From: Roseofilum reptotaenium CS-1145
Lineage (GTDB): Bacteria; Cyanobacteriota; Cyanobacteriia; Cyanobacteriales; Desertifilaceae
Direction: 5' to 3'
Length of the DNA: 64,000 bases
Assembly (NCBI RefSeq): GCF_028330985.1
Contig: NZ_JAQMUE010000035.1
Span: 1 to 64,000, forward strand
This document shows, piece by piece, positions 1 through 64,000 of the stretch. A program made the position numbers and the translations under genes. How positions within the stretch are numbered: the first letter of the stretch is position 1; each line of letters begins with the position of its first letter. Under the pieces are notes generated by a model, which had not been told where the DNA came from, did no database searches, and was given only the letters and a program-made list of their open reading frames with translations.

Positions 1-135
1 CTCGATCAGCTAGAAGAAGTGTTGTACCAGCGCTGCCAAACCTTATTGAAACAGCCAGAATTAATTGGAGGGTTAACCGATTTTTACGGGTGGAGTGAAC
101 TCACTGCTATATCACAACTTATTCAACGGACTTGA
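1..135 (+). CDS. IS630-type transposase, C-terminal end (partial at window edge)
   Basis: An open frame runs from base 1 to a TGA at 133-135 and encodes a 44-residue C-terminal tail beginning LDQLEEVLYQRCQ. This resembles the segment that follows the last catalytic block (PYSPELQPAERLW) in cyanobacterial IS630 transposases. That block lies outside the window here, but a related fragment near 62.4-62.7 kb carries it. The tail ends WSELTAISQLIQRT, somewhat unlike the usual ending, so the copy may be decayed. Intactness cannot be judged because the 5' part is missing. Confidence 0.55.
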   Translation, partial: LDQLEEVLYQRCQTLLKQPELIGGLTDFYGWSELTAISQLIQRT

Positions 136-258
136 TATCACCCCATCACCAAGCGCTATATTTCTTATAAAACCCATATTCTAGACTCATTTTTAACCCT
201 TAAGTTCTGCAACTTATGCCTGAAACAATAACCATTAAACCTTCTCCCTCAACCCATT

Positions 259-1527
259 ATGTCTACCCCCCATCGTCAAGCCAACCAATATGTCCGAGAA
301 CTTCTAGAACAGAACCGCCTAACGGAACTCTCAGACAAACTGCTACCCAACCCTAAACCCTTACCCCGCAAATTTCGCGGTGCATTTCGCCTCAGTCGTC
401 AACGGGTGGAACAGCATTGGAAGCAACTGGAGACTCTCCCAGAAACCCAAGCCAATTTATTAGATGGGCAAACACTCTCTCAACTGGAAGCTTATCAGTA
501 TAATATTGAAAACTTTATCGGTACAGTGAAACTTCCGGTGGGTATTGCCGGCCCCCTGCGGGTGAATGGACTGTTTGCTCAAGGAGATTATCATGTGCCT
601 TTAGCCACTACTGAAGCGGCCCTAGTCGCCTCCTATTCGCGGGGATGCCAACTGATTTCGGAAGTAGGAGGATGTCAAGCATTATTACTCAATGAAGCGG
701 TCAACCGCACTCCTGGATTTGCGTTTAGCACCTTGCAAGAGGTGGGCTTGTTTTTGGCTTGGGTGGTAGGGGAACAGGAAACCTTTAAGCAAGAAGCAGA
801 ACAAACTACGCGCTACGGAAAATTAATCGATACTCGAATTACCGTAGAAGGCAATCATGTTTATCTGGATTTTCAGTTTACGACAGGGGACGCGGCTGGC
901 CAAAACATGGTGACTTTGGCAACGGATGTAATTTGTCAGTATATCCTCAGCCAGAGTCCTGTGGCTCCCCAATATTGGTTTATTGAGGCTAATTTATCGG
1001 GAGATAAAAAGGCCAGCGCCCAATCATTTTCTGGAGTGCGAGGTAAAAAAGTAACAGCGGAAGTAAAAATACCAGCTCAGTTAGTTGCCCAACGGTTGCA
1101 CACGACTCCAGAACAAATGGTGAACTATTGGCGGATGTCGGCTTTGGGGGGAACGATGAGTGGGACGATAGGTATTCAGGGCCATTATGCCAATGGGTTG
1201 GCGGCGCTGTATATTGCGTGTGGTCAGGATGCGGCTTGTGTGGCGGAGTCTGCGGTGGGGGTGACGCGGTTTGAGTTAACGCTAGAGGGGGATTTATATG
1301 CGGCGGTGACGTTGCCGAATTTGATTGTGGGTACGGTGGGTGGAGGGACTGGGCTGCCGAGTCAGCAGGCTTGTTTGCAGATTTTGGGGTTAGCAGGTGC
1401 GGGTAAGGCGAGGGCGTTTGCTGAGATGTGCGCGGGGTTGGCGTTGGCTGGGGAGTTGTCAATTATTGGGGCGTTGTCTGCGGGAGAGTTTGTGCAGGCT
1501 CATGCTCGGTTGGCGCGGGAGCGGTGA
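259..1527 (+). CDS. hmgA: hydroxymethylglutaryl-CoA reductase, class I
   Basis: 422 residues, the usual length of short archaeal/bacterial class I HMG-CoA reductases without a membrane anchor. The enzyme reduces HMG-CoA to mevalonate with NADPH in the cytoplasm. All four catalytic residues can be placed: Glu119 (ATTEAALVAS), Lys250/251 (SGDKKAS), Asp324 (GQDAACVAES) and His415 (QAHARLAR, aligning with the SHMIH region of the human enzyme). The NADP-binding DAxGQN block is at about 211-216. Cyanobacteria make isoprenoids by the MEP route, so a mevalonate-route enzyme is unexpected; no other mevalonate gene is visible here. The ATG at 259 has no clear Shine-Dalgarno. The last third is markedly G-rich on this strand. 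Family call is firm; physiological role is unknown. Confidence 0.9.
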   Translation: MSTPHRQANQYVRELLEQNRLTELSDKLLPNPKPLPRKFRGAFRLSRQRVEQHWKQLETLPETQANLLDGQTLSQLEAYQYNIENFIGTVKLPVGIAGPLRVNGLFAQGDYHVPLATTEAALVASYSRGCQLISEVGGCQALLLNEAVNRTPGFAFSTLQEVGLFLAWVVGEQETFKQEAEQTTRYGKLIDTRITVEGNHVYLDFQFTTGDAAGQNMVTLATDVICQYILSQSPVAPQYWFIEANLSGDKKASAQSFSGVRGKKVTAEVKIPAQLVAQRLHTTPEQMVNYWRMSALGGTMSGTIGIQGHYANGLAALYIACGQDAACVAESAVGVTRFELTLEGDLYAAVTLPNLIVGTVGGGTGLPSQQACLQILGLAGAGKARAFAEMCAGLALAGELSIIGALSAGEFVQAHARLARER

Positions 1528-1654
1528 AGAGGAATGGGGTCGAGGAATGGGGGAATGGGGAGACATGGGGATGTGGTAGACTTTTGAGAACACTAGCCTC
1601 TTCCTAAAAGTGGAGGCAACCCAATTGTTTCGGCTGTCGCCGATATGAAAATTA

Positions 1655-1682
1655 TTAATTGTTAATTGTTAATTGTTAATTG
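1655..1682. repeat. (TTAATTG)x4 heptameric tandem repeat
   Basis: Four exact copies of TTAATTG occupy 1655-1682 and end 3 bp before the proA ATG. This is a classic cyanobacterial short tandemly repeated repetitive (STRR) heptamer. It covers the place where the proA ribosome-binding site would lie. Confidence 0.9.
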
Positions 1683-1685
1683 CTC

Positions 1686-2984
1686 ATGAGTTCTTCCACG
1701 TTAGTCGAATTGGCCCAGAAAACACGACAAGGGGCGCGTCAGTTAGCTGGATTGACGACAGAAGAGAAAAATCAGGCTATTGAGGCGATCGCCAAATCAT
1801 TGGAACAGGCTACACCAGAAATTGTAGCCGCAAACCAAGCTGACTGTGAAGCGGCAACTTCCGCAGGCATTGCTAAACCCCTCTATCATCGTCTGAAATT
1901 GGATGAAACGAAGCTGAAAGGAAATATCGCTGGGGTGCGAGATGTACAAAAGTTACCCGATCCGGTGGGGACGGTTCAAATTCATCGAGAGTTGGATGAG
2001 GGTTTGGTTCTGAAACGGATCAGTTGTCCGTTGGGGGTTTTGGGGGTGATTTTTGAAGCGCGTCCTGAAGCAGCCATCCAGATTTCTACGTTGGCAATTA
2101 AGTCGGGAAATGGGGTGATTCTCAAGGGGGGAAAGGAAGCGATTCAGTCGTGTGAGGCAATTGTGAAGGCGATTCGACAAGGGTTATCACAAACAGCGGT
2201 GAGTCCAGATGTGGTGCAACTTTTGACCACCCGCGAGGAAACGGTGGCGCTGTTGAAGTTAGACCCATATGTGGATTTAATTATTCCTAGAGGTTCTAAT
2301 TCGTTTGTCCGGTTTGTTCAGGAGAATACGAATATTCCGGTGCTGGGTCACGCGGATGGTATTTGTCACCTCTATCTAGATGAATCTGCGGATCTGGAAA
2401 AGGCGATCGCCATTACAGTTGATGGCAAAACCCAATATCCGGCTGCTTGTAATGCCATCGAAACCCTGTTAGTCCATCGCTCCTGCGCCCCGCAAATTCT
2501 TCCCCCAGTTGCCCAAGCGCTACAAGATAAAGGCGTGAAATTACTCGGAGATGATCCAACTTCTGAATTATTGGCAATTCCCGCAGCCACAGAAGCGGAT
2601 TGGTCTACAGAATACAGCGATCTGATTTTAGCGATTAAACAGGTGGACTCTCTAGAGGAGGCAGTGAATCATATTAATACTTATGGATCGAAGCATACTG
2701 ATGCGATCGTCACCGAAAACCCCCAAGTCGCGCAACTGTTCCTGAATCAAGTTGATGCTGCTGGCGTGTATCATAACTGTTCCACCCGGTTTTCCGACGG
2801 ATTTCGCTATGGTTTTGGCGCAGAAGTCGGCATCAGTACCCAACAAATGCCCCCGCGCGGCCCTGTAGGATTAGAAGGGTTAATCACCTATAAATATCAA
2901 GTTACCGGTAATGGTCATATTTCCGCTACCTACACTGGAGCGGAGGCGAAATCCTTTACCCACAAAGAGCTAGTAGAGGGATAG
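1686..2984 (+). CDS. proA: glutamate-5-semialdehyde dehydrogenase (gamma-glutamyl phosphate reductase)
   Basis: 432 residues. Catalyses the NADPH-dependent reduction of gamma-glutamyl phosphate to glutamate-5-semialdehyde, the second step of proline synthesis. An aldehyde-dehydrogenase fold is recognisable from [11 protein letters not shown] (about 123-133), [12 protein letters not shown] (about 199-210) and the catalytic Cys at about 255 in [10 protein letters not shown]. The start is placed at the ATG at 1686 ([11 protein letters not shown]). A TTG at 1680 is in frame but lies inside the TTAATTG repeat. proB is not in the window. The 3' flank runs straight into a second block of heptameric repeats. 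Confidence 0.95.
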
Positions 2985-3113
2985 GGAGATGGGGAGATAG
3001 GGGGATAGGGAGACGTGGAGACGCGGAGACACGGAAACATGGCGGTTATTCCCCATTCCCCATTCCCCCATTCTCCATTCCCCATTCCCTATTCCCCATT
3101 CCCTATTCCCTAA
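2985..3113. repeat. intergenic heptamer-type repeats between proA and potC
   Basis: The whole 131-bp gap is low complexity. The first half is GGGGAGAT/GGAGACG-like units; the second half is CCCCATT/CCCTATT units, reaching to a few bases before the potC ATG. The two halves are partly complementary (GGGGA versus TCCCC), so a transcript could fold on itself. Related units recur in many intergenic regions of this window. Confidence 0.8.
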
Positions 3114-3115
3114 CC

Positions 3116-3952
3116 ATGACACAATCGATTCAACCCCCTGAAGAAACTGTAATCCCTGACTCCTTGGGATCTAAATCTAAATTTTCCTTTTCCTGGCAAA
3201 TTGGGTTTACTGCGATCATGTTTGGGTTTATGTATTTACCCATTGCCGTCTTAGCCTTTTATAGTTTTAACCAATCTGCTTATAGTGCCAATTGGAAAGG
3301 GTTTACTTTGGATTGGTACATGAAACTGTTCTCGGATGTCAGAATCCTATCCTCTCTGCAAAATAGCTTAATTGTTGCGTTTTGTGCCGTCGGTGCTTCA
3401 GCAATTTTGGGAACCCTGATGGCAGTGGGATTAGCCAAATATAAATTCCGAGGGAAATCCCTGTATTTGGGAGTATCTTATTTACCTTTGATTATTCCTG
3501 ATATTGCGATCGCCGTTGCTACCCTTGTCTTCCTCGCCGTCTTCGCCATTCCCCTCAATCTGTGGACAATTGTCGCGGCTCATATTGTCTTTTGTCTCGC
3601 CTACATTGCCCTCGTCGTCTCCACTCGACTCGCTGATTTAGACCCACACCTGGAAGAAGCAGCTTTAGACTTAGGTGCAACCCCCTTTAACGCTTTTATG
3701 CAAGTCCTCTTACCTCAATTATTACCCGGTATCGTCTCCGGTTGTCTACTGGCATTTGTCCTCAGTATGGATGATTTCCTGATCGCCAGTTTCACCGCAG
3801 GCAGTGGCTTTAACACCCTGCCTATGGAAATCTTTAGCCGCATCCGAACCGGCGTAAAACCCGATATCAACGCCTTAAGCGTGATCCTGATTGTGATGTC
3901 CGGATTAGTGGCTTTCCTGGCGGAATTTTGGCGCTATAAGAGCGAAAAATAA
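3116..3952 (+). CDS. potC: polyamine-type ABC transporter permease, PotC family
   Basis: 278 residues with about six hydrophobic segments, the first at about 28-52. The binding-protein-dependent transport inner-membrane signature (EAA loop) is visible as EEAALDLGATPFNAFMQVLLP at about 180-200. The closest recognisable family is PotC, an inner-membrane subunit of spermidine/putrescine importers. No partner (potA ATPase, potB permease, potD binding protein) lies nearby, so the gene is an orphan here, possibly separated from an upstream operon by rearrangement. Its 5' flank is entirely heptameric repeat and no ribosome-binding site stands out. Substrate is inferred from family only. Confidence 0.8.
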   Translation: MTQSIQPPEETVIPDSLGSKSKFSFSWQIGFTAIMFGFMYLPIAVLAFYSFNQSAYSANWKGFTLDWYMKLFSDVRILSSLQNSLIVAFCAVGASAILGTLMAVGLAKYKFRGKSLYLGVSYLPLIIPDIAIAVATLVFLAVFAIPLNLWTIVAAHIVFCLAYIALVVSTRLADLDPHLEEAALDLGATPFNAFMQVLLPQLLPGIVSGCLLAFVLSMDDFLIASFTAGSGFNTLPMEIFSRIRTGVKPDINALSVILIVMSGLVAFLAEFWRYKSEK

Positions 3953-3970
3953 ACGGGAGTTAATCAACCT

Positions 3971-4327
3971 CTAGTCATTACTCTGATTTTCTGGAGGAGG
4001 CGGTAATAAAGGTTGAAGTGATTGCAATACCGCAGGAAGCTCTACCTCAATAATTTGTCTAATAATATCTAATTTAAGATCGTCATATTCATGCACAATA
4101 ATATCACGTAAACCAGCCATTTTCCTCCAAGGAATTTCTGGATTCCGAGATCGGAATTCATGGGATAGACGCTTAGTCGCTTCACCGATAATCGTTAATC
4201 GACGAATAACTGCATCTTGATCTTTTGTGTTTTGTTCAAAATTTTCCCAATTCGTCGATTGAAGATACTCAAAGATTAAGTGAATTGAATCAACAATATC
4301 AAGAATCGATTGTTTATCTCTTTCCAT
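3971..4327 (-). CDS. hepT: HEPN-family toxin, HepT/DUF86 type
   Basis: 118 residues, all-helical, with the diagnostic HEPN RNase motif Rx4HxY seen as RDIIVHEY at about 74-81. HepT toxins act as RNases and are kept inactive by the MntA nucleotidyltransferase partner, which modifies the motif tyrosine. The gene overlaps the 3' end of the upstream nucleotidyltransferase gene by 14 bp, the usual order and coupling for MNT-HEPN pairs. The motif is intact, so the toxin is probably functional. C-terminal proline stretch (LLPPPPENQ) is unremarkable. Confidence 0.88.
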   Translation of the reverse strand: MERDKQSILDIVDSIHLIFEYLQSTNWENFEQNTKDQDAVIRRLTIIGEATKRLSHEFRSRNPEIPWRKMAGLRDIIVHEYDDLKLDIIRQIIEVELPAVLQSLQPLLPPPPENQSND

Positions 4328-4697
4328 AAATCACCTGCGCTGATTCCAGGATTGATTTACGTCTTAACCAATTACGACTTTTCCCAATACCCTGCTTACT
4401 GACCAAATCAACCTTTCGGCAGAATAAACGTTCTAGCTCTTCCTGGATATCCCAAAAATCAAATCCATAAGTGACTCCTGGATCGAAAACATACAGTAGA
4501 TCGATATCACTGGGATCATTGTCTGCTGACCGAAAATCGTCCCGTAGTACCGATCCAAACACTGATAATTCTATAATTTTCCACTTCTGGCAAAATGCCA
4601 CAACTTGTTCCGGAGTGACTTGCAACCGTTGGTAAATTTGCGCGATCGGTATATTAATCTGCCCCAGTTGTGGTTCAAGATTGGTTTCCATCCACAA
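4314..4697 (-). CDS. mntA: MntA-type nucleotidyltransferase antitoxin
   Basis: 127 residues of the minimal nucleotidyltransferase fold. The active site GS...DxD is seen as FGSVLRDDF followed by SDIDLLYVF at about 47-69. The spacing between GS and DxD is 14 residues rather than the common 10, owing to a short SADND-like insertion. I have an impression that other cyanobacterial members share this spacing, but that is recall only. It is the antitoxin of the HepT pair and probably AMPylates the HepT tyrosine. It may start at Met1 (4697) or Met3 (4691). It lies upstream of, and translationally overlaps, hepT. Confidence 0.85.
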   Translation of the reverse strand: MWMETNLEPQLGQINIPIAQIYQRLQVTPEQVVAFCQKWKIIELSVFGSVLRDDFRSADNDPSDIDLLYVFDPGVTYGFDFWDIQEELERLFCRKVDLVSKQGIGKSRNWLRRKSILESAQVIYGKR

Positions 4698-4727
4698 TTC
4701 TCTCCTAATCTTTATAGAATAATCGAT

Positions 4728-5063
4728 CTAATTGACTGCAAATTCCGTATAACGTCGGATATGGGGAAGATAAAATCCTAGGACAATTTTATTTTGGGGA
4801 ATTCCAGCTCTGAGTAAATCATCAGTAATACCATCTTCTAAACCATCCTCATGAATCCAGATTTTATCTCCAACTACTTCTAGATGGACAATACAACTAT
4901 GGACTCGCTTTCCTTTCAATTCTCCGACGGTTAACAATACATAATTCCGGCGATCTTCTCCAATCACCAATTTGCGCTCTAGTTTCCCATGGGCATAGGG
5001 AAGCTTGGCATATTCTACCAGAATGCTTTTAATGACTTCATAATAGTTATCTAGGGAATCCAT
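4728..5063 (-). CDS. xisI: XisI family protein
   Basis: 111 residues matching XisI, a controlling factor of the fdxN-element excision of heterocystous cyanobacteria. Typical features are the start MDSLDNYYEVIKSIL, the block VGDKIWIHEDGLEDG at about 64-78 and LVRAGIP-like LLRAGIPQNKIVLGF near 84-98. XisI genes are widespread, patchily distributed and normally paired with xisH just upstream. Here the ATG overlaps the end of the xisH remnant by 13 bp, as in intact pairs. No excision element boundary is recognisable, and its role in a probably non-heterocystous strain is unknown. Confidence 0.85.
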   Translation of the reverse strand: MDSLDNYYEVIKSILVEYAKLPYAHGKLERKLVIGEDRRNYVLLTVGELKGKRVHSCIVHLEVVGDKIWIHEDGLEDGITDDLLRAGIPQNKIVLGFYLPHIRRYTEFAVN

Positions 5064-5254
5064 TGATTAATGACCTCGTACTGTTCATCGAAAACCAATT
5101 GAGTCATGTCAAAGGCTTGATGGAGTTCTGGAATCTCTAAAGAAGTTTCTGGATCGGATACGCTTTTTTGAATTATAGCATTCAGCTCCTGATAGCCCTT
5201 GTGTGAATTTGAACTATGTTGCGGCTTATCCTGCCCACTCTGCCAACTTCCCAC
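5051..5254 (-). pseudogene. xisH remnant (C-terminal end only)
   Basis: The last about 20 residues (QLVFDEQYEVINQWIP) match the conserved C terminus of XisH and overlap xisI in the usual way. Full XisH is about 140 residues with an endonuclease-like N-terminal domain; none of that is present. The frame simply runs upstream into non-family sequence and to the clpB leader. I read it as a truncated xisH. It might instead be a short new protein starting somewhere in 5150-5254, but no convincing start is seen. Confidence 0.5.
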
Positions 5255-5344
5255 TCCACTTTGCTGCCAGCCTGTTATCTTAATCTAGAACTTGATCATT
5301 ATAATAGTAAGCTTAAAGCGCGAAGATCGCCCATTACCCTAACC

Positions 5345-7993
5345 ATGCAGCCAACTGATTCATCGAAATTTACCAATAAAGCTTGGGAAGCCATTGTCAA
5401 CTCTCAGGATGTCGCTCGTCGCGGGAAACATCAGCAGTTGGAAGTCGAGCATGTGGCGATCGCTCTTTTGGAGCAAGGAGGACTGGCAAAAACCATCCTA
5501 GAAAAGGCGGGAATTGAGCCAGGGCGCTTATTACAGCAACTCAACCAGTTTGATAGTCGCCAGAAAACCACCTACAATGTTGATCAACTTTATCTCGGTC
5601 GCAGTTTGGATAAGCTCCTCGATGAAGCCGAAACTGCCCGCCAAAGTTGGAATGATGAATATATCTCCGTCGAGCATATTTTACTGGCTCTTGCCGAAGA
5701 TCAACGGATTGGGCGGGAATTGGTGCGTCGGTTTAACCGCACCCGCACCCAACTGGAACAAACCATTAAAGACATTCGCGGCAGTCAAACGGTCTCGGAT
5801 CAAGCCCCAGAAAATAGCTACAACGCTTTGGAGAAGTACGGGCGAGATTTGACAGAATTGGCGAGATCGGGCAACCTAGACCCCGTTATCGGGCGGGATG
5901 AGGAGATTCGGAGGGTGATACAAGTCCTCTCCCGCAGACGGAAAAATAACCCGGTGTTAATTGGGGAACCCGGAGTGGGAAAAACGGCGATCGCCGAAGC
6001 CCTAGCCCAGCGTATTGTTAATAATGAAGTACCAGAGTCTCTCAAAAACCGACAACTGATCACCCTAGATATGGGGAGTTTAATCGCTGGAGCCAAATAT
6101 CGGGGCGAATTTGAAGCCAGACTGCGGGCAGTTTTGCGGGAAGTTACCCACTCCGAAGGGCAAATTGTCCTGTTTATCGACGAGCTACATACCGTAGTCG
6201 GAACCGGTTCCGGACAGTCGAGTGCCATGGATGCCTCCAATTTACTCAAACCCATGTTAGCGCGGGGCGAGTTGCGCTGCATTGGAGCAACGACTCTGGA
6301 TGAATACCGCAATTATATTGAAAAAGATGCCGCCCTAGAGCGTCGTTTCCAACAGGTGTATGTCGATCAACCCGGTGTCGAGGATACGATTTCCATTCTG
6401 CGGGGGTTAAAAGAGCGCTACGAAGTCCACCATGGAGTCAAAATTACGGACTCGGCTCTGGTAGCAGCAGCCAAGTTATCAAACCGGTATATTACCGACC
6501 GCTTCTTACCCGATAAGGCGATCGATTTAGTCGATGAAGCAGCCGCTAAACTGAAAATGGATATTACATCCAAACCGGTGGAACTGGAAACTAGAGATCG
6601 CCGGATCATGCAATTAGAGATGGAAAAACTGTCTTTGGATGGGGAACAAACGAAAGAACCCCAAGAAAGAGTCAGACGCATTGAGCAAGAAATTACCGAA
6701 CTCAAGCAAGAACAGAAAGAATTGAACGATCAATGGCAAGGGGAAAAACAATTGATCGATGATATTAATATCCTCAAGGAATTAGAAGACCAGTTGCGCG
6801 TGCAAATTGAACAAGCAGAACGGGCTTATGATTTAAATCGGGCAGCGCAACTCAAATATGGCAAATTAGAGAAAACGGAACGGGAGCGGGAAACGAAAGA
6901 AGGACAACTGCAAGCGCTACAGGAACAAGGTTCGGCTCTATTGCGCGAACAAGTCACCGAAGCCGATATTGCCGAAATTGTTGCTAAGTGGACGGGTATT
7001 CCGGTCAATAGTTTACTGGAGTCGGAACGGCAAAAACTGCTACACCTGGAGAGCTATTTACACCAGCGCGTCGTCGGTCAACATGAGGCTGTACAGGCGG
7101 TTGCTGAAGCCATACGCCGCGCTAGAGCAGGAATGAAAGATCCCGGTCGTCCCATCGGTTCGTTCCTGTTCATGGGGCCGACCGGGGTGGGAAAAACGGA
7201 ATTAGCGAGAGCCTTGGCTGCCAGTTTATTCGACTCGGAAGAAGCCATGGTGAGAATTGATATGTCCGAGTATATGGAGAAACATGCCGTTTCCCGTTTA
7301 GTGGGTGCGCCTCCGGGATATGTGGGATATGAGGAAGGGGGACAACTGAGCGAGCAAGTCCGTCGTCGTCCCTATTCTGTGGTACTGTTGGATGAAGTGG
7401 AAAAAGCGCACCCAGATGTGTTTAATATTTTGCTGCAAGTCCTTGATGATGGGCGAATTACGGACTCCCAAGGACGGATGATTGATTTCCGCAATACGGT
7501 GATTGTGATGACCAGTAATATTGGATCGGAGCATATCCTCGATGTTTCTGGTGATGATAGCCAATATGAGGAGATGCGCAAACGGGTACAAAAGGCACTC
7601 CGCAAACAATTTCGACCGGAATTTCTCAACCGCGTTGACGATCTGATCCTCTTCCATGCCTTGGGTAAAGGAGAATTGGGCAGTATTGTCCATATTCAAC
7701 TCAAACGCACTCAGCAGTTGTTAGCGGAACAAAAGATTACGCTGGAAATTACTTCGGCTGCGGTTGACCATCTGGTAGAGGCAGGCTACGATCCGGTCTA
7801 TGGGGCCCGTCCCCTAAAACGGGCGATTCAAAAACAGGTGGAAAATGCGATCGCCACCCGAATTTTAGACAATAGCTTCATTGAAGGAGATGCTATTAAA
7901 ATTGATTGCCAAGAGGGTGCGCTCACCTTCGGTAAACTCAGTGATGTAATCGGATCTCCAGAACCTGAACCCGTTGCCTCGATCTCCGAGTAA
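5345..7993 (+). CDS. clpB: ATP-dependent chaperone ClpB
   Basis: 882 residues from the ATG at 5345 ([14 protein letters not shown]); the frame is open further upstream but family length and N-terminal alignment support this start. ClpB is a hexameric cytoplasmic disaggregase that works with DnaK/DnaJ on heat-aggregated proteins. Order: Clp N domain (about 1-145), AAA+ 1 with Walker A GEPGVGKT at about 207-214, a coiled-coil M domain (about 400-525) that separates ClpB from ClpC/ClpA, AAA+ 2 with Walker A GPTGVGKT at about 611-618, and the C-terminal D2-small domain. No CIRCE element (TTAGCACTC-N9-GAGTGCTAA) was seen upstream. Followed after 11 bp by the glycosyltransferase pair. Confidence 0.96.
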
Positions 7994-8004
7994 AGAGAGG
8001 AAAA

Positions 8005-8979
8005 ATGTCTGTACAATTTACGGTTGCTATCCCCACCTATAATGGCGCAAACCGGTTTCCAGAAGTTTTGGATAAATTGCGCCAACAAACGGGTATCGAT
8101 TCCCTGACCTGGGAAATTATCCTAGTTGATAATAACAGTACGGACAAGACGAAACAAGTTTTTCAAGAGTACCAAAACAATTGGGATTTAGACATTCCCT
8201 TGCGCTATGTCTTTGAGCCACAACAAGGACTTGCTTTTGCTCGACAATGTGCCTTTCAAGTAGCGCAAGGAGAGTGGGTGGGTTTTCTTGATGACGATAA
8301 TTTACCCTATCCCAATTGGTTGATTTCAGCTTACCAGTTTGGGCAAGTACATCCTAAAGCGGGAGCATTGGGTAGTCAGGTTCACGGTTTATTTGAATCT
8401 CCTCCTTCAGAAGAGCTTAAACCCCTCCTACCTTATTTAGCTCTGGTTGAACGAGGTTCTAAACCCCGACTCTACTCTCCTCGAAATAACCTCCTTCCTC
8501 CAGGTGCTGGTATTGTCATTCGCAAACAAGCCTGGTTAGAAAGTGTGCCGGAAAAATTAACCTTAAGCGGAAGAATCAACGGTAAGTTTATTAGTGGTGA
8601 AGATTTAGAGCTACTATCCTACATTCAAAACAAAGGCTGGGATATTTGGTACAATCCAGCGATGGAATTGGATCATAAAATTCCCCCTTGGCGTTTAGAA
8701 CGAGATTATTTAATTCAGATGTTTCGAGGAATTGGTCTGAGTCGATATGTTACTCGTACCTTAAAAGCTAAGGATTGGCAGAGGCTTTTGATTTATCCCC
8801 TTTATATGATCAATGATACTAGAAAGCTTTTAATGTTGCTACTGCGCTACCGCGATCGCGTCCAATCTGATATCGTTGCAACCTGTCAATTAGAAATTCT
8901 CCTCAATAGTTTGAGGAGTCCATTTTATTTGTGGATGCAAGGGTATTTTAATAAGACAATTGATAGGTCTAAAGTTTGA
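8005..8979 (+). CDS. hpsE: family 2 glycosyltransferase, HpsE-like (copy 1)
   Basis: 324 residues, GT-A fold. The N-terminal TVAIPTYNGANRFPEVLDKL and EIILVDNNSTDKT, the DxD-type metal site GFLDDDNLPYPNW at about 92-104, and the acceptor-side block SGEDLELLSYIQNKGW at about 194-209 are typical of HpsE, a glycosyltransferase of the hormogonium polysaccharide locus used for gliding. A good ribosome-binding site (GAGAGGAAAA) precedes the ATG. It is followed by a homologous gene of exactly the same length. The rest of the hps locus is absent from the window. Assignment to HpsE rather than another GT2 is by recalled family sequence only. Confidence 0.75.
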   Translation: MSVQFTVAIPTYNGANRFPEVLDKLRQQTGIDSLTWEIILVDNNSTDKTKQVFQEYQNNWDLDIPLRYVFEPQQGLAFARQCAFQVAQGEWVGFLDDDNLPYPNWLISAYQFGQVHPKAGALGSQVHGLFESPPSEELKPLLPYLALVERGSKPRLYSPRNNLLPPGAGIVIRKQAWLESVPEKLTLSGRINGKFISGEDLELLSYIQNKGWDIWYNPAMELDHKIPPWRLERDYLIQMFRGIGLSRYVTRTLKAKDWQRLLIYPLYMINDTRKLLMLLLRYRDRVQSDIVATCQLEILLNSLRSPFYLWMQGYFNKTIDRSKV

Positions 8980-8993
8980 GAGATTCATTACTT

Positions 8994-9968
8994 ATGACAG
9001 TAGATTTTACCATTGCAATTATTACTTATAATGGAGCCACAAGGATTCCAGAAGTTTTAGAGTGTTTATTGAAGCAAGAGATAAACTCTATCAACTGGGA
9101 AGTTTTAGTGGTTGACAACAATAGCGAAGATAACACTCGCGAAGTCGTTTTGCAATATGGGAAAACTTGGCGTACAGATAGTCAACTTCGTTATACATTT
9201 GAGAGTCGTCAAGGGGCAACTTATGCCCGATATCGTGCGGTAGCAGAAGCCAAGAGTAAAAGTTTAATCGGGTTTCTAGATGATGATAATTTACCGAAAG
9301 CAAATTGGGTTGCAGAAAGTGTTGATTTTGGCATAAAAAATCCTAATATTGGTGCGTATGGTGGAATCATTCATGCCCAACTGGATATCGATCCACCCAG
9401 TTATTTTCGCCAGATGAAAAACTATCTAACCATATGCAATCGCGGTTCTAAGCCTTTCCAATATAAACGTAGTAATAAGATTCGCAGAATTCCCCCTGCA
9501 CCCGGTGTTGTGATTCGTAAAGAAGCTTGGCAAGAGGCGATGCCTGCTCCAGAAAAATTGTTAATTTCAGGACGAGATCCAAGGACAATGGCTGCGGGTG
9601 AAGATGCAGAAATGATGCTTTATATCCAAAATAGTTCCTGGGAAGTTTGGCATAATCCCAAAATGGAGATTTGGCATCATATCTATGCTCACCGCCTACA
9701 AGAAGACTATCTTCTTAAGTTAGCTAGAGGTTATGGTTTATCTAATCATTTAACTCGTTTAGCACGATATTATCCTTGGCAACGTCCCTGGTTGCAGTTG
9801 CTTCGACCTGCATACTTTATACGTGGTGGTTTAAGAGTAATGATGTTTTATTACAAAAATCGACATGATTTAGATCGCGACTTCTCTAAACAATGTGAGT
9901 TGCAATGCAAAATTGGCCAGATGTATAGTCCATTCTTAGAAATTTATACAAATTTGATCCATAAATAA
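8994..9968 (+). CDS. hpsE: family 2 glycosyltransferase, HpsE-like (copy 2)
   Basis: 324 residues from the ATG at 8994 (MTVDFTIAIITYNG); an upstream TTG at 8976 would overlap copy 1, but the ATG gives the same length as copy 1 and aligns residue for residue at the N terminus. Same architecture: VVDNNSEDNT, GFLDDDNLPKANW, GEDAEMMLYIQN. The two copies are well diverged, so this is an old tandem duplication, perhaps with different donor or acceptor sugars. Probably cotranscribed with copy 1 (14-bp gap). Base composition is more AT-rich than clpB and secA. Confidence 0.75.
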   Translation: MTVDFTIAIITYNGATRIPEVLECLLKQEINSINWEVLVVDNNSEDNTREVVLQYGKTWRTDSQLRYTFESRQGATYARYRAVAEAKSKSLIGFLDDDNLPKANWVAESVDFGIKNPNIGAYGGIIHAQLDIDPPSYFRQMKNYLTICNRGSKPFQYKRSNKIRRIPPAPGVVIRKEAWQEAMPAPEKLLISGRDPRTMAAGEDAEMMLYIQNSSWEVWHNPKMEIWHHIYAHRLQEDYLLKLARGYGLSNHLTRLARYYPWQRPWLQLLRPAYFIRGGLRVMMFYYKNRHDLDRDFSKQCELQCKIGQMYSPFLEIYTNLIHK

Positions 9969-10002
9969 TGTTATGGCGAGAAACAAGCGTAAATTTGGAT
10001 TG

Positions 10003-10160
10003 TATAGCAGAGAAAGAGTTGGTTAGAATGCTAAGTCATGGTTTGAGGCCATAGGCAATAGAAAATCTGCTAATTCTTCCTTGCTCTGCTATAGAAGAGA
10101 GAATCGCTATATGCCACACGATAACCTAGAAACTGAGTTTCTGGTGTATTGGGTGGAAAC
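10003..10160. repeat. palindromic repeat cluster downstream of secA
   Basis: The gap between copy 2 of hpsE and secA holds a perfect 10-bp inverted repeat, TATAGCAGAG at 10003-10012 and its complement at 10084-10093. It also holds two small hairpins: AGAAAC-TGA-GTTTCT (10128-10142) and TGGGT-GGAA-ACCCA just after. The AGAAAC/GTTTCT type resembles dispersed extragenic palindromes of cyanobacteria. On the minus strand the hairpins lie just past the secA stop and could help end its transcript. Confidence 0.55.
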
Positions 10161-10184
10161 CCAGCTTCTTCTCACAGCTATCAT

Positions 10185-13013
10185 CTACACGGTTTCCTGT
10201 TGAGCGGCTGCTTTGGGTTGTCCTTGGGGTTGGAACTGGAACAGAGAATAAACCACATTCCGGCGAATGGAAATCATCATCTCTAAGAATAGTTCATAGC
10301 CTTCACTCTTATACTCAATCAACGGGTCTTTTTGTCCATAACCGCGCAGTCCCACAGACTCTCGCAAGGCATCCATTTGTTGGAGATGTTCCCGCCAAAG
10401 GGTATCAATTTGCTGGAGAATAAAGAACCGTTCTGCTTGACGCATTAACCCCGCTTGAATTTGGTCTACTTCCGCTTCTTTCAAGTCGTAAGCAATGCGG
10501 ACTTGTTCGTGCAAGAAGGTTTTCATCTCCGCAAAACTCAGGTCTTGGAGTTGTTGAGGTTGCAAGTCTCTGAGTAGATAGACAAACTCTTGGACTTTAC
10601 TCACCAGTTGGCCCAAATCCCATTCTTCGGCGGGTAGTTCTGGGTTAACATAGGCTTCAACAATATCGTCCATAGTTCGTTCCGCATAGGCTATCACCTG
10701 TTCCTTCAAGTCTTGTCCTTCCAAGACGCGGCGACGCTCGGCATAAATGGCTCGGCGCTGGTTATTCATCACCTCGTCATATTCAAACACCTGCTTGCGG
10801 ATATCGTAGTAGTAGGTTTCGACTTTCTTCTGCGCTCCTTCCAGGGAACGGGTGAGCATTCCTGACTCAATGGGCATATCTTCTTCCACTTTGAACATCC
10901 CCATCAGACCGGCAACGCGATCGCCCCCAAAAATCCGCAGCAAGTTATCCTGTAAGCTGAGGAAAAACTTCGTCGTTCCAGGGTCACCTTGACGACCCGC
11001 ACGACCTCGGAGCTGATTATCAATACGTCGGGAATCATGGCGCTCTGTACCAATGACAAACAAACCACCGAGGTTAATCACCTCGTCATGTTCTTGGTCA
11101 GTCAATTCCTCATATTCCGAGCGAATGAGATTAAACACTTCCCGCAGCTTTTGAATCACCGAGTCATTGGTCGGCGCTTTTTCTGCGGCTACCGCTACCT
11201 TATCCTCAGCCGTCAATTCCGGTAAAGAGCGCTCCCCATACTCTGCTACGGCAAAATCAACAACTTCTTTCAATTTAGCTTGGGTACTCGCCGACAACTC
11301 CGTGGGGAAAATCTTCGGGGACACCTTCCAAGTTTTCACCTTCTTATCTAAACTAAACCCTTGGGCAGCCTTCCGTTTACCCGTACCCGCCACTTTCTGC
11401 ACGCCCAAGCCATCCTCATCTTCCGGCTTCACAATTCGGGGCATAAAATACTCCCGCAACTTCAACCGGGCCATATAATCCGAGTTACCACCGAGTATAA
11501 TATCTGTCCCCCGTCCTGCCATGTTCGTGGCAATGGTAACTCCCCCTTTGCGCCCGGCTTGCGCCACAATTTCCGATTCCCGCTCCACATTCTCCGGCTT
11601 CGCATTGAGTAACTGATGGGGCACACTCAACCCGCTCAACAGCTCTGACAAGACCTCCGACTTCTCCACACTCGTGGTTCCCACCAGAATCGGCCGACCT
11701 TCTTGGTAAAGTTCAGAACACTCTTGTGCTACTGCTTTCCACTTCGCTTCCTCTGTTTTATACACCACATCGGCCATGTCTTTACGCCCTGTCGGCCGGT
11801 TGGTGGGAACGATGGTCACCTCTAAGTTATAAATCTTCTCAAATTCTGCTTCCTCTGTTTTTGCTGTTCCCGTCATTCCCGATAACTTGGGATAGAGCAA
11901 AAAGAAATTCTGATAGGTAATGCTAGCCAAGGTTTGGGTTTCTGGCTGAATCTCCACATGCTCCTTCGCCTCAATGGCCTGATGTAGTCCATCACTCCAG
12001 CGACGACCCGGCATTACGCGACCGGTAAACTCATCCACAATGACAATTTCATCGTCCCGGACAATATAGTTAACATCCTTAATAAACAACTCCTTGGCCT
12101 TAATCGCATTAAATACAAAATGGGCCCAAGGGTCATCTGGGTTAAATAAGTCGGCAACTTGTAAAAATTCTTCAGAGGCAATATACCCGTCATCGGTTAA
12201 CAGTACATTACGGGCCTTTTCATCGACTTCATAATGGCCATTACCACTTTCCTCATCTAAGGCAACTAAACCTTGGGCCAGTTGAGCCGCTCTAATATAT
12301 TTTTCACTGGGCCGGTCTACTTGACCTGAAATAATCAGAGGAGTTCGTGCTTCATCAACTAAGACCGAATCTACTTCGTCAATAATGCAGAAATTAAACG
12401 GCCGCTGCACCACTTCAGCCATGGAAGAAGCCATATTATCGCGCAGATAATCAAATCCGACTTCGGAGTTAGTCGCGTAGGTAATATCACAGTTATAGTT
12501 TTTGCGGCGTTCTGAGGGGGGCATATTCTGTTGAATCAAGCCCACGCTTAATCCCAGGAATCGATGGACTTGCCCCATCCATTCTGCGTCCCGACGGGCC
12601 AGGTAGTCGTTGACGGTAATAACATGAACTCCTTTTCCGGTGAGGGCGTTTAAGTAAGCTGGAAGCGTAGCCACCAGGGTTTTTCCTTCCCCGGTTTTCA
12701 TTTCTGCAATCTGGCCATCGTGGAGGACCATCCCCCCAATCATTTGTACATCGTAGTGGCGCATCCCCAAGACGCGCTTGCCAGCTTCGCGCACAACGGC
12801 GAATGCTTCGGGAAGGATGTCATCAAGTAAGTCTTTTTGAGCTTGCTCAGAACCCGCTTTTTCCAAACTTTGCTTAAATTCTGCGGTTTTGCCCCTCAAT
12901 TCGTCGTCCGATAGACCTTGAATGTCTTCTTCGTAGAGGCTGATGTCAGAAACGAAGGGCTGATATTTTTTGAGTTTGCGGGTGTTGGGATCACCAAACA
13001 GGTTTTTCAGCAT
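10185..13013 (-). CDS. secA: preprotein translocase ATPase SecA
   Basis: 942 residues. SecA drives Sec-dependent export across the plasma and thylakoid membranes. Seen in order: Walker A MKTGEGKT at 105-112, Walker B IIDEVDS at about 212-218, the preprotein cross-linking region, the second nucleotide-binding half with [12 protein letters not shown] at about 490-501 and [30 protein letters not shown] (about 650-680), then helical scaffold and wing. There is no C-terminal CxCx8C[HC] zinc motif, which I believe is normal for cyanobacterial and chloroplast SecA. A family-specific insertion rich in Lys follows the GNSDYMARL block. Single gene, with repeats on its 3' side. Confidence 0.97.
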
Positions 13014-13162
13014 AATCGATGTACTCTACCAGACACTTTGAGGGTAATTAAAAACTTCTCCTCATGGTATCACCTCTAAGATGGGTAATGGGTAATAGGT
13101 GATGGGTAATCACCGTATCCCGGGATTCCTATCTTCCTTATCCGCGCTAGGGCATAGGGATA

Positions 13163-14185
13163 TTACATGCCTTTAAAGCCAACGGAGCGGTCTAGTCCAG
13201 AAGCGGATAGGGGTTTGGGAGAAGGGGGAGGAGAGAGACGATTAAGGCCGATTTGGTTGATAATGATGGCGATCGCAATGACTGAGCCGCCGATATACTG
13301 GCCGAAGGTGGGAACTTCTCTGACAATGAGATAGGCAAAGACTATCGCAGCTAGGGGACTGAAGGCATTCACGAGGGAGACTTCGGACGCATTGCTGAGT
13401 TTGAGGCCTTTGAGCCAAAAAAATTGTCCGCCAACCACGATGATGGCACTGTAGATTAACATCCATTGCCAAATTACAGGGGCAAAAACATCGGTAAAAT
13501 GAGACCAACCAAAGAGTTTGACTACGATCATGAAGAAAATTAGGGTTCCTAGGGTGGTGCGATAGAGGCTAAAAAAACCGAGAGAAATGTGTTGTAGGGT
13601 AATTTTACTGATTATAGTTGCGATCGCCGTGGCTACCGCTCCAGCAATCACTAACAATTCTCCAACTCCAATCTCGAATGTTGCCATTTCCACCATGGAA
13701 TCTGAAGCAGGCGCAATGAGTACGGTTAACCCAACTCCGATAAAGCCCAGGATAGCCCCAGCAATCACCCAAAGATTGACTCGTTCTTTGAGAAATAGAA
13801 CAGATAAGGCTAACGTCAGTGGCGGTTCAATTCTGCCAATCAAGATTACATTACTGACGCTGGTTTGATCTAGAGCCGAAAATATCAGGGCTGGTCCTAA
13901 TGCTCCTGATAATAGGGCAATCAGGCTTAAGAATCCCCAATCTTTGCTCTTCAGTTTTTTCCAGGGATGGGTCTGGATTTCTTGACGATAGAGCAGAACT
14001 AAAATAATCAATGCCCAAATATTGCCGACCAATAAGACATTACAAAAAGAGATAGGATTTCGACCGTTAATCAGGTGTTGTTCTCCTAAGTTGATGATTT
14101 GGCGGGTGACTGAACTGGAGGCAGCAAAAATCAGGGTTGCTAAGATTAAATAAATGCGTCCTGGAAGGCGATTGAGGAGATTCAT
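13163..14185 (-). CDS. EamA/DMT family transporter
   Basis: 340 residues with about ten hydrophobic helices arranged as two EamA repeats (about 10-145 and 170-305). The substrate of such drug/metabolite transporters cannot be told from sequence. The C terminus ends in a short Pro/Ser stretch (PPPSPKPLSASG). It is transcribed divergently from the LysR regulator with a 200-bp shared intergenic region, so the regulator may control it; that is inference from layout. The 5' flank includes a short GGGGAATGG repeat. Confidence 0.8.
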   Translation of the reverse strand: MNLLNRLPGRIYLILATLIFAASSSVTRQIINLGEQHLINGRNPISFCNVLLVGNIWALIILVLLYRQEIQTHPWKKLKSKDWGFLSLIALLSGALGPALIFSALDQTSVSNVILIGRIEPPLTLALSVLFLKERVNLWVIAGAILGFIGVGLTVLIAPASDSMVEMATFEIGVGELLVIAGAVATAIATIISKITLQHISLGFFSLYRTTLGTLIFFMIVVKLFGWSHFTDVFAPVIWQWMLIYSAIIVVGGQFFWLKGLKLSNASEVSLVNAFSPLAAIVFAYLIVREVPTFGQYIGGSVIAIAIIINQIGLNRLSPPPSPKPLSASGLDRSVGFKGM

Positions 14186-14340
14186 AGGGAATGGGGAATG
14201 GGGTGAGGGTTGCCCTGTCGATCCTATGTTAGCGTCACTAGAATAAATTTTCTCTAAGTCATACCCATTTGGGATTTTTACTTTTTAATTTTTAATTGAT
14301 CAATTGTAGTCCTAACTACCAAATATCAGTTTGATGTTCG

Positions 14341-14362
14341 CTAAGGTTTTAAGATAACTTAG
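14341..14362. promoter_or_regulatory. candidate LysR-type operator
   Basis: CTAAG-N12-CTTAG, an interrupted dyad ending 24 bp before the LysR ATG, in the divergent intergenic region. Size and placement suit LysR autoregulation. A second perfect palindrome AATTGATCAATT sits at 14294-14305. Both are sequence patterns only, with no proof of binding. Confidence 0.3.
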
Positions 14363-14386
14363 ACTTAGGGATAGGCTAGGCTGCCT

Positions 14387-15334
14387 ATGCGTTTAGAGCA
14401 ATTACAAGCATTTTTATCCGTTGCTAGAACTGGAAACTTTCAACAGGCAGCCCATGAGTGTGGGGTCACTCAATCAACGATTAGCCGACAAATTCAAGGA
14501 TTAGAGGCAGATCTGGGAATGGCTTTATTTCATCGTTCTTCGATCGCCAAATTGACAGTGGGTGGAGCCGCTCTACTTCCCCATGCTCGACGCATTTGCC
14601 AAGAATGGCAAACGGCTCAACAGGAAATCTCGGAACTCTTAGCAGGAAAGCAACAGGAACTGTGTGTTGCAGCCATTCCTTCCCTTTGTTCGTATGGTTT
14701 ACCCCTCGTTTTACAGCGATTTTGTTGGTCTCATCCAGATGTTCAGTTACGAGTAACAGCTTTAGGGAGCGATCGCGCCTTGAAAGTGCTTAAAGATGGT
14801 TTAGTAGACTTAGCGCTCGTTATGCAAAATCGTTTTTTAACCACTAGTGCTGAGTTAGTGGTCGATCCCCTCTTTGAAGAAACTATTGCTGTGTTAATGG
14901 CAGCCGATCATCCTTTATGTCAAGAACAAGGGTTATCTTGGGAAGCGATTTCCCACTATCCGCAAGTGCTATTTAAGGATGGATATGGAATGCAACGACT
15001 GGTTCATGAGCAGTTTAGCAAACACAATCTTCACTATCGAGTCGTTTTAGAACTGAATACCTTAGACGCTTTTCGAGGTGTGATTCGCCAAGGAGAATTC
15101 CTGGCTATTTTACCTGAATCAGCAATAAGATTAGCCTGTGAAGATCCCGGCGTGATTTCCTGTCCCCTACAACCGAGTGTTCATGATGGGGGAAAACCTC
15201 TAACGCGTAATGTGGTGTTAGTCACCACTAAAGATCGGCTGCAAATTCCCCCTATTGAAAAGTTTCGTACCTTAGCCCTAGAATGTATTCCGCCTCAATT
15301 TGCTCGACAAGCGACAATCGCAAGTGGAAGATAA
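14387..15334 (+). CDS. LysR family transcriptional regulator
   Basis: 315 residues. The N-terminal winged HTH is typical (MRLEQLQAFLSVARTGNFQQAA, TQSTISRQIQGLE, to about residue 62), followed by a LysR substrate-binding domain (about 90-300). The block LGSDRALKVLKDGLVDLALVMQNRF at about 126-150 is characteristic of a cyanobacterial LysR subgroup I associate with nitrogen or carbon regulators, but I cannot name the effector. It is divergent from the EamA transporter and co-directional with the TrpD2-like gene 29 bp downstream, which may form an operon with it. Confidence 0.85.
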   Translation: MRLEQLQAFLSVARTGNFQQAAHECGVTQSTISRQIQGLEADLGMALFHRSSIAKLTVGGAALLPHARRICQEWQTAQQEISELLAGKQQELCVAAIPSLCSYGLPLVLQRFCWSHPDVQLRVTALGSDRALKVLKDGLVDLALVMQNRFLTTSAELVVDPLFEETIAVLMAADHPLCQEQGLSWEAISHYPQVLFKDGYGMQRLVHEQFSKHNLHYRVVLELNTLDAFRGVIRQGEFLAILPESAIRLACEDPGVISCPLQPSVHDGGKPLTRNVVLVTTKDRLQIPPIEKFRTLALECIPPQFARQATIASGR

Positions 15335-15363
15335 ATTAGGTAATCGGTAATAGGGAATAAATT

Positions 15364-16440
15364 ATGAGTCATTCTTTCCGAGAACTGTTAAAAAAAGTAG
15401 GGAGTGGCCCCCATACTGGAAAACTACTCACTCGCACAGAGTCGGCGCAAGCCGCACGACAGATGCTACTTCAAGAAGCCACACCTGCTCAAATTGGTGC
15501 ATTTATGATTGCTCACCGAATGAGACGACCGACACCAGAAGAGTTAGCTGGAATTTTGGATACTTATGACGAGTTGGGTCAAAAATTAAGTCCACGTCAG
15601 GACGGAGAAAAGGTAGTGGTTCTGGGAATTCCCTACGATGGGCGATCGCGCTTAGTTCCAGTCAATATCATTACCGTCCTCATGCTCAACACCGTGGGTA
15701 TCCCCGTGATTCTCCATGGAGGAACTCGGATGCCCAGTAAATATGGCATTCCCCTGATTGAGCTGTGGAAAGGCTTAGGCGTAAATTGGGAATCACTTTC
15801 CCTAGATCAAACTCAGGAGATTTTTAACCAAACGGGTTTAGGATTTGTTTATCTACCTCAGCATTTTCCGAGAGCTGATAGTTTAGTTTCATTCCGGGAA
15901 GAAATTGGTAAACGGCCGCCTTTCGCAACCATTGAACTGATGTGGTGTCCCTATTCTGGGCCCGTTCATCTAATGACTGGGTACGTGCATCCTCCGACAG
16001 AAACCCTATTTAAAAAAACTTTGGCTCTACGTGGGATTGAGCAACTGACGACCATCAAAGGCTTAGAAGGAAGTTGCGATCTCCCTCTGTCTCGGACTGC
16101 TATTACCGGACTCAGTGGCGATCGCTCTGTTGAGATTTCAGGGACTGAGAAGCCAGAAATTGCTCTCGAACGCTTCTGTATAAACTGTCGAGACTATGGA
16201 TTGACTCCATCCGACCTGTCCTTAGAATCAGAAGAGATGGCGATCGCTTCCCTAAATGCCATTTTAGACCATCAGCCCACCCCTCTCTTAAACTCTGCAA
16301 TCTGGAATGGTGGATTTTATCTCTGGCGCTGTGGGTATTGTGATAGCGTAGAGACGGGTTTATCCATGGCGAAAGATCTCCTCTCTGGAGACCAGATCGC
16401 TAAAACTCTGGATAACCTGCGTAAACGGGTCAATCCTTAA
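15364..16440 (+). CDS. anthranilate phosphoribosyltransferase-like (TrpD2/YbiB type) protein
   Basis: 358 residues related to TrpD/thymidine phosphorylase fold enzymes (class IV glycosyltransferases). The N-terminal helical domain contains ESAQAARQMLLQEATPAQIGAFMIAHRMR at about 25-53. The PRPP/nucleic-acid binding half contains LHGGTRMPSKYGIPLIELWKGLG at about 118-140. The usual glycine-rich KHGN region of true TrpD is altered (ILHGGTR), so tryptophan synthesis is unlikely; YbiB-type relatives bind nucleic acids instead. It follows the LysR gene and precedes a Usp gene. The short repeat GGTAATCGGTAATAGGGAATA lies in its leader. Confidence 0.75.
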   Translation: MSHSFRELLKKVGSGPHTGKLLTRTESAQAARQMLLQEATPAQIGAFMIAHRMRRPTPEELAGILDTYDELGQKLSPRQDGEKVVVLGIPYDGRSRLVPVNIITVLMLNTVGIPVILHGGTRMPSKYGIPLIELWKGLGVNWESLSLDQTQEIFNQTGLGFVYLPQHFPRADSLVSFREEIGKRPPFATIELMWCPYSGPVHLMTGYVHPPTETLFKKTLALRGIEQLTTIKGLEGSCDLPLSRTAITGLSGDRSVEISGTEKPEIALERFCINCRDYGLTPSDLSLESEEMAIASLNAILDHQPTPLLNSAIWNGGFYLWRCGYCDSVETGLSMAKDLLSGDQIAKTLDNLRKRVNP

Positions 16441-16474
16441 GCCATAATCCTATTCTTTATGATTCGGTTTCTCT

Positions 16475-16924
16475 ATGAAAAAGATAGTTGTTGCCCTAGA
16501 TTTTTCTGACCAAACCTCTGAAATTCTCGCCCATGCTCAGACTTTTGCCCAAATCTTCCAGAGCAAGCTATGGCTCATTCATGTGGCCGATCCAGAACCA
16601 GAATTTATCGGTATGTCCACCGGACCTCAAGATCAAAGAGACCGTCTGGCCGAAATCTACAAAAATGAACATCATCACATTCAAGAAGAAGCTAAATTGC
16701 TACGGGATCAAGGATTTGAGACAGTGGGGTTATTAGTTCAAGGCCAGACTGTGCCAGCCTTGTTAAAAGAGGCAGAAAAATTAGGCGCTGATTTAATTAT
16801 TGTCGGTTCCCATGGGCGCAGTGGTCTGCAAAAATTTCTCTTAGGGAGTGTGAGCCAGGAAATTTTGCCTAAAGCTCCCTGTCCAGTTTTAGTGATTCCT
16901 CCCAAGGAAGAACTTGCACAGTAA
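16475..16924 (+). CDS. universal stress protein, UspA family
   Basis: 149 residues, single Usp domain with the Rossmann-like start KKIVVALDFSDQT. The ATP-binding signature Gx2Gx9G(S/T) is visible as GSHGRSGLQKFLLGSVS at about 117-133, so it is probably an ATP-binding, dimeric stress protein. A neighbouring membrane GTPase gene starts 27 bp downstream and may be cotranscribed. Specific stress unknown. Confidence 0.88.
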   Translation: MKKIVVALDFSDQTSEILAHAQTFAQIFQSKLWLIHVADPEPEFIGMSTGPQDQRDRLAEIYKNEHHHIQEEAKLLRDQGFETVGLLVQGQTVPALLKEAEKLGADLIIVGSHGRSGLQKFLLGSVSQEILPKAPCPVLVIPPKEELAQ

Positions 16925-16951
16925 GTTTTGAGAAAATTTTGGGAAATATCA

Positions 16952-18109
16952 ATGCTCAAGTGGTTTAGGGTGAGTGAGGAGCAAATTGCCCAAATTCTGG
17001 ATCGGGTGCGCTCAGAGTTACCAACGACAGAAGCACTACTGATTGGGAAACCGCAAACGGGGAAAAGTTCGATCGTACGGGGACTAACAGGGATTTCTGC
17101 GGAAATAGTCGGTCAAGGTTTCCGTCCCCATACCCAACATACCGAGCGCTATGCTTATCCTTCGGAAGATTTACCCCTACTGATTTTTACAGATACAGTG
17201 GGGTTGGGGGATGTCGAGCAGGATACGGAGCAGATTATTGAAGAGTTGGCCCAGGAGTTGGAAGGGGAGGCAGTTGGCGCAAAAGTATTGATTTTAACCG
17301 TTAAGATTAATGATTTTGCCACAGATAGTCTGCGTCAAGTGGTGCAAAAACTGCGTCAAAAGTATCCTCAAGTTCCGTGTTTATTGGCAATTACCTGTTT
17401 GCATGAGCTGTATCCTCTGGATGTGGAGAATCACCCACCCTATCCTCCACAGTTTGAGTCTTTACAACGGGCAGCTTCTGCCATTGAAGAGGGATTTAAG
17501 GGCGATCGCTCCCTGGAACCGGATCGGGTGATTTTGATTGATTTTACCCTTGAGGAAGATGGGTATACGCCGGTATTTTATGGTCTGGAACAATTGCGGG
17601 ATACTCTGGGGGATTTGCTACCAGAAGCTGAGTCTCGCGCTATTTATCAGCTTTTGGATCAGGGGGTGGGTAAGCAGTTAGGAAACCTCTATCGGGACGT
17701 AGGACGGCGATATATTGCTGCATTTTCAGTTATGGCGGCAACGGCTGCGGCGGTTCCTTTGCCCTTTGCGACGATGCCGGTGTTAACGGCATTGCAAGCG
17801 TCGATGGTGGGCGTATTGGGTAAACTTTATGGCCAAACCTTGAGCGTGTCTCAGGCGGGAGGACTGGTGAGTGCGATCGCCGGTGGATTTGTGGCCCAAG
17901 CCATTGGCCGAGAGTTGGTGAAGTTTATTCCAGGCTTTGGTAGTGCGATCGCCGCATCTTGGGCTGCCGCTTATACGTTTGCATTAGGGGAAACGGCTTG
18001 TGTGTATTTTGGCGATTTAATGGGTGGCAAAAAACCCGATCCCAGTAAGATTCAGTTGGTCATGCGCGAAGCGTTTCAAGGAGCAAAGGAACGGTTTAAG
18101 AATAATTAA
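16952..18109 (+). CDS. GTPase with C-terminal hydrophobic DUF697-like domain
   Basis: 385 residues from the ATG at 16952 (MLKWFRVSEEQ); an upstream in-frame TTG at 16928 is less likely. The G domain shows P-loop GKPQTGKSS at about 34-42 and Walker B/G3 FTDTVGLGD at about 83-91; the usual NKxD G4 is not obvious (ITCLHE occupies that area). The C-terminal third (about 250-375) is Ala/Gly-rich and hydrophobic with several likely membrane helices, as in DUF697/YcjF-type GTPases. Such proteins act at membranes but their function is poorly defined. It follows the Usp gene closely. Confidence 0.75.
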   Translation: MLKWFRVSEEQIAQILDRVRSELPTTEALLIGKPQTGKSSIVRGLTGISAEIVGQGFRPHTQHTERYAYPSEDLPLLIFTDTVGLGDVEQDTEQIIEELAQELEGEAVGAKVLILTVKINDFATDSLRQVVQKLRQKYPQVPCLLAITCLHELYPLDVENHPPYPPQFESLQRAASAIEEGFKGDRSLEPDRVILIDFTLEEDGYTPVFYGLEQLRDTLGDLLPEAESRAIYQLLDQGVGKQLGNLYRDVGRRYIAAFSVMAATAAAVPLPFATMPVLTALQASMVGVLGKLYGQTLSVSQAGGLVSAIAGGFVAQAIGRELVKFIPGFGSAIAASWAAAYTFALGETACVYFGDLMGGKKPDPSKIQLVMREAFQGAKERFKNN

Positions 18110-18219
18110 TCATTAACAGTCCCTATTCCCCAACATGAAGCATGGCATCATAGTCAATTAACCGGACTTGAGATTACCCATTACCGCGCGAAGCGCTGTA
18201 TAGAATTCGCCCATAAAAA

Positions 18220-18241
18220 CCCCTCTCAAAATAGAGAGGGG
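18220..18241 (-). terminator. rho-independent terminator of petE
   Basis: Perfect 8-bp stem CCCCTCTC / GAGAGGGG with a 6-nt loop. Read on the minus strand it is followed at once by TTTTTATGGG. It lies 47 bp past the petE stop, so it fits a petE terminator. Confidence 0.8.
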
Positions 18242-18287
18242 AATTATTCAAGGGGGCAAGATCATTAGACTCGATTCAAGGGAGATC

Positions 18288-18665
18288 CTATTTAATGATC
18301 AATTTACCTTGCATTCCTGCACCGCGATGGGGTTCGCAATAGAAGGTGTAGCTTCCCAATGCCTGATCGCCAGGGATTTCAGTAGTGTAGCTGTCACCCG
18401 TTTTAAACAGAAGTTGCTTCTGAGAGAGTTTAGGTTGTCCTTCAACTACAGCGTTGTGAGGGCCAAGCTTGTTATTGATCCAAGTAATGGTATCTCCAGG
18501 AGAGGCTTCAATATTACTGGGAACAAAGGACAACATACCGTTATCAGCACCCATTTTTACTTCAATGGTCTCTGCCGCGGCTGGTGCGAGGTTGATGCCA
18601 ACACTCAGAAGGATGGCGATCGCCACACAAACAAGAGTTCGAGCTAAAGCTTTCATAGATTTCAT
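18288..18665 (-). CDS. petE: plastocyanin
   Basis: 125 residues: a Sec signal peptide (about 1-31, ending LAPAAA) and a mature type 1 copper protein of about 94 residues. The four copper ligands are present: His70 (GPHNAV), Cys110, His113 and Met118 (CEPHRGAGM). It carries electrons from cytochrome b6f to photosystem I in the thylakoid lumen. Start may be Met1 or Met4 of MKSMKAL. Monocistronic, with a clear terminator at 18220-18241. Copper-dependent expression is usual for the family but no site for it was identified here. Confidence 0.97.
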   Translation of the reverse strand: MKSMKALARTLVCVAIAILLSVGINLAPAAAETIEVKMGADNGMLSFVPSNIEASPGDTITWINNKLGPHNAVVEGQPKLSQKQLLFKTGDSYTTEIPGDQALGSYTFYCEPHRGAGMQGKLIIK

Positions 18666-18820
18666 CTCAAAGACGATTTAACTTAAGGATTTCTTAATTT
18701 TCTATTGTACGATACTCCGGCCACTTTTGCAGATCGCACCTTGTTATCCATACACTGCTTTGCTCTCTGCGTGGGGGAGAGGGAAGATATAGCACTTTGC
18801 TTGCGTTATGGCTGTATCTG

Positions 18821-18852
18821 TAGTAGGGGCGAAAAATTTTTCGCCCCTACTA
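18821..18852. repeat. 32-bp perfect palindrome (GTAGGGGCG type)
   Basis: TAGTAGGGGCGAAAAA is followed without a loop by its exact reverse complement. GTAGGGGCG...CGCCCCTAC palindromes are common extragenic repeats in cyanobacteria. It lies between petE and the VOC gene and could act as a weak bidirectional terminator. Confidence 0.85.
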
Positions 18853-18914
18853 CTATGTCTTACTGTTAATCGAATCAACTACATGCACCAAAGCCTGTTC
18901 CCTAGCACAAAGCA

Positions 18915-19331
18915 CTATAATCGACGTAAAAATTCCAGAGGCAACCCATCTGTATCCGCAATAAATGTTACTTCATAAACGCGATCGCCAATCATTTGTT
19001 GCATCGGCGCTAATAAAACCTTGAGGGGAGATAGATGGGGAGAAGCCGTTACTTTTGCTTGTAAATCCTGCAACCAACTCGGTAAATCCGAAGCCGAATC
19101 CGTTAAATCAAACGACAGATGATAATATCCCGTATAGTGTTCATCCCCAAAGGCATCGGCGGCTGGACGGGGTTGAGGAATCTGGATTAACTCGATCCGT
19201 CCCCCTAACCCTTCCAGCCAACAGGCTAACGTCATACCTGTAGTAAAGCGCTCCGTCACCTCAAATCCCAGGATCTCATAAAAGGCGATCGCCTCATGAA
19301 TATTACCCGTGCGAATCGAAACATGGTGCAT
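18915..19331 (-). CDS. VOC (glyoxalase/bleomycin resistance/dioxygenase) family protein
   Basis: 138 residues with the paired beta-alpha-beta-beta-beta halves of the vicinal oxygen chelate fold. It starts MHHVSIRTGNIHEAIAFYEILGFEV, with a potential metal His at 2/3 and Glu in the GRIELIQIP strand, and ends DTDGLPLEFLRRL. Such proteins range from glyoxalase I to isomerases; substrate cannot be given. It lies 11 bp downstream of the TIGR02652 gene and is probably in the same transcript. Confidence 0.8.
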   Translation of the reverse strand: MHHVSIRTGNIHEAIAFYEILGFEVTERFTTGMTLACWLEGLGGRIELIQIPQPRPAADAFGDEHYTGYYHLSFDLTDSASDLPSWLQDLQAKVTASPHLSPLKVLLAPMQQMIGDRVYEVTFIADTDGLPLEFLRRL

Positions 19332-19342
19332 GAGACTTCTAC

Positions 19343-19852
19343 TTACTCAAACAAACGGAAATAAGGATAACGTACTGGTGCGCCCGGTTCCTTCTCCAAA
19401 TCAAAATTAATCACTTCCCAGCACGGTTCCTCCGACGGGTCGGGACTAAATTCAACCGGCAATCCATATAATTTAGGGGGTTGGGTATCTTTACTATTGC
19501 GCCAAGTCGAATTGCGCTCTAAATAAGAATAAATTAAATCCTGATAGCGGCGAGCAATAATAATCCTAGTCGCCCGATATCCCTGAGTGTAAAGCCGGTC
19601 TAAACCCTCATGGATCTCAAAGCGAATGCCATCTGGATGGGTATGTTGTCGATACCATTGGTCTTTCCAGAGTCGCCAATGACGGCCAGACTGGATATGG
19701 AGTAGCTCTTTAGTTTTCGGATCGGATTCAAACGCGCCATGACGAGGACAAAGATAGGTATCCGTCAACGTCAACGCTGGAATGGTTTGACGACAGTGAG
19801 GACACTGTATCTCTGGCCCGAAAACGGGATATTGAAACACAGGGTTGATCAT
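19343..19852 (-). CDS. TIGR02652 family protein (cyanobacteria-specific)
   Basis: 169 residues. N-terminal zinc-ribbon-like cysteines (CPHCRQ at about 18-23 and LCPRHGAFE at about 34-42) precede a conserved soluble domain rich in aromatic residues (WRLWKDQWYRQHTHPDG). I recognise this as the TIGR02652 family of unknown function found in cyanobacteria. It is first in a two-gene minus-strand unit with the VOC protein. Confidence 0.8.
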   Translation of the reverse strand: MINPVFQYPVFGPEIQCPHCRQTIPALTLTDTYLCPRHGAFESDPKTKELLHIQSGRHWRLWKDQWYRQHTHPDGIRFEIHEGLDRLYTQGYRATRIIIARRYQDLIYSYLERNSTWRNSKDTQPPKLYGLPVEFSPDPSEEPCWEVINFDLEKEPGAPVRYPYFRLFE

Positions 19853-19913
19853 GGAGCGTTTTTTTTGACAGAAGAAATCGCACTTGTGTCAAGGATTGTA
19901 ACACATGGCAGGT

Positions 19914-19960
19914 TATAGCGCTTTGTGCTGGGAACAGGGAACAGGCAATAGGGAATGGGT
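19914..19960. repeat. dispersed ATAGCGCTTTGYGCTGGG plus GGGAATA-type repeat
   Basis: An imperfect palindrome ATAGCGCTTTGTGCT followed by heptamer-like units GGGAACAGGGAACAGGCAATAGGGAATGGG. The same composite occurs at 61038-61076, and partial forms at 47142-47176, 38007-38053 and in inverted form near 18186-18200. Confidence 0.75.
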
Positions 19961-20025
19961 CAACTCAGCATATCTATATATAATCAATACTTGTTCTGTC
20001 GTTGTCAGTTGAGTAAACATCCCAT

Positions 20026-20571
20026 ATGAGTCCTTCTGAAACCCCGTTTCCCACCTACTGGGAACTCCCCGATACTTCCCCAGCAGCCTTTATTGCCTCG
20101 AATGCTACCCTAGTCGGTAACGTTCAATTAGGCTTAGGCTCTAGTGTTTGGTATGGCGCAGTGCTTCGGGGCGATGTGGAACGGATTGATATTGGAGACT
20201 ATACTAATATCCAAGATGGAGCTATTTTACACGGAGATCCAGGTAAACCTACGATTCTAGAAGACTATGTTACTGTGGGCCATCGAGCTGTCATTCATAG
20301 TGCTACCATCGGCCGAGGATCTTTAATTGGTATTGGGGCCATTATTCTGGATGGCGTAACCGTGGGTGAAGGCTCTATTGTCGGTGCAGGAGCAGTGGTA
20401 ACTAAAGATGTCGCGCCCTTTTCTCTGGTGGTGGGAATGCCTGCGAAGCGATCGCGAGAACTCTCGAAAGAGCAAGCTGATGATTTAATTAAACATGCCC
20501 AGAAATATTATCAGTTAGCCCTAGTTCACGCCAACAAAGGAACAGATATCGGATTTACTGCCCCTGAATAG
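20026..20571 (+). CDS. gamma-class carbonic anhydrase family protein
   Basis: 181 residues forming a left-handed beta-helix from hexapeptide repeats (for example ATLVGNVQLG, IQDGAILHGD, SLIGIGAIILDGVTVGEGSIVGAGAVV). The three zinc-ligand histidines of the family can be placed in ILHGD, VGHRAVIH. Sequence is of the YrdA/PaaY-like single-domain kind, not the CcmM carboxysome protein, since no RbcS-like repeats follow. It could be a carbonic anhydrase or a thioesterase-like relative. The 3' end overlaps the convergent TauE/SafE gene by 17 bp. Confidence 0.85.
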   Translation: MSPSETPFPTYWELPDTSPAAFIASNATLVGNVQLGLGSSVWYGAVLRGDVERIDIGDYTNIQDGAILHGDPGKPTILEDYVTVGHRAVIHSATIGRGSLIGIGAIILDGVTVGEGSIVGAGAVVTKDVAPFSLVVGMPAKRSRELSKEQADDLIKHAQKYYQLALVHANKGTDIGFTAPE

Positions 20572-21340
20572 TCCACTGAAGCCATGCTTGCCAAAAGACA
20601 TAAATCGCCAATAGTGCCAACAGTAGACGAAAGCAAAATGTAATCACTTGATCGTCCAATTTGGGCAAAAATCGGGTACTGATTTGTGCCCCCACTAATC
20701 CCCCGGTTCCCAATAAAATTCCAGCTAAGGGAACCACATTATTTTGCAGTGCATGACCGATACAAGCGGATAGGGAGGTGAGGACAATCACCCCTAAACT
20801 GATGCGAACGGCATCTTTAATGGTTTCGCCGAGCCATAAAATTTGTAAGGGAACCATAATGACTCCTCCTCCTACGCCTAAAAATCCCGCCATAACTCCG
20901 GCGATCGATCCGGTAATCATTCTCGCAAAGGTGGGATTAAACTTGGGTTTCTCAATGGTGAGTTGGTTTTGGGTAATGTTCTTGCGGACTTGCACTAAGT
21001 AGAGGTTGAGCAGTAGGAGAAGGCCGAACGAAAATAGGAGGAGATGGGAGGGAATGCGATCGGCAAAAATACTCCCGAATTGAGCAGTAATAATTGCGGG
21101 TAATCCTAAGAGTAAGACTTGAGATAATTTTAAATAACCCATGCGCCAGTTTTGCACGGTTCCCGAACTGGCAGTAATTAAAATGGAGAGGCTACTGGTG
21201 GCAACAGATTCTACGGGGGAATACCCTAATGTCGTTAATAGGGGCACTAAAACCGTTCCCCCACCAATGCCTAAAAAACCGGCTAGAATTCCGGCAAAGA
21301 GTCCTCCACTGGCTAAGAAAATAATTTGAATGGATGTCAT
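20555..21340 (-). CDS. TauE/SafE family anion permease
   Basis: 261 residues, about eight transmembrane helices, with the twin glycine-rich motifs of the family: AGILAGFLGIGGGTVLVPLL at about 16-35 and AGVMAGFLGVGGGVIMVPL at about 146-164. Members export sulfite, sulfoacetate or related organic anions. The start codon overlaps the stop of the upstream formamidase gene (ATGA), implying translational coupling. Confidence 0.85.
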   Translation of the reverse strand: MTSIQIIFLASGGLFAGILAGFLGIGGGTVLVPLLTTLGYSPVESVATSSLSILITASSGTVQNWRMGYLKLSQVLLLGLPAIITAQFGSIFADRIPSHLLLFSFGLLLLLNLYLVQVRKNITQNQLTIEKPKFNPTFARMITGSIAGVMAGFLGVGGGVIMVPLQILWLGETIKDAVRISLGVIVLTSLSACIGHALQNNVVPLAGILLGTGGLVGAQISTRFLPKLDDQVITFCFRLLLALLAIYVFWQAWLQWTIQGQ

Positions 21341-22311
21341 ACTGGAAAACCTTGAGGAAGCATCTTCAGGGGAAATAGGCCATGAACCCCTTTTTGTGGT
21401 CGGTTCACGACTTGGGTAATCCGAAAAGAAGCGGCTAAACTACAGAGAACATAGGCTTCTTCTGGGGTGAGACCTGTGCAGTATACCAGCACCTGAATCA
21501 TCTGTTCCAAGGCCTGTTCTAAGGCTTCGTCTAGGGTAGAGGCAAATCCCATGGTAATCAGGTCAGTTGGGGTTTGCGCAAGGGGGACGGGAAGGGGAAA
21601 GTTTTGATGGAGAATCACTTGAAGGGTTCCATTCATGGAGGTTTCAATGGCGGTGACGTTAACTTCGCCATCCCCTTGAGCTGCGTGACCATCGCCAACC
21701 GAGAGTAAGGCCCCAGGGACTTGGACGGGCAGAAATAGCCTCGCTCCAGCTTGCAATTCTCGATTGTCTATATTACCACCAAATGTGCCTGGAGGAATGG
21801 AAGAATGGGGTTCTGAGGGGGGAGCAACGGCTAAAATACCAAAAAAGGGCTGAAGAGGAATTTTCAGGTCTGGATGACCGGGAAAGTGGGCGGTTTGTTG
21901 GTCGAGGTCTAGGGGAATAAAGCGCAGCGCTGGATCGGGGAACTGTTGGGGTAAGGCACCCCAACCGGCACGAATGGCATTAAAACCGACGGGTAGACTG
22001 GGGGTAATGCGTTCTAGACGGATTTCTAGGATGTTGCCAGGTTGAGCGTTTTGGATGTAGATGGGGCCGGTAAGCAGGTGGGGGCCGGGGCCAATTTTGC
22101 GCTCAGGAGGGAGATGGTGACAGATGTTGAGCAGTTCTGGAGGGAAGAAGGCTTGGGGAGCGCGATCTCGTTCCTTACTCAGATAAAATCCAGTATAGGT
22201 CTCGATGTGAATGCGATCGCCCCCCTCCACCGTAAGCACTGGCGGAATTTTATCCGAAAATCCCCCCAAATGTACTGTCTCGCAAGTCGCTTTTAAGAAA
22301 TGTTCTTTCAT
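21337..22311 (-). CDS. acetamidase/formamidase family protein
   Basis: 324 residues matching the FmdA/AmdA amidase family: GDRIHIETYTGFY near 30-42, GPIYIQNAQPGNILEIRLE near 104-122, and the conserved SVGDGHAAQGDGEV block at about 204-217 carrying the metal-binding Asp/His. It hydrolyses formamide or short amides to ammonia and the acid. It sits between Gfo/Idh/MocA and TauE/SafE genes in one transcription run. Substrate uncertain. Confidence 0.85.
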   Translation of the reverse strand: MKEHFLKATCETVHLGGFSDKIPPVLTVEGGDRIHIETYTGFYLSKERDRAPQAFFPPELLNICHHLPPERKIGPGPHLLTGPIYIQNAQPGNILEIRLERITPSLPVGFNAIRAGWGALPQQFPDPALRFIPLDLDQQTAHFPGHPDLKIPLQPFFGILAVAPPSEPHSSIPPGTFGGNIDNRELQAGARLFLPVQVPGALLSVGDGHAAQGDGEVNVTAIETSMNGTLQVILHQNFPLPVPLAQTPTDLITMGFASTLDEALEQALEQMIQVLVYCTGLTPEEAYVLCSLAASFRITQVVNRPQKGVHGLFPLKMLPQGFPV

Positions 22312-22355
22312 GAGTTTAGGGAATAGGCTATTTCCTCAATTTTTCATCCCTACTT

Positions 22356-23336
22356 TTATGAGACATTTACCGTAACTTTTTGTCCAGTTGCGGCAGATCT
22401 CTCGGCAGCGCAAGCCACTTTTAGTGCGTATAAACTAGACTGGGGATTGACATAGAGTTCTGTCCCTTCCGTTAAATAATCTAAGACTTGGCGAGTATCT
22501 TGAGCAAAGAGTCCTCTGCGAGTGCCTACGGGAATTTCTGTCGTTTTATCGAGTTGAATTAAGGCACCTCGATCGCCTTCAAATATCAGAGTGCCTTGGT
22601 GCCCATGGGCTTCAAGTTTCCGTTCGGGATGCCAAAAGACATCCCCTTTACCATAAATAATATCGGCAATTGTACCACAGGTAAAGTGGAGTTGAGCCGT
22701 ACAAAAACAGCCGTGGTAATAGTCTGAATGTTCCGGCCAATAGCGGTTTTGGGCGTAAACTGTTTCCACTGTTCCTAATGCATCGGTGAAACGGTGGATA
22801 CAAGAAAGAGATGCGACTAAAGGAAATCCAAAGCCCTCTTTTTGATAATTCCAGCGCTGGGGTGCAGGATGTTTAGGGGCGATTTTGCTATAGCGCAGAT
22901 AACTAATTTCTCCGAGTTGGGGTAGGGTTTGTTTAAAGGCTTGATGGAGTCCACCTAAAATTTCGATATGCTCAATATGCAGAAGTTTGTGTTGGGTTTT
23001 CGAGAGTATCCAGAGGCTTTGGGCTTCCTCAAAGTTAAGCGCTAGGGGATATTCAACGACGACGTGCTTTTGAGCGGTTAAGGCGGCTTTGGCGATCGCC
23101 CCATGGTCTCGATTAATTGTACTAATAATGACTAGATCCAATTCATCAAGATCGACTAATTCTTGCCAAGACTCTAGCATCCTTGCGCCATATTTTTGGG
23201 CAAACTCAGCCGTTTTCTGGGGATTATACCCCACGACCGCCATCAGGCGACTACGGGAGTCAGCGTGTAAGGTTTCTGCCCTCAGACGAGCCGCAAACCC
23301 CGTACCAATTAGACCAACCTTGAGATCAGTTTCCAA
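22356..23336 (-). CDS. Gfo/Idh/MocA family oxidoreductase
   Basis: 326 residues. An N-terminal NAD(P)-binding Rossmann fold starts KVGLIGTGFAARLRAE (about 6-21) and the EYP motif that follows the fold is seen as VVVEYPLALNFEEA at about 91-104. The usual catalytic Lys of EKP is replaced by Tyr (EYP), so activity may differ from typical sugar dehydrogenases. The substrate-binding half has an open beta sheet. It may be a biliverdin-reductase-like or sugar-modifying enzyme; I cannot choose. It starts 12 bp after the phosphate-binding-like gene. Confidence 0.75.
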   Translation of the reverse strand: METDLKVGLIGTGFAARLRAETLHADSRSRLMAVVGYNPQKTAEFAQKYGARMLESWQELVDLDELDLVIISTINRDHGAIAKAALTAQKHVVVEYPLALNFEEAQSLWILSKTQHKLLHIEHIEILGGLHQAFKQTLPQLGEISYLRYSKIAPKHPAPQRWNYQKEGFGFPLVASLSCIHRFTDALGTVETVYAQNRYWPEHSDYYHGCFCTAQLHFTCGTIADIIYGKGDVFWHPERKLEAHGHQGTLIFEGDRGALIQLDKTTEIPVGTRRGLFAQDTRQVLDYLTEGTELYVNPQSSLYALKVACAAERSAATGQKVTVNVS

Positions 23337-23348
23337 TGGTTTCCCCCA

Positions 23349-24245
23349 TCAATTCATACTTTCCACATAGCCCAAAAATGCCTTCACCGCCTCATTCGGT
23401 GGACTTTTATAGACATAGAATAAGTCGCGCGTATAGGGATAACTGGAAAATCCAGGTAACACCCCATCAATAGCCAACGCTCTCACCGTACTCTGACTAA
23501 CAATTTGATCGGCTGTAGCGTAACCAATGCCATCTTCAGCTAATGCCCGTAGCATGGGAGTGGTAGCATCTCGGTCTAAAGTCGTAATATTCGGGGTTGT
23601 ACCGAAATTCTCCCCTTGTAGTGCTAACAATTGAAACGTCTGACGGGTTCCACTGATTGTAGGTCGGTTAATCACTCGAATTTGGCGATTTGCCCCCCCA
23701 ACTTCTGACCAATTGGTAATTTTTCCTTGGAAGATGTCCTTCACCTGTTGAGCCGTCAAGCCAGCAGAGAAAGGATTACTATTGCTAACGGCGATCGCAA
23801 TTTGATCCCTCGCCACTGGAAACGCCATTAACCCCTCCTCCATCTCTTGGGACGACACAGGACGAGACACCGCCGCCACATCCAACTGTTCCATCAATAC
23901 CCCTTGAATCCCCTTATCTGAACCATTCGCCTGAGTGACGACCGTGGTATTGGAAAATTGCCCTTCAAAGCCCTTTTTCAGGGTTTGATTCAGCGTCACC
24001 ATACTGGTACTCCCATCAATACGAATCACCGTACCTCCTGGAACAGATATCGGTTTGACAAACTGAGGGGCTTGGCTATTATCGACAGTGGGTTGAGCAG
24101 GAGTTGATACTCGATCCTCTATTTCCAAATTTTCCCCAGGAGATGAAGGGGGTTGGCGCAAGAAAAACCAATAGCCTCCTCCAGTTCCCAAGATCACAAA
24201 CAGGATAATGAACAAAAATGGAGATGGGTCGCGATTTTGAGCCAT
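23349..24245 (-). CDS. PstS-like phosphate-type substrate-binding protein, membrane anchored
   Basis: 298 residues from the ATG at 24245 (MAQNRDPSPFLF); the open frame continues upstream into fabD but family fit favours this start. A single N-terminal membrane segment (about 8-28) has no lipobox Cys. The body is a type 2 periplasmic binding domain with GTVIRIDGSTSMVTLNQTLKKGF at about 71-93 and SGTRQTFQLLALQG near 196-209, typical of the PstS/SphX group. No Pst permease genes are near; an orphan binding protein or sensor is possible. Starts 8 bp after the fabD stop. Confidence 0.75.
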   Translation of the reverse strand: MAQNRDPSPFLFIILFVILGTGGGYWFFLRQPPSSPGENLEIEDRVSTPAQPTVDNSQAPQFVKPISVPGGTVIRIDGSTSMVTLNQTLKKGFEGQFSNTTVVTQANGSDKGIQGVLMEQLDVAAVSRPVSSQEMEEGLMAFPVARDQIAIAVSNSNPFSAGLTAQQVKDIFQGKITNWSEVGGANRQIRVINRPTISGTRQTFQLLALQGENFGTTPNITTLDRDATTPMLRALAEDGIGYATADQIVSQSTVRALAIDGVLPGFSSYPYTRDLFYVYKSPPNEAVKAFLGYVESMN

Positions 24246-24253
24246 AATCTCGG

Positions 24254-25135
24254 TTAGCCAGGAACTTGAGCTAATGTGCCAATATTCTCTAACGCTAACC
24301 CCGGACACGTCCGTTTGACTAGGCCGGTCAACACATTACCCGGGCCAAGCTCAATCACTTTTTCAATCCCTTCTTCCACGAGCTTTAAGCAAGTTTCTCG
24401 CCACCGCACTGAACCGGTCATTTGCTCAAGTAAACGAGTTTTGAGAGTATTGGCATCAGTAGTGGGGGAAGGATCGACATTGGACAGAACGGGAACTTTC
24501 GCTGTCGCAAAGGATATGGTTTCCAGAAATGCTCTAAATTTTGGCGCAGCCGCATCCATAAAGGGGGAATGGAATGCACCAGAAACGGGTAAGGGAATGG
24601 CTTTTCTGAGCTTAATTTGAGCAATAACCCGATCGACGGCTTCCGGTTTCCCAGAAATCACCACTTGTTTAGCACTATTGTCATTGGCTAAGACCACATC
24701 TGGCGTTTTTTCTAGCACCTCCTGGAGTTGATTGAAGTCGAATCCAATCAAGGCAGCCATTTTACCCCCTGAAGCATTCTCCATCAGTTCCGCCCGGTGC
24801 TTAACCAATTGCAGTCCTGTAACGAAATCAAAGACTCCAGCCGCATACAGGGCAACATATTCACCCAAACTATGGCCAGCGACCAGATGGGGGGAGTGTC
24901 CTTTTTCTTGTAGCAGGTCAATCAGAATAGTCTCAATGACATACAGACAAGGTTGAGTATAAAGAGTGCGAGATAAGGTTTCTGCTTGACTTTGACAGAG
25001 GTCTAAAACTGACCATCCTAAAATTTGTTCGGCTTGAACAAAACGATCTTGTGCAATTTTGGTATCTTTAAGGTCGATACCCATACCTGTTTTTTGCGAT
25101 CCTTGTCCGGGAAATAACCAAGCTGTTTTTGTCAT
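24254..25135 (-). CDS. fabD: malonyl-CoA:ACP transacylase
   Basis: 293 residues. Transfers malonyl from CoA to acyl carrier protein for fatty acid synthesis. The nucleophile Ser lies in VAGHSLGEYVALYAAG at about 90-105, the catalytic His in VSGAFHSPFMDAA at about 199-211, and the N-terminal FPGQGSQ is present at 8-14. It is third in the conserved plsX-fabH-fabD order; a spacer of about 90 bp with repeats separates it from fabH. Confidence 0.96.
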   Translation of the reverse strand: MTKTAWLFPGQGSQKTGMGIDLKDTKIAQDRFVQAEQILGWSVLDLCQSQAETLSRTLYTQPCLYVIETILIDLLQEKGHSPHLVAGHSLGEYVALYAAGVFDFVTGLQLVKHRAELMENASGGKMAALIGFDFNQLQEVLEKTPDVVLANDNSAKQVVISGKPEAVDRVIAQIKLRKAIPLPVSGAFHSPFMDAAAPKFRAFLETISFATAKVPVLSNVDPSPTTDANTLKTRLLEQMTGSVRWRETCLKLVEEGIEKVIELGPGNVLTGLVKRTCPGLALENIGTLAQVPG

Positions 25136-25141
25136 AGATTA

Positions 25142-25228
25142 GTAGTTAGTAATGGATAAAGAGTAATAGGGAATAGGTCATGGGTAATGGGTCATCTCCG
25201 CTTTCTCCTATTGCCTATTCCCTATTGA
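25142..25228. repeat. heptamer-type repeats between fabH and fabD
   Basis: The gap is mostly GGGAATAGG/ATGGGTAATGGG units on one side and CCTATTGCCTATTCCCTATT on the other, so the two halves are partly complementary and could form a hairpin in the fabH-fabD transcript. Confidence 0.65.
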
Positions 25229-26221
25229 TTAATGTCCCCAGCGAAAGATTGCCGATCCCCAGGTTAGTCCTGCACCAAATCCAGAAGCGGCAATCAAATC
25301 GCCAGGTTTAATTTGCCCAGCGCGAACGGCTTCATCAAGTACCAGGGGAATGGAGGCAGCGGAGGTATTGCCGTAGTTAGCTAAATTACTCAGGACTTTG
25401 CGATCGGGAATATTGAGCCGTTTAGCCACAGCATCAAGAATGCGTTGATTGGCTTGATGGAGGATCAGCCAATCAACTTCATCGCTGCCGATTTGGGCAT
25501 GAAAGAGGGCTTTTTCAATGACTTCAGGAACTCGTTGTACAGCAAAGCGATAGACTTCTTTGCCATTCATGCTGATAAATTGATAGGTTCCTTGACCGAC
25601 GGTGAGATTAGGAAGGATTTCCTCATATTTGGGTTGGTAGGCTAGTTGCAGACAGTTATTTTGGCTGCCATCACTTTTGAGTTCAAATCCGAGAAGCCGA
25701 TCTTCTGGATTGGCTTCCATGACAACAGCTCCTGCACCATCACCAAATAAAACGCAAGTGGTGCGATCGCTCCAATTGACCCATCGAGAGAGCAGATCTG
25801 CCCCAATGACCAACACTTTCTGGTAAGCTCCCGTCCGGATATATTGCCCCGCCGTCACCAATGCAAAGAGGAACCCAGAGCAAGCAGCGGTTAAGTCAAA
25901 AGCGACTGCTTGATGGGCCCCTAATGCGGCTTGGATTTGACTGGCATTGCCAAATAAATCATCGGGGGTTGAAGTAGCCAGGATAATCAAATCGAGATCG
26001 GCAGGGGAAAGTCCTGCTTGCTCTAAGGCTTGAAGTCCTGCTTGGGTGGCGATCGCCGTTAACGACTCCCCCTCTCCAGCCACACGACGATTTTTAATTC
26101 CCGTCCGAGTAGTAATCCACTCATCTGAAGTTTCGACTCTCTGGGATAGGCCCTGATTCGTCAGTTTCGCTCCAGGGGTAGCTGAACCACTACCGGTTAT
26201 TGCAATGCCCATAGGTTTCAT
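25229..26221 (-). CDS. fabH: 3-oxoacyl-ACP synthase III
   Basis: 330 residues. Condenses acetyl-CoA with malonyl-ACP to begin fatty acid chains. The Cys-His-Asn triad is visible: Cys at about 115 in AFDLTAACSGFLFA, His in LILHQANQRI near 255, and Asn in LSNLANYGNTSAASIP near 285. Starts at Met1 or Met4 of MKPMGIAITG. Second gene of the plsX-fabH-fabD group. Confidence 0.96.
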   Translation of the reverse strand: MKPMGIAITGSGSATPGAKLTNQGLSQRVETSDEWITTRTGIKNRRVAGEGESLTAIATQAGLQALEQAGLSPADLDLIILATSTPDDLFGNASQIQAALGAHQAVAFDLTAACSGFLFALVTAGQYIRTGAYQKVLVIGADLLSRWVNWSDRTTCVLFGDGAGAVVMEANPEDRLLGFELKSDGSQNNCLQLAYQPKYEEILPNLTVGQGTYQFISMNGKEVYRFAVQRVPEVIEKALFHAQIGSDEVDWLILHQANQRILDAVAKRLNIPDRKVLSNLANYGNTSAASIPLVLDEAVRAGQIKPGDLIAASGFGAGLTWGSAIFRWGH

Positions 26222-26353
26222 ATCTGTTGTTTATTTTTTCAAGGAAACAATCCTGGCTTGTATAGCAACCACCCAGGCAGTTAGCACAGACTTACTGTTA
26301 CCTAACGTAGGTTTATTGCCTATTGCTCGAGGGCGAGGCGCTATATATCCAAG

Positions 26354-27409
26354 TTATCCCTCACTCTCCTGGTTTGCTGAAACTGTGCCTAAGTTGGCTA
26401 CCGTTTTTTGGTATTGTCCTCGGAGTCGGTCTAAGACGCGATTATCCACCGCTTCTTTACCTAAACGCACTGCATTAAAAATGGTTGGGGCTTGGGCAGA
26501 GCCATGGCTAATGATACAAACTCCTGCGACTCCCAACAGTAATGCTCCTCCATGTTCAGCATGATCTAAGCGTTGCTTGATCCGTCTGAGATTGGGTTTG
26601 AGGATCGCTGTACCGATTTGGCCGTGAAGACCTTGGGGCAACTCTTCTCGCACAATCTGTAACATGACGCTCCCGACTGCTTCCGCAAATTTGAGCAACA
26701 CATTACCAGCAAAGCCATCACAAACAATCACATCATACTGACCCGATAGGACATCGCGACCTTCTGCATTGCCAATGAACGGAATCAGAGGATTTTCATC
26801 TAATAACTGGTGAGTACGAATGGCTAAGTCATTTCCTTTGCAGGATTCTTCTCCAATGTTTAATAGTCCCACTTTGGGCTGGTCGATTCCCAAAACGTAC
26901 TGACTATAAACTGTACCCATGAGGGCAAATTGTTCTAAAAATTGGGGGCGACAATCGACATTCGCCCCAACATCTAAAATCAGAACGGATTTATCAGCCA
27001 TCAGGGTGGGAAACATTGCCCCGATCGCCGGACGGTCAATCCCTGGTAAGCGACCTAACCGCAGCAGGGCTGCTGCCATGGCTGCCCCAGAATGACCGGC
27101 CGATACCACTGCATCCGCTCTATTTTCTTTTACTAAATTCATCGCCACACTGATGGAGGCATTTTTCTTGCGTCTGAGAGCAACCAGAGGTTCCTCATTC
27201 ATGGAAATCACGCCTTCGGAAGGGACAATTTCCAGTTGGTGTGATTGGGTGTGCTTGCCGATTGATTCTTCAATCCGATCGGGATCGCCCACCAACAGGA
27301 TATGGACATCGAGTTCCTCTTTTGCCCTTAGCGCTCCTGTGACAATTTCATCGGGGGCGTAATCCCCACCCATTGCGTCTATTGCGATTCTTGCCGGAGT
27401 TGATCCCAT
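26354..27409 (-). CDS. plsX: phosphate acyltransferase PlsX
   Basis: 351 residues. Makes acyl-phosphate from acyl-ACP for phosphatidate synthesis. Hallmarks are the start IAIDAMGGDYAPDEIVTGA, the SAGHSGAAMAAALLRLGRLPG block at about 104-124, and VCDGFAGNVLLKFAEAV at about 228-244. It heads the plsX-fabH-fabD unit, which links phospholipid and fatty acid synthesis. The 132-bp gap to fabH contains no gene. Confidence 0.96.
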   Translation of the reverse strand: MGSTPARIAIDAMGGDYAPDEIVTGALRAKEELDVHILLVGDPDRIEESIGKHTQSHQLEIVPSEGVISMNEEPLVALRRKKNASISVAMNLVKENRADAVVSAGHSGAAMAAALLRLGRLPGIDRPAIGAMFPTLMADKSVLILDVGANVDCRPQFLEQFALMGTVYSQYVLGIDQPKVGLLNIGEESCKGNDLAIRTHQLLDENPLIPFIGNAEGRDVLSGQYDVIVCDGFAGNVLLKFAEAVGSVMLQIVREELPQGLHGQIGTAILKPNLRRIKQRLDHAEHGGALLLGVAGVCIISHGSAQAPTIFNAVRLGKEAVDNRVLDRLRGQYQKTVANLGTVSANQESEG

Positions 27410-27499
27410 TGCTCGCCAGTGATAAAAGCCTTACAAATTCTACCAAATCGTTTCACCCCAGAGATCGCCTTCTGAAAGCAATCGCTTAATTTTCTGGGG

Positions 27500-28225
27500 C
27501 TATTCCTCTGCTCCTGCCTCCAGAATACGTTGGAATAAATACCCTGTTCCCCTAGCCGTGAGGATTAATTCGGGGTTACTGGGGTCTTCTTCTAACTTGG
27601 CTCGCAGTCGCGAAATATGAACATCGACTACGCGAGTGTCCACATGGCGTTCTGGGGTATATCCCCATACTTCCTGTAGAATCTCGGAGCGGGAGAAGGG
27701 TTCTCCTGAACGACTCACCAAGAGTTCTAGAAGGCTAAATTCCATCCCAGTGAGGCGAATGCGTTCGTCTCCTTTATAAACTTGTCGTTTATTGGTATCG
27801 ATGCGGATATTGCTCACCTGGATCACGCCGGAGCTAGGAATGCCAGAGGTGCTGGTTTTATCGACCCGGCGGAGAACTGAACGAATGCGAGCTTCAAGTT
27901 CTTTGGGAGAAAAGGGTTTAACCACATAATCATCGGCTCCCAATTCTAGCCCCGTAATGCGATCGGCCACATCTCCGAGGGCGGTTAACATGATGATCGG
28001 CACATCTGATTCTTTACGGAGTTCTTGGCAGACTCCATAACCATCGAGCTTGGGCATCATCACATCTAAAACCACCAAATCCGGCAGGATATGGCGAAAG
28101 GTTTCTAGGGCTTCTTCCCCATCACCAGCCGTGACGACATCGTACCCGATCATTGATAATCGGGTTTCTAAGATGCGTCGGATACTGGCTTCGTCATCAA
28201 CAACCAGAATTTTTTCTTTGTCCAA
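27500..28225 (-). CDS. rpaB: OmpR-type response regulator RpaB
   Basis: 241 residues. The receiver domain has the acidic pocket Asp10/Asp11, phospho-acceptor Asp54 (VVLDVMMPKLDGYGV) and Lys103; the winged-helix OmpR/PhoB domain occupies about 135-232 (HVDTRVVDVHISRLRAKLE). The sequence is very close to what I recall of RpaB, the essential cyanobacterial regulator (with kinase NblS/Hik33) of high-light genes and photosystem gene expression via HLR1 sites. The kinase gene is not in the window. A separate transcript from plsX is likely (90-bp gap). Confidence 0.95.
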   Translation of the reverse strand: MDKEKILVVDDEASIRRILETRLSMIGYDVVTAGDGEEALETFRHILPDLVVLDVMMPKLDGYGVCQELRKESDVPIIMLTALGDVADRITGLELGADDYVVKPFSPKELEARIRSVLRRVDKTSTSGIPSSGVIQVSNIRIDTNKRQVYKGDERIRLTGMEFSLLELLVSRSGEPFSRSEILQEVWGYTPERHVDTRVVDVHISRLRAKLEEDPSNPELILTARGTGYLFQRILEAGAEE

Positions 28226-28517
28226 GTGCCGTAACTCTCCTTGACCTCTGAATTCTGCTGCAAAAGTTTTATCTTAACTTGTCTTAACACTACGATATTA
28301 TGTGGTTGGGCTTTTGAGCAATAAGGAATGGGGAATAGGGAATAGATATTGGGTAACAAGTTAAGCAAACGAGAGAGTGACTGACTCAATTCCTGCCTTT
28401 TCGTTTCGGCAAATTGTCGGAGCGATCGCCCTGTGTCCATGGCTGTTGACCAATTGTACAGGCGATCGCATAGAGAAGAACCATCCGAGGTAATCTCCCC
28501 ATGTTCCCATGACATAC

Positions 28518-29972
28518 CTAGAAATATTGGCGCAATTTCAACACCTTCATTACCTCTCGGCGCACTCGTTCATACAATGGCATCGTGCCAACGGGAATTT
28601 CGGCATAGAATTCACCATTGACCAATCCCTGCTGGTCTAAATTATCCACGGTTGCTGTTAAAACCAATTGCTTCGTTTGTTGAGAAGAATCGGGTTGCGC
28701 CGCTTTTTTCATATTGCTCACATCTACTGTTTCAATCTCATAACCCGGTTGCGTTGGTTTTAATATCACTTGCGCCGATCCTTCTTTCAGGATCAGTTGA
28801 ATTAAATCTGCTTCTGCTTGATCGACAAAAATTCTCGCCTCTAGTCGATCCATTTGCACAATTTCCATAATTAGATCCTGGCGTTCTAACCATTTTCCCT
28901 TATTATCTGATAGGTTTTCAGCAAAAACAGTTCCTTCATGCTCGGCTTCAATAATTTGGTTTTTTGACTGTTGCTCTTGTAAAGTGGCGATGGTTTCTTG
29001 ACGGATCTCGACGATCTCTGATTGAGCTAACTTTTCTTGTTCGGCAGATTGCAATTCCTGAATTACGGTCGATAAACGCTCTTCTTCCATTCTCAAATCA
29101 TCTTCAATTCTCTCCAGGGAGCGCTCTAGCTTCTGACCAATCGCGGCAATTTCTGCACGTTTAGACAACTGATGAGTGGTCAATTCTTCAATTCTAGCGT
29201 CATTCATGGCTGACTCTTCTTGCAGCATCTGGATTCTTTCTTCAAGATCGTGTTGATAATTTCTAGAAAGTGCTTTTTCTTCAATAGCTTGTCGTGCATC
29301 ATCAATTTGTTGTTGCAAACGTTCCATTCGCCGATCGCGATGATCGATTGCCTTCTCTAATCCTCCAATCTGTCGATCCATCGCTTCAATTTCATGGGTG
29401 ATACTTTGAATTTCTGGAGGCGGCGAACTGCTTGACAATCGATTCACATCTTGCCGAGCGTCTTCCACTTGCCGCTGTATCGCTCTCACTCGCTGCTCTG
29501 CTTCGCTTTGTTGAGCTACTAAAATAAAAATCCTTTCACGGGCAGAGGTTAACTTTGCTTTTTCTTCTTTTAGTTTAATTTGTTCGGCTAGAATCTCTTC
29601 TTTCAAATCTTGACTTTGAACTTCAGCCAAAGTGTCTCCAGCTTTGACTTCATCTTCATGTTGAACCAGGAAATTAACGAGTCTTCCGGGTTCTTCTAGA
29701 TAAACCGGGTGGATATTCTCTTGTAAAGGGGTGAGTTTCCCTTCTCCGCGCACTGAGATCGGAACTTCCAGTTGTGAGAGCCAAAAGCCACCGCCTAAGA
29801 CGACGGATAAAAAGAAAATTCTGCCCCAGTTGATGCCAGGTTTTTCGGGAACAGGCATGGATTCTTGGGCAGGCATTTCTGGAGATTTCGGTGCAGATGG
29901 GGCAGAGGATTTGATTTTATTGGGAGGAACAGCTTTTAAGGAAGGGTGTTGGCGTTCAGGGGTGCTAGTCAT
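28518..29972 (-). CDS. HlyD family periplasmic adaptor (membrane fusion protein)
   Basis: 484 residues. A cytoplasmic Pro-rich N terminus (about 1-48) is followed by one membrane helix (about 50-66), a biotinyl-lipoyl-like half (DTLAEVQSQDLKEEILAE), a very long coiled coil (about 125-345), and the second lipoyl half with a beta barrel (ENLSDNKGKWLERQDLIMEIVQMDRLEARIFVD). Such adaptors link an inner-membrane pump to an outer-membrane channel, but no ABC ATPase or TolC-like gene lies beside it. Its partner is the M50 protease 66 bp upstream, a pair I associate with peptide export or processing systems. Confidence 0.85.
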   Translation of the reverse strand: MTSTPERQHPSLKAVPPNKIKSSAPSAPKSPEMPAQESMPVPEKPGINWGRIFFLSVVLGGGFWLSQLEVPISVRGEGKLTPLQENIHPVYLEEPGRLVNFLVQHEDEVKAGDTLAEVQSQDLKEEILAEQIKLKEEKAKLTSARERIFILVAQQSEAEQRVRAIQRQVEDARQDVNRLSSSSPPPEIQSITHEIEAMDRQIGGLEKAIDHRDRRMERLQQQIDDARQAIEEKALSRNYQHDLEERIQMLQEESAMNDARIEELTTHQLSKRAEIAAIGQKLERSLERIEDDLRMEEERLSTVIQELQSAEQEKLAQSEIVEIRQETIATLQEQQSKNQIIEAEHEGTVFAENLSDNKGKWLERQDLIMEIVQMDRLEARIFVDQAEADLIQLILKEGSAQVILKPTQPGYEIETVDVSNMKKAAQPDSSQQTKQLVLTATVDNLDQQGLVNGEFYAEIPVGTMPLYERVRREVMKVLKLRQYF

Positions 29973-30038
29973 CGTAGATACCCAAAATAAAAGAACGGCA
30001 GGATTAAAGCAACATTCAGGAAATGATGCAGAAGATGA

Positions 30039-31469
30039 TTAGTCTCTAGGGCAGAAATAGTAAACAGCCCAAATTGCGAGTAACAATAAGGCGGTGATGG
30101 GCATATTCGTAAAACTCCAGGTGAAAATACGCCAAAAGAGAAATCCAAATACAAACCAGATGTAGAGTAAGCTAAATGGGGCGTAAAGGGCTAAAATCCA
30201 CAGATCTTTTATGGGTTCGCGGATGGGTTTGCCGGTGAAAAAGTTAATGTATAATCCAAAGGCGCGACCTCTTAAGTTGTTAATGCCGGTGGCAGCAACA
30301 GCGAGATAATAGCCATCAAATTTGGCAACGGGGTTCAGATTGAGGGCGAGGGTAAAGAGGGCGGCAGCCATGAGGAGAAAACTGGTTTGATGTAACCAGA
30401 TGCCGTCGGTGGAAAAATGCCAGATCCAAAATCCGATCGCCGCTAAAATGAATTGCACTAAGATTCCAACTCCGACTACCAACAACCGTTTCGATCGCGG
30501 CAAACAGTAACTATCGCTAGTATTGGTATAGGCTGCGGGAATCAGCATCATGAACAATAGACCTATTTCGGGCACGATTCCTCGATAATGTTTGAGGGTG
30601 AAGGCATGACCAAATTCGTGTAGGGTGACGACACAGGCGCTACAGAGAATAAAGGGCAACATCAACGAACTACCATAGGCACTCACCAGTTGTTGCCCTT
30701 GAAATACAATGATGTCCCGATGGTAGAGTCCCAGGGAAGCAGAAAAACTGAGAAATACTAAGAGGAGAACGGCGGCAGGTTGGGAGAAGAGCCAGCGTAT
30801 TTTGTCGATATGGGCGTTGAGGAAGCGATTGGGGTTAAAAAGCGGAATTCGGAAAAAGAGCAGTTGTAGGGGGGTAAATTTGCCTCTACGGGATTTTGCT
30901 GGTTCGGTTCCTACTAACATACCGGTGGCGGCCAGCATTTGCAACAGACCTTTGAGATGATCGGGGGGAATGCAAAATTCTTGGATAATGGCTTGGGGCG
31001 ATCGCACGCCAATCTGTTCAATAATGATTTTATCTTGGGTCCCCACTTGCAGAAACGTCACATTTTCTGGGTTTCGCAGTACCCAATAGTCTCGGTGTTC
31101 AATCCACTCCAGACAGGGTTTGAGTTGGGAACCCCCAGGAGGAGGTTCAGGTATTTCGGTTGCTTCGACTCCATCAAAAGTCAAGATTCCCAAACCGATC
31201 AATTTTTCGAGCAGTTGCCCTGCAAAGTTGGGGTCAAGTGTGCCTTCAAACTCATCTTGGCAAGCTTTTTGGATACTCTCTAGGCTAAATTGTCCGGTAA
31301 AGTAGCGCAGAGCATAACCTTCTTCTGGTGGAAACAGGAACTGTTGTCCCGATGCTTTAAGGATGACTTGGTTGGAGTCTTTAACTTTACCGAGTTTCCA
31401 ATATTGTCCCAAGTTCGGACAAATCAGGGTATCGCTTTGAGAAAGTGGGGGGGATGATTCGGAGTTCAT
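30039..31469 (-). CDS. M50 (site-2 protease-like) membrane metalloprotease with N-terminal PqqD-like region
   Basis: 476 residues. The first about 95 residues form a small winged-helix/PqqD-like region, followed by a linker and then about eight to ten membrane helices. Zinc ligands are visible: HEFGHAFTLKHYRG at about 285-298 and the distal Asp in NPVAKFDGYYLAVA at about 375-388. Members paired with HlyD proteins are described as putative peptide zinc metalloproteases. No precursor peptide gene was recognised in the 270-bp leader. A strong hairpin sits 32 bp upstream of the start codon. Confidence 0.82.
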   Translation of the reverse strand: MNSESSPPLSQSDTLICPNLGQYWKLGKVKDSNQVILKASGQQFLFPPEEGYALRYFTGQFSLESIQKACQDEFEGTLDPNFAGQLLEKLIGLGILTFDGVEATEIPEPPPGGSQLKPCLEWIEHRDYWVLRNPENVTFLQVGTQDKIIIEQIGVRSPQAIIQEFCIPPDHLKGLLQMLAATGMLVGTEPAKSRRGKFTPLQLLFFRIPLFNPNRFLNAHIDKIRWLFSQPAAVLLLVFLSFSASLGLYHRDIIVFQGQQLVSAYGSSLMLPFILCSACVVTLHEFGHAFTLKHYRGIVPEIGLLFMMLIPAAYTNTSDSYCLPRSKRLLVVGVGILVQFILAAIGFWIWHFSTDGIWLHQTSFLLMAAALFTLALNLNPVAKFDGYYLAVAATGINNLRGRAFGLYINFFTGKPIREPIKDLWILALYAPFSLLYIWFVFGFLFWRIFTWSFTNMPITALLLLAIWAVYYFCPRD

Positions 31470-31500
31470 CTTCTTGGGTAGACGCGATGGATAGATAAAA

Positions 31501-31523
31501 GAAGGAGAACTGAGTTCTCCTTC
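31501..31523 (-). terminator. terminator-like hairpin in the leader of the M50-HlyD unit (possible attenuator)
   Basis: Perfect 10-bp stem GAAGGAGAAC / GTTCTCCTTC with a 3-nt loop. On the minus strand it is followed by TTTTATC, the form of an intrinsic terminator. It lies just before the start of the M50 gene with no gene upstream on that strand to terminate, so it is either an attenuator in the leader or the end of an unseen short transcript. Confidence 0.55.
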
Positions 31524-31739
31524 GAGAGGATAGCGGCAGGATTGAGTAATTTTCTCCCTCCTATAGGGTTCTCAGTTTTTGGAGGCGGTTTTTATGCAAA
31601 ATCCCGAAAACTGTAATATTTCTTCACAGAGTGGAGGTTGAAGTGGACATTTTGGCGATCGCCCCAGAGTGAGTGCCAACACGAACAGCGATGGGAATTT
31701 CAGGTATGATCTAAAGTCTTAGTGAACTAAAATCTAGAT

Positions 31740-32336
31740 ATGCTCAAGAATGATAAGTGGATAGCAGAACAAGCCCAGAAGGGAATGATTGACCCGTTTG
31801 AGCCTTCATTAATTCGGGCCATTGAAGGCGATCCGGGATTGGTCAGAAAAGTATTAAGTTATGGCGCTTCTTCCTATGGGTATGATATCCGATTAAGTCC
31901 CAAAGAATTCCTCATCTTTAAGCACATTCCCGGTACAGTTGTCGATCCGAAAAATTTTAATCCCGACAACCTTGAATCGGTTCCCCTGCACCAGGATGAA
32001 CAGGGCGACTTTTTCATTATTCCTGCCCATAGCTATGGCTTAGGTGTTGCCCTAGAGCGTCTAGAGATTCCACCCAATATCACGGTTATTTGTTTGGGTA
32101 AATCAACGTATGCTAGATGCTCTATTATTCTTAATGCGACTCCCGCAGAAGCCTGTTGGCGAGGTCATCTGACCTTAGAATTGTCCAATTCTTCCAGTGC
32201 CGACTGTCGGGTTTATGCCAATGAAGGGATTGCCCAATTGTTGTTTTTTGAAGGAGAACCCTGTAACGTCACTTATGAAGACCGATTGGGTAAGTATCAA
32301 GATCAAACCCATCAAGTGGTTTTACCGAAAGTGTAA
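31740..32336 (+). CDS. dcd: dCTP deaminase
   Basis: 198 residues. Deaminates dCTP to dUTP for dTTP synthesis. Trimer signature GKSTYARCSI at about 120-129 with the catalytic Glu in EGIAQLLFFEGEPC-like C-terminal strand and GHLTLELSN at about 141-149. Length and start (MLKNDKWI) fit the family. Separate from the divergent M50-HlyD unit. Confidence 0.93.
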   Translation: MLKNDKWIAEQAQKGMIDPFEPSLIRAIEGDPGLVRKVLSYGASSYGYDIRLSPKEFLIFKHIPGTVVDPKNFNPDNLESVPLHQDEQGDFFIIPAHSYGLGVALERLEIPPNITVICLGKSTYARCSIILNATPAEACWRGHLTLELSNSSSADCRVYANEGIAQLLFFEGEPCNVTYEDRLGKYQDQTHQVVLPKV

Positions 32337-32348
32337 ATGATCTGATGT

Positions 32349-32421
32349 CAGGAGAATTTACTACCATAAGTCCTTGCGAATTTATTCGTTCGGCAAGGGA
32401 CTGTGGTGTTCACTTCTCCTG
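32349..32421. other. nested stem structure between dcd and ycf23
   Basis: An outer 8-bp stem CAGGAGAA (32349-32356) / TTCTCCTG (32414-32421) encloses an inner stem AGTCCTTGC (32369-32377) / GCAAGGGACT (32393-32402, one bulged G), which extends to a small GCGAA/TTCG loop. This could be a dcd terminator, a small RNA or a repeat element. No T-run follows on the plus strand. Confidence 0.5.
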
Positions 32422-32557
32422 TCAAGGAACTATAGCTGTTCTTTGGATCTGCGATCGAGCGATAAAATTTATCCCGATTTTAATCTTTAGCCTCTCAAGG
32501 ACATCGATAGTGGCACAATGGAGAATAAACAATGATTGCTATACAAACTGAGGTCTT

Positions 32558-33301
32558 ATGACGATTCTTCCTCAACTGCAACCTGCTTTAGCCCAAGGAC
32601 GGGCGCTGAAAGTGATTAGTGGGTTAATGAATTTTGATGCCGATCGCACAGCTATGGTGGTTAAGGCTGCCGATCGCGGAGGGGCGACATTTGTGGATAT
32701 TGCAGCCGATCCGAATTTGGTGCGTCTTTGCCGCACTTTAACTGACCTACCCCTGTGTGTTTCTGCCGTGGAGCCGCAGAAATTTGTGGCGGCAGTGGAC
32801 GCGGGAGCGGATTTGATTGAGATTGGGAATTTTGATGCGTTCTATGCCCAAGGACGGCGATTTGAGGCGGATGAGGTGTTGGTACTGACTCAGGAAGTGC
32901 GATCGCTGCTTCCGGATATTATGCTCTCGGTGACAGTTCCCCATATTTTACCGTTGGATGAACAGGTACAGTTAGCTGGAGCGCTGGTTACTGAAGGGGC
33001 AGATGTGATTCAAACGGAAGGCGGAACCAGCAGTCAACCCACCCATTCCGGCACATTGGGATTAATTGAAAAAGCAGCTCCTACATTGGCGGCTGCTTAT
33101 GAAATTTCCCGTGGGGTCGAGGTTCCGGTCTTATGTGCTTCTGGCTTATCTAATGTTACTGCACCAATGGCGATCGCCTCTGGCGCTCAAGGCATTGGGG
33201 TGGGTTCGGCAATCAACCGGTTAGATAATGAAGTAGCTATGGTTGCTGGGGTACGTTCTCTGGTAGAAGCATTGAATTCGGCGATCGTTGTGCGCTCCTA
33301 A
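32558..33301 (+). CDS. ycf23: DUF561/Ycf23 family protein
   Basis: 247 residues, TIM-barrel-like, with GRALKVISGLMNFDADRT at the N terminus, DAGADLIEIGNFDAFYAQG at about 81-99 and IASGAQGIGVGSAINRL at about 206-222 (a phosphate-binding-like loop). The family is present in cyanobacteria and as ycf23 in some algal plastids; function unknown. Preceded by the nested stem and followed by a hairpin. Confidence 0.88.
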   Translation: MTILPQLQPALAQGRALKVISGLMNFDADRTAMVVKAADRGGATFVDIAADPNLVRLCRTLTDLPLCVSAVEPQKFVAAVDAGADLIEIGNFDAFYAQGRRFEADEVLVLTQEVRSLLPDIMLSVTVPHILPLDEQVQLAGALVTEGADVIQTEGGTSSQPTHSGTLGLIEKAAPTLAAAYEISRGVEVPVLCASGLSNVTAPMAIASGAQGIGVGSAINRLDNEVAMVAGVRSLVEALNSAIVVRS

Positions 33302-33327
33302 TTCACTCTGGATAAAGCCTTGAGAGG

Positions 33328-33359
33328 CAAGGGGTTGACGAGTTACTCTCAGCCCCTTG
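33328..33359 (+). terminator. possible terminator after ycf23
   Basis: CAAGGGG (33328-33334) pairs with CCCCTTG (33353-33359) 27 bp past the ycf23 stop; the loop holds a small GAG/CTC stem. No T-run follows, so the call is weak. Confidence 0.35.
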
Positions 33360-33439
33360 TTAAGGGCAAATGCATAGAGAACGGGTTTTAGGCGATCGCG
33401 AATTCCATAAACTTTCGAGTCTCTGGAGCATGAAATAGT

Positions 33440-33817
33440 TTATTCTAGAAACATAAGAGTGCATTTTTTTGATGTAACATCCATTATGCCCCAATCCCCT
33501 TCAATGTGATATTTGGTGTTTGATTGGTAAAACACATCAATATTGCCATAATCTAACGATCCTGTAGCATCAGTAAAAGGATGTATGTTTTTTTTAACCC
33601 ATATAATATCCTCAATCCCTGAAAATTCTAGCCATGCTTGACGATAACAATACTGTTCTTCAATCTTCGGCTCTTGATAGTGTGGATGTTCTTCTGTCAA
33701 GACAACATCCAATACAAAACGCAATAGAGTAGGTTCTTCGACAATCTCTAATACATAACTATCTTCTAGATATACATTCTCCAAACCTGGCAGTTTGTAA
33801 TATTCTAGTTGCTGCAT
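33440..33817 (-). CDS. putative immunity protein of the adjacent toxin
   Basis: 125 residues, acidic, no signal peptide or membrane segment, with no family I can name. It starts MQQLEYYKLPGLENVYLEDSY and ends KKCTLMFLE; a GAGAGGG ribosome-binding site precedes the ATG. It is the last gene of the four-gene cassette and starts 17 bp after the stop of the toxin gene. Position directly downstream of a polymorphic-toxin-like gene, small size, acidity and cytoplasmic nature are all usual for immunity proteins, but the role is inference from context. Confidence 0.6.
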   Translation of the reverse strand: MQQLEYYKLPGLENVYLEDSYVLEIVEEPTLLRFVLDVVLTEEHPHYQEPKIEEQYCYRQAWLEFSGIEDIIWVKKNIHPFTDATGSLDYGNIDVFYQSNTKYHIEGDWGIMDVTSKKCTLMFLE

Positions 33818-33834
33818 ATATAATCCCTCTCAAG

Positions 33835-34527
33835 TTATAGGTCGTAGTCAATGGGTGTGTGATTACCCGGTGATTTTCGAGTTACAGGGTTTCCAGATGC
33901 ATCTATTCTTTGTCCAGTTGAATCTCTTAAAGCTACATGAGGATTTTCACTGCCAGGAGTGCGCGAACTACCTCTTTTAATAGTAACTCGTTCAACTCCA
34001 TTATCATCTATGTATTTAACTGGTCCGTTGGGTGTTTGTGTTTTTTTCCAGCCTCGATCTTGTGCCCAACGAGCAATTTCACTTGCCTTGGGCGTAGTAC
34101 CAGACTTAAATGGATTATCAACACGCTTTGCGATATCTGTACCTTTATCAACAGTTTTAGCAATATCACTAGCTTTATCTGTAGCCTTAGCAATATCACT
34201 AGCTTTATCAATTGCTTTAGCTGCTTTAGCTGCTGTTCCGACTCCTTTACCTCCTGGAACAGTATTCAATGCTCTCTGCCACCATGCTAACTTCTCACCT
34301 GTTAGTATATCTCTACCTACCACTGCTTCTAGCAAGCCTTTTGCATAGCCAATAGGTGAAAAATCAAGCATTAAGCTCAACCCTAAAGCAATCAGGGCGG
34401 CAACTAAAGCAGCAGATTTAGATTGCTGATAACAATCTTGAAGTCCGCTACAGTTATCCGCATATCCTGGTTGTACATACAACAGGAAACAGCAAGCTAC
34501 AACCAGAAAACATATTTTCTTTATCAT
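33835..34527 (-). CDS. secreted polymorphic toxin with pre-toxin TG-like segment
   Basis: 230 residues. A Sec signal peptide (about 1-23, KKICFLVVACCFLLYVQPGYA) is followed by a short Cys-containing region and hydrophobic segment (about 38-55). Then comes DFSPIGYAKGLLEAVVGRD and ILTGEKLAWWQRAL (about 55-88), matching the PT-TG pre-toxin domain of polymorphic toxins. A linker with repeated DKASDIAK units (about 105-140) leads to a C-terminal module of about 85 residues with HVALRDSTGQRIDASGNPV and a terminal NHTPIDYDL. That module looks like a small RNase-type toxin tip; I cannot name the exact family. The gene overlaps the upstream membrane protein gene by ATGA and has a GGAGG site. It is far shorter than Rhs or CdiA carriers. 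Confidence 0.7.
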   Translation of the reverse strand: MIKKICFLVVACCFLLYVQPGYADNCSGLQDCYQQSKSAALVAALIALGLSLMLDFSPIGYAKGLLEAVVGRDILTGEKLAWWQRALNTVPGGKGVGTAAKAAKAIDKASDIAKATDKASDIAKTVDKGTDIAKRVDNPFKSGTTPKASEIARWAQDRGWKKTQTPNGPVKYIDDNGVERVTIKRGSSRTPGSENPHVALRDSTGQRIDASGNPVTRKSPGNHTPIDYDL

Positions 34528-35648
34528 GAGTTTGAATCCTCCAACACGGTAGACTGAGGATTAGGGATTAGCAGTGAAAATACGATAATACCAACCAATG
34601 TTGAAATTATAATTGAGATGAAAGAATTTCCTCTCCACATAGCATCTATAATTATTAATGCTAACCAATAACTCAATCCTGTCGCTCCAATTAATCGTAA
34701 TATGACAGGAATATAATTCATTAAGTTAGACCATTTCAGTAAGATCTTTGGAGTCTTTTCTCGTAACAACAGGACTCCAGCCATAGATGCTGCTAGAACA
34801 ATTGCCTCAAACCAATTCGATAACATTCCTGAAAGCATCGCTGTAGAAGCAACTGCTTTTAGTAAGACAACAATTACAGTGGGTAATGAAATATGCTCAT
34901 TTTCAAGACGCAAAATATCATCTCGAAGTTGCTCTGCTTGTTCTGTGATTTGTGTATCAAATGAGCTTTTATATTCTAGGAATATTCTGAAAGCACCTAG
35001 AATTGCGGCAAATAATGCCAGGATATGCCCATTTTCTTGAAGTGGTTGTATTGCTTGTATTGGTGGTGTCCTACCTTGCCAGGTATACACAGGACGAATT
35101 AGAATAGGTACTGCTTGCGTCCAAACAAATACTAAACCACTCTGAATTAATGCTTGAAGGAATGCTTCTACACCTAAACCAAGCACTCCAAATTGTTTTA
35201 AGCGAGGGACGGTTTGCAAGCGCAGTCCCTGAGCAGCTAAGGGAATTGATATGAGCAGGATTGATAACAGACCATAGGAAAGTAACAAGGGAATTTTAAC
35301 TAAGAGAAAAGTCTGTATGATATCACTTCTAGTTGGATGTTGAAATAGAAAAAAATCGCCGACAGCATACCCAAAAAGCAAACAACTCCCTAATCCTGCA
35401 CCTAAACTAGAAATTGCCATTAGGATGGCCATAATAGCAATCGAATAGGTAAAGGTATTTCCTGGCGTAAAATGCAACCACCCTATTAAGAATCCCAAGA
35501 TGAGTGAAATGGGGTGAGCATAAGCTGCAAGTTTTTTCCAGTGATTGAGATAAATGCCATCTGCTAAAACAACTGAACTGAAAATAGAAATTTTACTTCC
35601 CCATAAGGGGAGTCTATGCCACCAAATATTTCTGAGCTTTTCTTCCAT
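34524..35648 (-). CDS. multi-pass membrane protein, unknown family
   Basis: About 374 residues from the ATG at 35648 (a GTG at 35651 is also possible). At least eight hydrophobic segments are visible: about 22-32, 44-65, 69-95, 118-143, 155-185, 210-225, 257-300 and 310-360, with one soluble stretch (about 225-255, KSSFDTQITEQAEQLRDDI). I do not recognise a family. It is coupled at both ends: 4 bp from the upstream membrane-protein gene, and it overlaps the toxin start by 4 bp. It could export the toxin, protect the membrane, or be unrelated cargo; sequence alone cannot tell. Confidence 0.7.
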   Translation of the reverse strand: MEEKLRNIWWHRLPLWGSKISIFSSVVLADGIYLNHWKKLAAYAHPISLILGFLIGWLHFTPGNTFTYSIAIMAILMAISSLGAGLGSCLLFGYAVGDFFLFQHPTRSDIIQTFLLVKIPLLLSYGLLSILLISIPLAAQGLRLQTVPRLKQFGVLGLGVEAFLQALIQSGLVFVWTQAVPILIRPVYTWQGRTPPIQAIQPLQENGHILALFAAILGAFRIFLEYKSSFDTQITEQAEQLRDDILRLENEHISLPTVIVVLLKAVASTAMLSGMLSNWFEAIVLAASMAGVLLLREKTPKILLKWSNLMNYIPVILRLIGATGLSYWLALIIIDAMWRGNSFISIIISTLVGIIVFSLLIPNPQSTVLEDSNS

Positions 35649-35652
35649 CACT

Positions 35653-36276
35653 TCACCTATTGTTAATGTTTAACCAGCGATTGCATAGGAGTCCTAAAAC
35701 AGCCCCATAAACAATATGCCCTGACATTGAAATTAATGTAAATTCTCTCATTACTGCATCTAAATTAAGCCATGTGGGATAAATAGTAAACATGGCAATC
35801 TCTAACGCCATAGCCCAAACAATTCCCCATTTCCAGTTTCGATTACCAAAAAAGAAACAGTAAGCAACTCCAAATAAGACTCCATTCAGAACGTGATAGA
35901 GGATGCCAGAAATAATGATTGTCGTTTCAGGAGCATTAGAACCGACAATCAGTTCGCCAAATACAGGTAATGCCTTAAATGGATCTAATGGAATATTGAA
36001 TAACCTGACTATCAATTCCCTGGAAACATCATAAGCTATTGTAGCAATAGCTCCTGCCACTACACCTGTTATAGCTTTTGCTTGGATGATCTTACGCTCT
36101 TGATGGGAGGAACGAGACCATTTTGAGATGCTGAGAAATCCAGCAAATATTCCCAGACAAATAAGTATTATTGGCAAGGATGCATTAGTGACGATCGAGA
36201 TGACTAATGCTGCACCACTTGCCATAGAAGCAGTCCCTAGAATCAAGTGCGGTTTTGGATACTTTGTATGTCCCAT
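35653..36276 (-). CDS. six-helix membrane protein, unknown family
   Basis: 207 residues with about six transmembrane segments (about 12-30, 33-47, 68-85, 117-140, 148-165, 178-197). The paired blocks GVVAGAIATIAYDVSRE near 71-87 and GHIVYGAVLGLLCNRW near 185-200 hint at an internally related helical membrane fold. It is the first gene of the cassette with the toxin. No function is proposed. The leader up to the DUF3352 gene contains CGATCG but no HIP1 octamer. Confidence 0.7.
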   Translation of the reverse strand: MGHTKYPKPHLILGTASMASGAALVISIVTNASLPIILICLGIFAGFLSISKWSRSSHQERKIIQAKAITGVVAGAIATIAYDVSRELIVRLFNIPLDPFKALPVFGELIVGSNAPETTIIISGILYHVLNGVLFGVAYCFFFGNRNWKWGIVWAMALEIAMFTIYPTWLNLDAVMREFTLISMSGHIVYGAVLGLLCNRWLNINNR

Positions 36277-36323
36277 TAGTATTACCTAACACTAATCATA
36301 TTATTCGATCGAATTATGGGGAT

Positions 36324-37961
36324 TTAAGGATGGGTATAATTCAAGAAGACATCGGCTTGACGCTCTTGGGCATCACCATAACTGGCTATAGCGACCGATT
36401 CTAAGGGGTCAAAGAGGGGCTTGGTTGCCAATTCTACTAGCCTTAACAGGGGAATTTGACGTTCGAGGGGTTTTTGAGCCGATCGCCAATTGATAAAGAA
36501 ATAGCCCTGGTTAACTTCTGGTAAAGGGGCGATACTGGCTTGAAACAGGGCATCGGTTGCCAGGGAATTGCCTGTACTTTTGGCTTTCAGTACCCGATCC
36601 ATGGCAGCAATAGACGAGGTAATAATCTCATACTGGTTCAGTGTGGTATGCACTCCTTGCACTTTGGCTTTTAATACCCGACTTTTAGCGGTTTCTTCTC
36701 CATCGGTTATCGGATCGGCGATTAATTGTGTCCAAGCGACGAGGGTTTGATCGTCTAACTGAAATGAGCCAATACTAAAGCCTTGCTGGTTAAGAATGCG
36801 ATCCAAACGATCGCTTAAACTCTCTCCCGTGTTTTCGCGAATCACAATCCAATCTAAATCCTTTTCTGCTTCATCAGGTAACAAGGCGATCGCATATTCT
36901 CCTTCAATCGCATCAAGAATATCGGCTTGCACATCCAATTTCCATTGTTTCCCCCAGTCGAGCAAGGGCTGGCGAATAATCTCGGAAATGTTGCCATAAC
37001 CAGCAGTTTCTGTTTGCATTTGTTGCCAAAACTGACGCAAATTCACCCCATTGATCGCTAAATAACTGCTGGAGGGGAGATAGGCTAATAAGGACGAGGA
37101 ATTTAAGGGCGCTTCTGCTCCTTCAAGCAACGCTGGATCGGTGGGTAACCAGTGGGTTTGGGCTAAAACTCCTTCCGGTTGCAACTGCACCGCCATTCCC
37201 AAGGCTTGATACAGGGGATGATTGACTTGTATGCCCAACTTTTGCGCTAACCTGGGAAGATTGAGCCAGGAGATCGCCTCCTTCTTCTCGCTATTGAGTT
37301 CTTGTAACTCTTGATAGTCTGGGGTTGCGCCTAAACTCAGTTCGGCAACTTGTACATTATTGATGGCTTCTTTGAGAACTTTAGAATAATTGGCTAATAA
37401 TACAAACCGTGACCCCACAACCGTTGTAGAAATGCGGTTCTCTTCTTGGCTATAAATTAATTGTGTGCCTTTGTAGGGTTCAAAGACTAAATCTTGGCCG
37501 GCGATCGCCTCTCGCTGCCAATAGACTTCTAATAATTCCTGGGAAAGCTGGGCATTTTTCGTCGGTAACACCACCAAATAACCGGGTTGTTGTCCATTCT
37601 CCCCTTGGCGATCGACATCCGTACTCGTCATCGCCCAAATTCCACCCCCATCGAGCCAAGGCTGAATATCCTGTTTATAGTCCAATCCAGTATTATCGAG
37701 GAGAGTATTTTGTAGGAGTTTGTCTGGCCGATCTAATCCTTTTATCTGCGATAACACCTGCTCCGGTTTCTGGGATAATGACACCACTACAGGCGCTTGT
37801 TTAGAGATAAAGCGAGCCGTTTCCAACGCTTCCACTGCCGACAAATCTCCCGAAACCGGAGATCGCGCACATCCACTTAACCAGAATACCAATCCACAGG
37901 CGACCAGCGTAGATACTTTTAATATTGTTTTACCCCATTGGGCGATCGGGGCTAGATTCAT
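36324..37961 (-). CDS. DUF3352 domain lipoprotein
   Basis: 545 residues from the ATG at 37961 (MNLAPIAQWGKTIL); an upstream ATG at 38003 would put a Gly/Ser stretch before the signal. The signal segment ends in a lipobox, LVFWLSGC at about 24-31, so it is probably anchored to a membrane by lipid. The body matches DUF3352, a cyanobacterial family of unknown function (ISKQAPVVVSLSQKPEQV, GGIWAMTSTDVDRQ, FFINWRSAQKPLE). It reads in the same direction as the ExbD gene 101 bp upstream. Confidence 0.82.
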   Translation of the reverse strand: MNLAPIAQWGKTILKVSTLVACGLVFWLSGCARSPVSGDLSAVEALETARFISKQAPVVVSLSQKPEQVLSQIKGLDRPDKLLQNTLLDNTGLDYKQDIQPWLDGGGIWAMTSTDVDRQGENGQQPGYLVVLPTKNAQLSQELLEVYWQREAIAGQDLVFEPYKGTQLIYSQEENRISTTVVGSRFVLLANYSKVLKEAINNVQVAELSLGATPDYQELQELNSEKKEAISWLNLPRLAQKLGIQVNHPLYQALGMAVQLQPEGVLAQTHWLPTDPALLEGAEAPLNSSSLLAYLPSSSYLAINGVNLRQFWQQMQTETAGYGNISEIIRQPLLDWGKQWKLDVQADILDAIEGEYAIALLPDEAEKDLDWIVIRENTGESLSDRLDRILNQQGFSIGSFQLDDQTLVAWTQLIADPITDGEETAKSRVLKAKVQGVHTTLNQYEIITSSIAAMDRVLKAKSTGNSLATDALFQASIAPLPEVNQGYFFINWRSAQKPLERQIPLLRLVELATKPLFDPLESVAIASYGDAQERQADVFLNYTHP

Positions 37962-38006
37962 GATTCCCTCACCCTTACCATTCGATGAGCCAAGCCCCAT
38001 CATACT

Positions 38007-38053
38007 ATATAGGGCACTGCCCTGGTAATGGGTAATCGGTCATGGGTAATGGG
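38007..38053. repeat. short dispersed repeat between exbD and the DUF3352 gene
   Basis: ATATAGGGCACTGCCCTGG is followed by TAATGGGTAATCGGTCATGGGTAATGGG. The palindromic head (GGGCACTGCCC) with heptamer-like tail has the same build as the repeats at 19914 and 61038. Confidence 0.6.
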
Positions 38054-38062
38054 ACGTAATTT

Positions 38063-38473
38063 TTAATTTCTCATTGATTCAGTGGCGATCGCCAAACGAA
38101 TCCCTTGAATGGTTCTGAGGCGATCCATCACTTCGATCACTCGTTTATGGGCGATCGCTTCATCAGCTTTGATCACCACTAACTGGGTTGATTTCCCTTG
38201 CATCAACTGAACCACCCTTGCCTCCAGTTGCTCTAAAGGAATCATCGTTTCATCTAAGCCTATCTTGCCTTGGGCATTAATCGAAACAGTAATGCGCTCT
38301 TGCCGTTGAACTTCTCCCGTTCCTGCTTCCGGCAAATTAACCGGTAACCCCTCATTACGGGTTAAAAACAGCGTCCCAATCATGAAAAACGTCAAAATTG
38401 AGAAGATCACATCAATCATCGGCAAGATGTTGATTTGAGGCGGCAGATCGGGATCGTCATCAACTAAACGCAT
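38063..38473 (-). CDS. exbD: ExbD/TolR family biopolymer transport protein
   Basis: 136 residues: short cytoplasmic N terminus with the family start LPPQINILPMIDVIFSILTFFMIG (one membrane helix with the proton-relay Asp at about 21), then a periplasmic domain. Works with ExbB and TonB-like proteins to energise outer-membrane transport. No exbB or tonB gene is near, so the pumping partner must be encoded elsewhere. Confidence 0.9.
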   Translation of the reverse strand: MRLVDDDPDLPPQINILPMIDVIFSILTFFMIGTLFLTRNEGLPVNLPEAGTGEVQRQERITVSINAQGKIGLDETMIPLEQLEARVVQLMQGKSTQLVVIKADEAIAHKRVIEVMDRLRTIQGIRLAIATESMRN

Positions 38474-38540
38474 GAATTACAGTCTAGGTCAATTACCACT
38501 CCTAGTGTAATGCACGTAAAACTAGGGAAGCCAATCAAGC

Positions 38541-38756
38541 TTAGGTTGTTGTTTTCACCCATCCTCGCTTAATTGCATGACGCAAACGAGTGATCATATC
38601 TAACTCTTCTGCTGCCAGCCTAGAGGAGGTAGCCGAGGATTCTAAGCGATGATACTCATCTGAACTAATGAAACCTGTGCTATAAATTCTAGAGACTTTT
38701 TCTACTAAATCTTCTTCACCAAACAGATTAATACCAGATGAATCTAAGAAAGTCAT
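38541..38756 (-). CDS. small cyanobacterial protein of unknown function
   Basis: 71 residues, predicted helical, with no signal or membrane segment. Layout (ISSDEYHRLESSATSS then LDMITRLRHAIKRGWVK) resembles short cyanobacterial proteins with an initiating helix and a terminal LxxGxxK patch, but I cannot name it. A good ribosome-binding site (CAGGAGAG, 8 bp before ATG) supports translation. Stands alone between ExbD and the metallophosphoesterase. Confidence 0.65.
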   Translation of the reverse strand: MTFLDSSGINLFGEEDLVEKVSRIYSTGFISSDEYHRLESSATSSRLAAEELDMITRLRHAIKRGWVKTTT

Positions 38757-38991
38757 GATTCTCTCTCCTGAGAACTCTTGGAGAAAAATTTAACACAATG
38801 GTCAGCCTTTAATCAGGGCTTTTAATAAACTTTTAATCAGTGTGAAAACAACTCTCTTTTTTTATTTACAATCCTTTGTCTAATGCAACATGCCTTAGAA
38901 ATAAATTCAAATTTCATGGTGATTCGAGAGAAAACTTCATATTTGTTTACTAATATTAATAATATTCTCTGATTTGTGAAAGCAGTCTATT

Positions 38992-40800
38992 TTATCCTTG
39001 ACGACGAATTGAGAATTCATCGAACTTAACCACATTAGAATCTGGCTCGCGGGTATCAAAGAAATAGCTACTGACGGTTGCTGTTTCCGTATCTAGAATA
39101 CTAAATACTGTTATATTATTACTAGCAATATAGGGTAAGAGTTGGTTGTTTTCTCTGAGTGGTGCTAGGCTAGGAATCATCGGCTCTAAGCCATTCGGAT
39201 CGCCTACAGGCGAATATTCAGGTTGATAAGCAGGGGGCACATAACGGCGAGATTCACCCCTATACGCCCCATAAGTATTGCCGACATTAGATGTTTCTAA
39301 AAAGTTCATGCCTCTCGGGCTAACAAACCGGTTCCATAGATGGGAATGACCATATAAGACGAGGTCAACATTTGCTTCTTCTAATAAGGGGATTACATCT
39401 CGGATAATATAATCCTTTTCTTTCGGATACTCGTAGCGAATGACTAAGGGATTCCCATCCCGATCGCGATCAATAATTTGCACCGGATCGGTATAAGCAG
39501 GCACAATATTTTCTCCCACAGAATGGGGCGGATGATGGAACATGACAATTTTATATTTTGCCCTTTGAAATTCCGGCGAATTTAGTTCTGTTTTCAACCA
39601 TTCATACTGGGGACTCCCCGGAGTTATGGGTTCAAAAATATGTTGCCCGTAGCCCCAATTTTGGGGTTGATCTAAGTCTCGATCGCGTTCTCGAAAGCGT
39701 CCTTGAGTATTGGCTGATAAATTCGGCGATCGCCACATATTCGTAATTTGGGGAACCACCAGCCGAATATCGCCAAAGCTGATGGCATAATATCGCCCAT
39801 TCCCTGGACTTTTGGGTAAACTAAAAATCTGTTCGTAGGTATCGCTATTGAAGCTATGGTCTTTAATCCAATCTTCTTTGATGTTCGCATCGCCACTGGG
39901 ATTAATCCGATCGGCTTGCTGTTCATAATCCGCTTGCGCTGCTTGGCGAGGATAGGAACCATCAAATTGGTTATTTAATCCCTGTTCCTCAGACCATTGT
40001 CCCATGATTTCATGATTACCCAAAGCGGAAAATAGGGGGGCATTTTGGATTAAAGCAGCTCCTGTATAGGTCGTTCTTGTTCCCTCTTTTTCTAGGTCAT
40101 GATTTGCCCGTCCTTGCAGGACTGGAAAAAAGGCATTTCCTCGTTTATCATCAAACCACTCGGAAGCCCGATCCGGAATACTAACCAAATCTCCAGCAAA
40201 GAAAATCGCATCAACTGAGCCGATGGTTTCGCCAACTTTCTGAATATTTGCCGCAGTCATGGGCTTAAGCTGGTGGTCTGATGTGAGTAAAATTTTTAAT
40301 GGCATTCCCGATTGGGGAGTGGGGGCTAAGGTGAAGTGATCGCTGCGAATTTCCTGACCATTATCATGGAAACTAATCGCTTCATAGGGCAACTTTTTCC
40401 CAGGCATTAAGCCCGTAATTTCCCCTTCATGTCGCCAAATATCTCGAAGTACCGGAAACTCTCCTTGCTCCCCAAGCAAAGTTTCGTCAATATGGGAGAT
40501 TTTATCCTCACGGGTGCGCGATAACTTCGTCGTTTTTGCCTTCACTTGACGCTCTAACTTTTCCCCATAAACCACCCAATGCTCAGTTCCCGGAAATGGG
40601 GTAAACCAAACCACCTGCACCGTACTTTCAGTGGGGAATTGTAAAAACGGATCGGTAAGCAGATATGCAGGAAACATAGAAAAAGGAGGAGAGATAAATG
40701 GACCACTAAGCCAACCAAAAGCGATTAGCACCAACGTGCTAATCAGCAGAATTATACCGTTATTCCACCGCCGACTTCGACCCATAGGTTCAAAACCCAA
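38992..40800 (-). CDS. metallophosphoesterase with purple-acid-phosphatase-like layout
   Basis: 602 residues. An N-terminal membrane segment (about 15-33) is followed by a beta-sandwich resembling the Fn3-like domain of purple acid phosphatases (about 58-160), then a calcineurin-like metallophosphoesterase domain. Metal ligands are visible: TSDHQ near 172, FAGDLVS near 200, GNHEIMG near 263, MFHHPPHS near 424 and YGHSHLW near 485. Probably exported or membrane anchored. Met1 or Met6 may be the start. Its gene reads into the uraD/uraH pair direction (uraD is 10 bp upstream), suggesting one operon. Confidence 0.85.
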   Translation of the reverse strand: MGFEPMGRSRRWNNGIILLISTLVLIAFGWLSGPFISPPFSMFPAYLLTDPFLQFPTESTVQVVWFTPFPGTEHWVVYGEKLERQVKAKTTKLSRTREDKISHIDETLLGEQGEFPVLRDIWRHEGEITGLMPGKKLPYEAISFHDNGQEIRSDHFTLAPTPQSGMPLKILLTSDHQLKPMTAANIQKVGETIGSVDAIFFAGDLVSIPDRASEWFDDKRGNAFFPVLQGRANHDLEKEGTRTTYTGAALIQNAPLFSALGNHEIMGQWSEEQGLNNQFDGSYPRQAAQADYEQQADRINPSGDANIKEDWIKDHSFNSDTYEQIFSLPKSPGNGRYYAISFGDIRLVVPQITNMWRSPNLSANTQGRFRERDRDLDQPQNWGYGQHIFEPITPGSPQYEWLKTELNSPEFQRAKYKIVMFHHPPHSVGENIVPAYTDPVQIIDRDRDGNPLVIRYEYPKEKDYIIRDVIPLLEEANVDLVLYGHSHLWNRFVSPRGMNFLETSNVGNTYGAYRGESRRYVPPAYQPEYSPVGDPNGLEPMIPSLAPLRENNQLLPYIASNNITVFSILDTETATVSSYFFDTREPDSNVVKFDEFSIRRQG

Positions 40801-40810
40801 ATTTTAATGT

Positions 40811-41311
40811 TTAGTTAACTACCCGATCGCCCAACCGAAATTGTACAATCTTAGTAATCTCATCTAGCGCTTGTTCTCGCTCTGCTTGCCGACTGTAATT
40901 TAATCGTTCTTCAAAAGCCTTTAAAATTTTATCTTGGGTTTGTCCTTTCACTGCCATAATAAAGGGAAAACCAAACTTATCCTGATAAGCTTGATTCAAA
41001 GATATAAACCGATCATACTGTTGGCGACTCAAGCGATCCAAACCTGCACCCGCTTGTTCGGCGATCGAATCTGGAGCCATTTTTACTCGACTCCCCAAAT
41101 CAGGATGCGCTTGAATTAACGCCATTTTTTCCGCATCACTCAACTCCAGCATTTGGGAGATGAAGCTTTGATGAAGATGTTCCGTATCTCGAAATGGCCT
41201 CTTTTTCCAAGTTTGAGCTGCAAGAGTTGGCGTATCTTCAAAGACACTACCCAAAGCTTCCACAAAATGCTCTTGACTCATTTGATTAATTTGCGCGATC
41301 GTATAGGTCAT
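40811..41311 (-). CDS. uraD: OHCU decarboxylase
   Basis: 166 residues. Decarboxylates 2-oxo-4-hydroxy-4-carboxy-5-ureidoimidazoline to S-allantoin, the last step of urate degradation. Recognised by the start INQMSQEHFVEALGSVFE, the catalytic His block IQAHPDLGSRVK at about 64-75 and FPFIMAVKGQ near 114-123. Lies between uraH and the metallophosphoesterase gene. Urate oxidase is not in the window. Confidence 0.92.
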   Translation of the reverse strand: MTYTIAQINQMSQEHFVEALGSVFEDTPTLAAQTWKKRPFRDTEHLHQSFISQMLELSDAEKMALIQAHPDLGSRVKMAPDSIAEQAGAGLDRLSRQQYDRFISLNQAYQDKFGFPFIMAVKGQTQDKILKAFEERLNYSRQAEREQALDEITKIVQFRLGDRVVN

Positions 41312-41395
41312 TAGCTAATCGTGAAAACTTAAGACTATGTACATTTTTTTAACTCACAAGTAGAAAAGTGGAACCCGGTTTTCCCTATTCCCTAA

Positions 41396-41758
41396 TTAAC
41401 TTCCCCGATAAGTCGTATAAGACCAAGGAGACACCAACAAAGGTACATGATAATGACTATGGGGATTAGATACTCCAAACTGGATGGGAACCTGATCCAA
41501 GAAGACCGGCTCTGGTAAATTTCCGATCGCACGCTGAAAATAATCACCGACAAAAAAAACTAATTCGTAAGTGCCAACTTCCAACTCGCCCTCTTCCAAT
41601 AAAGGAACATGGGTTCGGCCTTGCTCATTGGTTTTCGTCTGTTTGAGCAGGGTTTTAATCGGCGACTTGCGATCGACTGCCCATAACTCCAATGCCATTC
41701 CCACAGCAGGAGAACCTTGCGCCGTATCTAATACATGAGTTGTTAATTGACCAACCAT
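41396..41758 (-). CDS. uraH: 5-hydroxyisourate hydrolase (transthyretin-like)
   Basis: 120 residues, ending in the diagnostic YRGS tetrapeptide (117-120). Other marks are LTTHVLDTAQGSPAVGM at about 5-21 (catalytic His8) and SNPHSHYHVPLLVSPWSYTTY. Opens 5-hydroxyisourate to OHCU, the substrate of UraD. It precedes uraD by 84 bp on the same strand and is probably cotranscribed. Confidence 0.94.
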   Translation of the reverse strand: MVGQLTTHVLDTAQGSPAVGMALELWAVDRKSPIKTLLKQTKTNEQGRTHVPLLEEGELEVGTYELVFFVGDYFQRAIGNLPEPVFLDQVPIQFGVSNPHSHYHVPLLVSPWSYTTYRGS

Positions 41759-41859
41759 ATCCTCATCCTGACTCCATTTCCTAGGTTACTCAATCTTCCG
41801 TTCATTTTGCCTTCCTCCGTTAAGATAAACAAGGAGAGCAATCTACACAGCGTAAGAGA

Positions 41860-43338
41860 ATGGCTTCTAAAACTCGCGTTCAAGGTAGTCGGAAACCCTG
41901 GGATTTCAATCGATTGATTGACACTCTAAACACCTTTGAAGTGTTTCCGATTCTCAGTAGTCTTCAGCGTGGGTTACGAACCCTCACCGGACAACCTCAA
42001 CCGCCAAAAGGACAAACTATGGGTACAATTCTAGTTGTTGGAGCCACGGGTGGAGTCGGAAAACGGGTCATTCGCCGTTTAGTCGAACGTAAGATACCCG
42101 TCCGCGCTCTGGTGCGTGATACCAAGCGAGCAGAATCTATTTTAGGTCAAGGAATTGAATTATTTGAAGCGGATTTAACCCTTTCCGAAACCCTGAAACC
42201 GGAAATGATGCAAGATGTCATTTCTGTTATTTGCTGTTCGGGTACTCGCGTGCAACCCGTCGAGGGCGATACCCCCAACCGTGAGAAGTATTATCAAGGG
42301 GTAAAGTTCTATCTGCCGGAAGTGGTAGATAGTCCAGAAATGGTGGAATATAATGGCATGAAAAATCTGATCCGCAGGGTAGCCCCCTACCTAAGTCGGG
42401 CGGATGAACGGATGATTTTCGATTTTACCAATCCTTCATCAAGTTTGAAGACCACTTGGGGAGTGATTGATGATGTGGTGATGGGGGGAGTGAGTTCGAG
42501 CGAACTACGCATTACTCCGAACTATGGTTTATTTACGGGCGAAGTTTCTACTGCTAACTCTGGAGGATTTGTTTCCATTCGCACAAAGAACTTTGAACCC
42601 TGTCTGAATTTAGCTGGATATGAAGGGATTAGTCTGCGAGTACAAGGGGATGGTAAGCGTTATAAGTTTATTCTCCGCAATGAGGCTCGATGGGATGGGA
42701 TCAGTTATTGCTATTCCTTTGATACCCTCAATAATACTTGGATGACGGTGGATATTCCGTTTGATCGCCTGATTCCCATTTTTCGCGCTAAAACCTTGCC
42801 GAGTGCCCCGCCATTTGACCCCAGTCAGACCTATGCTATTCAACTGATGCTCAGTAAATTTGAGTATGATGGAGGTCTCAATCCTCAGTTTTCTCCAGGA
42901 CGCTTTGGTCTAGAAATTGGCTCCATCCGCGCCTATGGAGGGCCGAATTTACCGAAATTTGTGCAGATTAGTTCCGCAGGAGTGACTCGTCCAGGAAGAC
43001 CGGGTTTAAATCTGGATGAGGAACCGCCAGCCGTGAGACTCAACGATCAACTCGGTGGCATTTTAACCTGGAAGTTGCGAGGTGAGGATGCGATTCGAGA
43101 AAGTGGGATTCCCTATACGATTATTCGTCCCTGTGCCTTAACTGAAGCACCAGGGGGCAATGGTTTAGAAGTGGCTCAAGGGGATAATATTCGTGGTCAA
43201 GTCAGTCGTGAGGATATTTCTGAATTGTCTATTCAGATATTATCCCAACCCCAAGCCTGTAATTTAACGTTTGAGGTAAGAGCAAAAGAGGGTGAGCAAA
43301 TGCAGGATTGGGATCAAGTGTTGGTTGGTTTAAGTTGA
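41860..43338 (+). CDS. SDR/NAD(P)-binding protein with inserted CIA30 domain
   Basis: 492 residues. An N-terminal stretch (1-54) precedes an atypical SDR fold beginning TILVVGATGGVGKRVIRRLVE at about 56-76. The fold is interrupted by a CIA30/NDUFAF1-like domain (about 184-365, MIFDFTNPSSSLKTTWGVIDDVVMGG) and resumes with FVQISSAGVTRPG and PYTIIRPCALTE. Relatives in cyanobacteria and plants are linked to NDH/complex I assembly. Whether it binds NADPH in this form is unknown. The 3' end overlaps the convergent kinase gene by 25 bp. Confidence 0.87.
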   Translation: MASKTRVQGSRKPWDFNRLIDTLNTFEVFPILSSLQRGLRTLTGQPQPPKGQTMGTILVVGATGGVGKRVIRRLVERKIPVRALVRDTKRAESILGQGIELFEADLTLSETLKPEMMQDVISVICCSGTRVQPVEGDTPNREKYYQGVKFYLPEVVDSPEMVEYNGMKNLIRRVAPYLSRADERMIFDFTNPSSSLKTTWGVIDDVVMGGVSSSELRITPNYGLFTGEVSTANSGGFVSIRTKNFEPCLNLAGYEGISLRVQGDGKRYKFILRNEARWDGISYCYSFDTLNNTWMTVDIPFDRLIPIFRAKTLPSAPPFDPSQTYAIQLMLSKFEYDGGLNPQFSPGRFGLEIGSIRAYGGPNLPKFVQISSAGVTRPGRPGLNLDEEPPAVRLNDQLGGILTWKLRGEDAIRESGIPYTIIRPCALTEAPGGNGLEVAQGDNIRGQVSREDISELSIQILSQPQACNLTFEVRAKEGEQMQDWDQVLVGLS

Positions 43339-44381
43339 GGGGAGATGGGAATTTGAATGATAAATTCGGTTCCCTTTCCTGGAGTAGAGTGGCATAGAAT
43401 TTGACCCATGTGGGTTTCAGTAATAATTTGATGACTAATCGCTAAACCCATTCCGGTTCCTTGACCGATGGCTTTGGTGGTGAAGAAGGGGTTAAAAATA
43501 TGGGGTTGGACGGTTTCAGGAATACCTCTGCCATTATCGGAGATCGTGATTTGTATCCAGTCGGAGTTCACTGTAGTGGTGGAGACAATAATCTGAGAAC
43601 TTTGAGGGTTAGGTAGTTCTTCTAGGGCATCTATAGCATTAGCGAGAATATTCATAAATACTTGGTTGAGCTGTCCTGGATAGCACTCTATTACAGACAA
43701 CTTGCCATAATTTCGGGTGACTTGGATTTCTGGGCGATCGGGTTGCTCTTTGAGGCGATGCTGTAGGATCATTAGGGTGCTATCAATGCCTTCATGGATA
43801 TCGACTTCCTTAACGTCAGCTTGATCCATGCGGGAGAATGTACGTAAAGATAAAACAATTTCACAAATACGCTCTGTGCCAATTTTGATGGATTTTAAAA
43901 TTTTGGGTAAATCTTCCTCCACAAATTCTAAATCATGGTGATTAATATAGTCTTGAATCACGTCTTGAGGGTCGGAATCGTATTCTTGATACAGATGAAT
44001 CATCCCTAACAAGTCTTGAAAATATTCTTCAATATGACTTAAGTTTCCGTAAATGAAGCTAACAGGATTATTGATTTCATGGGCTACTCCAGCAACCAAA
44101 TGACCCAAACTCGACATTTTTTCAGCTTGGATCAGTTGGGCTTGGGTGCGTTTGAGTTTGGATAAAGTTTCTTCTAATTGGCGCTTTTGCGCGACTTCTT
44201 CTTGGGAGTTTTTCAATTCGACGATCACTTGTCGAAGTAAAGATTCTTTTTTTTCATTGGTTTCTTCTAACTCTAGACAGTTCTTCTCGGATCGCTCTAA
44301 TTTCTTGCGTAAAATTCGGTTTTCTTTTTCCAGTCGCGCGATTTTTTCTCCCATATCTAGGGTGTCTAGAGTTTGCGACAT
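43314..44381 (-). CDS. histidine kinase without a recognisable sensor domain
   Basis: 355 residues from the ATG at 44381 (MSQTLDTLDMG); an upstream ATG at 44423 would overlap the FIST gene. An N-terminal coiled coil (about 10-85) leads directly to the HisKA dimer with His101 in HLVAGVAHEINNPVSF, then the ATPase: N box FMNILANAIDAL, G1 ISDNGRGIPE and G2 GQGTGMGLAISHQ. It has no membrane, PAS or GAF region and starts 4 bp after the FIST gene stop, so the FIST protein is the likely sensor partner. No response regulator is adjacent. Confidence 0.88.
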   Translation of the reverse strand: MSQTLDTLDMGEKIARLEKENRILRKKLERSEKNCLELEETNEKKESLLRQVIVELKNSQEEVAQKRQLEETLSKLKRTQAQLIQAEKMSSLGHLVAGVAHEINNPVSFIYGNLSHIEEYFQDLLGMIHLYQEYDSDPQDVIQDYINHHDLEFVEEDLPKILKSIKIGTERICEIVLSLRTFSRMDQADVKEVDIHEGIDSTLMILQHRLKEQPDRPEIQVTRNYGKLSVIECYPGQLNQVFMNILANAIDALEELPNPQSSQIIVSTTTVNSDWIQITISDNGRGIPETVQPHIFNPFFTTKAIGQGTGMGLAISHQIITETHMGQILCHSTPGKGTEFIIQIPISPQLKPTNT

Positions 44382-44385
44382 GATG

Positions 44386-45540
44386 TTATTCTTCTCCCAA
44401 GAGCAAGGCAATAAATGTTTCATTATGAAAATAGGATGTACCGTGTTGTTCTAATGGAGCAATCTCTCCATTCGTATAAAAACCACAGGATACTAAGGTT
44501 TGTTTCAGACACTGTTGAGTTAAATTATACTCTTCAAGGGTACGACTGCCTAGGATTTGTCGCCGACTAGCACAGGAAAAGAAGAGTATTGTACTCGGTT
44601 GGCTTCCAGGATAGTTCTGGATCGCTTGTTGCATGGAGGCTTGAGAGGCTAGGAGAATGCGATCGCGGGTTGTTTCTGTAATTTGTACGATTGCCTGTTC
44701 TGGAATATCGCCAAAGAAGGTTACGCTTCCCAATGTCGGATTGTAGGAGCCACTCGGCGCTCGCATGTAAGAATACTGCCGTGTGGGATCAAACACCATC
44801 AGGGGGTATTCAGAGGACGGAGGATGTTCTCCTAAATAGCGGTAATAAAAGTCTAAGGCACGATGATGGTCAATTTCATAAACTACATTGTCTTCGACTT
44901 TGGTGACTTGACCGACTGTACCAATCGGGTTCCAACCGCTGGCTAATCCATGGGACAAGAGTAGATGTCCGGAAAAGACTAAAATGGGGATGGCATCGCT
45001 ATAAACTTCATTTTTATAAAACTGATAACTTTGCTTAAAGCGCCATTGATCGGCAGTGAGTCCTCCAAAAATAGGGACTTTACCTAATAATTGATTGAGA
45101 CAATCAACTAATTTAACGGCACTGACGGATGTGAGACCTTCAGGTAAAGTAATACAGAGTTTAATGGGTTGGGTCAGATCGGTTGTTGCTTGGGCGATCG
45201 CCTCTTCTAGTGCTCTATGGAAATCCTGTGAGATTCTCCGACCGATTCCAGCCCGGATTTGTAAGCGATCAGAGCAAAATAATATTAGAACCAGGGAATC
45301 TTGTTGAAACCCTAGAACTGAAGACATTTCTCCATCAGTTGTGCCTCCAATTAATTCGATTTCTGGATAAATAGATACAATTTTCTGTACAATTTCGGCA
45401 TGATCGAAATCAATCGCCGCTAACAGAATTCCTGCTTGCGGCAAGTCTCCGGATAAGGCTCGATCGCATTGATTGAGAATCTCTACAATAGCGGACTCTG
45501 AGTCTGGATCATTGCTATGGCCGACTACTGTTTTAAACAT
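44386..45540 (-). CDS. FIST N/FIST C sensory protein
   Basis: 384 residues with FIST_N (about 15-215, including IELIGGTTDGEMSS near 59-72) and FIST_C (about 225-365, including the conserved AILFFSCASRR-type strand seen as TILFFSCASRRQILG). FIST domains are thought to bind small ligands such as amino acids in signalling. There is no membrane segment. The gene lies 4 bp upstream of a kinase that lacks its own sensor, so the two together probably form a split receptor. Confidence 0.85.
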   Translation of the reverse strand: MFKTVVGHSNDPDSESAIVEILNQCDRALSGDLPQAGILLAAIDFDHAEIVQKIVSIYPEIELIGGTTDGEMSSVLGFQQDSLVLILFCSDRLQIRAGIGRRISQDFHRALEEAIAQATTDLTQPIKLCITLPEGLTSVSAVKLVDCLNQLLGKVPIFGGLTADQWRFKQSYQFYKNEVYSDAIPILVFSGHLLLSHGLASGWNPIGTVGQVTKVEDNVVYEIDHHRALDFYYRYLGEHPPSSEYPLMVFDPTRQYSYMRAPSGSYNPTLGSVTFFGDIPEQAIVQITETTRDRILLASQASMQQAIQNYPGSQPSTILFFSCASRRQILGSRTLEEYNLTQQCLKQTLVSCGFYTNGEIAPLEQHGTSYFHNETFIALLLGEE

Positions 45541-45690
45541 AGATTTATTCCTAAAGAAAGTTTACATTTAATACTACAACCTTGGCAGCATGACTGAGGG
45601 AGCGATCGCTGAAATATTTCTTTGCTAGTACAATAGATTACAGATCTAGTGAATGAGAATCAGTTTAAATGACTAGAGCGCTCCTTTAAT

Positions 45691-46191
45691 TTAATGATGA
45701 ATTCTTAATATTTCGGTCAAGTCTTGACAAGCGCGATTGGCTTCTAACCAAAAAGCACACCAGAAGATAAAAAGAACGATGAAGGGTAAGGGAATAAACA
45801 GGAGGGTTTCTAGACCAACATCTTCTGAGAACAACGCAGCAAATAGAAATAAGAGTGAAGCGCTACCCCAAGATGAACCCCAAAAGAGGAGAAAAATACT
45901 AACGATAGGATGTAGACTCAAGGTAATATGAACTGCTGTTCCATTGGGTAAAGATTCAAATCGTCCTCGAACTTGAGGTAAAAAAGAATTGCGATAGTGA
46001 ATGACTCGCCGAATTTTAAAGCCATCTTCGGAAATCGTACCGCAATAGGGAGCATGATTAGGAGGAACTCGCCATTGCCAGATCTTGGGGGCTTCAATAT
46101 GAGGCTCTAGGTAACGGATAACTTCGGCTACAGAGGCTGAAGTTTCCAGGGTAATGCGATCGTAAGGTAAAATTCTCATAAGGACGACCAT
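45691..46191 (-). CDS. conserved cyanobacterial membrane protein, unknown
   Basis: About 166 residues (or 162 from Met5 at 46179, MRILPYDR). A soluble N-terminal half (PYCGTISEDGFKIRRVIHYRNSFLP) is followed by two membrane helices (about 96-118 and 125-148) and a short cytoplasmic tail. I recall similar hypothetical proteins in other cyanobacteria but know no function. Stands alone between the FIST gene and the cupin gene. Confidence 0.65.
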   Translation of the reverse strand: MVVLMRILPYDRITLETSASVAEVIRYLEPHIEAPKIWQWRVPPNHAPYCGTISEDGFKIRRVIHYRNSFLPQVRGRFESLPNGTAVHITLSLHPIVSIFLLFWGSSWGSASLLFLFAALFSEDVGLETLLFIPLPFIVLFIFWCAFWLEANRACQDLTEILRIHH

Positions 46192-46370
46192 CCAGCTTAA
46201 AATGAAATATATTCAAAAGTAGATCACACCACAAAAATTGATGAGTCCAGAGTACTGAAATAATGAGCGGTTAGACTATTGGGCCAATCTGATCGAAAGA
46301 TGTAAAGTTAGGGAACTGTCGTAAAAAACTGGGTTTTTAACTCCCAAAGATTCATTTCATCAATTGGACT

Positions 46371-46772
46371 TTAGGCGGGTAAGTGACCTGTTTTCGCGTA
46401 AAGTAGACAACCTTCCTGACTAAAAGGTGAATGACTGCTACCAACAGGAGACCTTAACCAAGTCCCTTTGGGATACTTGCCATACTCATCTTCCCAGACT
46501 CCATCCAAAACCAACACTTCTGAGCTACTTGAATGGGTATAGTGAGGATAATGTGTTAGAGCTTCCCACTTCATGAGAAAGACTTGTTCTGTATGAAAGC
46601 AACGTAGGGGCATCATTTGTAAACCGGAAACTTCTCCTGGTTGCCAAGATGCCTGGTTGGTATCGATGCAGACGTGGTTTTGGTCTTTAGGGGACATTTG
46701 GCAGAGTTTAACAAAGATAGTACAGCCCTCTTGACATTTTTGTAATACTTTTGTAGCATAAAGATGGGCCAA
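46371..46772 (-). CDS. cupin domain protein, ChrR-like
   Basis: 133 residues, a single cupin fold resembling the C-terminal cupin of the anti-sigma factor ChrR: MPLRCFHTEQVFLMKWEALTHYPHYTH near 54-80 with possible metal His, then SSSEVLVLDGVWEDEYGKYPKGTWLRSP. There is no zinc anti-sigma domain. The true start may be Met26 (46697, MSPKDQNHVC), since residues 1-25 are not typical. No sigma factor gene is near. It lies beside the tRNA array. Confidence 0.65.
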   Translation of the reverse strand: MAHLYATKVLQKCQEGCTIFVKLCQMSPKDQNHVCIDTNQASWQPGEVSGLQMMPLRCFHTEQVFLMKWEALTHYPHYTHSSSSEVLVLDGVWEDEYGKYPKGTWLRSPVGSSHSPFSQEGCLLYAKTGHLPA

Positions 46773-46838
46773 GGGAAAAAGAGCCTGAAATCTCTATCTC
46801 AAGCTATGTATATTGAAAACTAAAGAAATCCGTTTTAT

Positions 46839-46913
46839 GGGGTTGTAGCTCAGTTGGTCTAGAGCGCCTGTCTGTCGAACAGGAAGTCACGGGTTCAAAT
46901 CCCGTCAGCCTCG
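46839..46913 (+). tRNA. tRNA-Asp (anticodon GUC)
   Basis: 75 nt full cloverleaf. Acceptor GGGGTTG/CAGCCTC (with G2-U71 and U5-G68), D stem GCTC/GAGC, anticodon stem CCTGT/ACAGG with loop CTGTCGA, T stem ACGGG/CCCGT with loop TTCAAAT, discriminator G. No encoded CCA. First of six tRNA genes. Confidence 0.92.
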
Positions 46914-46915
46914 TT

Positions 46916-46991
46916 AGCAGTGTAGCTTAATGGTTAAAGCCCCAAGCTCATAACTTGGTCGATGTGGGTTCAAGTCCCACCACTGCCACCA
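46916..46991 (+). tRNA. tRNA-Met or tRNA-Ile (anticodon CAU), CCA encoded
   Basis: 73 nt plus encoded CCA (46989-46991). Anticodon stem CCAAG/CTTGG with loop CTCATAA, T stem GTGGG/CCCAC, D stem GCTT/AAGC. The acceptor AGCAGTG/CACTGCC leaves an A1-C72 mismatch. It lacks the three G-C pairs of initiator tRNA, so it is elongator Met or lysidine-type Ile. It begins 3 nt after tRNA-Asp. Confidence 0.88.
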
Positions 46992-46994
46992 AAT

Positions 46995-47068
46995 GTAGGG
47001 ATAGTGTAACGGTAACATCCTAGTCTCCAAAACTAGAATTTGAGGTTCAAATCCTTATCCCTACGCCA
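46995..47068 (+). tRNA. tRNA-Trp (anticodon CCA), CCA encoded
   Basis: 71 nt plus encoded CCA (47066-47068). Acceptor GTAGGGA/TCCCTAC, D stem GTGT/ACAT, anticodon stem CTAGT/ACTAG with loop CTCCAAA, weak T stem TGAGG/CCTTA with a G-U pair, loop TTCAAAT. It begins 3 nt after the preceding CCA. Confidence 0.9.
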
Positions 47069-47071
47069 AAT

Positions 47072-47144
47072 GGCCCCATCGTCTAGCGGCCAAGGACGTT
47101 CGACTTTCTATCGAAAAACACGGGTTCGAGTCCCGTTGGGGCTA
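47072..47144 (+). tRNA. tRNA-Glu (anticodon UUC)
   Basis: 73 nt. Acceptor GGCCCCA/TGGGGCT (G1-U72), anticodon stem TTCGA/TCGAA with loop CTTTCTA, T stem ACGGG/CCCGT with loop TTCGAGT. Position 37 is U where a purine is normal. No CCA. Whether it serves chlorophyll synthesis cannot be told. Confidence 0.88.
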
Positions 47145-47206
47145 TAGGACTTTGCGCTGGTCATGAGTAATGTGGGGGTGTTGTCAGTTATCCCAGCATG
47201 ATGCTT

Positions 47207-47278
47207 TGCTCTGTGGTGTAATGGCAACATCTCGCACTTTGAATGCGAAGATTCCAGGTTCAAGTCCTGGCGGAGCAG
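47207..47278 (+). tRNA. tRNA-Gln (anticodon UUG)
   Basis: 72 nt. Acceptor TGCTCTG/CGGAGCA, D stem GTGT/ACAT, anticodon stem TCGCA/TGCGA with loop CTTTGAA, T stem CCAGG/CCTGG with loop TTCAAGT, discriminator G. No CCA. Separated from tRNA-Glu by 62 bp. Confidence 0.9.
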
Positions 47279-47296
47279 TCAATTAATTTTTCGGTT

Positions 47297-47372
47297 GGGT
47301 GGTTGGCAGAGCGGTAGATGCATCCGGCTTTTAACCAGAATCAGATAGGTTCAACTCCTACACTACCCCCCA
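47297..47372 (+). tRNA. tRNA-Lys (anticodon UUU), CCA encoded, poorly paired
   Basis: 73 nt plus encoded CCA (47370-47372). Acceptor GGGTGGT/ACTACCC, anticodon loop CTTTTAA. The anticodon stem TCCGG/CCAGA has a C29-A41 mismatch and the T stem ATAGG/CCTAC an A49-C65 mismatch; the discriminator is C. It may be decayed. Confidence 0.78.
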
Positions 47373-47499
47373 AATCCTACTATAGACAAATAGGAAGAGG
47401 CGATCGCTATTGTCCTAAGATCGGAGTCAGGTAGCTGACTAGGAAAACTAAACCGTTATCTGGCTCTACAAGAGTTACTCATGTTGAGGATACCTAAAT

Positions 47500-48141
47500 A
47501 TGGATATTCAAATTAAGTTGTTTGACGATCTTCCTTTACTAAACGAAGTTCTGGACAACGGACTTTATCAAACCGTTTATGAATGTTTTTCAACTCCTCC
47601 ATTTAATGAAAATGTTGTCCGTGAAAACGTTGAGTTTTATTTTCAAAAATATGTTCAATTTGGTAGTTTGCATCTTGCCTACTGTCAGGAGAGACCTATC
47701 GGTTTTATTGGAACTCTCCCGTTAGCTGAGACCAAAGAATTCAGAGAATTGTCGTTTCTGGGAACTTATGCTAATTTTCAGGGCAAGAAAGTTGAGCTAA
47801 ATCAAGAATTCTTTAGTCAGCAAACACACTATAGAATTGAGGAATTCCGGTGTGTTTCTGATGTGGGAGTAGCCTTGGATTATCGTAAGCTAGGTTTAGC
47901 TAAACGGCTTTTACAAAGTGTATTTGCTTATTTTGATGATTCTACACCTTATATCTTGAGGACTACCGGCGATCCTGACTTTGCTTATGTGGTTGAACTG
48001 TATCAAAAAGTGGGATTTACCCTTGTACCCGTGACTCAAACAGTGGAATATCTTAACAAAGAAGGAGTACTGACTCAGAGAGAGAGCTGCATTTGTGTTA
48101 AATTGCCATCAGCATCTTCCATGGTTTCTAACTCAGGATAA
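47500..48141 (+). CDS. GNAT family N-acetyltransferase
   Basis: 213 residues with the acetyl-CoA binding pattern of GNAT proteins, VSDVGVALDYRKLGLAKRLLQSVFAYF at about 119-145 (the R-x-x-G-x-A loop as RKLGLA) and VVELYQKVGFTLVPVT at about 165-180. Acceptor unknown. It starts 127 bp after tRNA-Lys and may belong to the same mobile segment. The 3' end overlaps the convergent M14 gene by 14 bp. Confidence 0.78.
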   Translation: MDIQIKLFDDLPLLNEVLDNGLYQTVYECFSTPPFNENVVRENVEFYFQKYVQFGSLHLAYCQERPIGFIGTLPLAETKEFRELSFLGTYANFQGKKVELNQEFFSQQTHYRIEEFRCVSDVGVALDYRKLGLAKRLLQSVFAYFDDSTPYILRTTGDPDFAYVVELYQKVGFTLVPVTQTVEYLNKEGVLTQRESCICVKLPSASSMVSNSG

Positions 48142-49804
48142 CTGAAGTTCGAACCGTTCCAGCCCGTTCGGCGATCGCCTTTACCCTTACCTCACTCCCG
48201 GCTTTCCCCTTTACTACCCAACTGCGATGGGTGCGATAGTCGGTCCCATTGGCAGATGCATTGAACCATTTATTAGAACGCCCTTCTAAAGGATCAATTT
48301 CCTGCTCTTGCTCCCCACTAATCAGGGTAACTCCTTCCGGTAGCCCTAATTTTACTCGCGTAGGACGTACTGCTTGCCGTTCTAGCGCCTTTTTACTGGT
48401 GTAAGTGGGCAAAAAGCCCAAATTTTCCCATTGTACGGTTATGCTGTAAATATCAGCCCCTTTGTGACTCACCTCACTACGAGCGACTGATAACCGGGGA
48501 GACATGAGTGCATGGGTAATGGCGAATTTGAAATGGCGATCGCAGATTTCTGGCAGTGCCTTCGCGGGTGCATTTTTCCACATTCTCTTCATATCCCATC
48601 CTGCAATCTCCACCTCTCCCAGTTGGGGATGTTCAAAACTTTGCCAAGGAATAAACCCCTTACCCTCCAAATACTCATCATTCCATTGCAGAATTTTCAG
48701 ATCATCCTCTATTGGATGTTCCCGTCCCCACTCAATATTATTCTGCTTCTCCACACCCGCTTCCTTCGCCGCATCCCAGAGTTCTACCGTAAACCCAAAC
48801 CATCCCCAATGATCGTAGCCATAATCATCCATTGCCCCATAAACCACCGTTTTTGGGTCATAACGAAAATCATGATAAACCGAAACACACTTATATTTTG
48901 TTAATTCACTACCTTTTTTCCCAATCAGTTGATAGATGCGTAAATCTTCGGTCGGCAAATGATCGTCTCCATGGGTACTATAAGGGCGTAAAATTAGCGC
49001 TCCAAACGTATGATAAGTCATAAACCCATTAATATTACGATGTTTGCGCCAAAACTCTGCTTCTGCACGAGTTTCAGGCTCAGAAAAAGGGAAATCTCCC
49101 GCGCCCTTTTGCTCGCCTTCCGGTTGCCAATAATAGGGATAATTACGATTAAAATCCAATCCTTCTAAAGCTGGCGAAATCTTAAACTCATAGCCATTAT
49201 AATTATGGATTAAACCTTCTGGGACTAGGGTATAGTAAGTCCCTCCAAACTCATCCGGTTGCCGACGAATCATTAAGCGCGGATCATCCTCAGAGATCTT
49301 CCAAGCTCCGCAGGAATCTTTAATCCGCATATTCAGAATTAATCCATCTCCATTAATATCTTCTGGATATAAACCATCTTGCTGTTCAGATTCCGGATAG
49401 AGACGGGGACTAGACCGGAGATTATAGGGAGTTTGTAGATATTTTTCTGCCCCATCTACCGCAATTCTCGGCAAAATATATAGGGTATAGTTCTGTAATA
49501 AATGGGTGATTTGCGCATCTTGGTTATATTGAGTTAAAACCTGATAGAGAATATAACAAGCGACTGCCGAACCTGTAACTTCTGCTGCATGGGTATTAGC
49601 ATCAATCCAATATCCAGGTTTTTCAAGAGCTGCTCCTGTCATTTGATCGGTCACAGTCGCCAACCAAATTTCTCGTCCTTCGTCCGTTGTCCCCAAACTT
49701 TTCAGTTGCATCAAATTCGGATAAACTTGAGCTATCTGGGTTAAGTAATCTGTCAGTTCTTGATAGGGGAAATAGTGACTGAAATCAAACGCCGGAATAG
49801 TCAT
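48128..49804 (-). CDS. M14 family zinc carboxypeptidase
   Basis: 558 residues from the ATG at 49804 (MTIPAFDFSHYFPY); the frame runs 56 codons further upstream but that stretch overlaps the divergent M28 gene and is not family-like. Zinc ligands His72 and Glu75 (THAAEVTGS) and the third His in GFMTYHTFGALIL; catalytic Glu in GFTVELWDAAKEAG. A C-terminal beta-rich region (about 440-558) follows. No signal peptide is evident, so a cytoplasmic role is likely. Peptide substrate unknown. Confidence 0.87.
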   Translation of the reverse strand: MTIPAFDFSHYFPYQELTDYLTQIAQVYPNLMQLKSLGTTDEGREIWLATVTDQMTGAALEKPGYWIDANTHAAEVTGSAVACYILYQVLTQYNQDAQITHLLQNYTLYILPRIAVDGAEKYLQTPYNLRSSPRLYPESEQQDGLYPEDINGDGLILNMRIKDSCGAWKISEDDPRLMIRRQPDEFGGTYYTLVPEGLIHNYNGYEFKISPALEGLDFNRNYPYYWQPEGEQKGAGDFPFSEPETRAEAEFWRKHRNINGFMTYHTFGALILRPYSTHGDDHLPTEDLRIYQLIGKKGSELTKYKCVSVYHDFRYDPKTVVYGAMDDYGYDHWGWFGFTVELWDAAKEAGVEKQNNIEWGREHPIEDDLKILQWNDEYLEGKGFIPWQSFEHPQLGEVEIAGWDMKRMWKNAPAKALPEICDRHFKFAITHALMSPRLSVARSEVSHKGADIYSITVQWENLGFLPTYTSKKALERQAVRPTRVKLGLPEGVTLISGEQEQEIDPLEGRSNKWFNASANGTDYRTHRSWVVKGKAGSEVRVKAIAERAGTVRTSVILS

Positions 49805-50336
49805 CAGGACAATAGAGTGAGATTGTTTTATAATTGAGGATATTTTAGGACAAATAATCCAGATGATCAAGAAAAAGCTCAATTGGAGATTGCAGCGCAA
49901 ATCTACTTGGATCAGATTGTCAATCTTGAGTATGATCTTGATCAGCATTTCCTGGGGAGGATGGAAAACCATGTTACAGATGCCAGGGGAAAGTTATCGG
50001 GATGCCCTGTCACCTTTAACGATAGAAGAGCAACAATTGGCACGAGATCTAGAAGCGGATGTCAACGAAATTGCCTCTGAACCCCATAATTATCTGGCTT
50101 ATAATCGTTTACTGGCAACGGTTCAGTATCTAGAAACTGCTTTTGCAGATTCAGGATATCAAGTTAATCACTACAAATACAGGATTGATGACCAAGAATT
50201 TGATAACTGAGAAGTCGAAATCCCAGGCAAAACTAAAGCTGAAGAAATTATTGTAATTGGCGCTCATTATGACTCCGTAGCTCATGTTCCCGGAGCCAAT
50301 GATAATGGTTCAGGAGCAGCAGCAGTTTTAGCCTTA

Positions 50337-51480
50337 TACTATTTCTCTATGAAGTTGCGCTTAATAAGGCATCGACCAAGTAGTCCCATCCAGTAATCGA
50401 GGCGATCGTTACCTTATCGAAGGAATCAAGGACTTGTGAAAGCCTTTGCTGTAGGCTTTTCAGGTCTTTACAGTTCTGCCATCTTAGCTTGGCTTTTAAT
50501 TCTTCCCATAATCGCTCAATGGGGTTGAGTTCCGGGCTATAAGCCGGTTGAAAAATGGGAATTATATTTTCTGGGAAATCTATATTTTTATGACAACCTG
50601 CATTATCTAGTTGCAGAAAATTCAGAGTTTCTGGAAATTCTTTTGATAACTGATTTACAAATAACTGAAAACACTGACCCTCTAGATGAGAAAACTCATA
50701 AAAATAGCTTTCTCCACTGATTATATCTACCGCACCATACAGATAAAAGTTCTCCCTTTTCCACTGTACACTTCCCTCGGGTTTCACTCCCTTTAGGGTA
50801 ATCTTCTTTCCCCCAATTGTCTTGAGTCCTCAACGAGTCTCATCTCCCGCCAAGTATCTACACTTTTCCCCTTTTCCCAATAGCTTATACAATACACTTA
50901 AGGCTGATTTGATTTTTTTTTAAACGTTTCTTCTGCTTCCTTATGCTGATTTACGCTTCTCGGACGAGGCGTTTTTAATTTCCCTCCTAATTTATATCTC
51001 ACCGTTTTATGAACCGTTTTATACTTGACTATCTCTCCCTGTTTTTCCTGCAACCATTCCTGAATTTCTCCATAACTATTAAATCCTTTCGGCTCATTTA
51101 GTCTCTCAGATAACTTCTCTAACAACTCTCCCTTAATTTTTCTTTCTTTTCCTGGCGCTTTTTTTACTTCTAATAGTTCCCTTATTCGACCTTTTCCATA
51201 CTTTCTTAACCAACGAGTAATTGTTGCTTCATTCCTGCATAGCCTTTGACTTAGCTCTTTTCTCGTCGATACTTTACCTATTTTTAGCCAATACAGCATT
51301 TGTAATCTTTCCTTTTCACTGGCTGTTTTTGACTTGCTTAAGCGATTTTGAAGTTCCCCCACACTTTCTGAGACACTCACTTTTAACCGACCTGCCATAA
51401 ATACCTCTATATTCCTTTGCTCTTTTCTACCCATTATTATACCCTTTCCCATGAAGCGCAGCTTCATAGGGAAAGGGTAT
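50337..51480. mobile_element. IS630-type insertion sequence, about 1.14 kb
   Basis: Imperfect 26-bp terminal inverted repeats: left TACTATTTCTCTATGAAG, right complement TACCCTTTCCCTATGAAG, followed in both by a TGCGCTT block. A TA target duplication (IS630 type) fits both junctions inside M28 copy 1, where removal restores the reading. The right end is itself a long palindrome (about 51440-51479). It carries one transposase in two frames on the minus strand. Confidence 0.88.
50347..51398 (-). pseudogene. IS630-type transposase with frameshift and internal stop
   Basis: The first frame (from Met at 51398, MAGRLKVSVSES, to 50898) holds the HTH part: TRKELSQRLCRNEATITRWLRKYG and EVKKAPGKERKI. 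It stops just after a run of nine A (50913-50921, coding strand). A -1 shift there restores the second frame, which continues GDETR then a TGA near 50829-50831, then GLKTIGGKK and the DDE half with FLQLDNAGCHKN and PAYSPELNPIERLWEELKAK. The A-run shift could be programmed, but the extra stop argues for a dead copy. Confidence 0.8.
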
Positions 51481-52049
51481 TAGCTTGTAGATTTGCGGGA
51501 AAACCACAACAGCGAACCCTGAGATTTTTAGAATTTGTCTATGAAGAACCCCCTTTTTTCGGGACACCCGATATGGGAAGTTTAGTCTATGCCAAAATTT
51601 GTAAGCAGCGCCAAGACAATATTGTGGGGATGATAAGTTCAGAAACTCTGGGATACTATTCTGATGAACTAGGAAGTCACCAGTATCCTACGCCTTTAAA
51701 TTTATTTTATCCCCTGCAAGGTAACTTTATTGCTTTTATTGGTAATATGGATTCTGGTAACTGGGTAAAACAAGTCATTGGATCGTTTCGTCAGCATACT
51801 CAATTCCCCTCGGAATGGGCAGCCTTTCCTAACCTTTTACCAGGAATTAGTTGGTCAGATTATTGGTCATTTTGGCAGCAGGGATATCCAGCTTTAATGA
51901 TTACGGATACGGCTCCCTTTCGCTATCCCTATTATCATACGGCTGAAGATACTCCGGATAAAATTGATTATGGGAAATTAGCGCGAGTTGTGGCAGGGTT
52001 AGAGCGAGTCATCCATGATGTTACCCATTATATAAATTAATAGAAAACT

Positions 52050-52964
52050 ATGTTAAAGATGCCAGGGGAAAGTTATCAGGATGCACTCTTGCCTTTGATG
52101 GTAGAAGAGCAAGCATTAGCAAAAGAGCTAGAGGTCGATGTCAAGGAAATCGCCTCCGAACCCCATAATTATCTCGCTTATAATAATTTACTGGTAACGG
52201 CTCAGTATCTAGAAACTGAGTTTACTTGTGCAGGATATCAAGTTACTCACTACAAATACAGGATTGATGACCAAGAATTTGACAACTTGGAAGTCGAAAT
52301 TCCAGGCACAACTAAAGCGGAGGAAATTATTGTAATTGGCGCTCATTATGATTCTGTAGCTCATGTTCCTGGAGCTAATGACAATGGTTCGGGAGCAGCA
52401 GCAGTTTTAGCCTTAGCTCGGCGGTTTGCGGGAAAACCACAACAGCGAACCCTGAGATTTGTAGAATTTGTGAATGAAGAAAATCCTTTTGGCTGGACAG
52501 AAGATATGGGAAGTTTAGTTTATGCCAAAATTTGTAAGCAGCGCCAAGACAATATTGTTGGCATGATGAGTCTGGAAACTATGGGATACTATTCTGACAA
52601 GCCAGGGAGTCAACAGTATCCTGCTCCTTTAAATTTATTTTATCCTCTGCAAGGAAACTTTATTGCTTTTGTTGGGAATCTTGACTCTGGGAACTGGGTA
52701 CAACAAGTAATAGGATCGTTTCGTCAGCATACTCTCTTTCCATCAGAGGGGGCAGCACTGCCTAACTTTTTGCCAGGAGTTGGATGGTCGGATCATTGGT
52801 CATTTTGGCAGCAAGGATATCCCGCTTTAATGGTTACTGATACTGCTCCTTTTCGCTATCCCTATTACCATAGGGTTGAAGATACCCCAGATAAGATCAA
52901 TTATGGGAAATTAGCGCGAGTTGTGGCAGGTTTAGAGCGAGTGATTCGTGATGTTGCCAATTAG
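52050..52964 (+). CDS. M28 family metallopeptidase, copy 2
   Basis: 304 residues, close to copy 1 but beginning at what is an internal Met of copy 1 (MLKMPGESYQDA), so it lacks the membrane segment. Zinc ligands are intact: His99 and Asp101 (GAHYDS), Asp111 (GANDNGSGAAAVL), Glu143/144 (VNEENPFG). The sequence has no stop or frame break. It is probably an aminopeptidase but without its export or anchoring signal, so its location may have changed, or it may be a remnant of the duplication. Starts 9 bp after the copy 1 stop. Confidence 0.85.
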   Translation: MLKMPGESYQDALLPLMVEEQALAKELEVDVKEIASEPHNYLAYNNLLVTAQYLETEFTCAGYQVTHYKYRIDDQEFDNLEVEIPGTTKAEEIIVIGAHYDSVAHVPGANDNGSGAAAVLALARRFAGKPQQRTLRFVEFVNEENPFGWTEDMGSLVYAKICKQRQDNIVGMMSLETMGYYSDKPGSQQYPAPLNLFYPLQGNFIAFVGNLDSGNWVQQVIGSFRQHTLFPSEGAALPNFLPGVGWSDHWSFWQQGYPALMVTDTAPFRYPYYHRVEDTPDKINYGKLARVVAGLERVIRDVAN

Positions 52965-53168
52965 AATGTTCTGTACTATTTTGGCTAATTTGTATTTACC
53001 CATCATAATGCTTACCTCTGTCTAAATCATTTTAATTCATAGGAATATCTTATTCTCAAGTTACACTACTGGTGAAAAAAGTGTACTCCTTACTCATTCC
53101 CGTTGCCTGCTGTCCCCTGATAATGGGATAATCAACGGCACAAACTCTTTATCCCTGCCCTTAAGTTA

Positions 53169-53558
53169 ATGATGGATTGTATTCACGTCTCCAATATTCG
53201 CTGTTATGGATATATTGGCTACTTACCGGAAGAAAAAATACTGGGACAATGGTTTACAGTTGAGCTGTCTCTATGGTTAGATGTATCTGTATCTGGAGCG
53301 AGTGATGATCTTGATGATACGTTCAATTATTGTGAAGCGATTGAGATCGTTAAAGGAATTGTCAGTAGCAATAAATTTGACCTAATTGAGAAATTGGCGA
53401 CGGCGATCGCCGATGAACTGCTGAACCGAGAAAACCAACCCCATCAACGTCCTCCTCTACAAAAAGTCGGCGTGCGCGTGATCAAATCTCCTCCCATACC
53501 CGACTTTGGCGGCCAAGTCACGGTTGACATTACTCGCACAAATCCCCAATTTGCCTAA
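53169..53558 (+). CDS. folB: dihydroneopterin aldolase
   Basis: 129 residues. Folate pathway enzyme converting dihydroneopterin to 6-hydroxymethyl-dihydropterin. Typical start DCIHVSNIRCYGYIGYLPEEKILGQWFTVELSL with the catalytic Glu in the YLPEEK block and Lys in VGVRVIKSPPIP at about 104-115. Starts at Met1 or Met2. Confidence 0.92.
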   Translation: MMDCIHVSNIRCYGYIGYLPEEKILGQWFTVELSLWLDVSVSGASDDLDDTFNYCEAIEIVKGIVSSNKFDLIEKLATAIADELLNRENQPHQRPPLQKVGVRVIKSPPIPDFGGQVTVDITRTNPQFA

Positions 53559-53632
53559 TTTCAGTCAACGGAGCAGATCGATTATCGATTATATTCAATT
53601 CGCTTGAGGACCCCCGCCTTTTGCAAGAAACT

Positions 53633-53650
53633 GTTACATTAGTTTATAGG
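53633..53650 (+). promoter_or_regulatory. candidate HLR1-like RpaB site upstream of the DUF760 gene
   Basis: GTTACATT-AG-TTTATAGG resembles the HLR1 direct repeat bound by RpaB (two TTACA-type units two bases apart), but the second unit departs from the consensus. It lies about 115 bp before the GTG of the DUF760 gene. Sequence pattern only. Confidence 0.2.
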
Positions 53651-53764
53651 CAGGTGAGATTGACAATACACTACAGCAGTAGACTCTTGTTCAATCTCGA
53701 ATGCAAAAGCGGCTCCAACCTAAAAGGCTAGAAGTTGTCGCGGTGAACTGTACGGAGGTCTAAC

Positions 53765-54106
53765 GTGAATAACCCGTCGAATCAAAATCCTGAATTATTT
53801 CAGGGCGACACTGACAATAACTTATTATGGGACTATGTTCAATCCTTGAGTCCGGAAACCGTGGCTCAACTCTCTAAACCTACCTCTTCGGAAGTTTTCC
53901 AAGTCATGGAAAATAACATCATGGGACTTCTGGGACATCTCCCATCAGAACAGTTTGGGGTTACCGTAACAACCAACCGAGAAAACCTAGGTCGCCTCTT
54001 AGCCTCTGCCATGATCAGTGGCTATTTTTTGCGTAATGCCGAACAGCGTATGATGTTTGAACATACTTGGTCAGCTTCTGAATCCCACGCAAGTGAGACT
54101 GAATAA
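53765..54106 (+). CDS. DUF760 family protein
   Basis: 113 residues with the DUF760 core: LLWDYVQSLSPETVAQLSKPTSSEVFQVMENNIMGLLGHLPSEQFGVTVTTNRENLGRLLASAMISGYFLRNAEQR, here described by its spread over about 20-100. Cyanobacterial and plastid proteins of this family have no settled function. It begins with GTG after a GGAGGTC ribosome-binding site. The mutY gene follows after 33 bp, so cotranscription is possible. Confidence 0.88.
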   Translation: MNNPSNQNPELFQGDTDNNLLWDYVQSLSPETVAQLSKPTSSEVFQVMENNIMGLLGHLPSEQFGVTVTTNRENLGRLLASAMISGYFLRNAEQRMMFEHTWSASESHASETE

Positions 54107-54139
54107 GGTTTACTGAAGTCAAGTTTCCAGTAAGTTCAG

Positions 54140-55270
54140 GTGTCTTCATTATCTAAATCACTACAAACTCCTTGGAAGTCGCCTGAACCGGCTGTTCTTG
54201 AAGATCTCCGGACTTCTTTGCTGCGCTGGTATGGTGATGCGGGTCGGGTCTTGCCTTGGCGAAAAGAACGAGACCCTTACCCCATTTGGATTTCCGAGAT
54301 CATGCTCCAGCAAACCCAAGTGAAGACGGTTCTACCCTATTACGATCGCTGGTTGCACGCTTTTCCCTCCCTAGAAACCTTAGCCCAAGCTGACCTGCAA
54401 CAGGTGCTGAAACTTTGGGAGGGACTCGGTTATTATAGCCGGGCGCGAAATTTACATCGAGCAGCCCAGCAAGTCATGGAAGAGCATCAGGGCATTTTTC
54501 CCCAACAGCTAGAAGCGGTTTTAAGTCTACCGGGTATTGGCCGGACAACGGCTGGAGGTATTCTCAGCGCTGCCTTTAATCAGCCCATTTCCATTTTAGA
54601 TGGCAATGTTAAACGCATTTTGGCTAGACTAATAACGCTACCGAAGCCCCCAGGGAAATCCCAGAAACAGCTTTGGGAATTATCGGATGCTATTCTAGAT
54701 CGGGATAATCCTAGAGACTTTAATCAAGCCTTGATGGACTTAGGGGCAACCCTTTGTACTCCGAAAGTGCCAAAGTGCGATCGCTGTCCTTGGAATTCCC
54801 ATTGTCTCGCCCATCAAACCGGAACCCCTACCCATTGGCCCATGCGTGAAACTCCCCCTGTTCGGCCCCACAAAAACATCGGTGTTGCTGTCATCTGGAA
54901 CGATCGAGGACAACTGCTCATTGACCGTCGTTTAGACAAAGGATTACTTGGGGGTTTGTGGGAATTCCCAGGTGGCAAGCTCGAACCGGGCGAAACTCTG
55001 CCAGAATGTATTAAACGGGAAATTCAAGAGGAATTAGCGATCGACATAGAAGTGGGAGATCATCTGATTACCATTGACCATGCCTATACCCATTTTCGAG
55101 TCACCTTAAATGTCTACAACTGTCGTTACTGTTCCGGCACGCCGCAAGCCATAGAATGCCAAGAAATTCGCTGGGTTACCTTAGAAGAATTAGACCAATT
55201 TCCCTTTCCCAAAGCTAATCTGAAAATTATTGAAGCCCTACGCGAGCAGGGAATAGGGTATAAGCAATAG
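54140..55270 (+). CDS. mutY: A/G-specific adenine glycosylase with C-terminal MutT-like domain
   Basis: 376 residues. Removes A mispaired with 8-oxoG in DNA repair. The HhH-GPD part has SEIMLQQTQVKTVLPYYDRW at about 49-68, EGLGYYSRARNLH near 95-107 and the helix-hairpin-helix with catalytic Asp (LPGIGRTTAGG to ISILDGNVKRILA). The 4Fe-4S cysteines CxxxxxxCxxCxxxxxC are present (CTPKVPKCDRCPWNSHC near 213-229). The C-terminal 8-oxoG recognition region shows the Nudix-like GGKLEPGETLPECIKREIQEEL. It begins with GTG. Confidence 0.93.
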   Translation: MSSLSKSLQTPWKSPEPAVLEDLRTSLLRWYGDAGRVLPWRKERDPYPIWISEIMLQQTQVKTVLPYYDRWLHAFPSLETLAQADLQQVLKLWEGLGYYSRARNLHRAAQQVMEEHQGIFPQQLEAVLSLPGIGRTTAGGILSAAFNQPISILDGNVKRILARLITLPKPPGKSQKQLWELSDAILDRDNPRDFNQALMDLGATLCTPKVPKCDRCPWNSHCLAHQTGTPTHWPMRETPPVRPHKNIGVAVIWNDRGQLLIDRRLDKGLLGGLWEFPGGKLEPGETLPECIKREIQEELAIDIEVGDHLITIDHAYTHFRVTLNVYNCRYCSGTPQAIECQEIRWVTLEELDQFPFPKANLKIIEALREQGIGYKQ

Positions 55271-55358
55271 CTTGTATTGCTAACTTTCTGCCCCAGTCTC
55301 AAAAATCGTGACACAATACGGTATAGTTTCAACCTTTGTCTACTCTTCCCTGCTCTCT

Positions 55359-56621
55359 ATGGCTGATTCAACCCGTCGTAAATCTAAACCTATTGTCCTC
55401 ACCTCCCATCCTCGCAGCAGTGGGGCAAAACCGATCGCCATTGATTGGGGTAATTCCGATCCGATTGCCAGAGGGCCGGTAATTGCTACATTAACCAATC
55501 CTGCTCACCGGAATGTGATAGGAACCCATTCCGGTTCCTATGCCATTTATCGCGCCCTAGCGGTTGCTCGTCAAGCGCTAAATCCAGAACATCGAGCGGA
55601 TCTAACCAATACTGCACCCGTGGCAGACATTGGCCCCCATTCCAGTTGGACCGATCGAGATAAAATTGTTTCTCTAGACCCTTTTGGCGCTCGTGTGGGT
55701 GACATTTATACGCAATTCTACGAACAAGGAATCGATATTCGGCCAACGATCGCCATTACCCAAGCCCATATCAATATGCCCGAACTTCAGGAAGCCCTCA
55801 GTCAGGGACGGTTGCACGTTGATGGCCAGATCTTAAAGGAAGGTGGGGATTTAGTCGTGGTCAAAGCGGCGATCGAACCGGTGTGGTATTTACCGGGAAT
55901 CGCCAAACGTATTGGGGTAGAGGAAATGGATCTGCGTCATGCTCTGTTTGAACAGACAGGGGGCATGTTTCCCGAGTTGGTGACCCGGCCGGATTTGGTA
56001 TTATACTTACCCCCCATCGGTGGTTCAACGGTGTATTTGATTGGCGATTTAAGGGCAATTGCGGATCGAGATCGTCCCATCGCTGTTCGCGTCCATGATG
56101 AGTGCAATGGTTCTGATGTCTTTGGCTCCGATATTTGCACCTGTCGTCCCTATCTTGCCCATGGGATTGAAGTCTGTATTCGGACTGCCCAAGAAGGGGG
56201 CTTAGGGGTCATTGTCTATTTCCGGAAGGAAGGTCGTGCCCTGGGTGAAGTCACGAAGTTTCTAGTCTATAATGCTCGCAAACGCCAGGAAGGAGGCGAT
56301 CGAGCAACCGCCTATTTTGAGCGCACCGAATGTGTAGCGGGAGTTCAAGATATGCGCTTTCAGGAATTTATGCCCGATGTCTTGCATTGGTTAGGTTTAA
56401 CCCGCATTGACCGGTTGGTGTCCATGAGTAACCTGAAATATGATGCGATTACCAATTCAGGAATTGAAGTCATTGAGCGTGTTCCCATTCCTCCTGAGTT
56501 AATTCCCAAAGATGCACAAGTCGAAATTACGGCCAAGCGGGCGGCTGGATATTATGCACCGGAAGAAGTTCCTGATCTAGCCATGCTAGAAGAAACGTTA
56601 GGTCGGGGGTTAGAGGGATAG
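55359..56621 (+). CDS. GTP cyclohydrolase II homologue, Urc1-like long form
   Basis: 420 residues from the ATG at 55359 (MADSTRRKSKP); the frame is open 17 codons upstream. The C-terminal half has the RibA zinc motif C-x10-CxC (DECNGSDVFGSDICTC) and the GVIVYFRKEGRALG block. The N-terminal half (about 20-200) is not DHBP synthase but a separate conserved domain (NVIGTHSGSYAIYRALAVARQAL, IGPHSSWTDRDKIVSLDPFG). That layout fits the Urc1 group of uracil catabolism rather than cyanobacterial RibBA of riboflavin synthesis, as I recall it. Which reaction it performs is not certain. Confidence 0.75.
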   Translation: MADSTRRKSKPIVLTSHPRSSGAKPIAIDWGNSDPIARGPVIATLTNPAHRNVIGTHSGSYAIYRALAVARQALNPEHRADLTNTAPVADIGPHSSWTDRDKIVSLDPFGARVGDIYTQFYEQGIDIRPTIAITQAHINMPELQEALSQGRLHVDGQILKEGGDLVVVKAAIEPVWYLPGIAKRIGVEEMDLRHALFEQTGGMFPELVTRPDLVLYLPPIGGSTVYLIGDLRAIADRDRPIAVRVHDECNGSDVFGSDICTCRPYLAHGIEVCIRTAQEGGLGVIVYFRKEGRALGEVTKFLVYNARKRQEGGDRATAYFERTECVAGVQDMRFQEFMPDVLHWLGLTRIDRLVSMSNLKYDAITNSGIEVIERVPIPPELIPKDAQVEITAKRAAGYYAPEEVPDLAMLEETLGRGLEG

Positions 56622-56810
56622 GGATTAATTCCCATCCATTAGCATAAATGACCAATTCAACGAACTGGATAGGATGCGGCGTTGAAATAACCTGAGTTCG
56701 GGATAAGAGAATTTGACCACTGATTTAATGATGGCATGGGAATTGAGACCAATTTAGAATCAGGATTTCAGCTTATCCAGAACCCAGGCGATCATGACAA
56801 ATGAGATTAA

Positions 56811-57002
56811 TTAGCAAGCCTCAAACTGACGATTATGCAAAATGGGTATGAATTGTCCCCATTCCCAGTCACTATCAGGTGCAGATTCTTCTCGGATGAG
56901 TTTTTCTGCCCAGTTAGGAGATTCTGATTTATATTCACCGTCCCAAGCTTCATGGGTAGAAGGGGAAGGAGACGAATTTCGGGTTTTAAGGATGTTGTTC
57001 AT
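56811..57002 (-). CDS. possible small protein, unknown
   Basis: 63 residues, hydrophilic with several Trp and acidic residues, starting MNNILKTRNSSPSPSTHEAWDGEYKSES and ending HNRQFEAC. It has no recognisable family or clear ribosome-binding site. The opposite-strand frame is also open but less protein-like. Kept only as a low-confidence gene. Confidence 0.35.
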   Translation of the reverse strand: MNNILKTRNSSPSPSTHEAWDGEYKSESPNWAEKLIREESAPDSDWEWGQFIPILHNRQFEAC

Positions 57003-57580
57003 AGTTGGCTGCTTCAGTACTCAGGTAGATGCCTGCTTTTTCTCAGTCAGTTCACTTAATCTCTTGTTTTAAATCTTTCAGAAAAAGCATGAGCTTAAGA
57101 ATTAATTATTAGGATAATCGTTTTTTTTTCTGTCTGACAAGGATCAATGCCTAATCTTGGCCGAATCTTTGCAATTTCATGGATTCTACGGAAGTTTGGT
57201 CGAAAATCCCAAAATCTACAGAGGTTTTGATGATTTTCGATCGGTTTTGATAGCAGATTTTCTAATCTTGTGAGAAAGGTTGAGATTGACCATATGCGTG
57301 TTATTGAGGAGGTGAAACTAAGTATTTTCCTCCATTAACCTCTGATCTTTTCTCCATTCAAACTGTGCTATGGCTCAAAAGTTGCCTACACCATAGTTGG
57401 TGTTGCCTATGCTAGACGGAATTTCTCGGCCAAGTTGCCGAGGATTTTGCCTAGATCCAACTATGAATGGGTAATATCAGCCCATCTCGTTCAAGGATAT
57501 AACGTTTCTTTTTGATGTGAAATATGGCTCTCACCCCTTTTCCTCTCTATCGCAGCAGCAGGAGAAGAGGAAGACATCGG
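57003..57580. other. gene-free stretch of about 580 bp with structured segment at 57381-57465
   Basis: No open frame of note. It holds a run of T (57120-57130), then, at 57381-57465, a set of short inverted repeats. These are ACACCA/TGGTGT (57388-57403), CTCGGC/GCCGAG (57425-57442) and a longer-range pair CATAGTTGG (57392-57400) with CCAACTATG (57457-57465). The first and third share bases and cannot form together. This could be a structured RNA or a decayed repeat; the strand is not known. Confidence 0.45.
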
Positions 57581-58414
57581 TTACAACAGGAATTGGAGAA
57601 ACATGGGAGCTAGTTGGTTAATAATGCTCATAAACCCTCCCCGTCGCGTGCCTTTTTTGCTTTCCTCGATCGCCTTTTCCGTCACGTCAATAAATTCTTG
57701 AGAGATTTCGGAGCCTTCCTCATTGCCTTGGGTTTCAAAAATAGTACGGGCTACTGTCCAATCGGCGATCGCCCCACTTCCATCTCCAAGTTGCAACCGA
57801 CTTACCCCACGTCCTAAATAAGCGGGGGCGAAATTGGGATCGATCTGTAGGGCTAAACTATGCTTTTCCAGCGCTCCTCGATGATTTCCAGAACGAGCAT
57901 CGACAAACGCTAACCGATAATAATCCTCTGGACTCAGAACTCCACCCGGAAATTCAAGCACTCCATTCAGAATTGCTGTATTAATAACTGCTCCTTCAAT
58001 TTTGGCATTGGCCATATATGCCCCACTCAAATTTGCGCCAGCCAAATTCGCCCCAGTCAGGTCAGCATAGGATAAATCTGTGCCCATTAAATTGGCTCCA
58101 GCTAAATTGGCTCCGGCTAAATTGGCACGTCGCAGATCTGCCTTATATAACAGCGCTCCCGTCAGATCTGCCCCACTCAAATTCGCTCCACTTAAATCTG
58201 CATTATCCAAATTGGCAAAACTTAAATCAGCTCCTGTTAAGTCGGCATTCTCTAACTGAGCCATACTTAACCCTGACTCGCTCAGGTTACACATCGGACA
58301 TTGCTTAGAAGAGAGGAGTTGTCTAAGATCTTCTAAATCTTCTGCTGCCACAGGAGTGGCTAAAGTGAAACCCAGAATTATAAGTGCGGTGGAGATTGCT
58401 TTATTCATACCCAA
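57581..58414 (-). CDS. exported pentapeptide-repeat protein with TPR-like C terminus
   Basis: 277 residues. A Sec signal (about 1-24, ending TPVAAE) is followed by a CPMCNLSESGLS region, then about 20 pentapeptide repeats of the A(D/N)LxG kind (about 50-150, LENADLTGADLSFANLDNAD), forming a right-handed beta helix. A helical TPR-like part follows (about 170-235, RSGNHRGALEKHSLALQIDPNFAPAYLGRGVSRLQLGD). Such proteins are common in cyanobacteria, with unknown roles, and may sit in the periplasm or lumen. Starts at Met1 or Met3. Confidence 0.85.
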   Translation of the reverse strand: MGMNKAISTALIILGFTLATPVAAEDLEDLRQLLSSKQCPMCNLSESGLSMAQLENADLTGADLSFANLDNADLSGANLSGADLTGALLYKADLRRANLAGANLAGANLMGTDLSYADLTGANLAGANLSGAYMANAKIEGAVINTAILNGVLEFPGGVLSPEDYYRLAFVDARSGNHRGALEKHSLALQIDPNFAPAYLGRGVSRLQLGDGSGAIADWTVARTIFETQGNEEGSEISQEFIDVTEKAIEESKKGTRRGGFMSIINQLAPMFLQFLL

Positions 58415-58501
58415 GTGCCATAGCCATCTGTTCTATCTTAAGGGCAGATGGAGAGATGGGGTAGGGTAATGGGGAGGTTCCCCATTACCCATTCCGATTT
58501 G

Positions 58502-60334
58502 TTAGAGTTTCGCGCCACATTCGGGACAGAAGTGGTTACTGGGGGCGTTTTTGGCGCCACAACTGGTGCAATAGAGTAACTCTAAAGACTGTTCCTTTTT
58601 GGGTGTAGGCAAGCCGAGCATTTGGGAATTGCTCTTACCCGGAGCCACCATGGGATAACAGTTTTCGTCGCGAGTGACATGGGCATCAAGAACTACAGGG
58701 CCATCATAGGCAAGCATTTCGGCGATCGCCCCTTCGAGCTGATCCCGGCGATCGATCCTCATGCCTTTAATGCCATAAGCATCTGCCAGTTTCACAAAAT
58801 CGGGCATTCCCACTTCCATATTGGTAGCAGAATAGCGCTCACCATAGAACGTTTCTTGCCACTGGCGTACCATACCTTGCCAAGCATTATTGACGATCAC
58901 CACTTTGACATTAATGCCATATTGGGCGATCGTACCCAGTTCCTGAATATTCATCTGGATACTGGCATCTCCAGCAATACAAATCACCTGTTCATCCGGC
59001 AGAGCCACCTTAGCTCCCATCGCTGCGGGCACACCAAAGCCCATGGTTCCCAAGCCACCACTGGAAATCCATTGCCGAGGGCCATTTTCCAAGAATTGCG
59101 CTCCCCACATTTGGTGTTGTCCCACATCGGTTGTGTAGAACGCATCAGGAGCTTGTTGGCCAACGGAGTAGATCACCTCTTGGGGAGAGAGTTGCCCTTC
59201 CGGACGAGGAATAACTAGGGGATAGTCCGTGCGCCAGCGATTAATCCGCTCTAACCACAGAGTGGTTTTGGTTGGTTGACCCGATAGACCCATTTGATGA
59301 CAGCGAGTCAGCAGATCGATTAATACTTGGCGCACATCACCCACAATTGGAACTTCTGGGGTGCGGTTTTTACCCACTTCTGCTGGGTCAATATCAATAT
59401 GGATTACTTGAGCGCGGGCGGCAAACTCATCTAATTTTCCGGTTACCCGGTCATCGAAGCGGGCCCCAACAGCGATTAACAGGTCACATTCACTAACGGC
59501 AAAGTTAGCATAGGCTGTACCATGCATTCCCAACATCCCCACCGATAGGGGGTGTTTTTCATCAAAGGCTCCTTTCGCCATGAACGTGGTGGTCAGGGGA
59601 ATTTGGAATAGTTCAGCCAGTTCCTTAAGTTCCGCATGGGCCCCAGAAGCTATTGCTCCACCCCCAACGTAGAGTAGGGGACGTTCAGCTTCTTGCATTA
59701 AGGCGATCGCCTGATTAATTTGCCGAGGATTCCCCTTAATGGTGGGTCGATAGCCAGGTAACTTAATCGTTCCCGGTTCTACGGGTACATAATCACATTC
59801 TTCTGTGCCCACATCCTTGGGAATATCAATCAAAACCGGCCCCGGCCGTCCTGTACTGGCAATATGAAAAGCCTCAGCCACAATTCGAGCCATATCTTGG
59901 GCATGACGAACGACATAAGAATGCTTCACCACCGGCAGGGTAATCCCATAAATATCCGTTTCTTGGAATGCATCTGTACCAATGGCTGCCCGAGTCACCT
60001 GTCCGGTAATAACGACCATCGGAATCGAGTCCATTTGAGCTGTAGCGATACCCGTAACTAAGTTCGTTGCTCCAGGGCCAGAAGTACCAAAACACACACC
60101 CACTTTACCCGTAGCGCGGGCATAAGCATCTGCCGCATGGGAAGCCCCTTGTTCATGTCTGACCAAGAAATGTTTCAGTTCTCCATTGGCTTCGCAGCGA
60201 TACAATTCATCATAGATCGGTAGAATTGCTCCCCCTGGATAACCAAAAATATGCTTGACTCCGTGCCGTTTTAAGCTATCCATAAGGGCATATGCGCCCG
60301 TTCTTCGAGTAGCTATTACCGTTGTGGCTTGCAT
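58502..60334 (-). CDS. ilvB: acetolactate synthase large subunit with C-terminal zinc ribbon
   Basis: 610 residues. Condenses pyruvate (with pyruvate or 2-oxobutyrate) in branched-chain amino acid synthesis using thiamine diphosphate and FAD. N-terminal ThDP Glu in [19 protein letters not shown] domain about 195-340, and the ThDP/Mg motif [14 protein letters not shown] with the terminal NN (VIVNNAWQG). After the family core, the last about 25 residues form a CxxC...CxxC zinc ribbon (Cys589, 592, 603, 606). The small subunit gene is not here. A GGAGAAG site precedes the ATG. Confidence 0.95.
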
Positions 60335-60581
60335 AGGTCTTCTCCTTCAGTTTACTTGCCTTATTAAATCGTTTTTGAATTGTATCGCTTCTATTTTCCA
60401 AAAATCCACACAATTTAACGCATATTTTAGAGTCTTTTTAATTCTTAAAATTTTAGCGCTACTTGCTGGTAATCGGGAGTCGGCAGTTGGGAGTCGGGAA
60501 TTCATCCAATCCCCAGGTCTGGAGGGTCTGCGTCTACCACCATTGTCTACTCCTACTGTCTACTCCCCAGGACATCGTCCC

Positions 60582-61001
60582 CTAATTGAGCGTGAGCCAC
60601 TTTTGTCCATTCAAACGGGTGATGACCCCAAAGACCAACAGACCCAGAGTGATTTTCCGTTCGTCAATCAAGAAAGGTTCCAGGGTGCTAGGTTTTGCAC
60701 CATTCTGAGAGTAGGAAAAGGCTCGTTGTCCTTTAATGTCTTCTTTAAAAAAGTAAACATTAAATTGGTGTTGACCATTTTTCCAGGTTCCGATCACTTG
60801 CCAACAGGAAGGTTCTTTTTCCATTCCCTGCACCGCTATTTGGGCTTGGGTAAAGTTGAGTTTCAGGTCAGTAATGCCCTGCTTTTCTAAGCCCACTTCT
60901 AGGGCAGGCAGATAGTCCTCTTGAATAAATTCGGCAAAGGGTTTCTTTTCTGGAGCTGGAGGTTTTTCTTTTTTGGGTGCTGTGGTTTGTTCGTCTGCCA
61001 T
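60582..61001 (-). CDS. DUF2996 family protein
   Basis: 139 residues: a Lys/Pro-rich N terminus (about 1-25) then a compact domain (FAEFIQEDYLPALEVGLEKQGITDL, ITRLNGQKWLTLN). DUF2996 is found in cyanobacteria and plastids; a role in NDH or membrane biogenesis has not been assigned by anything visible here. Between ilvB and dnaJ-like genes, alone in its transcript. Confidence 0.85.
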   Translation of the reverse strand: MADEQTTAPKKEKPPAPEKKPFAEFIQEDYLPALEVGLEKQGITDLKLNFTQAQIAVQGMEKEPSCWQVIGTWKNGQHQFNVYFFKEDIKGQRAFSYSQNGAKPSTLEPFLIDERKITLGLLVFGVITRLNGQKWLTLN

Positions 61002-61037
61002 GGTTGAAGTCTGTAGAAACAGTTGATCTTCCTCATG

Positions 61038-61076
61038 ATATAGCGCTTTGCGCTGGGAATGGGGAATAGGGAATGG
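61038..61076. repeat. dispersed ATATAGCGCTTTGCGCTGGG plus GGGAATA repeat
   Basis: Palindromic head AGCGCTTTGCGCT followed by GGGAATGGGGAATAGGGAATGG. It is the best copy of the composite repeat also present at 19914-19960; it is followed by CCCTGTG/CCCTATC units up to about 61110. Confidence 0.8.
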
Positions 61077-61124
61077 ACGATCTATCTGTGTGTCCCTGTG
61101 TCCCTATCTCCCCGTGTCTGTGGG

Positions 61125-62141
61125 TTACAGTCGTACTGATGACAAGTTTGCCCTTGGATTATTCGTGCGCAGGGTTTTCAGCTTTTCGTAACACTCCCGT
61201 TCCGTTTTACTGAGCGTCTTGGGAACGGCGATCGCAATTTTCACTAACTGATCTCCCCGACTACCTTTTGGATTGGGCCATCCCTTACCCCGTAAACGCA
61301 AGGATTGACCATGGCGAATGCCAGCCGGAATACTCATTTGCACCCGTCCATCAGGAGTAGGCACTTCAATACTGGCTCCTAAAACCGCTTCTTCCGGAGA
61401 AATGGGCAGCTCACAAACTAAATTATCCCCCTCAAACTCAAAAAAACTATGGGATTGCAAGGAAACTGTTAGATACAAATCTGCCCGTTGCTGAGTTTGG
61501 GGATTAATACTCCCTTTTCCTCGCACCCGAATCCGAGTACCGGGTTTTGCTCCGGGAGGAATACGCACCTCAATGACTTCTGAGCCTAAATTAATCCGCT
61601 TTTGCACCCCATGAAAGGCTTCTGCCAACGACAAGACAATAGAAGCTTCTTGGGGAACTGTACTGTTTTTTGGAGCAGAGCCATAACTGGCAAAATCCTC
61701 AAATCCACCAAACCCTGTAGAGCGTCCAGTACTGCGATAATTATAAGAGGTTTTGCGCCCCGTACTCGCTCCAGGGCTTCCTGTTCCCATCCGTCCCAGG
61801 AGTTCATTAATAAAGTCATCAAAGGTTGTATATTGACTAAAATCAAAGCCATTAAAATCAACACCAGGAGCTGTACCCCGTCCGTAACCGGATGATGTAC
61901 CCGCTTGCTTCCAATATTGGCCAAACTGGTCGTATTTTTTGCGCTTTTCCGGATCGGACAAGACCTCGTAAGCCTCGTTAACCTCCTTAAACCGAGCTTC
62001 GGCTTGCTGATTTCCAGGATTCATATCCGGGTGGTATTTCCGGGCTAGACGACGGAAACTCTTCTTAATTTCATCCGCATTTGCACCGCGACTAACCCCC
62101 AACACCGAATAGTAGTCCTTAAAATCAGTAGCCACCATCAT
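61125..62141 (-). CDS. DnaJ-type chaperone (CbpA-like, no zinc finger)
   Basis: 338 residues. The J domain (about 7-75) has HPD at 37-39 (KYHPDMNPG). A Gly/Ser-rich linker (about 85-165) follows, then the two C-terminal beta domains ([58 protein letters not shown]). There is no CxxCxGxG zinc finger, so it is a type II Hsp40. It would work with DnaK; clpB at 5.3 kb belongs to the same network. Start at Met1 or Met2. Confidence 0.9.
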
Positions 62142-62406
62142 CTGCTCCTTAACGCTCTTAAGTCTTTAGTTTAATGGTTTATATAGCAATACCAGCTTAA
62201 GGGTATCAAAGGTTAAGTCTGGCTTGGTGTTCGGTTGCGATCGCAATTTCCGAACCCCATGACAATTCAGAAAGCGATTGCCCTCGCTTGATTCAATGGA
62301 GGGACACAGGGACATCGAGATTGTCTAGTGATCGCCGTATGTCCATTCCTTCAGACATTACAGAACAGATCTCATACCAAATCCGGAGAGTATGGGAAAG
62401 AGAAAG

Positions 62407-62700
62407 TCAAGCTGGCAACCCATGGAATTGAGTCAGATGACGAACTTGCTCCTGCATAGAATTAGCCAAGGTCAAACACTGATGAACTAAAGGTTCCTCC
62501 ATCAAAGGCCAGAGACGTTCAGCCGGTTGAAGTCCAGGAGAATAGGGCGGCAATAATTTAATGTGGATACCATCAGGAATCTTAACCTTGCCACTACGAT
62601 GCCAACCCGCCCCATTGATGGTGAGCAAAATACGCTTCGTCGCTCCAGCCCCAATAGCTTTAGCAAAAGTAGGCAAGGCCAGGACGTTAATTAAATAATT
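62407..62700 (-). pseudogene. IS630-type transposase fragment
   Basis: About 90-98 residues of the DDE half only, with FAKAIGAGATKRILLTINGAGWH, LLPPYSPGLQPAERLWPLMEEPLV. The first catalytic Asp of the LDGAGWH block is Asn (TINGAGWH), and the usual C-terminal tail is replaced by a short QVRHLTQFHGLPA end. Upstream of 62700 the match is lost within 30 bp. No inverted repeats were seen. A dead remnant of the same transposase family as the window's first 135 bp. Confidence 0.75.
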
Positions 62701-62787
62701 CAGTCATCGTACGGTGGGCAGGGGATTTCGCTATCCAATTAAATGGTATTGCTTATGTTCCTGCCCGGTTTGTCTGCCACTCATTAC

Positions 62788-63858
62788 TCAACAAATTCGA
62801 GGTAGCTGTTCACCACTGAGCCAATCCAGAATTCGATTGGCACCAATTTGACTTTTGAGACTGACTAAACCAGAAGGTTCAGAACCTCCTGGTTCACCGA
62901 CTTCTCCAATCACCCATCCCCCGGTCTCTGCTTCTAAAGTTTCCCTTAACACTGAGAGCGCTAAGTCCACATCGGACTGGGGAATAAAAGCCACAAATCG
63001 CCCCTCATTGGCAACATAAAGAGGATCAAAACCGAGAATTTCACAGGCTCCACGCACATCTTCCCGAACCGGAATTAAGGATTCATCAATGTGCAAATTC
63101 AAGCCTGAACTAAGGGAAATTTCATTTAAGGTACTGGCTAATCCTCCTCTGGTTAAATCCCGCAAACAATGAATGTTAACGCCTGCTTCTAATAACTGGA
63201 GAACTTGCCTGGCAATGGGAGCTGAATCACTTTCAATGGTGGTTTCAAATTCCAAACCTTCCCGCACAGCCATGATAGCTATCCCATGTCGACCTAAATC
63301 CCCATTAATGATAATGGTATCTTGCGATCGCACTTGTTGGGGAGCAATCTGGCTTGGTGACTCAATCACCCCTACGCCAGAAGTGTTAATAAATATCCCA
63401 TCCCCTTTTCCTCGATCAACAACCTTAGTATCACCGGTAATGATCTGTACTCCTGCTTTCCGTGCGGCTGCTTGCATTGATCGTACGATGTACCAGAGAG
63501 TCTCCATCGATAACCCTTCCTCCAAGATAAACCCTGCACTCAGATACAAAGGTCTTGCTCCAGCCATGGCTAAATCATTGACTGTTCCATAAATCGCCAT
63601 TGAGCCAATATCGCCCCCCGGGAAGATCAAGGGATTAACGACATAGGAATCTGTAGTAAAGGCTAGGCGATCGCCCTTAACTGCGAATACACTAGCATCA
63701 TGGGAAACATCAGGACGGCCAAAAACAGGTAAAAACATCTGCTCAATAAGCTGATGCATCAGTTTTCCACCCCCTCCGTGGGCTAAGAGTACCTGGGGAT
63801 ATTGTTGAATAGGAATAGGACAAGAGAGGGAAAAATCCGGCGAAGCAGCCATGTTCAT
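62788..63858 (-). CDS. hypE: hydrogenase maturation protein HypE
   Basis: 356 residues from the ATG at 63858 ([14 protein letters not shown]); Met3 at 63852 is an alternative and the frame extends upstream without family sequence. HypE dehydrates a thiocarbamoyl group on its C-terminal Cys to make the CN ligand of NiFe hydrogenases. Seen: [22 protein letters not shown] near 26-47, [37 protein letters not shown] near 71-107, and the terminal LPRIC with Cys as the last residue. No other hyp or hydrogenase gene is in the window. Confidence 0.95.
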
Positions 63859-64000
63859 AATTATGATAAGAATGCAATTCGATAACCTGGAACTGCGACT
63901 AATTTCTAAGCGTCTTCTCATGGAGATGTTCCAGTATCAGGTAAATTTGAACTATACCTAAGTTAAATTACCTTATCTTATTACCCTCAATGTTTAGCAC

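Follow-up and report, generated by a model that had tools for sequence, protein, structure and literature searches.

The closest described relative of the locus reported here is the trn operon, or L-array, of Anabaena PCC 7120, a set of 26 genes on the delta plasmid that is silent in normal growth (PMC10272220 and PMC9938897, in excerpt). According to the excerpted text of PMC10272220, the operon is induced by antibiotics that act against translation and is repressed by TrcR, a ribbon-helix-helix protein that binds a box on the −10 element of the trn promoter. Large-phage and mycobacterial tRNA arrays (PMC5966550 and PMC6409571) share with the present one the density of their genes.

The window analysed here is a stretch of 64,000 bases, positions 1–64,000 of the 69,138-base contig C35 in a draft genome of 5.67 Mb and 113 contigs (hereafter G000). 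It contains an array that, like the Anabaena operon, consists of tandem redundant tRNA genes, one of them tRNA-Asp (GTC), with a TrcR-type box on the −10 element and with a predicted trcR orthologue located elsewhere. It differs from the Anabaena operon in having six genes instead of 26, in flanks that look chromosomal and not plasmid-borne, in the lack of an adjacent HNH endonuclease gene (all8564-like) and in the GNAT gene that stands behind it. The plasmid arrays of Tolypothrix PCC 7910, Nostoc PCC 7524 and Nostoc C057 (L145–L147) likewise begin with tRNA-Asp and follow the order Met/CAT, Trp, Gln (TTG), whereas they hold 16, 20 and 24 tRNAs and have an HNH gene directly before them. A further group of cyanobacterial loci has the box, a similar tRNA order and a tRNA type common to both, but there trcR and the HNH gene lie 1.4–3.7 kb before the box; in the present genome the two are on a different contig, C109, with no array beside them.

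We propose, with a probability of about 0.8, that this array belongs, in shortened form, to the cyanobacterial trn operon (L-array) family and is under TrcR control. The kind of locus is already known; what is distinctive here is the trimmed form, together with the separation from trcR and a GNAT neighbour. A preliminary description of this DNA had seen a kinship with the Anabaena delta-plasmid cluster, and this view holds; homologous arrays lie in cyanobacterial genomes and plasmids. The description overlooked the main point, namely the presence at the array of a predicted operator of the kind that governs a known, regulated stress operon.

The six tRNA genes and their genomic copies

ARAGORN and the Rfam model RF00005 both identify six tRNA genes on the + strand, at about 46838–47372, and no others in the window. 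All six exceed the RF00005 gathering score of 29. The array opens with tRNA-Asp (GTC; 46839–46913, 70.3 bits), which has no encoded CCA, followed by a CAT-anticodon tRNA called as Met (46916–46991, 65.3 bits), tRNA-Trp (CCA anticodon; 46995–47068, 61.8 bits), tRNA-Glu (TTC; 47072–47144, 58.7 bits), tRNA-Gln (TTG; 47207–47278, 62.5 bits) and tRNA-Lys (TTT; 47297–47372, 42.6 bits). The spacers are, in order, 2, 3, 3, 62 and 16–18 nt. The preliminary description, which had reported six tRNA genes on one strand with short spacers, three of them with an encoded CCA, was correct on each of these points, the CCA ends belonging to the CAT, Trp and Lys genes. The CAT tRNA, in which cmscan marks one non-standard pair, may be an elongator Met or a lysidine-type Ile. 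In tRNA-Lys, the lowest-scoring of the six, cmscan marks two non-standard pairs (four positions). Its homologues in three sister arrays of congeners score 57.1, 55.7 and 47.8 bits against 42.6 here, and the gene may be decaying.

A search of the genome with RF00005, incomplete in that 150 of 360 candidates were scored, gave at least 52 matches, 46 of these outside the array. ARAGORN calls on contigs other than that of the array include Asp-GTC (C83), Trp-CCA (C23, C60 and C7), Glu-TTC (C100), Gln-TTG (C75), Lys-TTT (C88) and CAT tRNAs (C88 and C3). A third non-array CAT tRNA, missed by the RF00005 search, was recovered on C103 by a wider pattern scan and is also called as a tRNA by ARAGORN. 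The idea that the array might be the only source of a CAT tRNA, considered while the first scans showed two others, was dropped because of this copy. The tRNAs Ile (GAT), Arg (ACG) and Leu (TAA), which are expected in any such genome, are absent from the ARAGORN list of RF00005 matches obtained in the incomplete scan. Every isoacceptor of the array has a separate copy elsewhere in the genome. The array genes are not the sole genomic copies of the six tRNAs, and the array duplicates tRNAs that the cell already has, as had been supposed from the sequence; the view that it is unusual for its genome also holds.

Predicted promoter and TrcR-type operator

A promoter is predicted upstream of tRNA-Asp at 46731–46759 on the + strand, with a −35 element TTGACA (46731–46736), a 17-nt spacer and a −10 element TAGCAT (46754–46759). 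It matches the consensus at 10 of 12 positions, in a region that holds four promoter-like sites against 2.2 in shuffled sequences. The same layout is found at the head of both arrays of the congener G001. The −10 element is overlapped by a sequence matching a tandem TrcR-type operator, TGTAATAC-TTT-TGTAGCAT (46741–46759, + strand). The motif published for the trcR promoter, written as GTAATACNNNTGTAGTAT, matches positions 46742–46759 with one mismatch. At up to one mismatch it occurs at four sites in the 5.67-Mb genome, one being the head of the array and another the trcR promoter. With two mismatches allowed, 11 genome sites were found against 6 for the reversed pattern, and therefore weak matches elsewhere mean little. 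It is this genome scan with the published motif that constitutes the independent test of the operator, and not the pattern TGTARTAYNNNTGTAGYAT, which was drawn after the G000 site had been viewed and has zero mismatches there by construction. Because both half sites of the array box depart from the consensus TGTAGTAT, binding of TrcR to it may be weak.

The association between box and array extends to other genomes. The tandem box, with at most one mismatch and within 400 bp of the first tRNA, is present at 12 of 20 array heads, a sample that includes G000 itself and both G001 arrays and leaves out L002 and L016, whose heads were not covered. Two of the eight heads without it (G003 and G041) have a single TGTAGTAT. 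When about 85,000 genomes were scanned for the promoter plus tandem box, at least 115 stretches were returned. The 80 listed contain 82 sites, and their titles, judged by the genus names, are all cyanobacterial. Among the matches listed, 74 sites have at least 500 bp available downstream, and 26 of these are followed within 3 kb by at least five tRNAs on the same strand. At none of the 74 listed were three or more tRNAs found in the available part of the 3 kb upstream, a stretch that is incomplete for some of them. A cut of at least three downstream tRNAs gave 32 of the 74 sites listed; the cut of five was chosen because several of the small counts look like false ARAGORN calls. The other 48 of the 74 listed sites, which do not stand before five or more tRNAs, may mark other TrcR targets.

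Homologous arrays in cyanobacteria

Each array tRNA is 61–75% identical to its own isoacceptor elsewhere in the genome, the C103 tRNA being outside the comparison. The best matches to arrays of other genera reach 90.7% for Asp, 90.4% for CAT, 87.3% for Trp, 89.0% for Glu, 88.9% for Gln and 89.0% for Lys. For tRNA-Glu, 42 array copies of other genera have a median identity of 63%, which is lower than the 75.3% to the genome's own copy. Moreover, the order of the genes is conserved: over 36 arrays, the pairwise order among the six isoacceptors agrees with that of the window in 311 of 336 cases, against 168 on average and 207 at most in 2,000 permutations. L003 was left out of this comparison as seemingly the same region as L225, and the 36 arrays are not independent because some are near-identical (L004 and L005). 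Up to 29 tRNAs, on one strand and in a largely similar order, are found at the related loci, and many of these loci have 11–29. Plasmid matches to the array come from Nostoc, Tolypothrix and Calothrix, among others.

The trcR orthologue and its HNH neighbour

Contig C109 encodes a 110-residue protein whose gene has the box ATACTACACTGATATTAC 31–48 nt before its ATG. At positions 44 and 72 it has Leu and Ala, as reported for TrcR; these are the positions changed in published BMAA-resistant TrcR mutants (PMC10272220, in excerpt). The protein is 55–72% identical to other cyanobacterial copies from outside the genus, an alignment that does not include the Anabaena protein. By its length, its presumed autoregulatory box, Leu44 and Ala72 and this level of identity, we assign it as the predicted trcR orthologue. 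The Pfam family RHH_4 gives a weak match (0.11), and no solved relative was found at a threshold of 1. Relatives of TrcR occur in all six genomes of the genus and in 53 of the 59 genomes searched, our own included.

Beside trcR on C109 lie, in divergent orientation, an HNH gene and a small ORF; the genome's tRNA list, drawn from the incomplete RF00005 scan, shows no array there. The HNH gene, a frequent but not defining trait of such arrays, is absent from the neighbourhood of the window array. In a wider sample of 26 arrays, 11 have trcR no more than 4 kb upstream of the box, or by hand count 11 of the 16 for which at least 3 kb of upstream sequence is available; 13 of the 26 have an HNH gene within 4 kb. 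Because trcR and HNH, often joined to arrays in other genomes, are on C109, the array stands apart from its usual partner locus in this lineage. No discussion of the trcR-HNH-array linkage was found in the excerpts of PMC10272220. Loci at which trcR, a divergent HNH gene and an array occur within about 4 kb are L150, L155, L163, L166, L172, L195, L197, L201, L216, L225 and L227.

Distribution within the genus

Arrays occur in three of the six genomes of the genus, at three sites. G001 shares the site of the window, with flanks about 96% identical, and has a second, eight-gene array on its contig C52; G003 carries twelve tRNAs at a third site. The other three genomes (G002, G004 and G005), all drafts, gave only weak matches to the array, none better than 2e-6 and, where listed, of the housekeeping tRNA-Asp type. 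The cluster is therefore not found at this place in all relatives.

At the window site, the upstream gene is followed in G005 by remnants of the GNAT gene and of an M14 peptidase gene, with no array and no cupin. A simple insertion of the array at this site was considered, but because the G005 GNAT and M14 sequences are broken, a deletion in G005 is as likely as an insertion in G000 and G001. Contig C115 of G004 (L265, 1385–1501) has about 115 bp between flanks where G001 C52 has about 3 kb with the eight-gene array. It is an array-free allele of the C52 site and gives no direction. The 62-nt spacer between tRNA-Glu and tRNA-Gln (47145–47206, + strand), a possible deletion scar, stands where the C52 array (L106, 6392–6568) has a tRNA-Arg (ACG) and a defective tRNA-like gene. 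Because a similar spacer is present on G001 C208, this difference predates the split between the window array and that of G001.

On our reading the unit has been gained, lost, moved and trimmed in this genus, and we infer that the array lost genes from a longer ancestor. Horizontal acquisition, advanced in the preliminary description together with a phage source, is plausible, and the distribution in the genus is patchy, as expected; the phage part of that claim is unsupported, as set out below. Descent with repeated loss and movement inside cyanobacteria may also account for the pattern.

Two duplications were noticed in G001. An array tRNA-Asp is split in its T arm, its parts lying on C118 (L108, about 4671) and C208 (L105, about 11019), and the two broken ends share a match to one 15-base stretch, window 46892–46906, as would be expected of an integrase attachment site. 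On C52 (L106, 6690–8317), a stretch of about 54 bases from the tRNA-Lys 3′ region is found again some 1.5 kb downstream (87% identity, 8264–8317), on the far side of an ORF whose product, judged by eye, looks like a formylglycine-generating enzyme; this resembles a second att-like duplication.

Proposed function and alternative explanations

By analogy with Anabaena, the array would be a second tRNA set that is normally silent and transcribed as one unit from a promoter covered by TrcR, the ribbon-helix-helix repressor sitting over the −10 box. On inhibition of translation, TrcR would fall and the promoter would open. The precursor would be cut into mature tRNAs supplementing or replacing housekeeping tRNAs that are damaged or trapped, and the cell would benefit under stress. 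The GNAT gene behind the array may be co-induced. In the genus, such a unit would have been gained, lost, moved and trimmed down to the six genes that here lie away from the trcR-HNH locus. On this reading, the TrcR-controlled reserve tRNA operon also occurs in a lineage where a short unit stands apart from trcR, against a background in which an array and its operator, often accompanied by trcR and HNH, are neighbours across cyanobacteria. In a unit of six genes, the question of which reserve tRNAs are important becomes tractable: should this set be enough for stress tolerance, it would point to the isoacceptors in greatest danger.

The unit, which is without the HNH gene and most tRNAs of the longer members, may nevertheless have lost its function. 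It would then be a decaying remnant of a trn operon, homologous and with its operator kept, from which useful tRNAs are no longer made. We regard this as unlikely, although it deserves serious weight. The reduction to six genes from the 11–29 tRNAs of many related loci, the two broken pairs of tRNA-Lys with its 42.6 bits, the altered half sites of the operator and the wrecked GNAT and M14 sequences in array-less G005 are what such decay would leave. However, five of the six tRNAs score 58–70 bits, the promoter and three CCA ends are retained, and the GNAT gene and array remain together in both G000 and G001.

Large phages commonly carry dense tRNA arrays, and a phage or phage-like element could have brought the array, which would serve, or once have served, phage translation. 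The tRNA-Asp of the array is matched at 85–88% by genes of cyanophages, and TrcR homologues are reported in two cyanophages (PMC10272220, in excerpt). We nevertheless consider this origin very improbable. None of the 90 matching phage records covers 80% of the query. The best 20 of the 90 cover at most 15%, mostly with a single tRNA and never with more than two. The promoter box and two tRNA cores gave no exact match in viral contigs, in scans with exact patterns that would miss distant relatives, and a search of the phage collection with the TrcR orthologue gave nothing at 1e-5. Finally, no phage family was found by Pfam among ten neighbouring proteins, and the phage derivation put forward earlier is not supported by these searches.

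Equally improbable is an ordinary chromosomal cluster belonging to the housekeeping set, to which the ordinary genes of the flanks, collinear with G004 over about 4.7 kb (83%), would conform, but for which the separate copies of each isoacceptor, the three genomes of the genus in which no array was found and the closer similarity of the tRNAs to those of other arrays are not expected. The shortened TrcR-controlled operon is the explanation that we retain.

Genes flanking the array

A gene for a GNAT-family acetyltransferase (47500–48141, + strand; Pfam Acetyltransf_1, 1.5e-6) begins about 127 bp after tRNA-Lys. A terminator scan of the region found none on the + strand between them, and the gene is possibly in the same transcription unit as the array. 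It is kept after the array in G001. Matches to it were found in 6 of 99 genomes: close and intact in G000 and G001, as fragments in G005, and at 26–34% identity in G029, G046 and G068. Since close intact copies are confined, among these 99 genomes, to G000 and G001, the link between GNAT gene and array is local to this lineage. The protein has no solved relative at 0.1 and no plasmid match at 1e-5. On the other side of the array lies a divergent ORF for a ChrR-type cupin (46371–46772, − strand; Pfam Cupin_7, 3.2e-23), whose listed TTG start overlaps the array promoter; its true start may lie inside the ORF.

Two GNAT genes and one cupin gene are among the targets of TrcR in Anabaena (PMC10272220, in excerpt), and the presence of both types beside the array is suggestive only. 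A bolder version of the proposal, which we hold to be rather doubtful, would make array and GNAT gene one TrcR-controlled operon, by which a cell under translational stress would produce spare tRNAs along with an acetyltransferase whose target is the translation apparatus or the stressor. In a wider sense, trcR, HNH and array would make up a self-regulated unit that was repeatedly gained, trimmed and moved among cyanobacteria.

Further downstream, at 49971–52040, transposase pieces (HTH_32 and DDE_3 ORFs), which we take to be IS630-like, interrupt an apparent degraded M28 peptidase gene, and an intact M28 copy adjoins it at 52050–52964.
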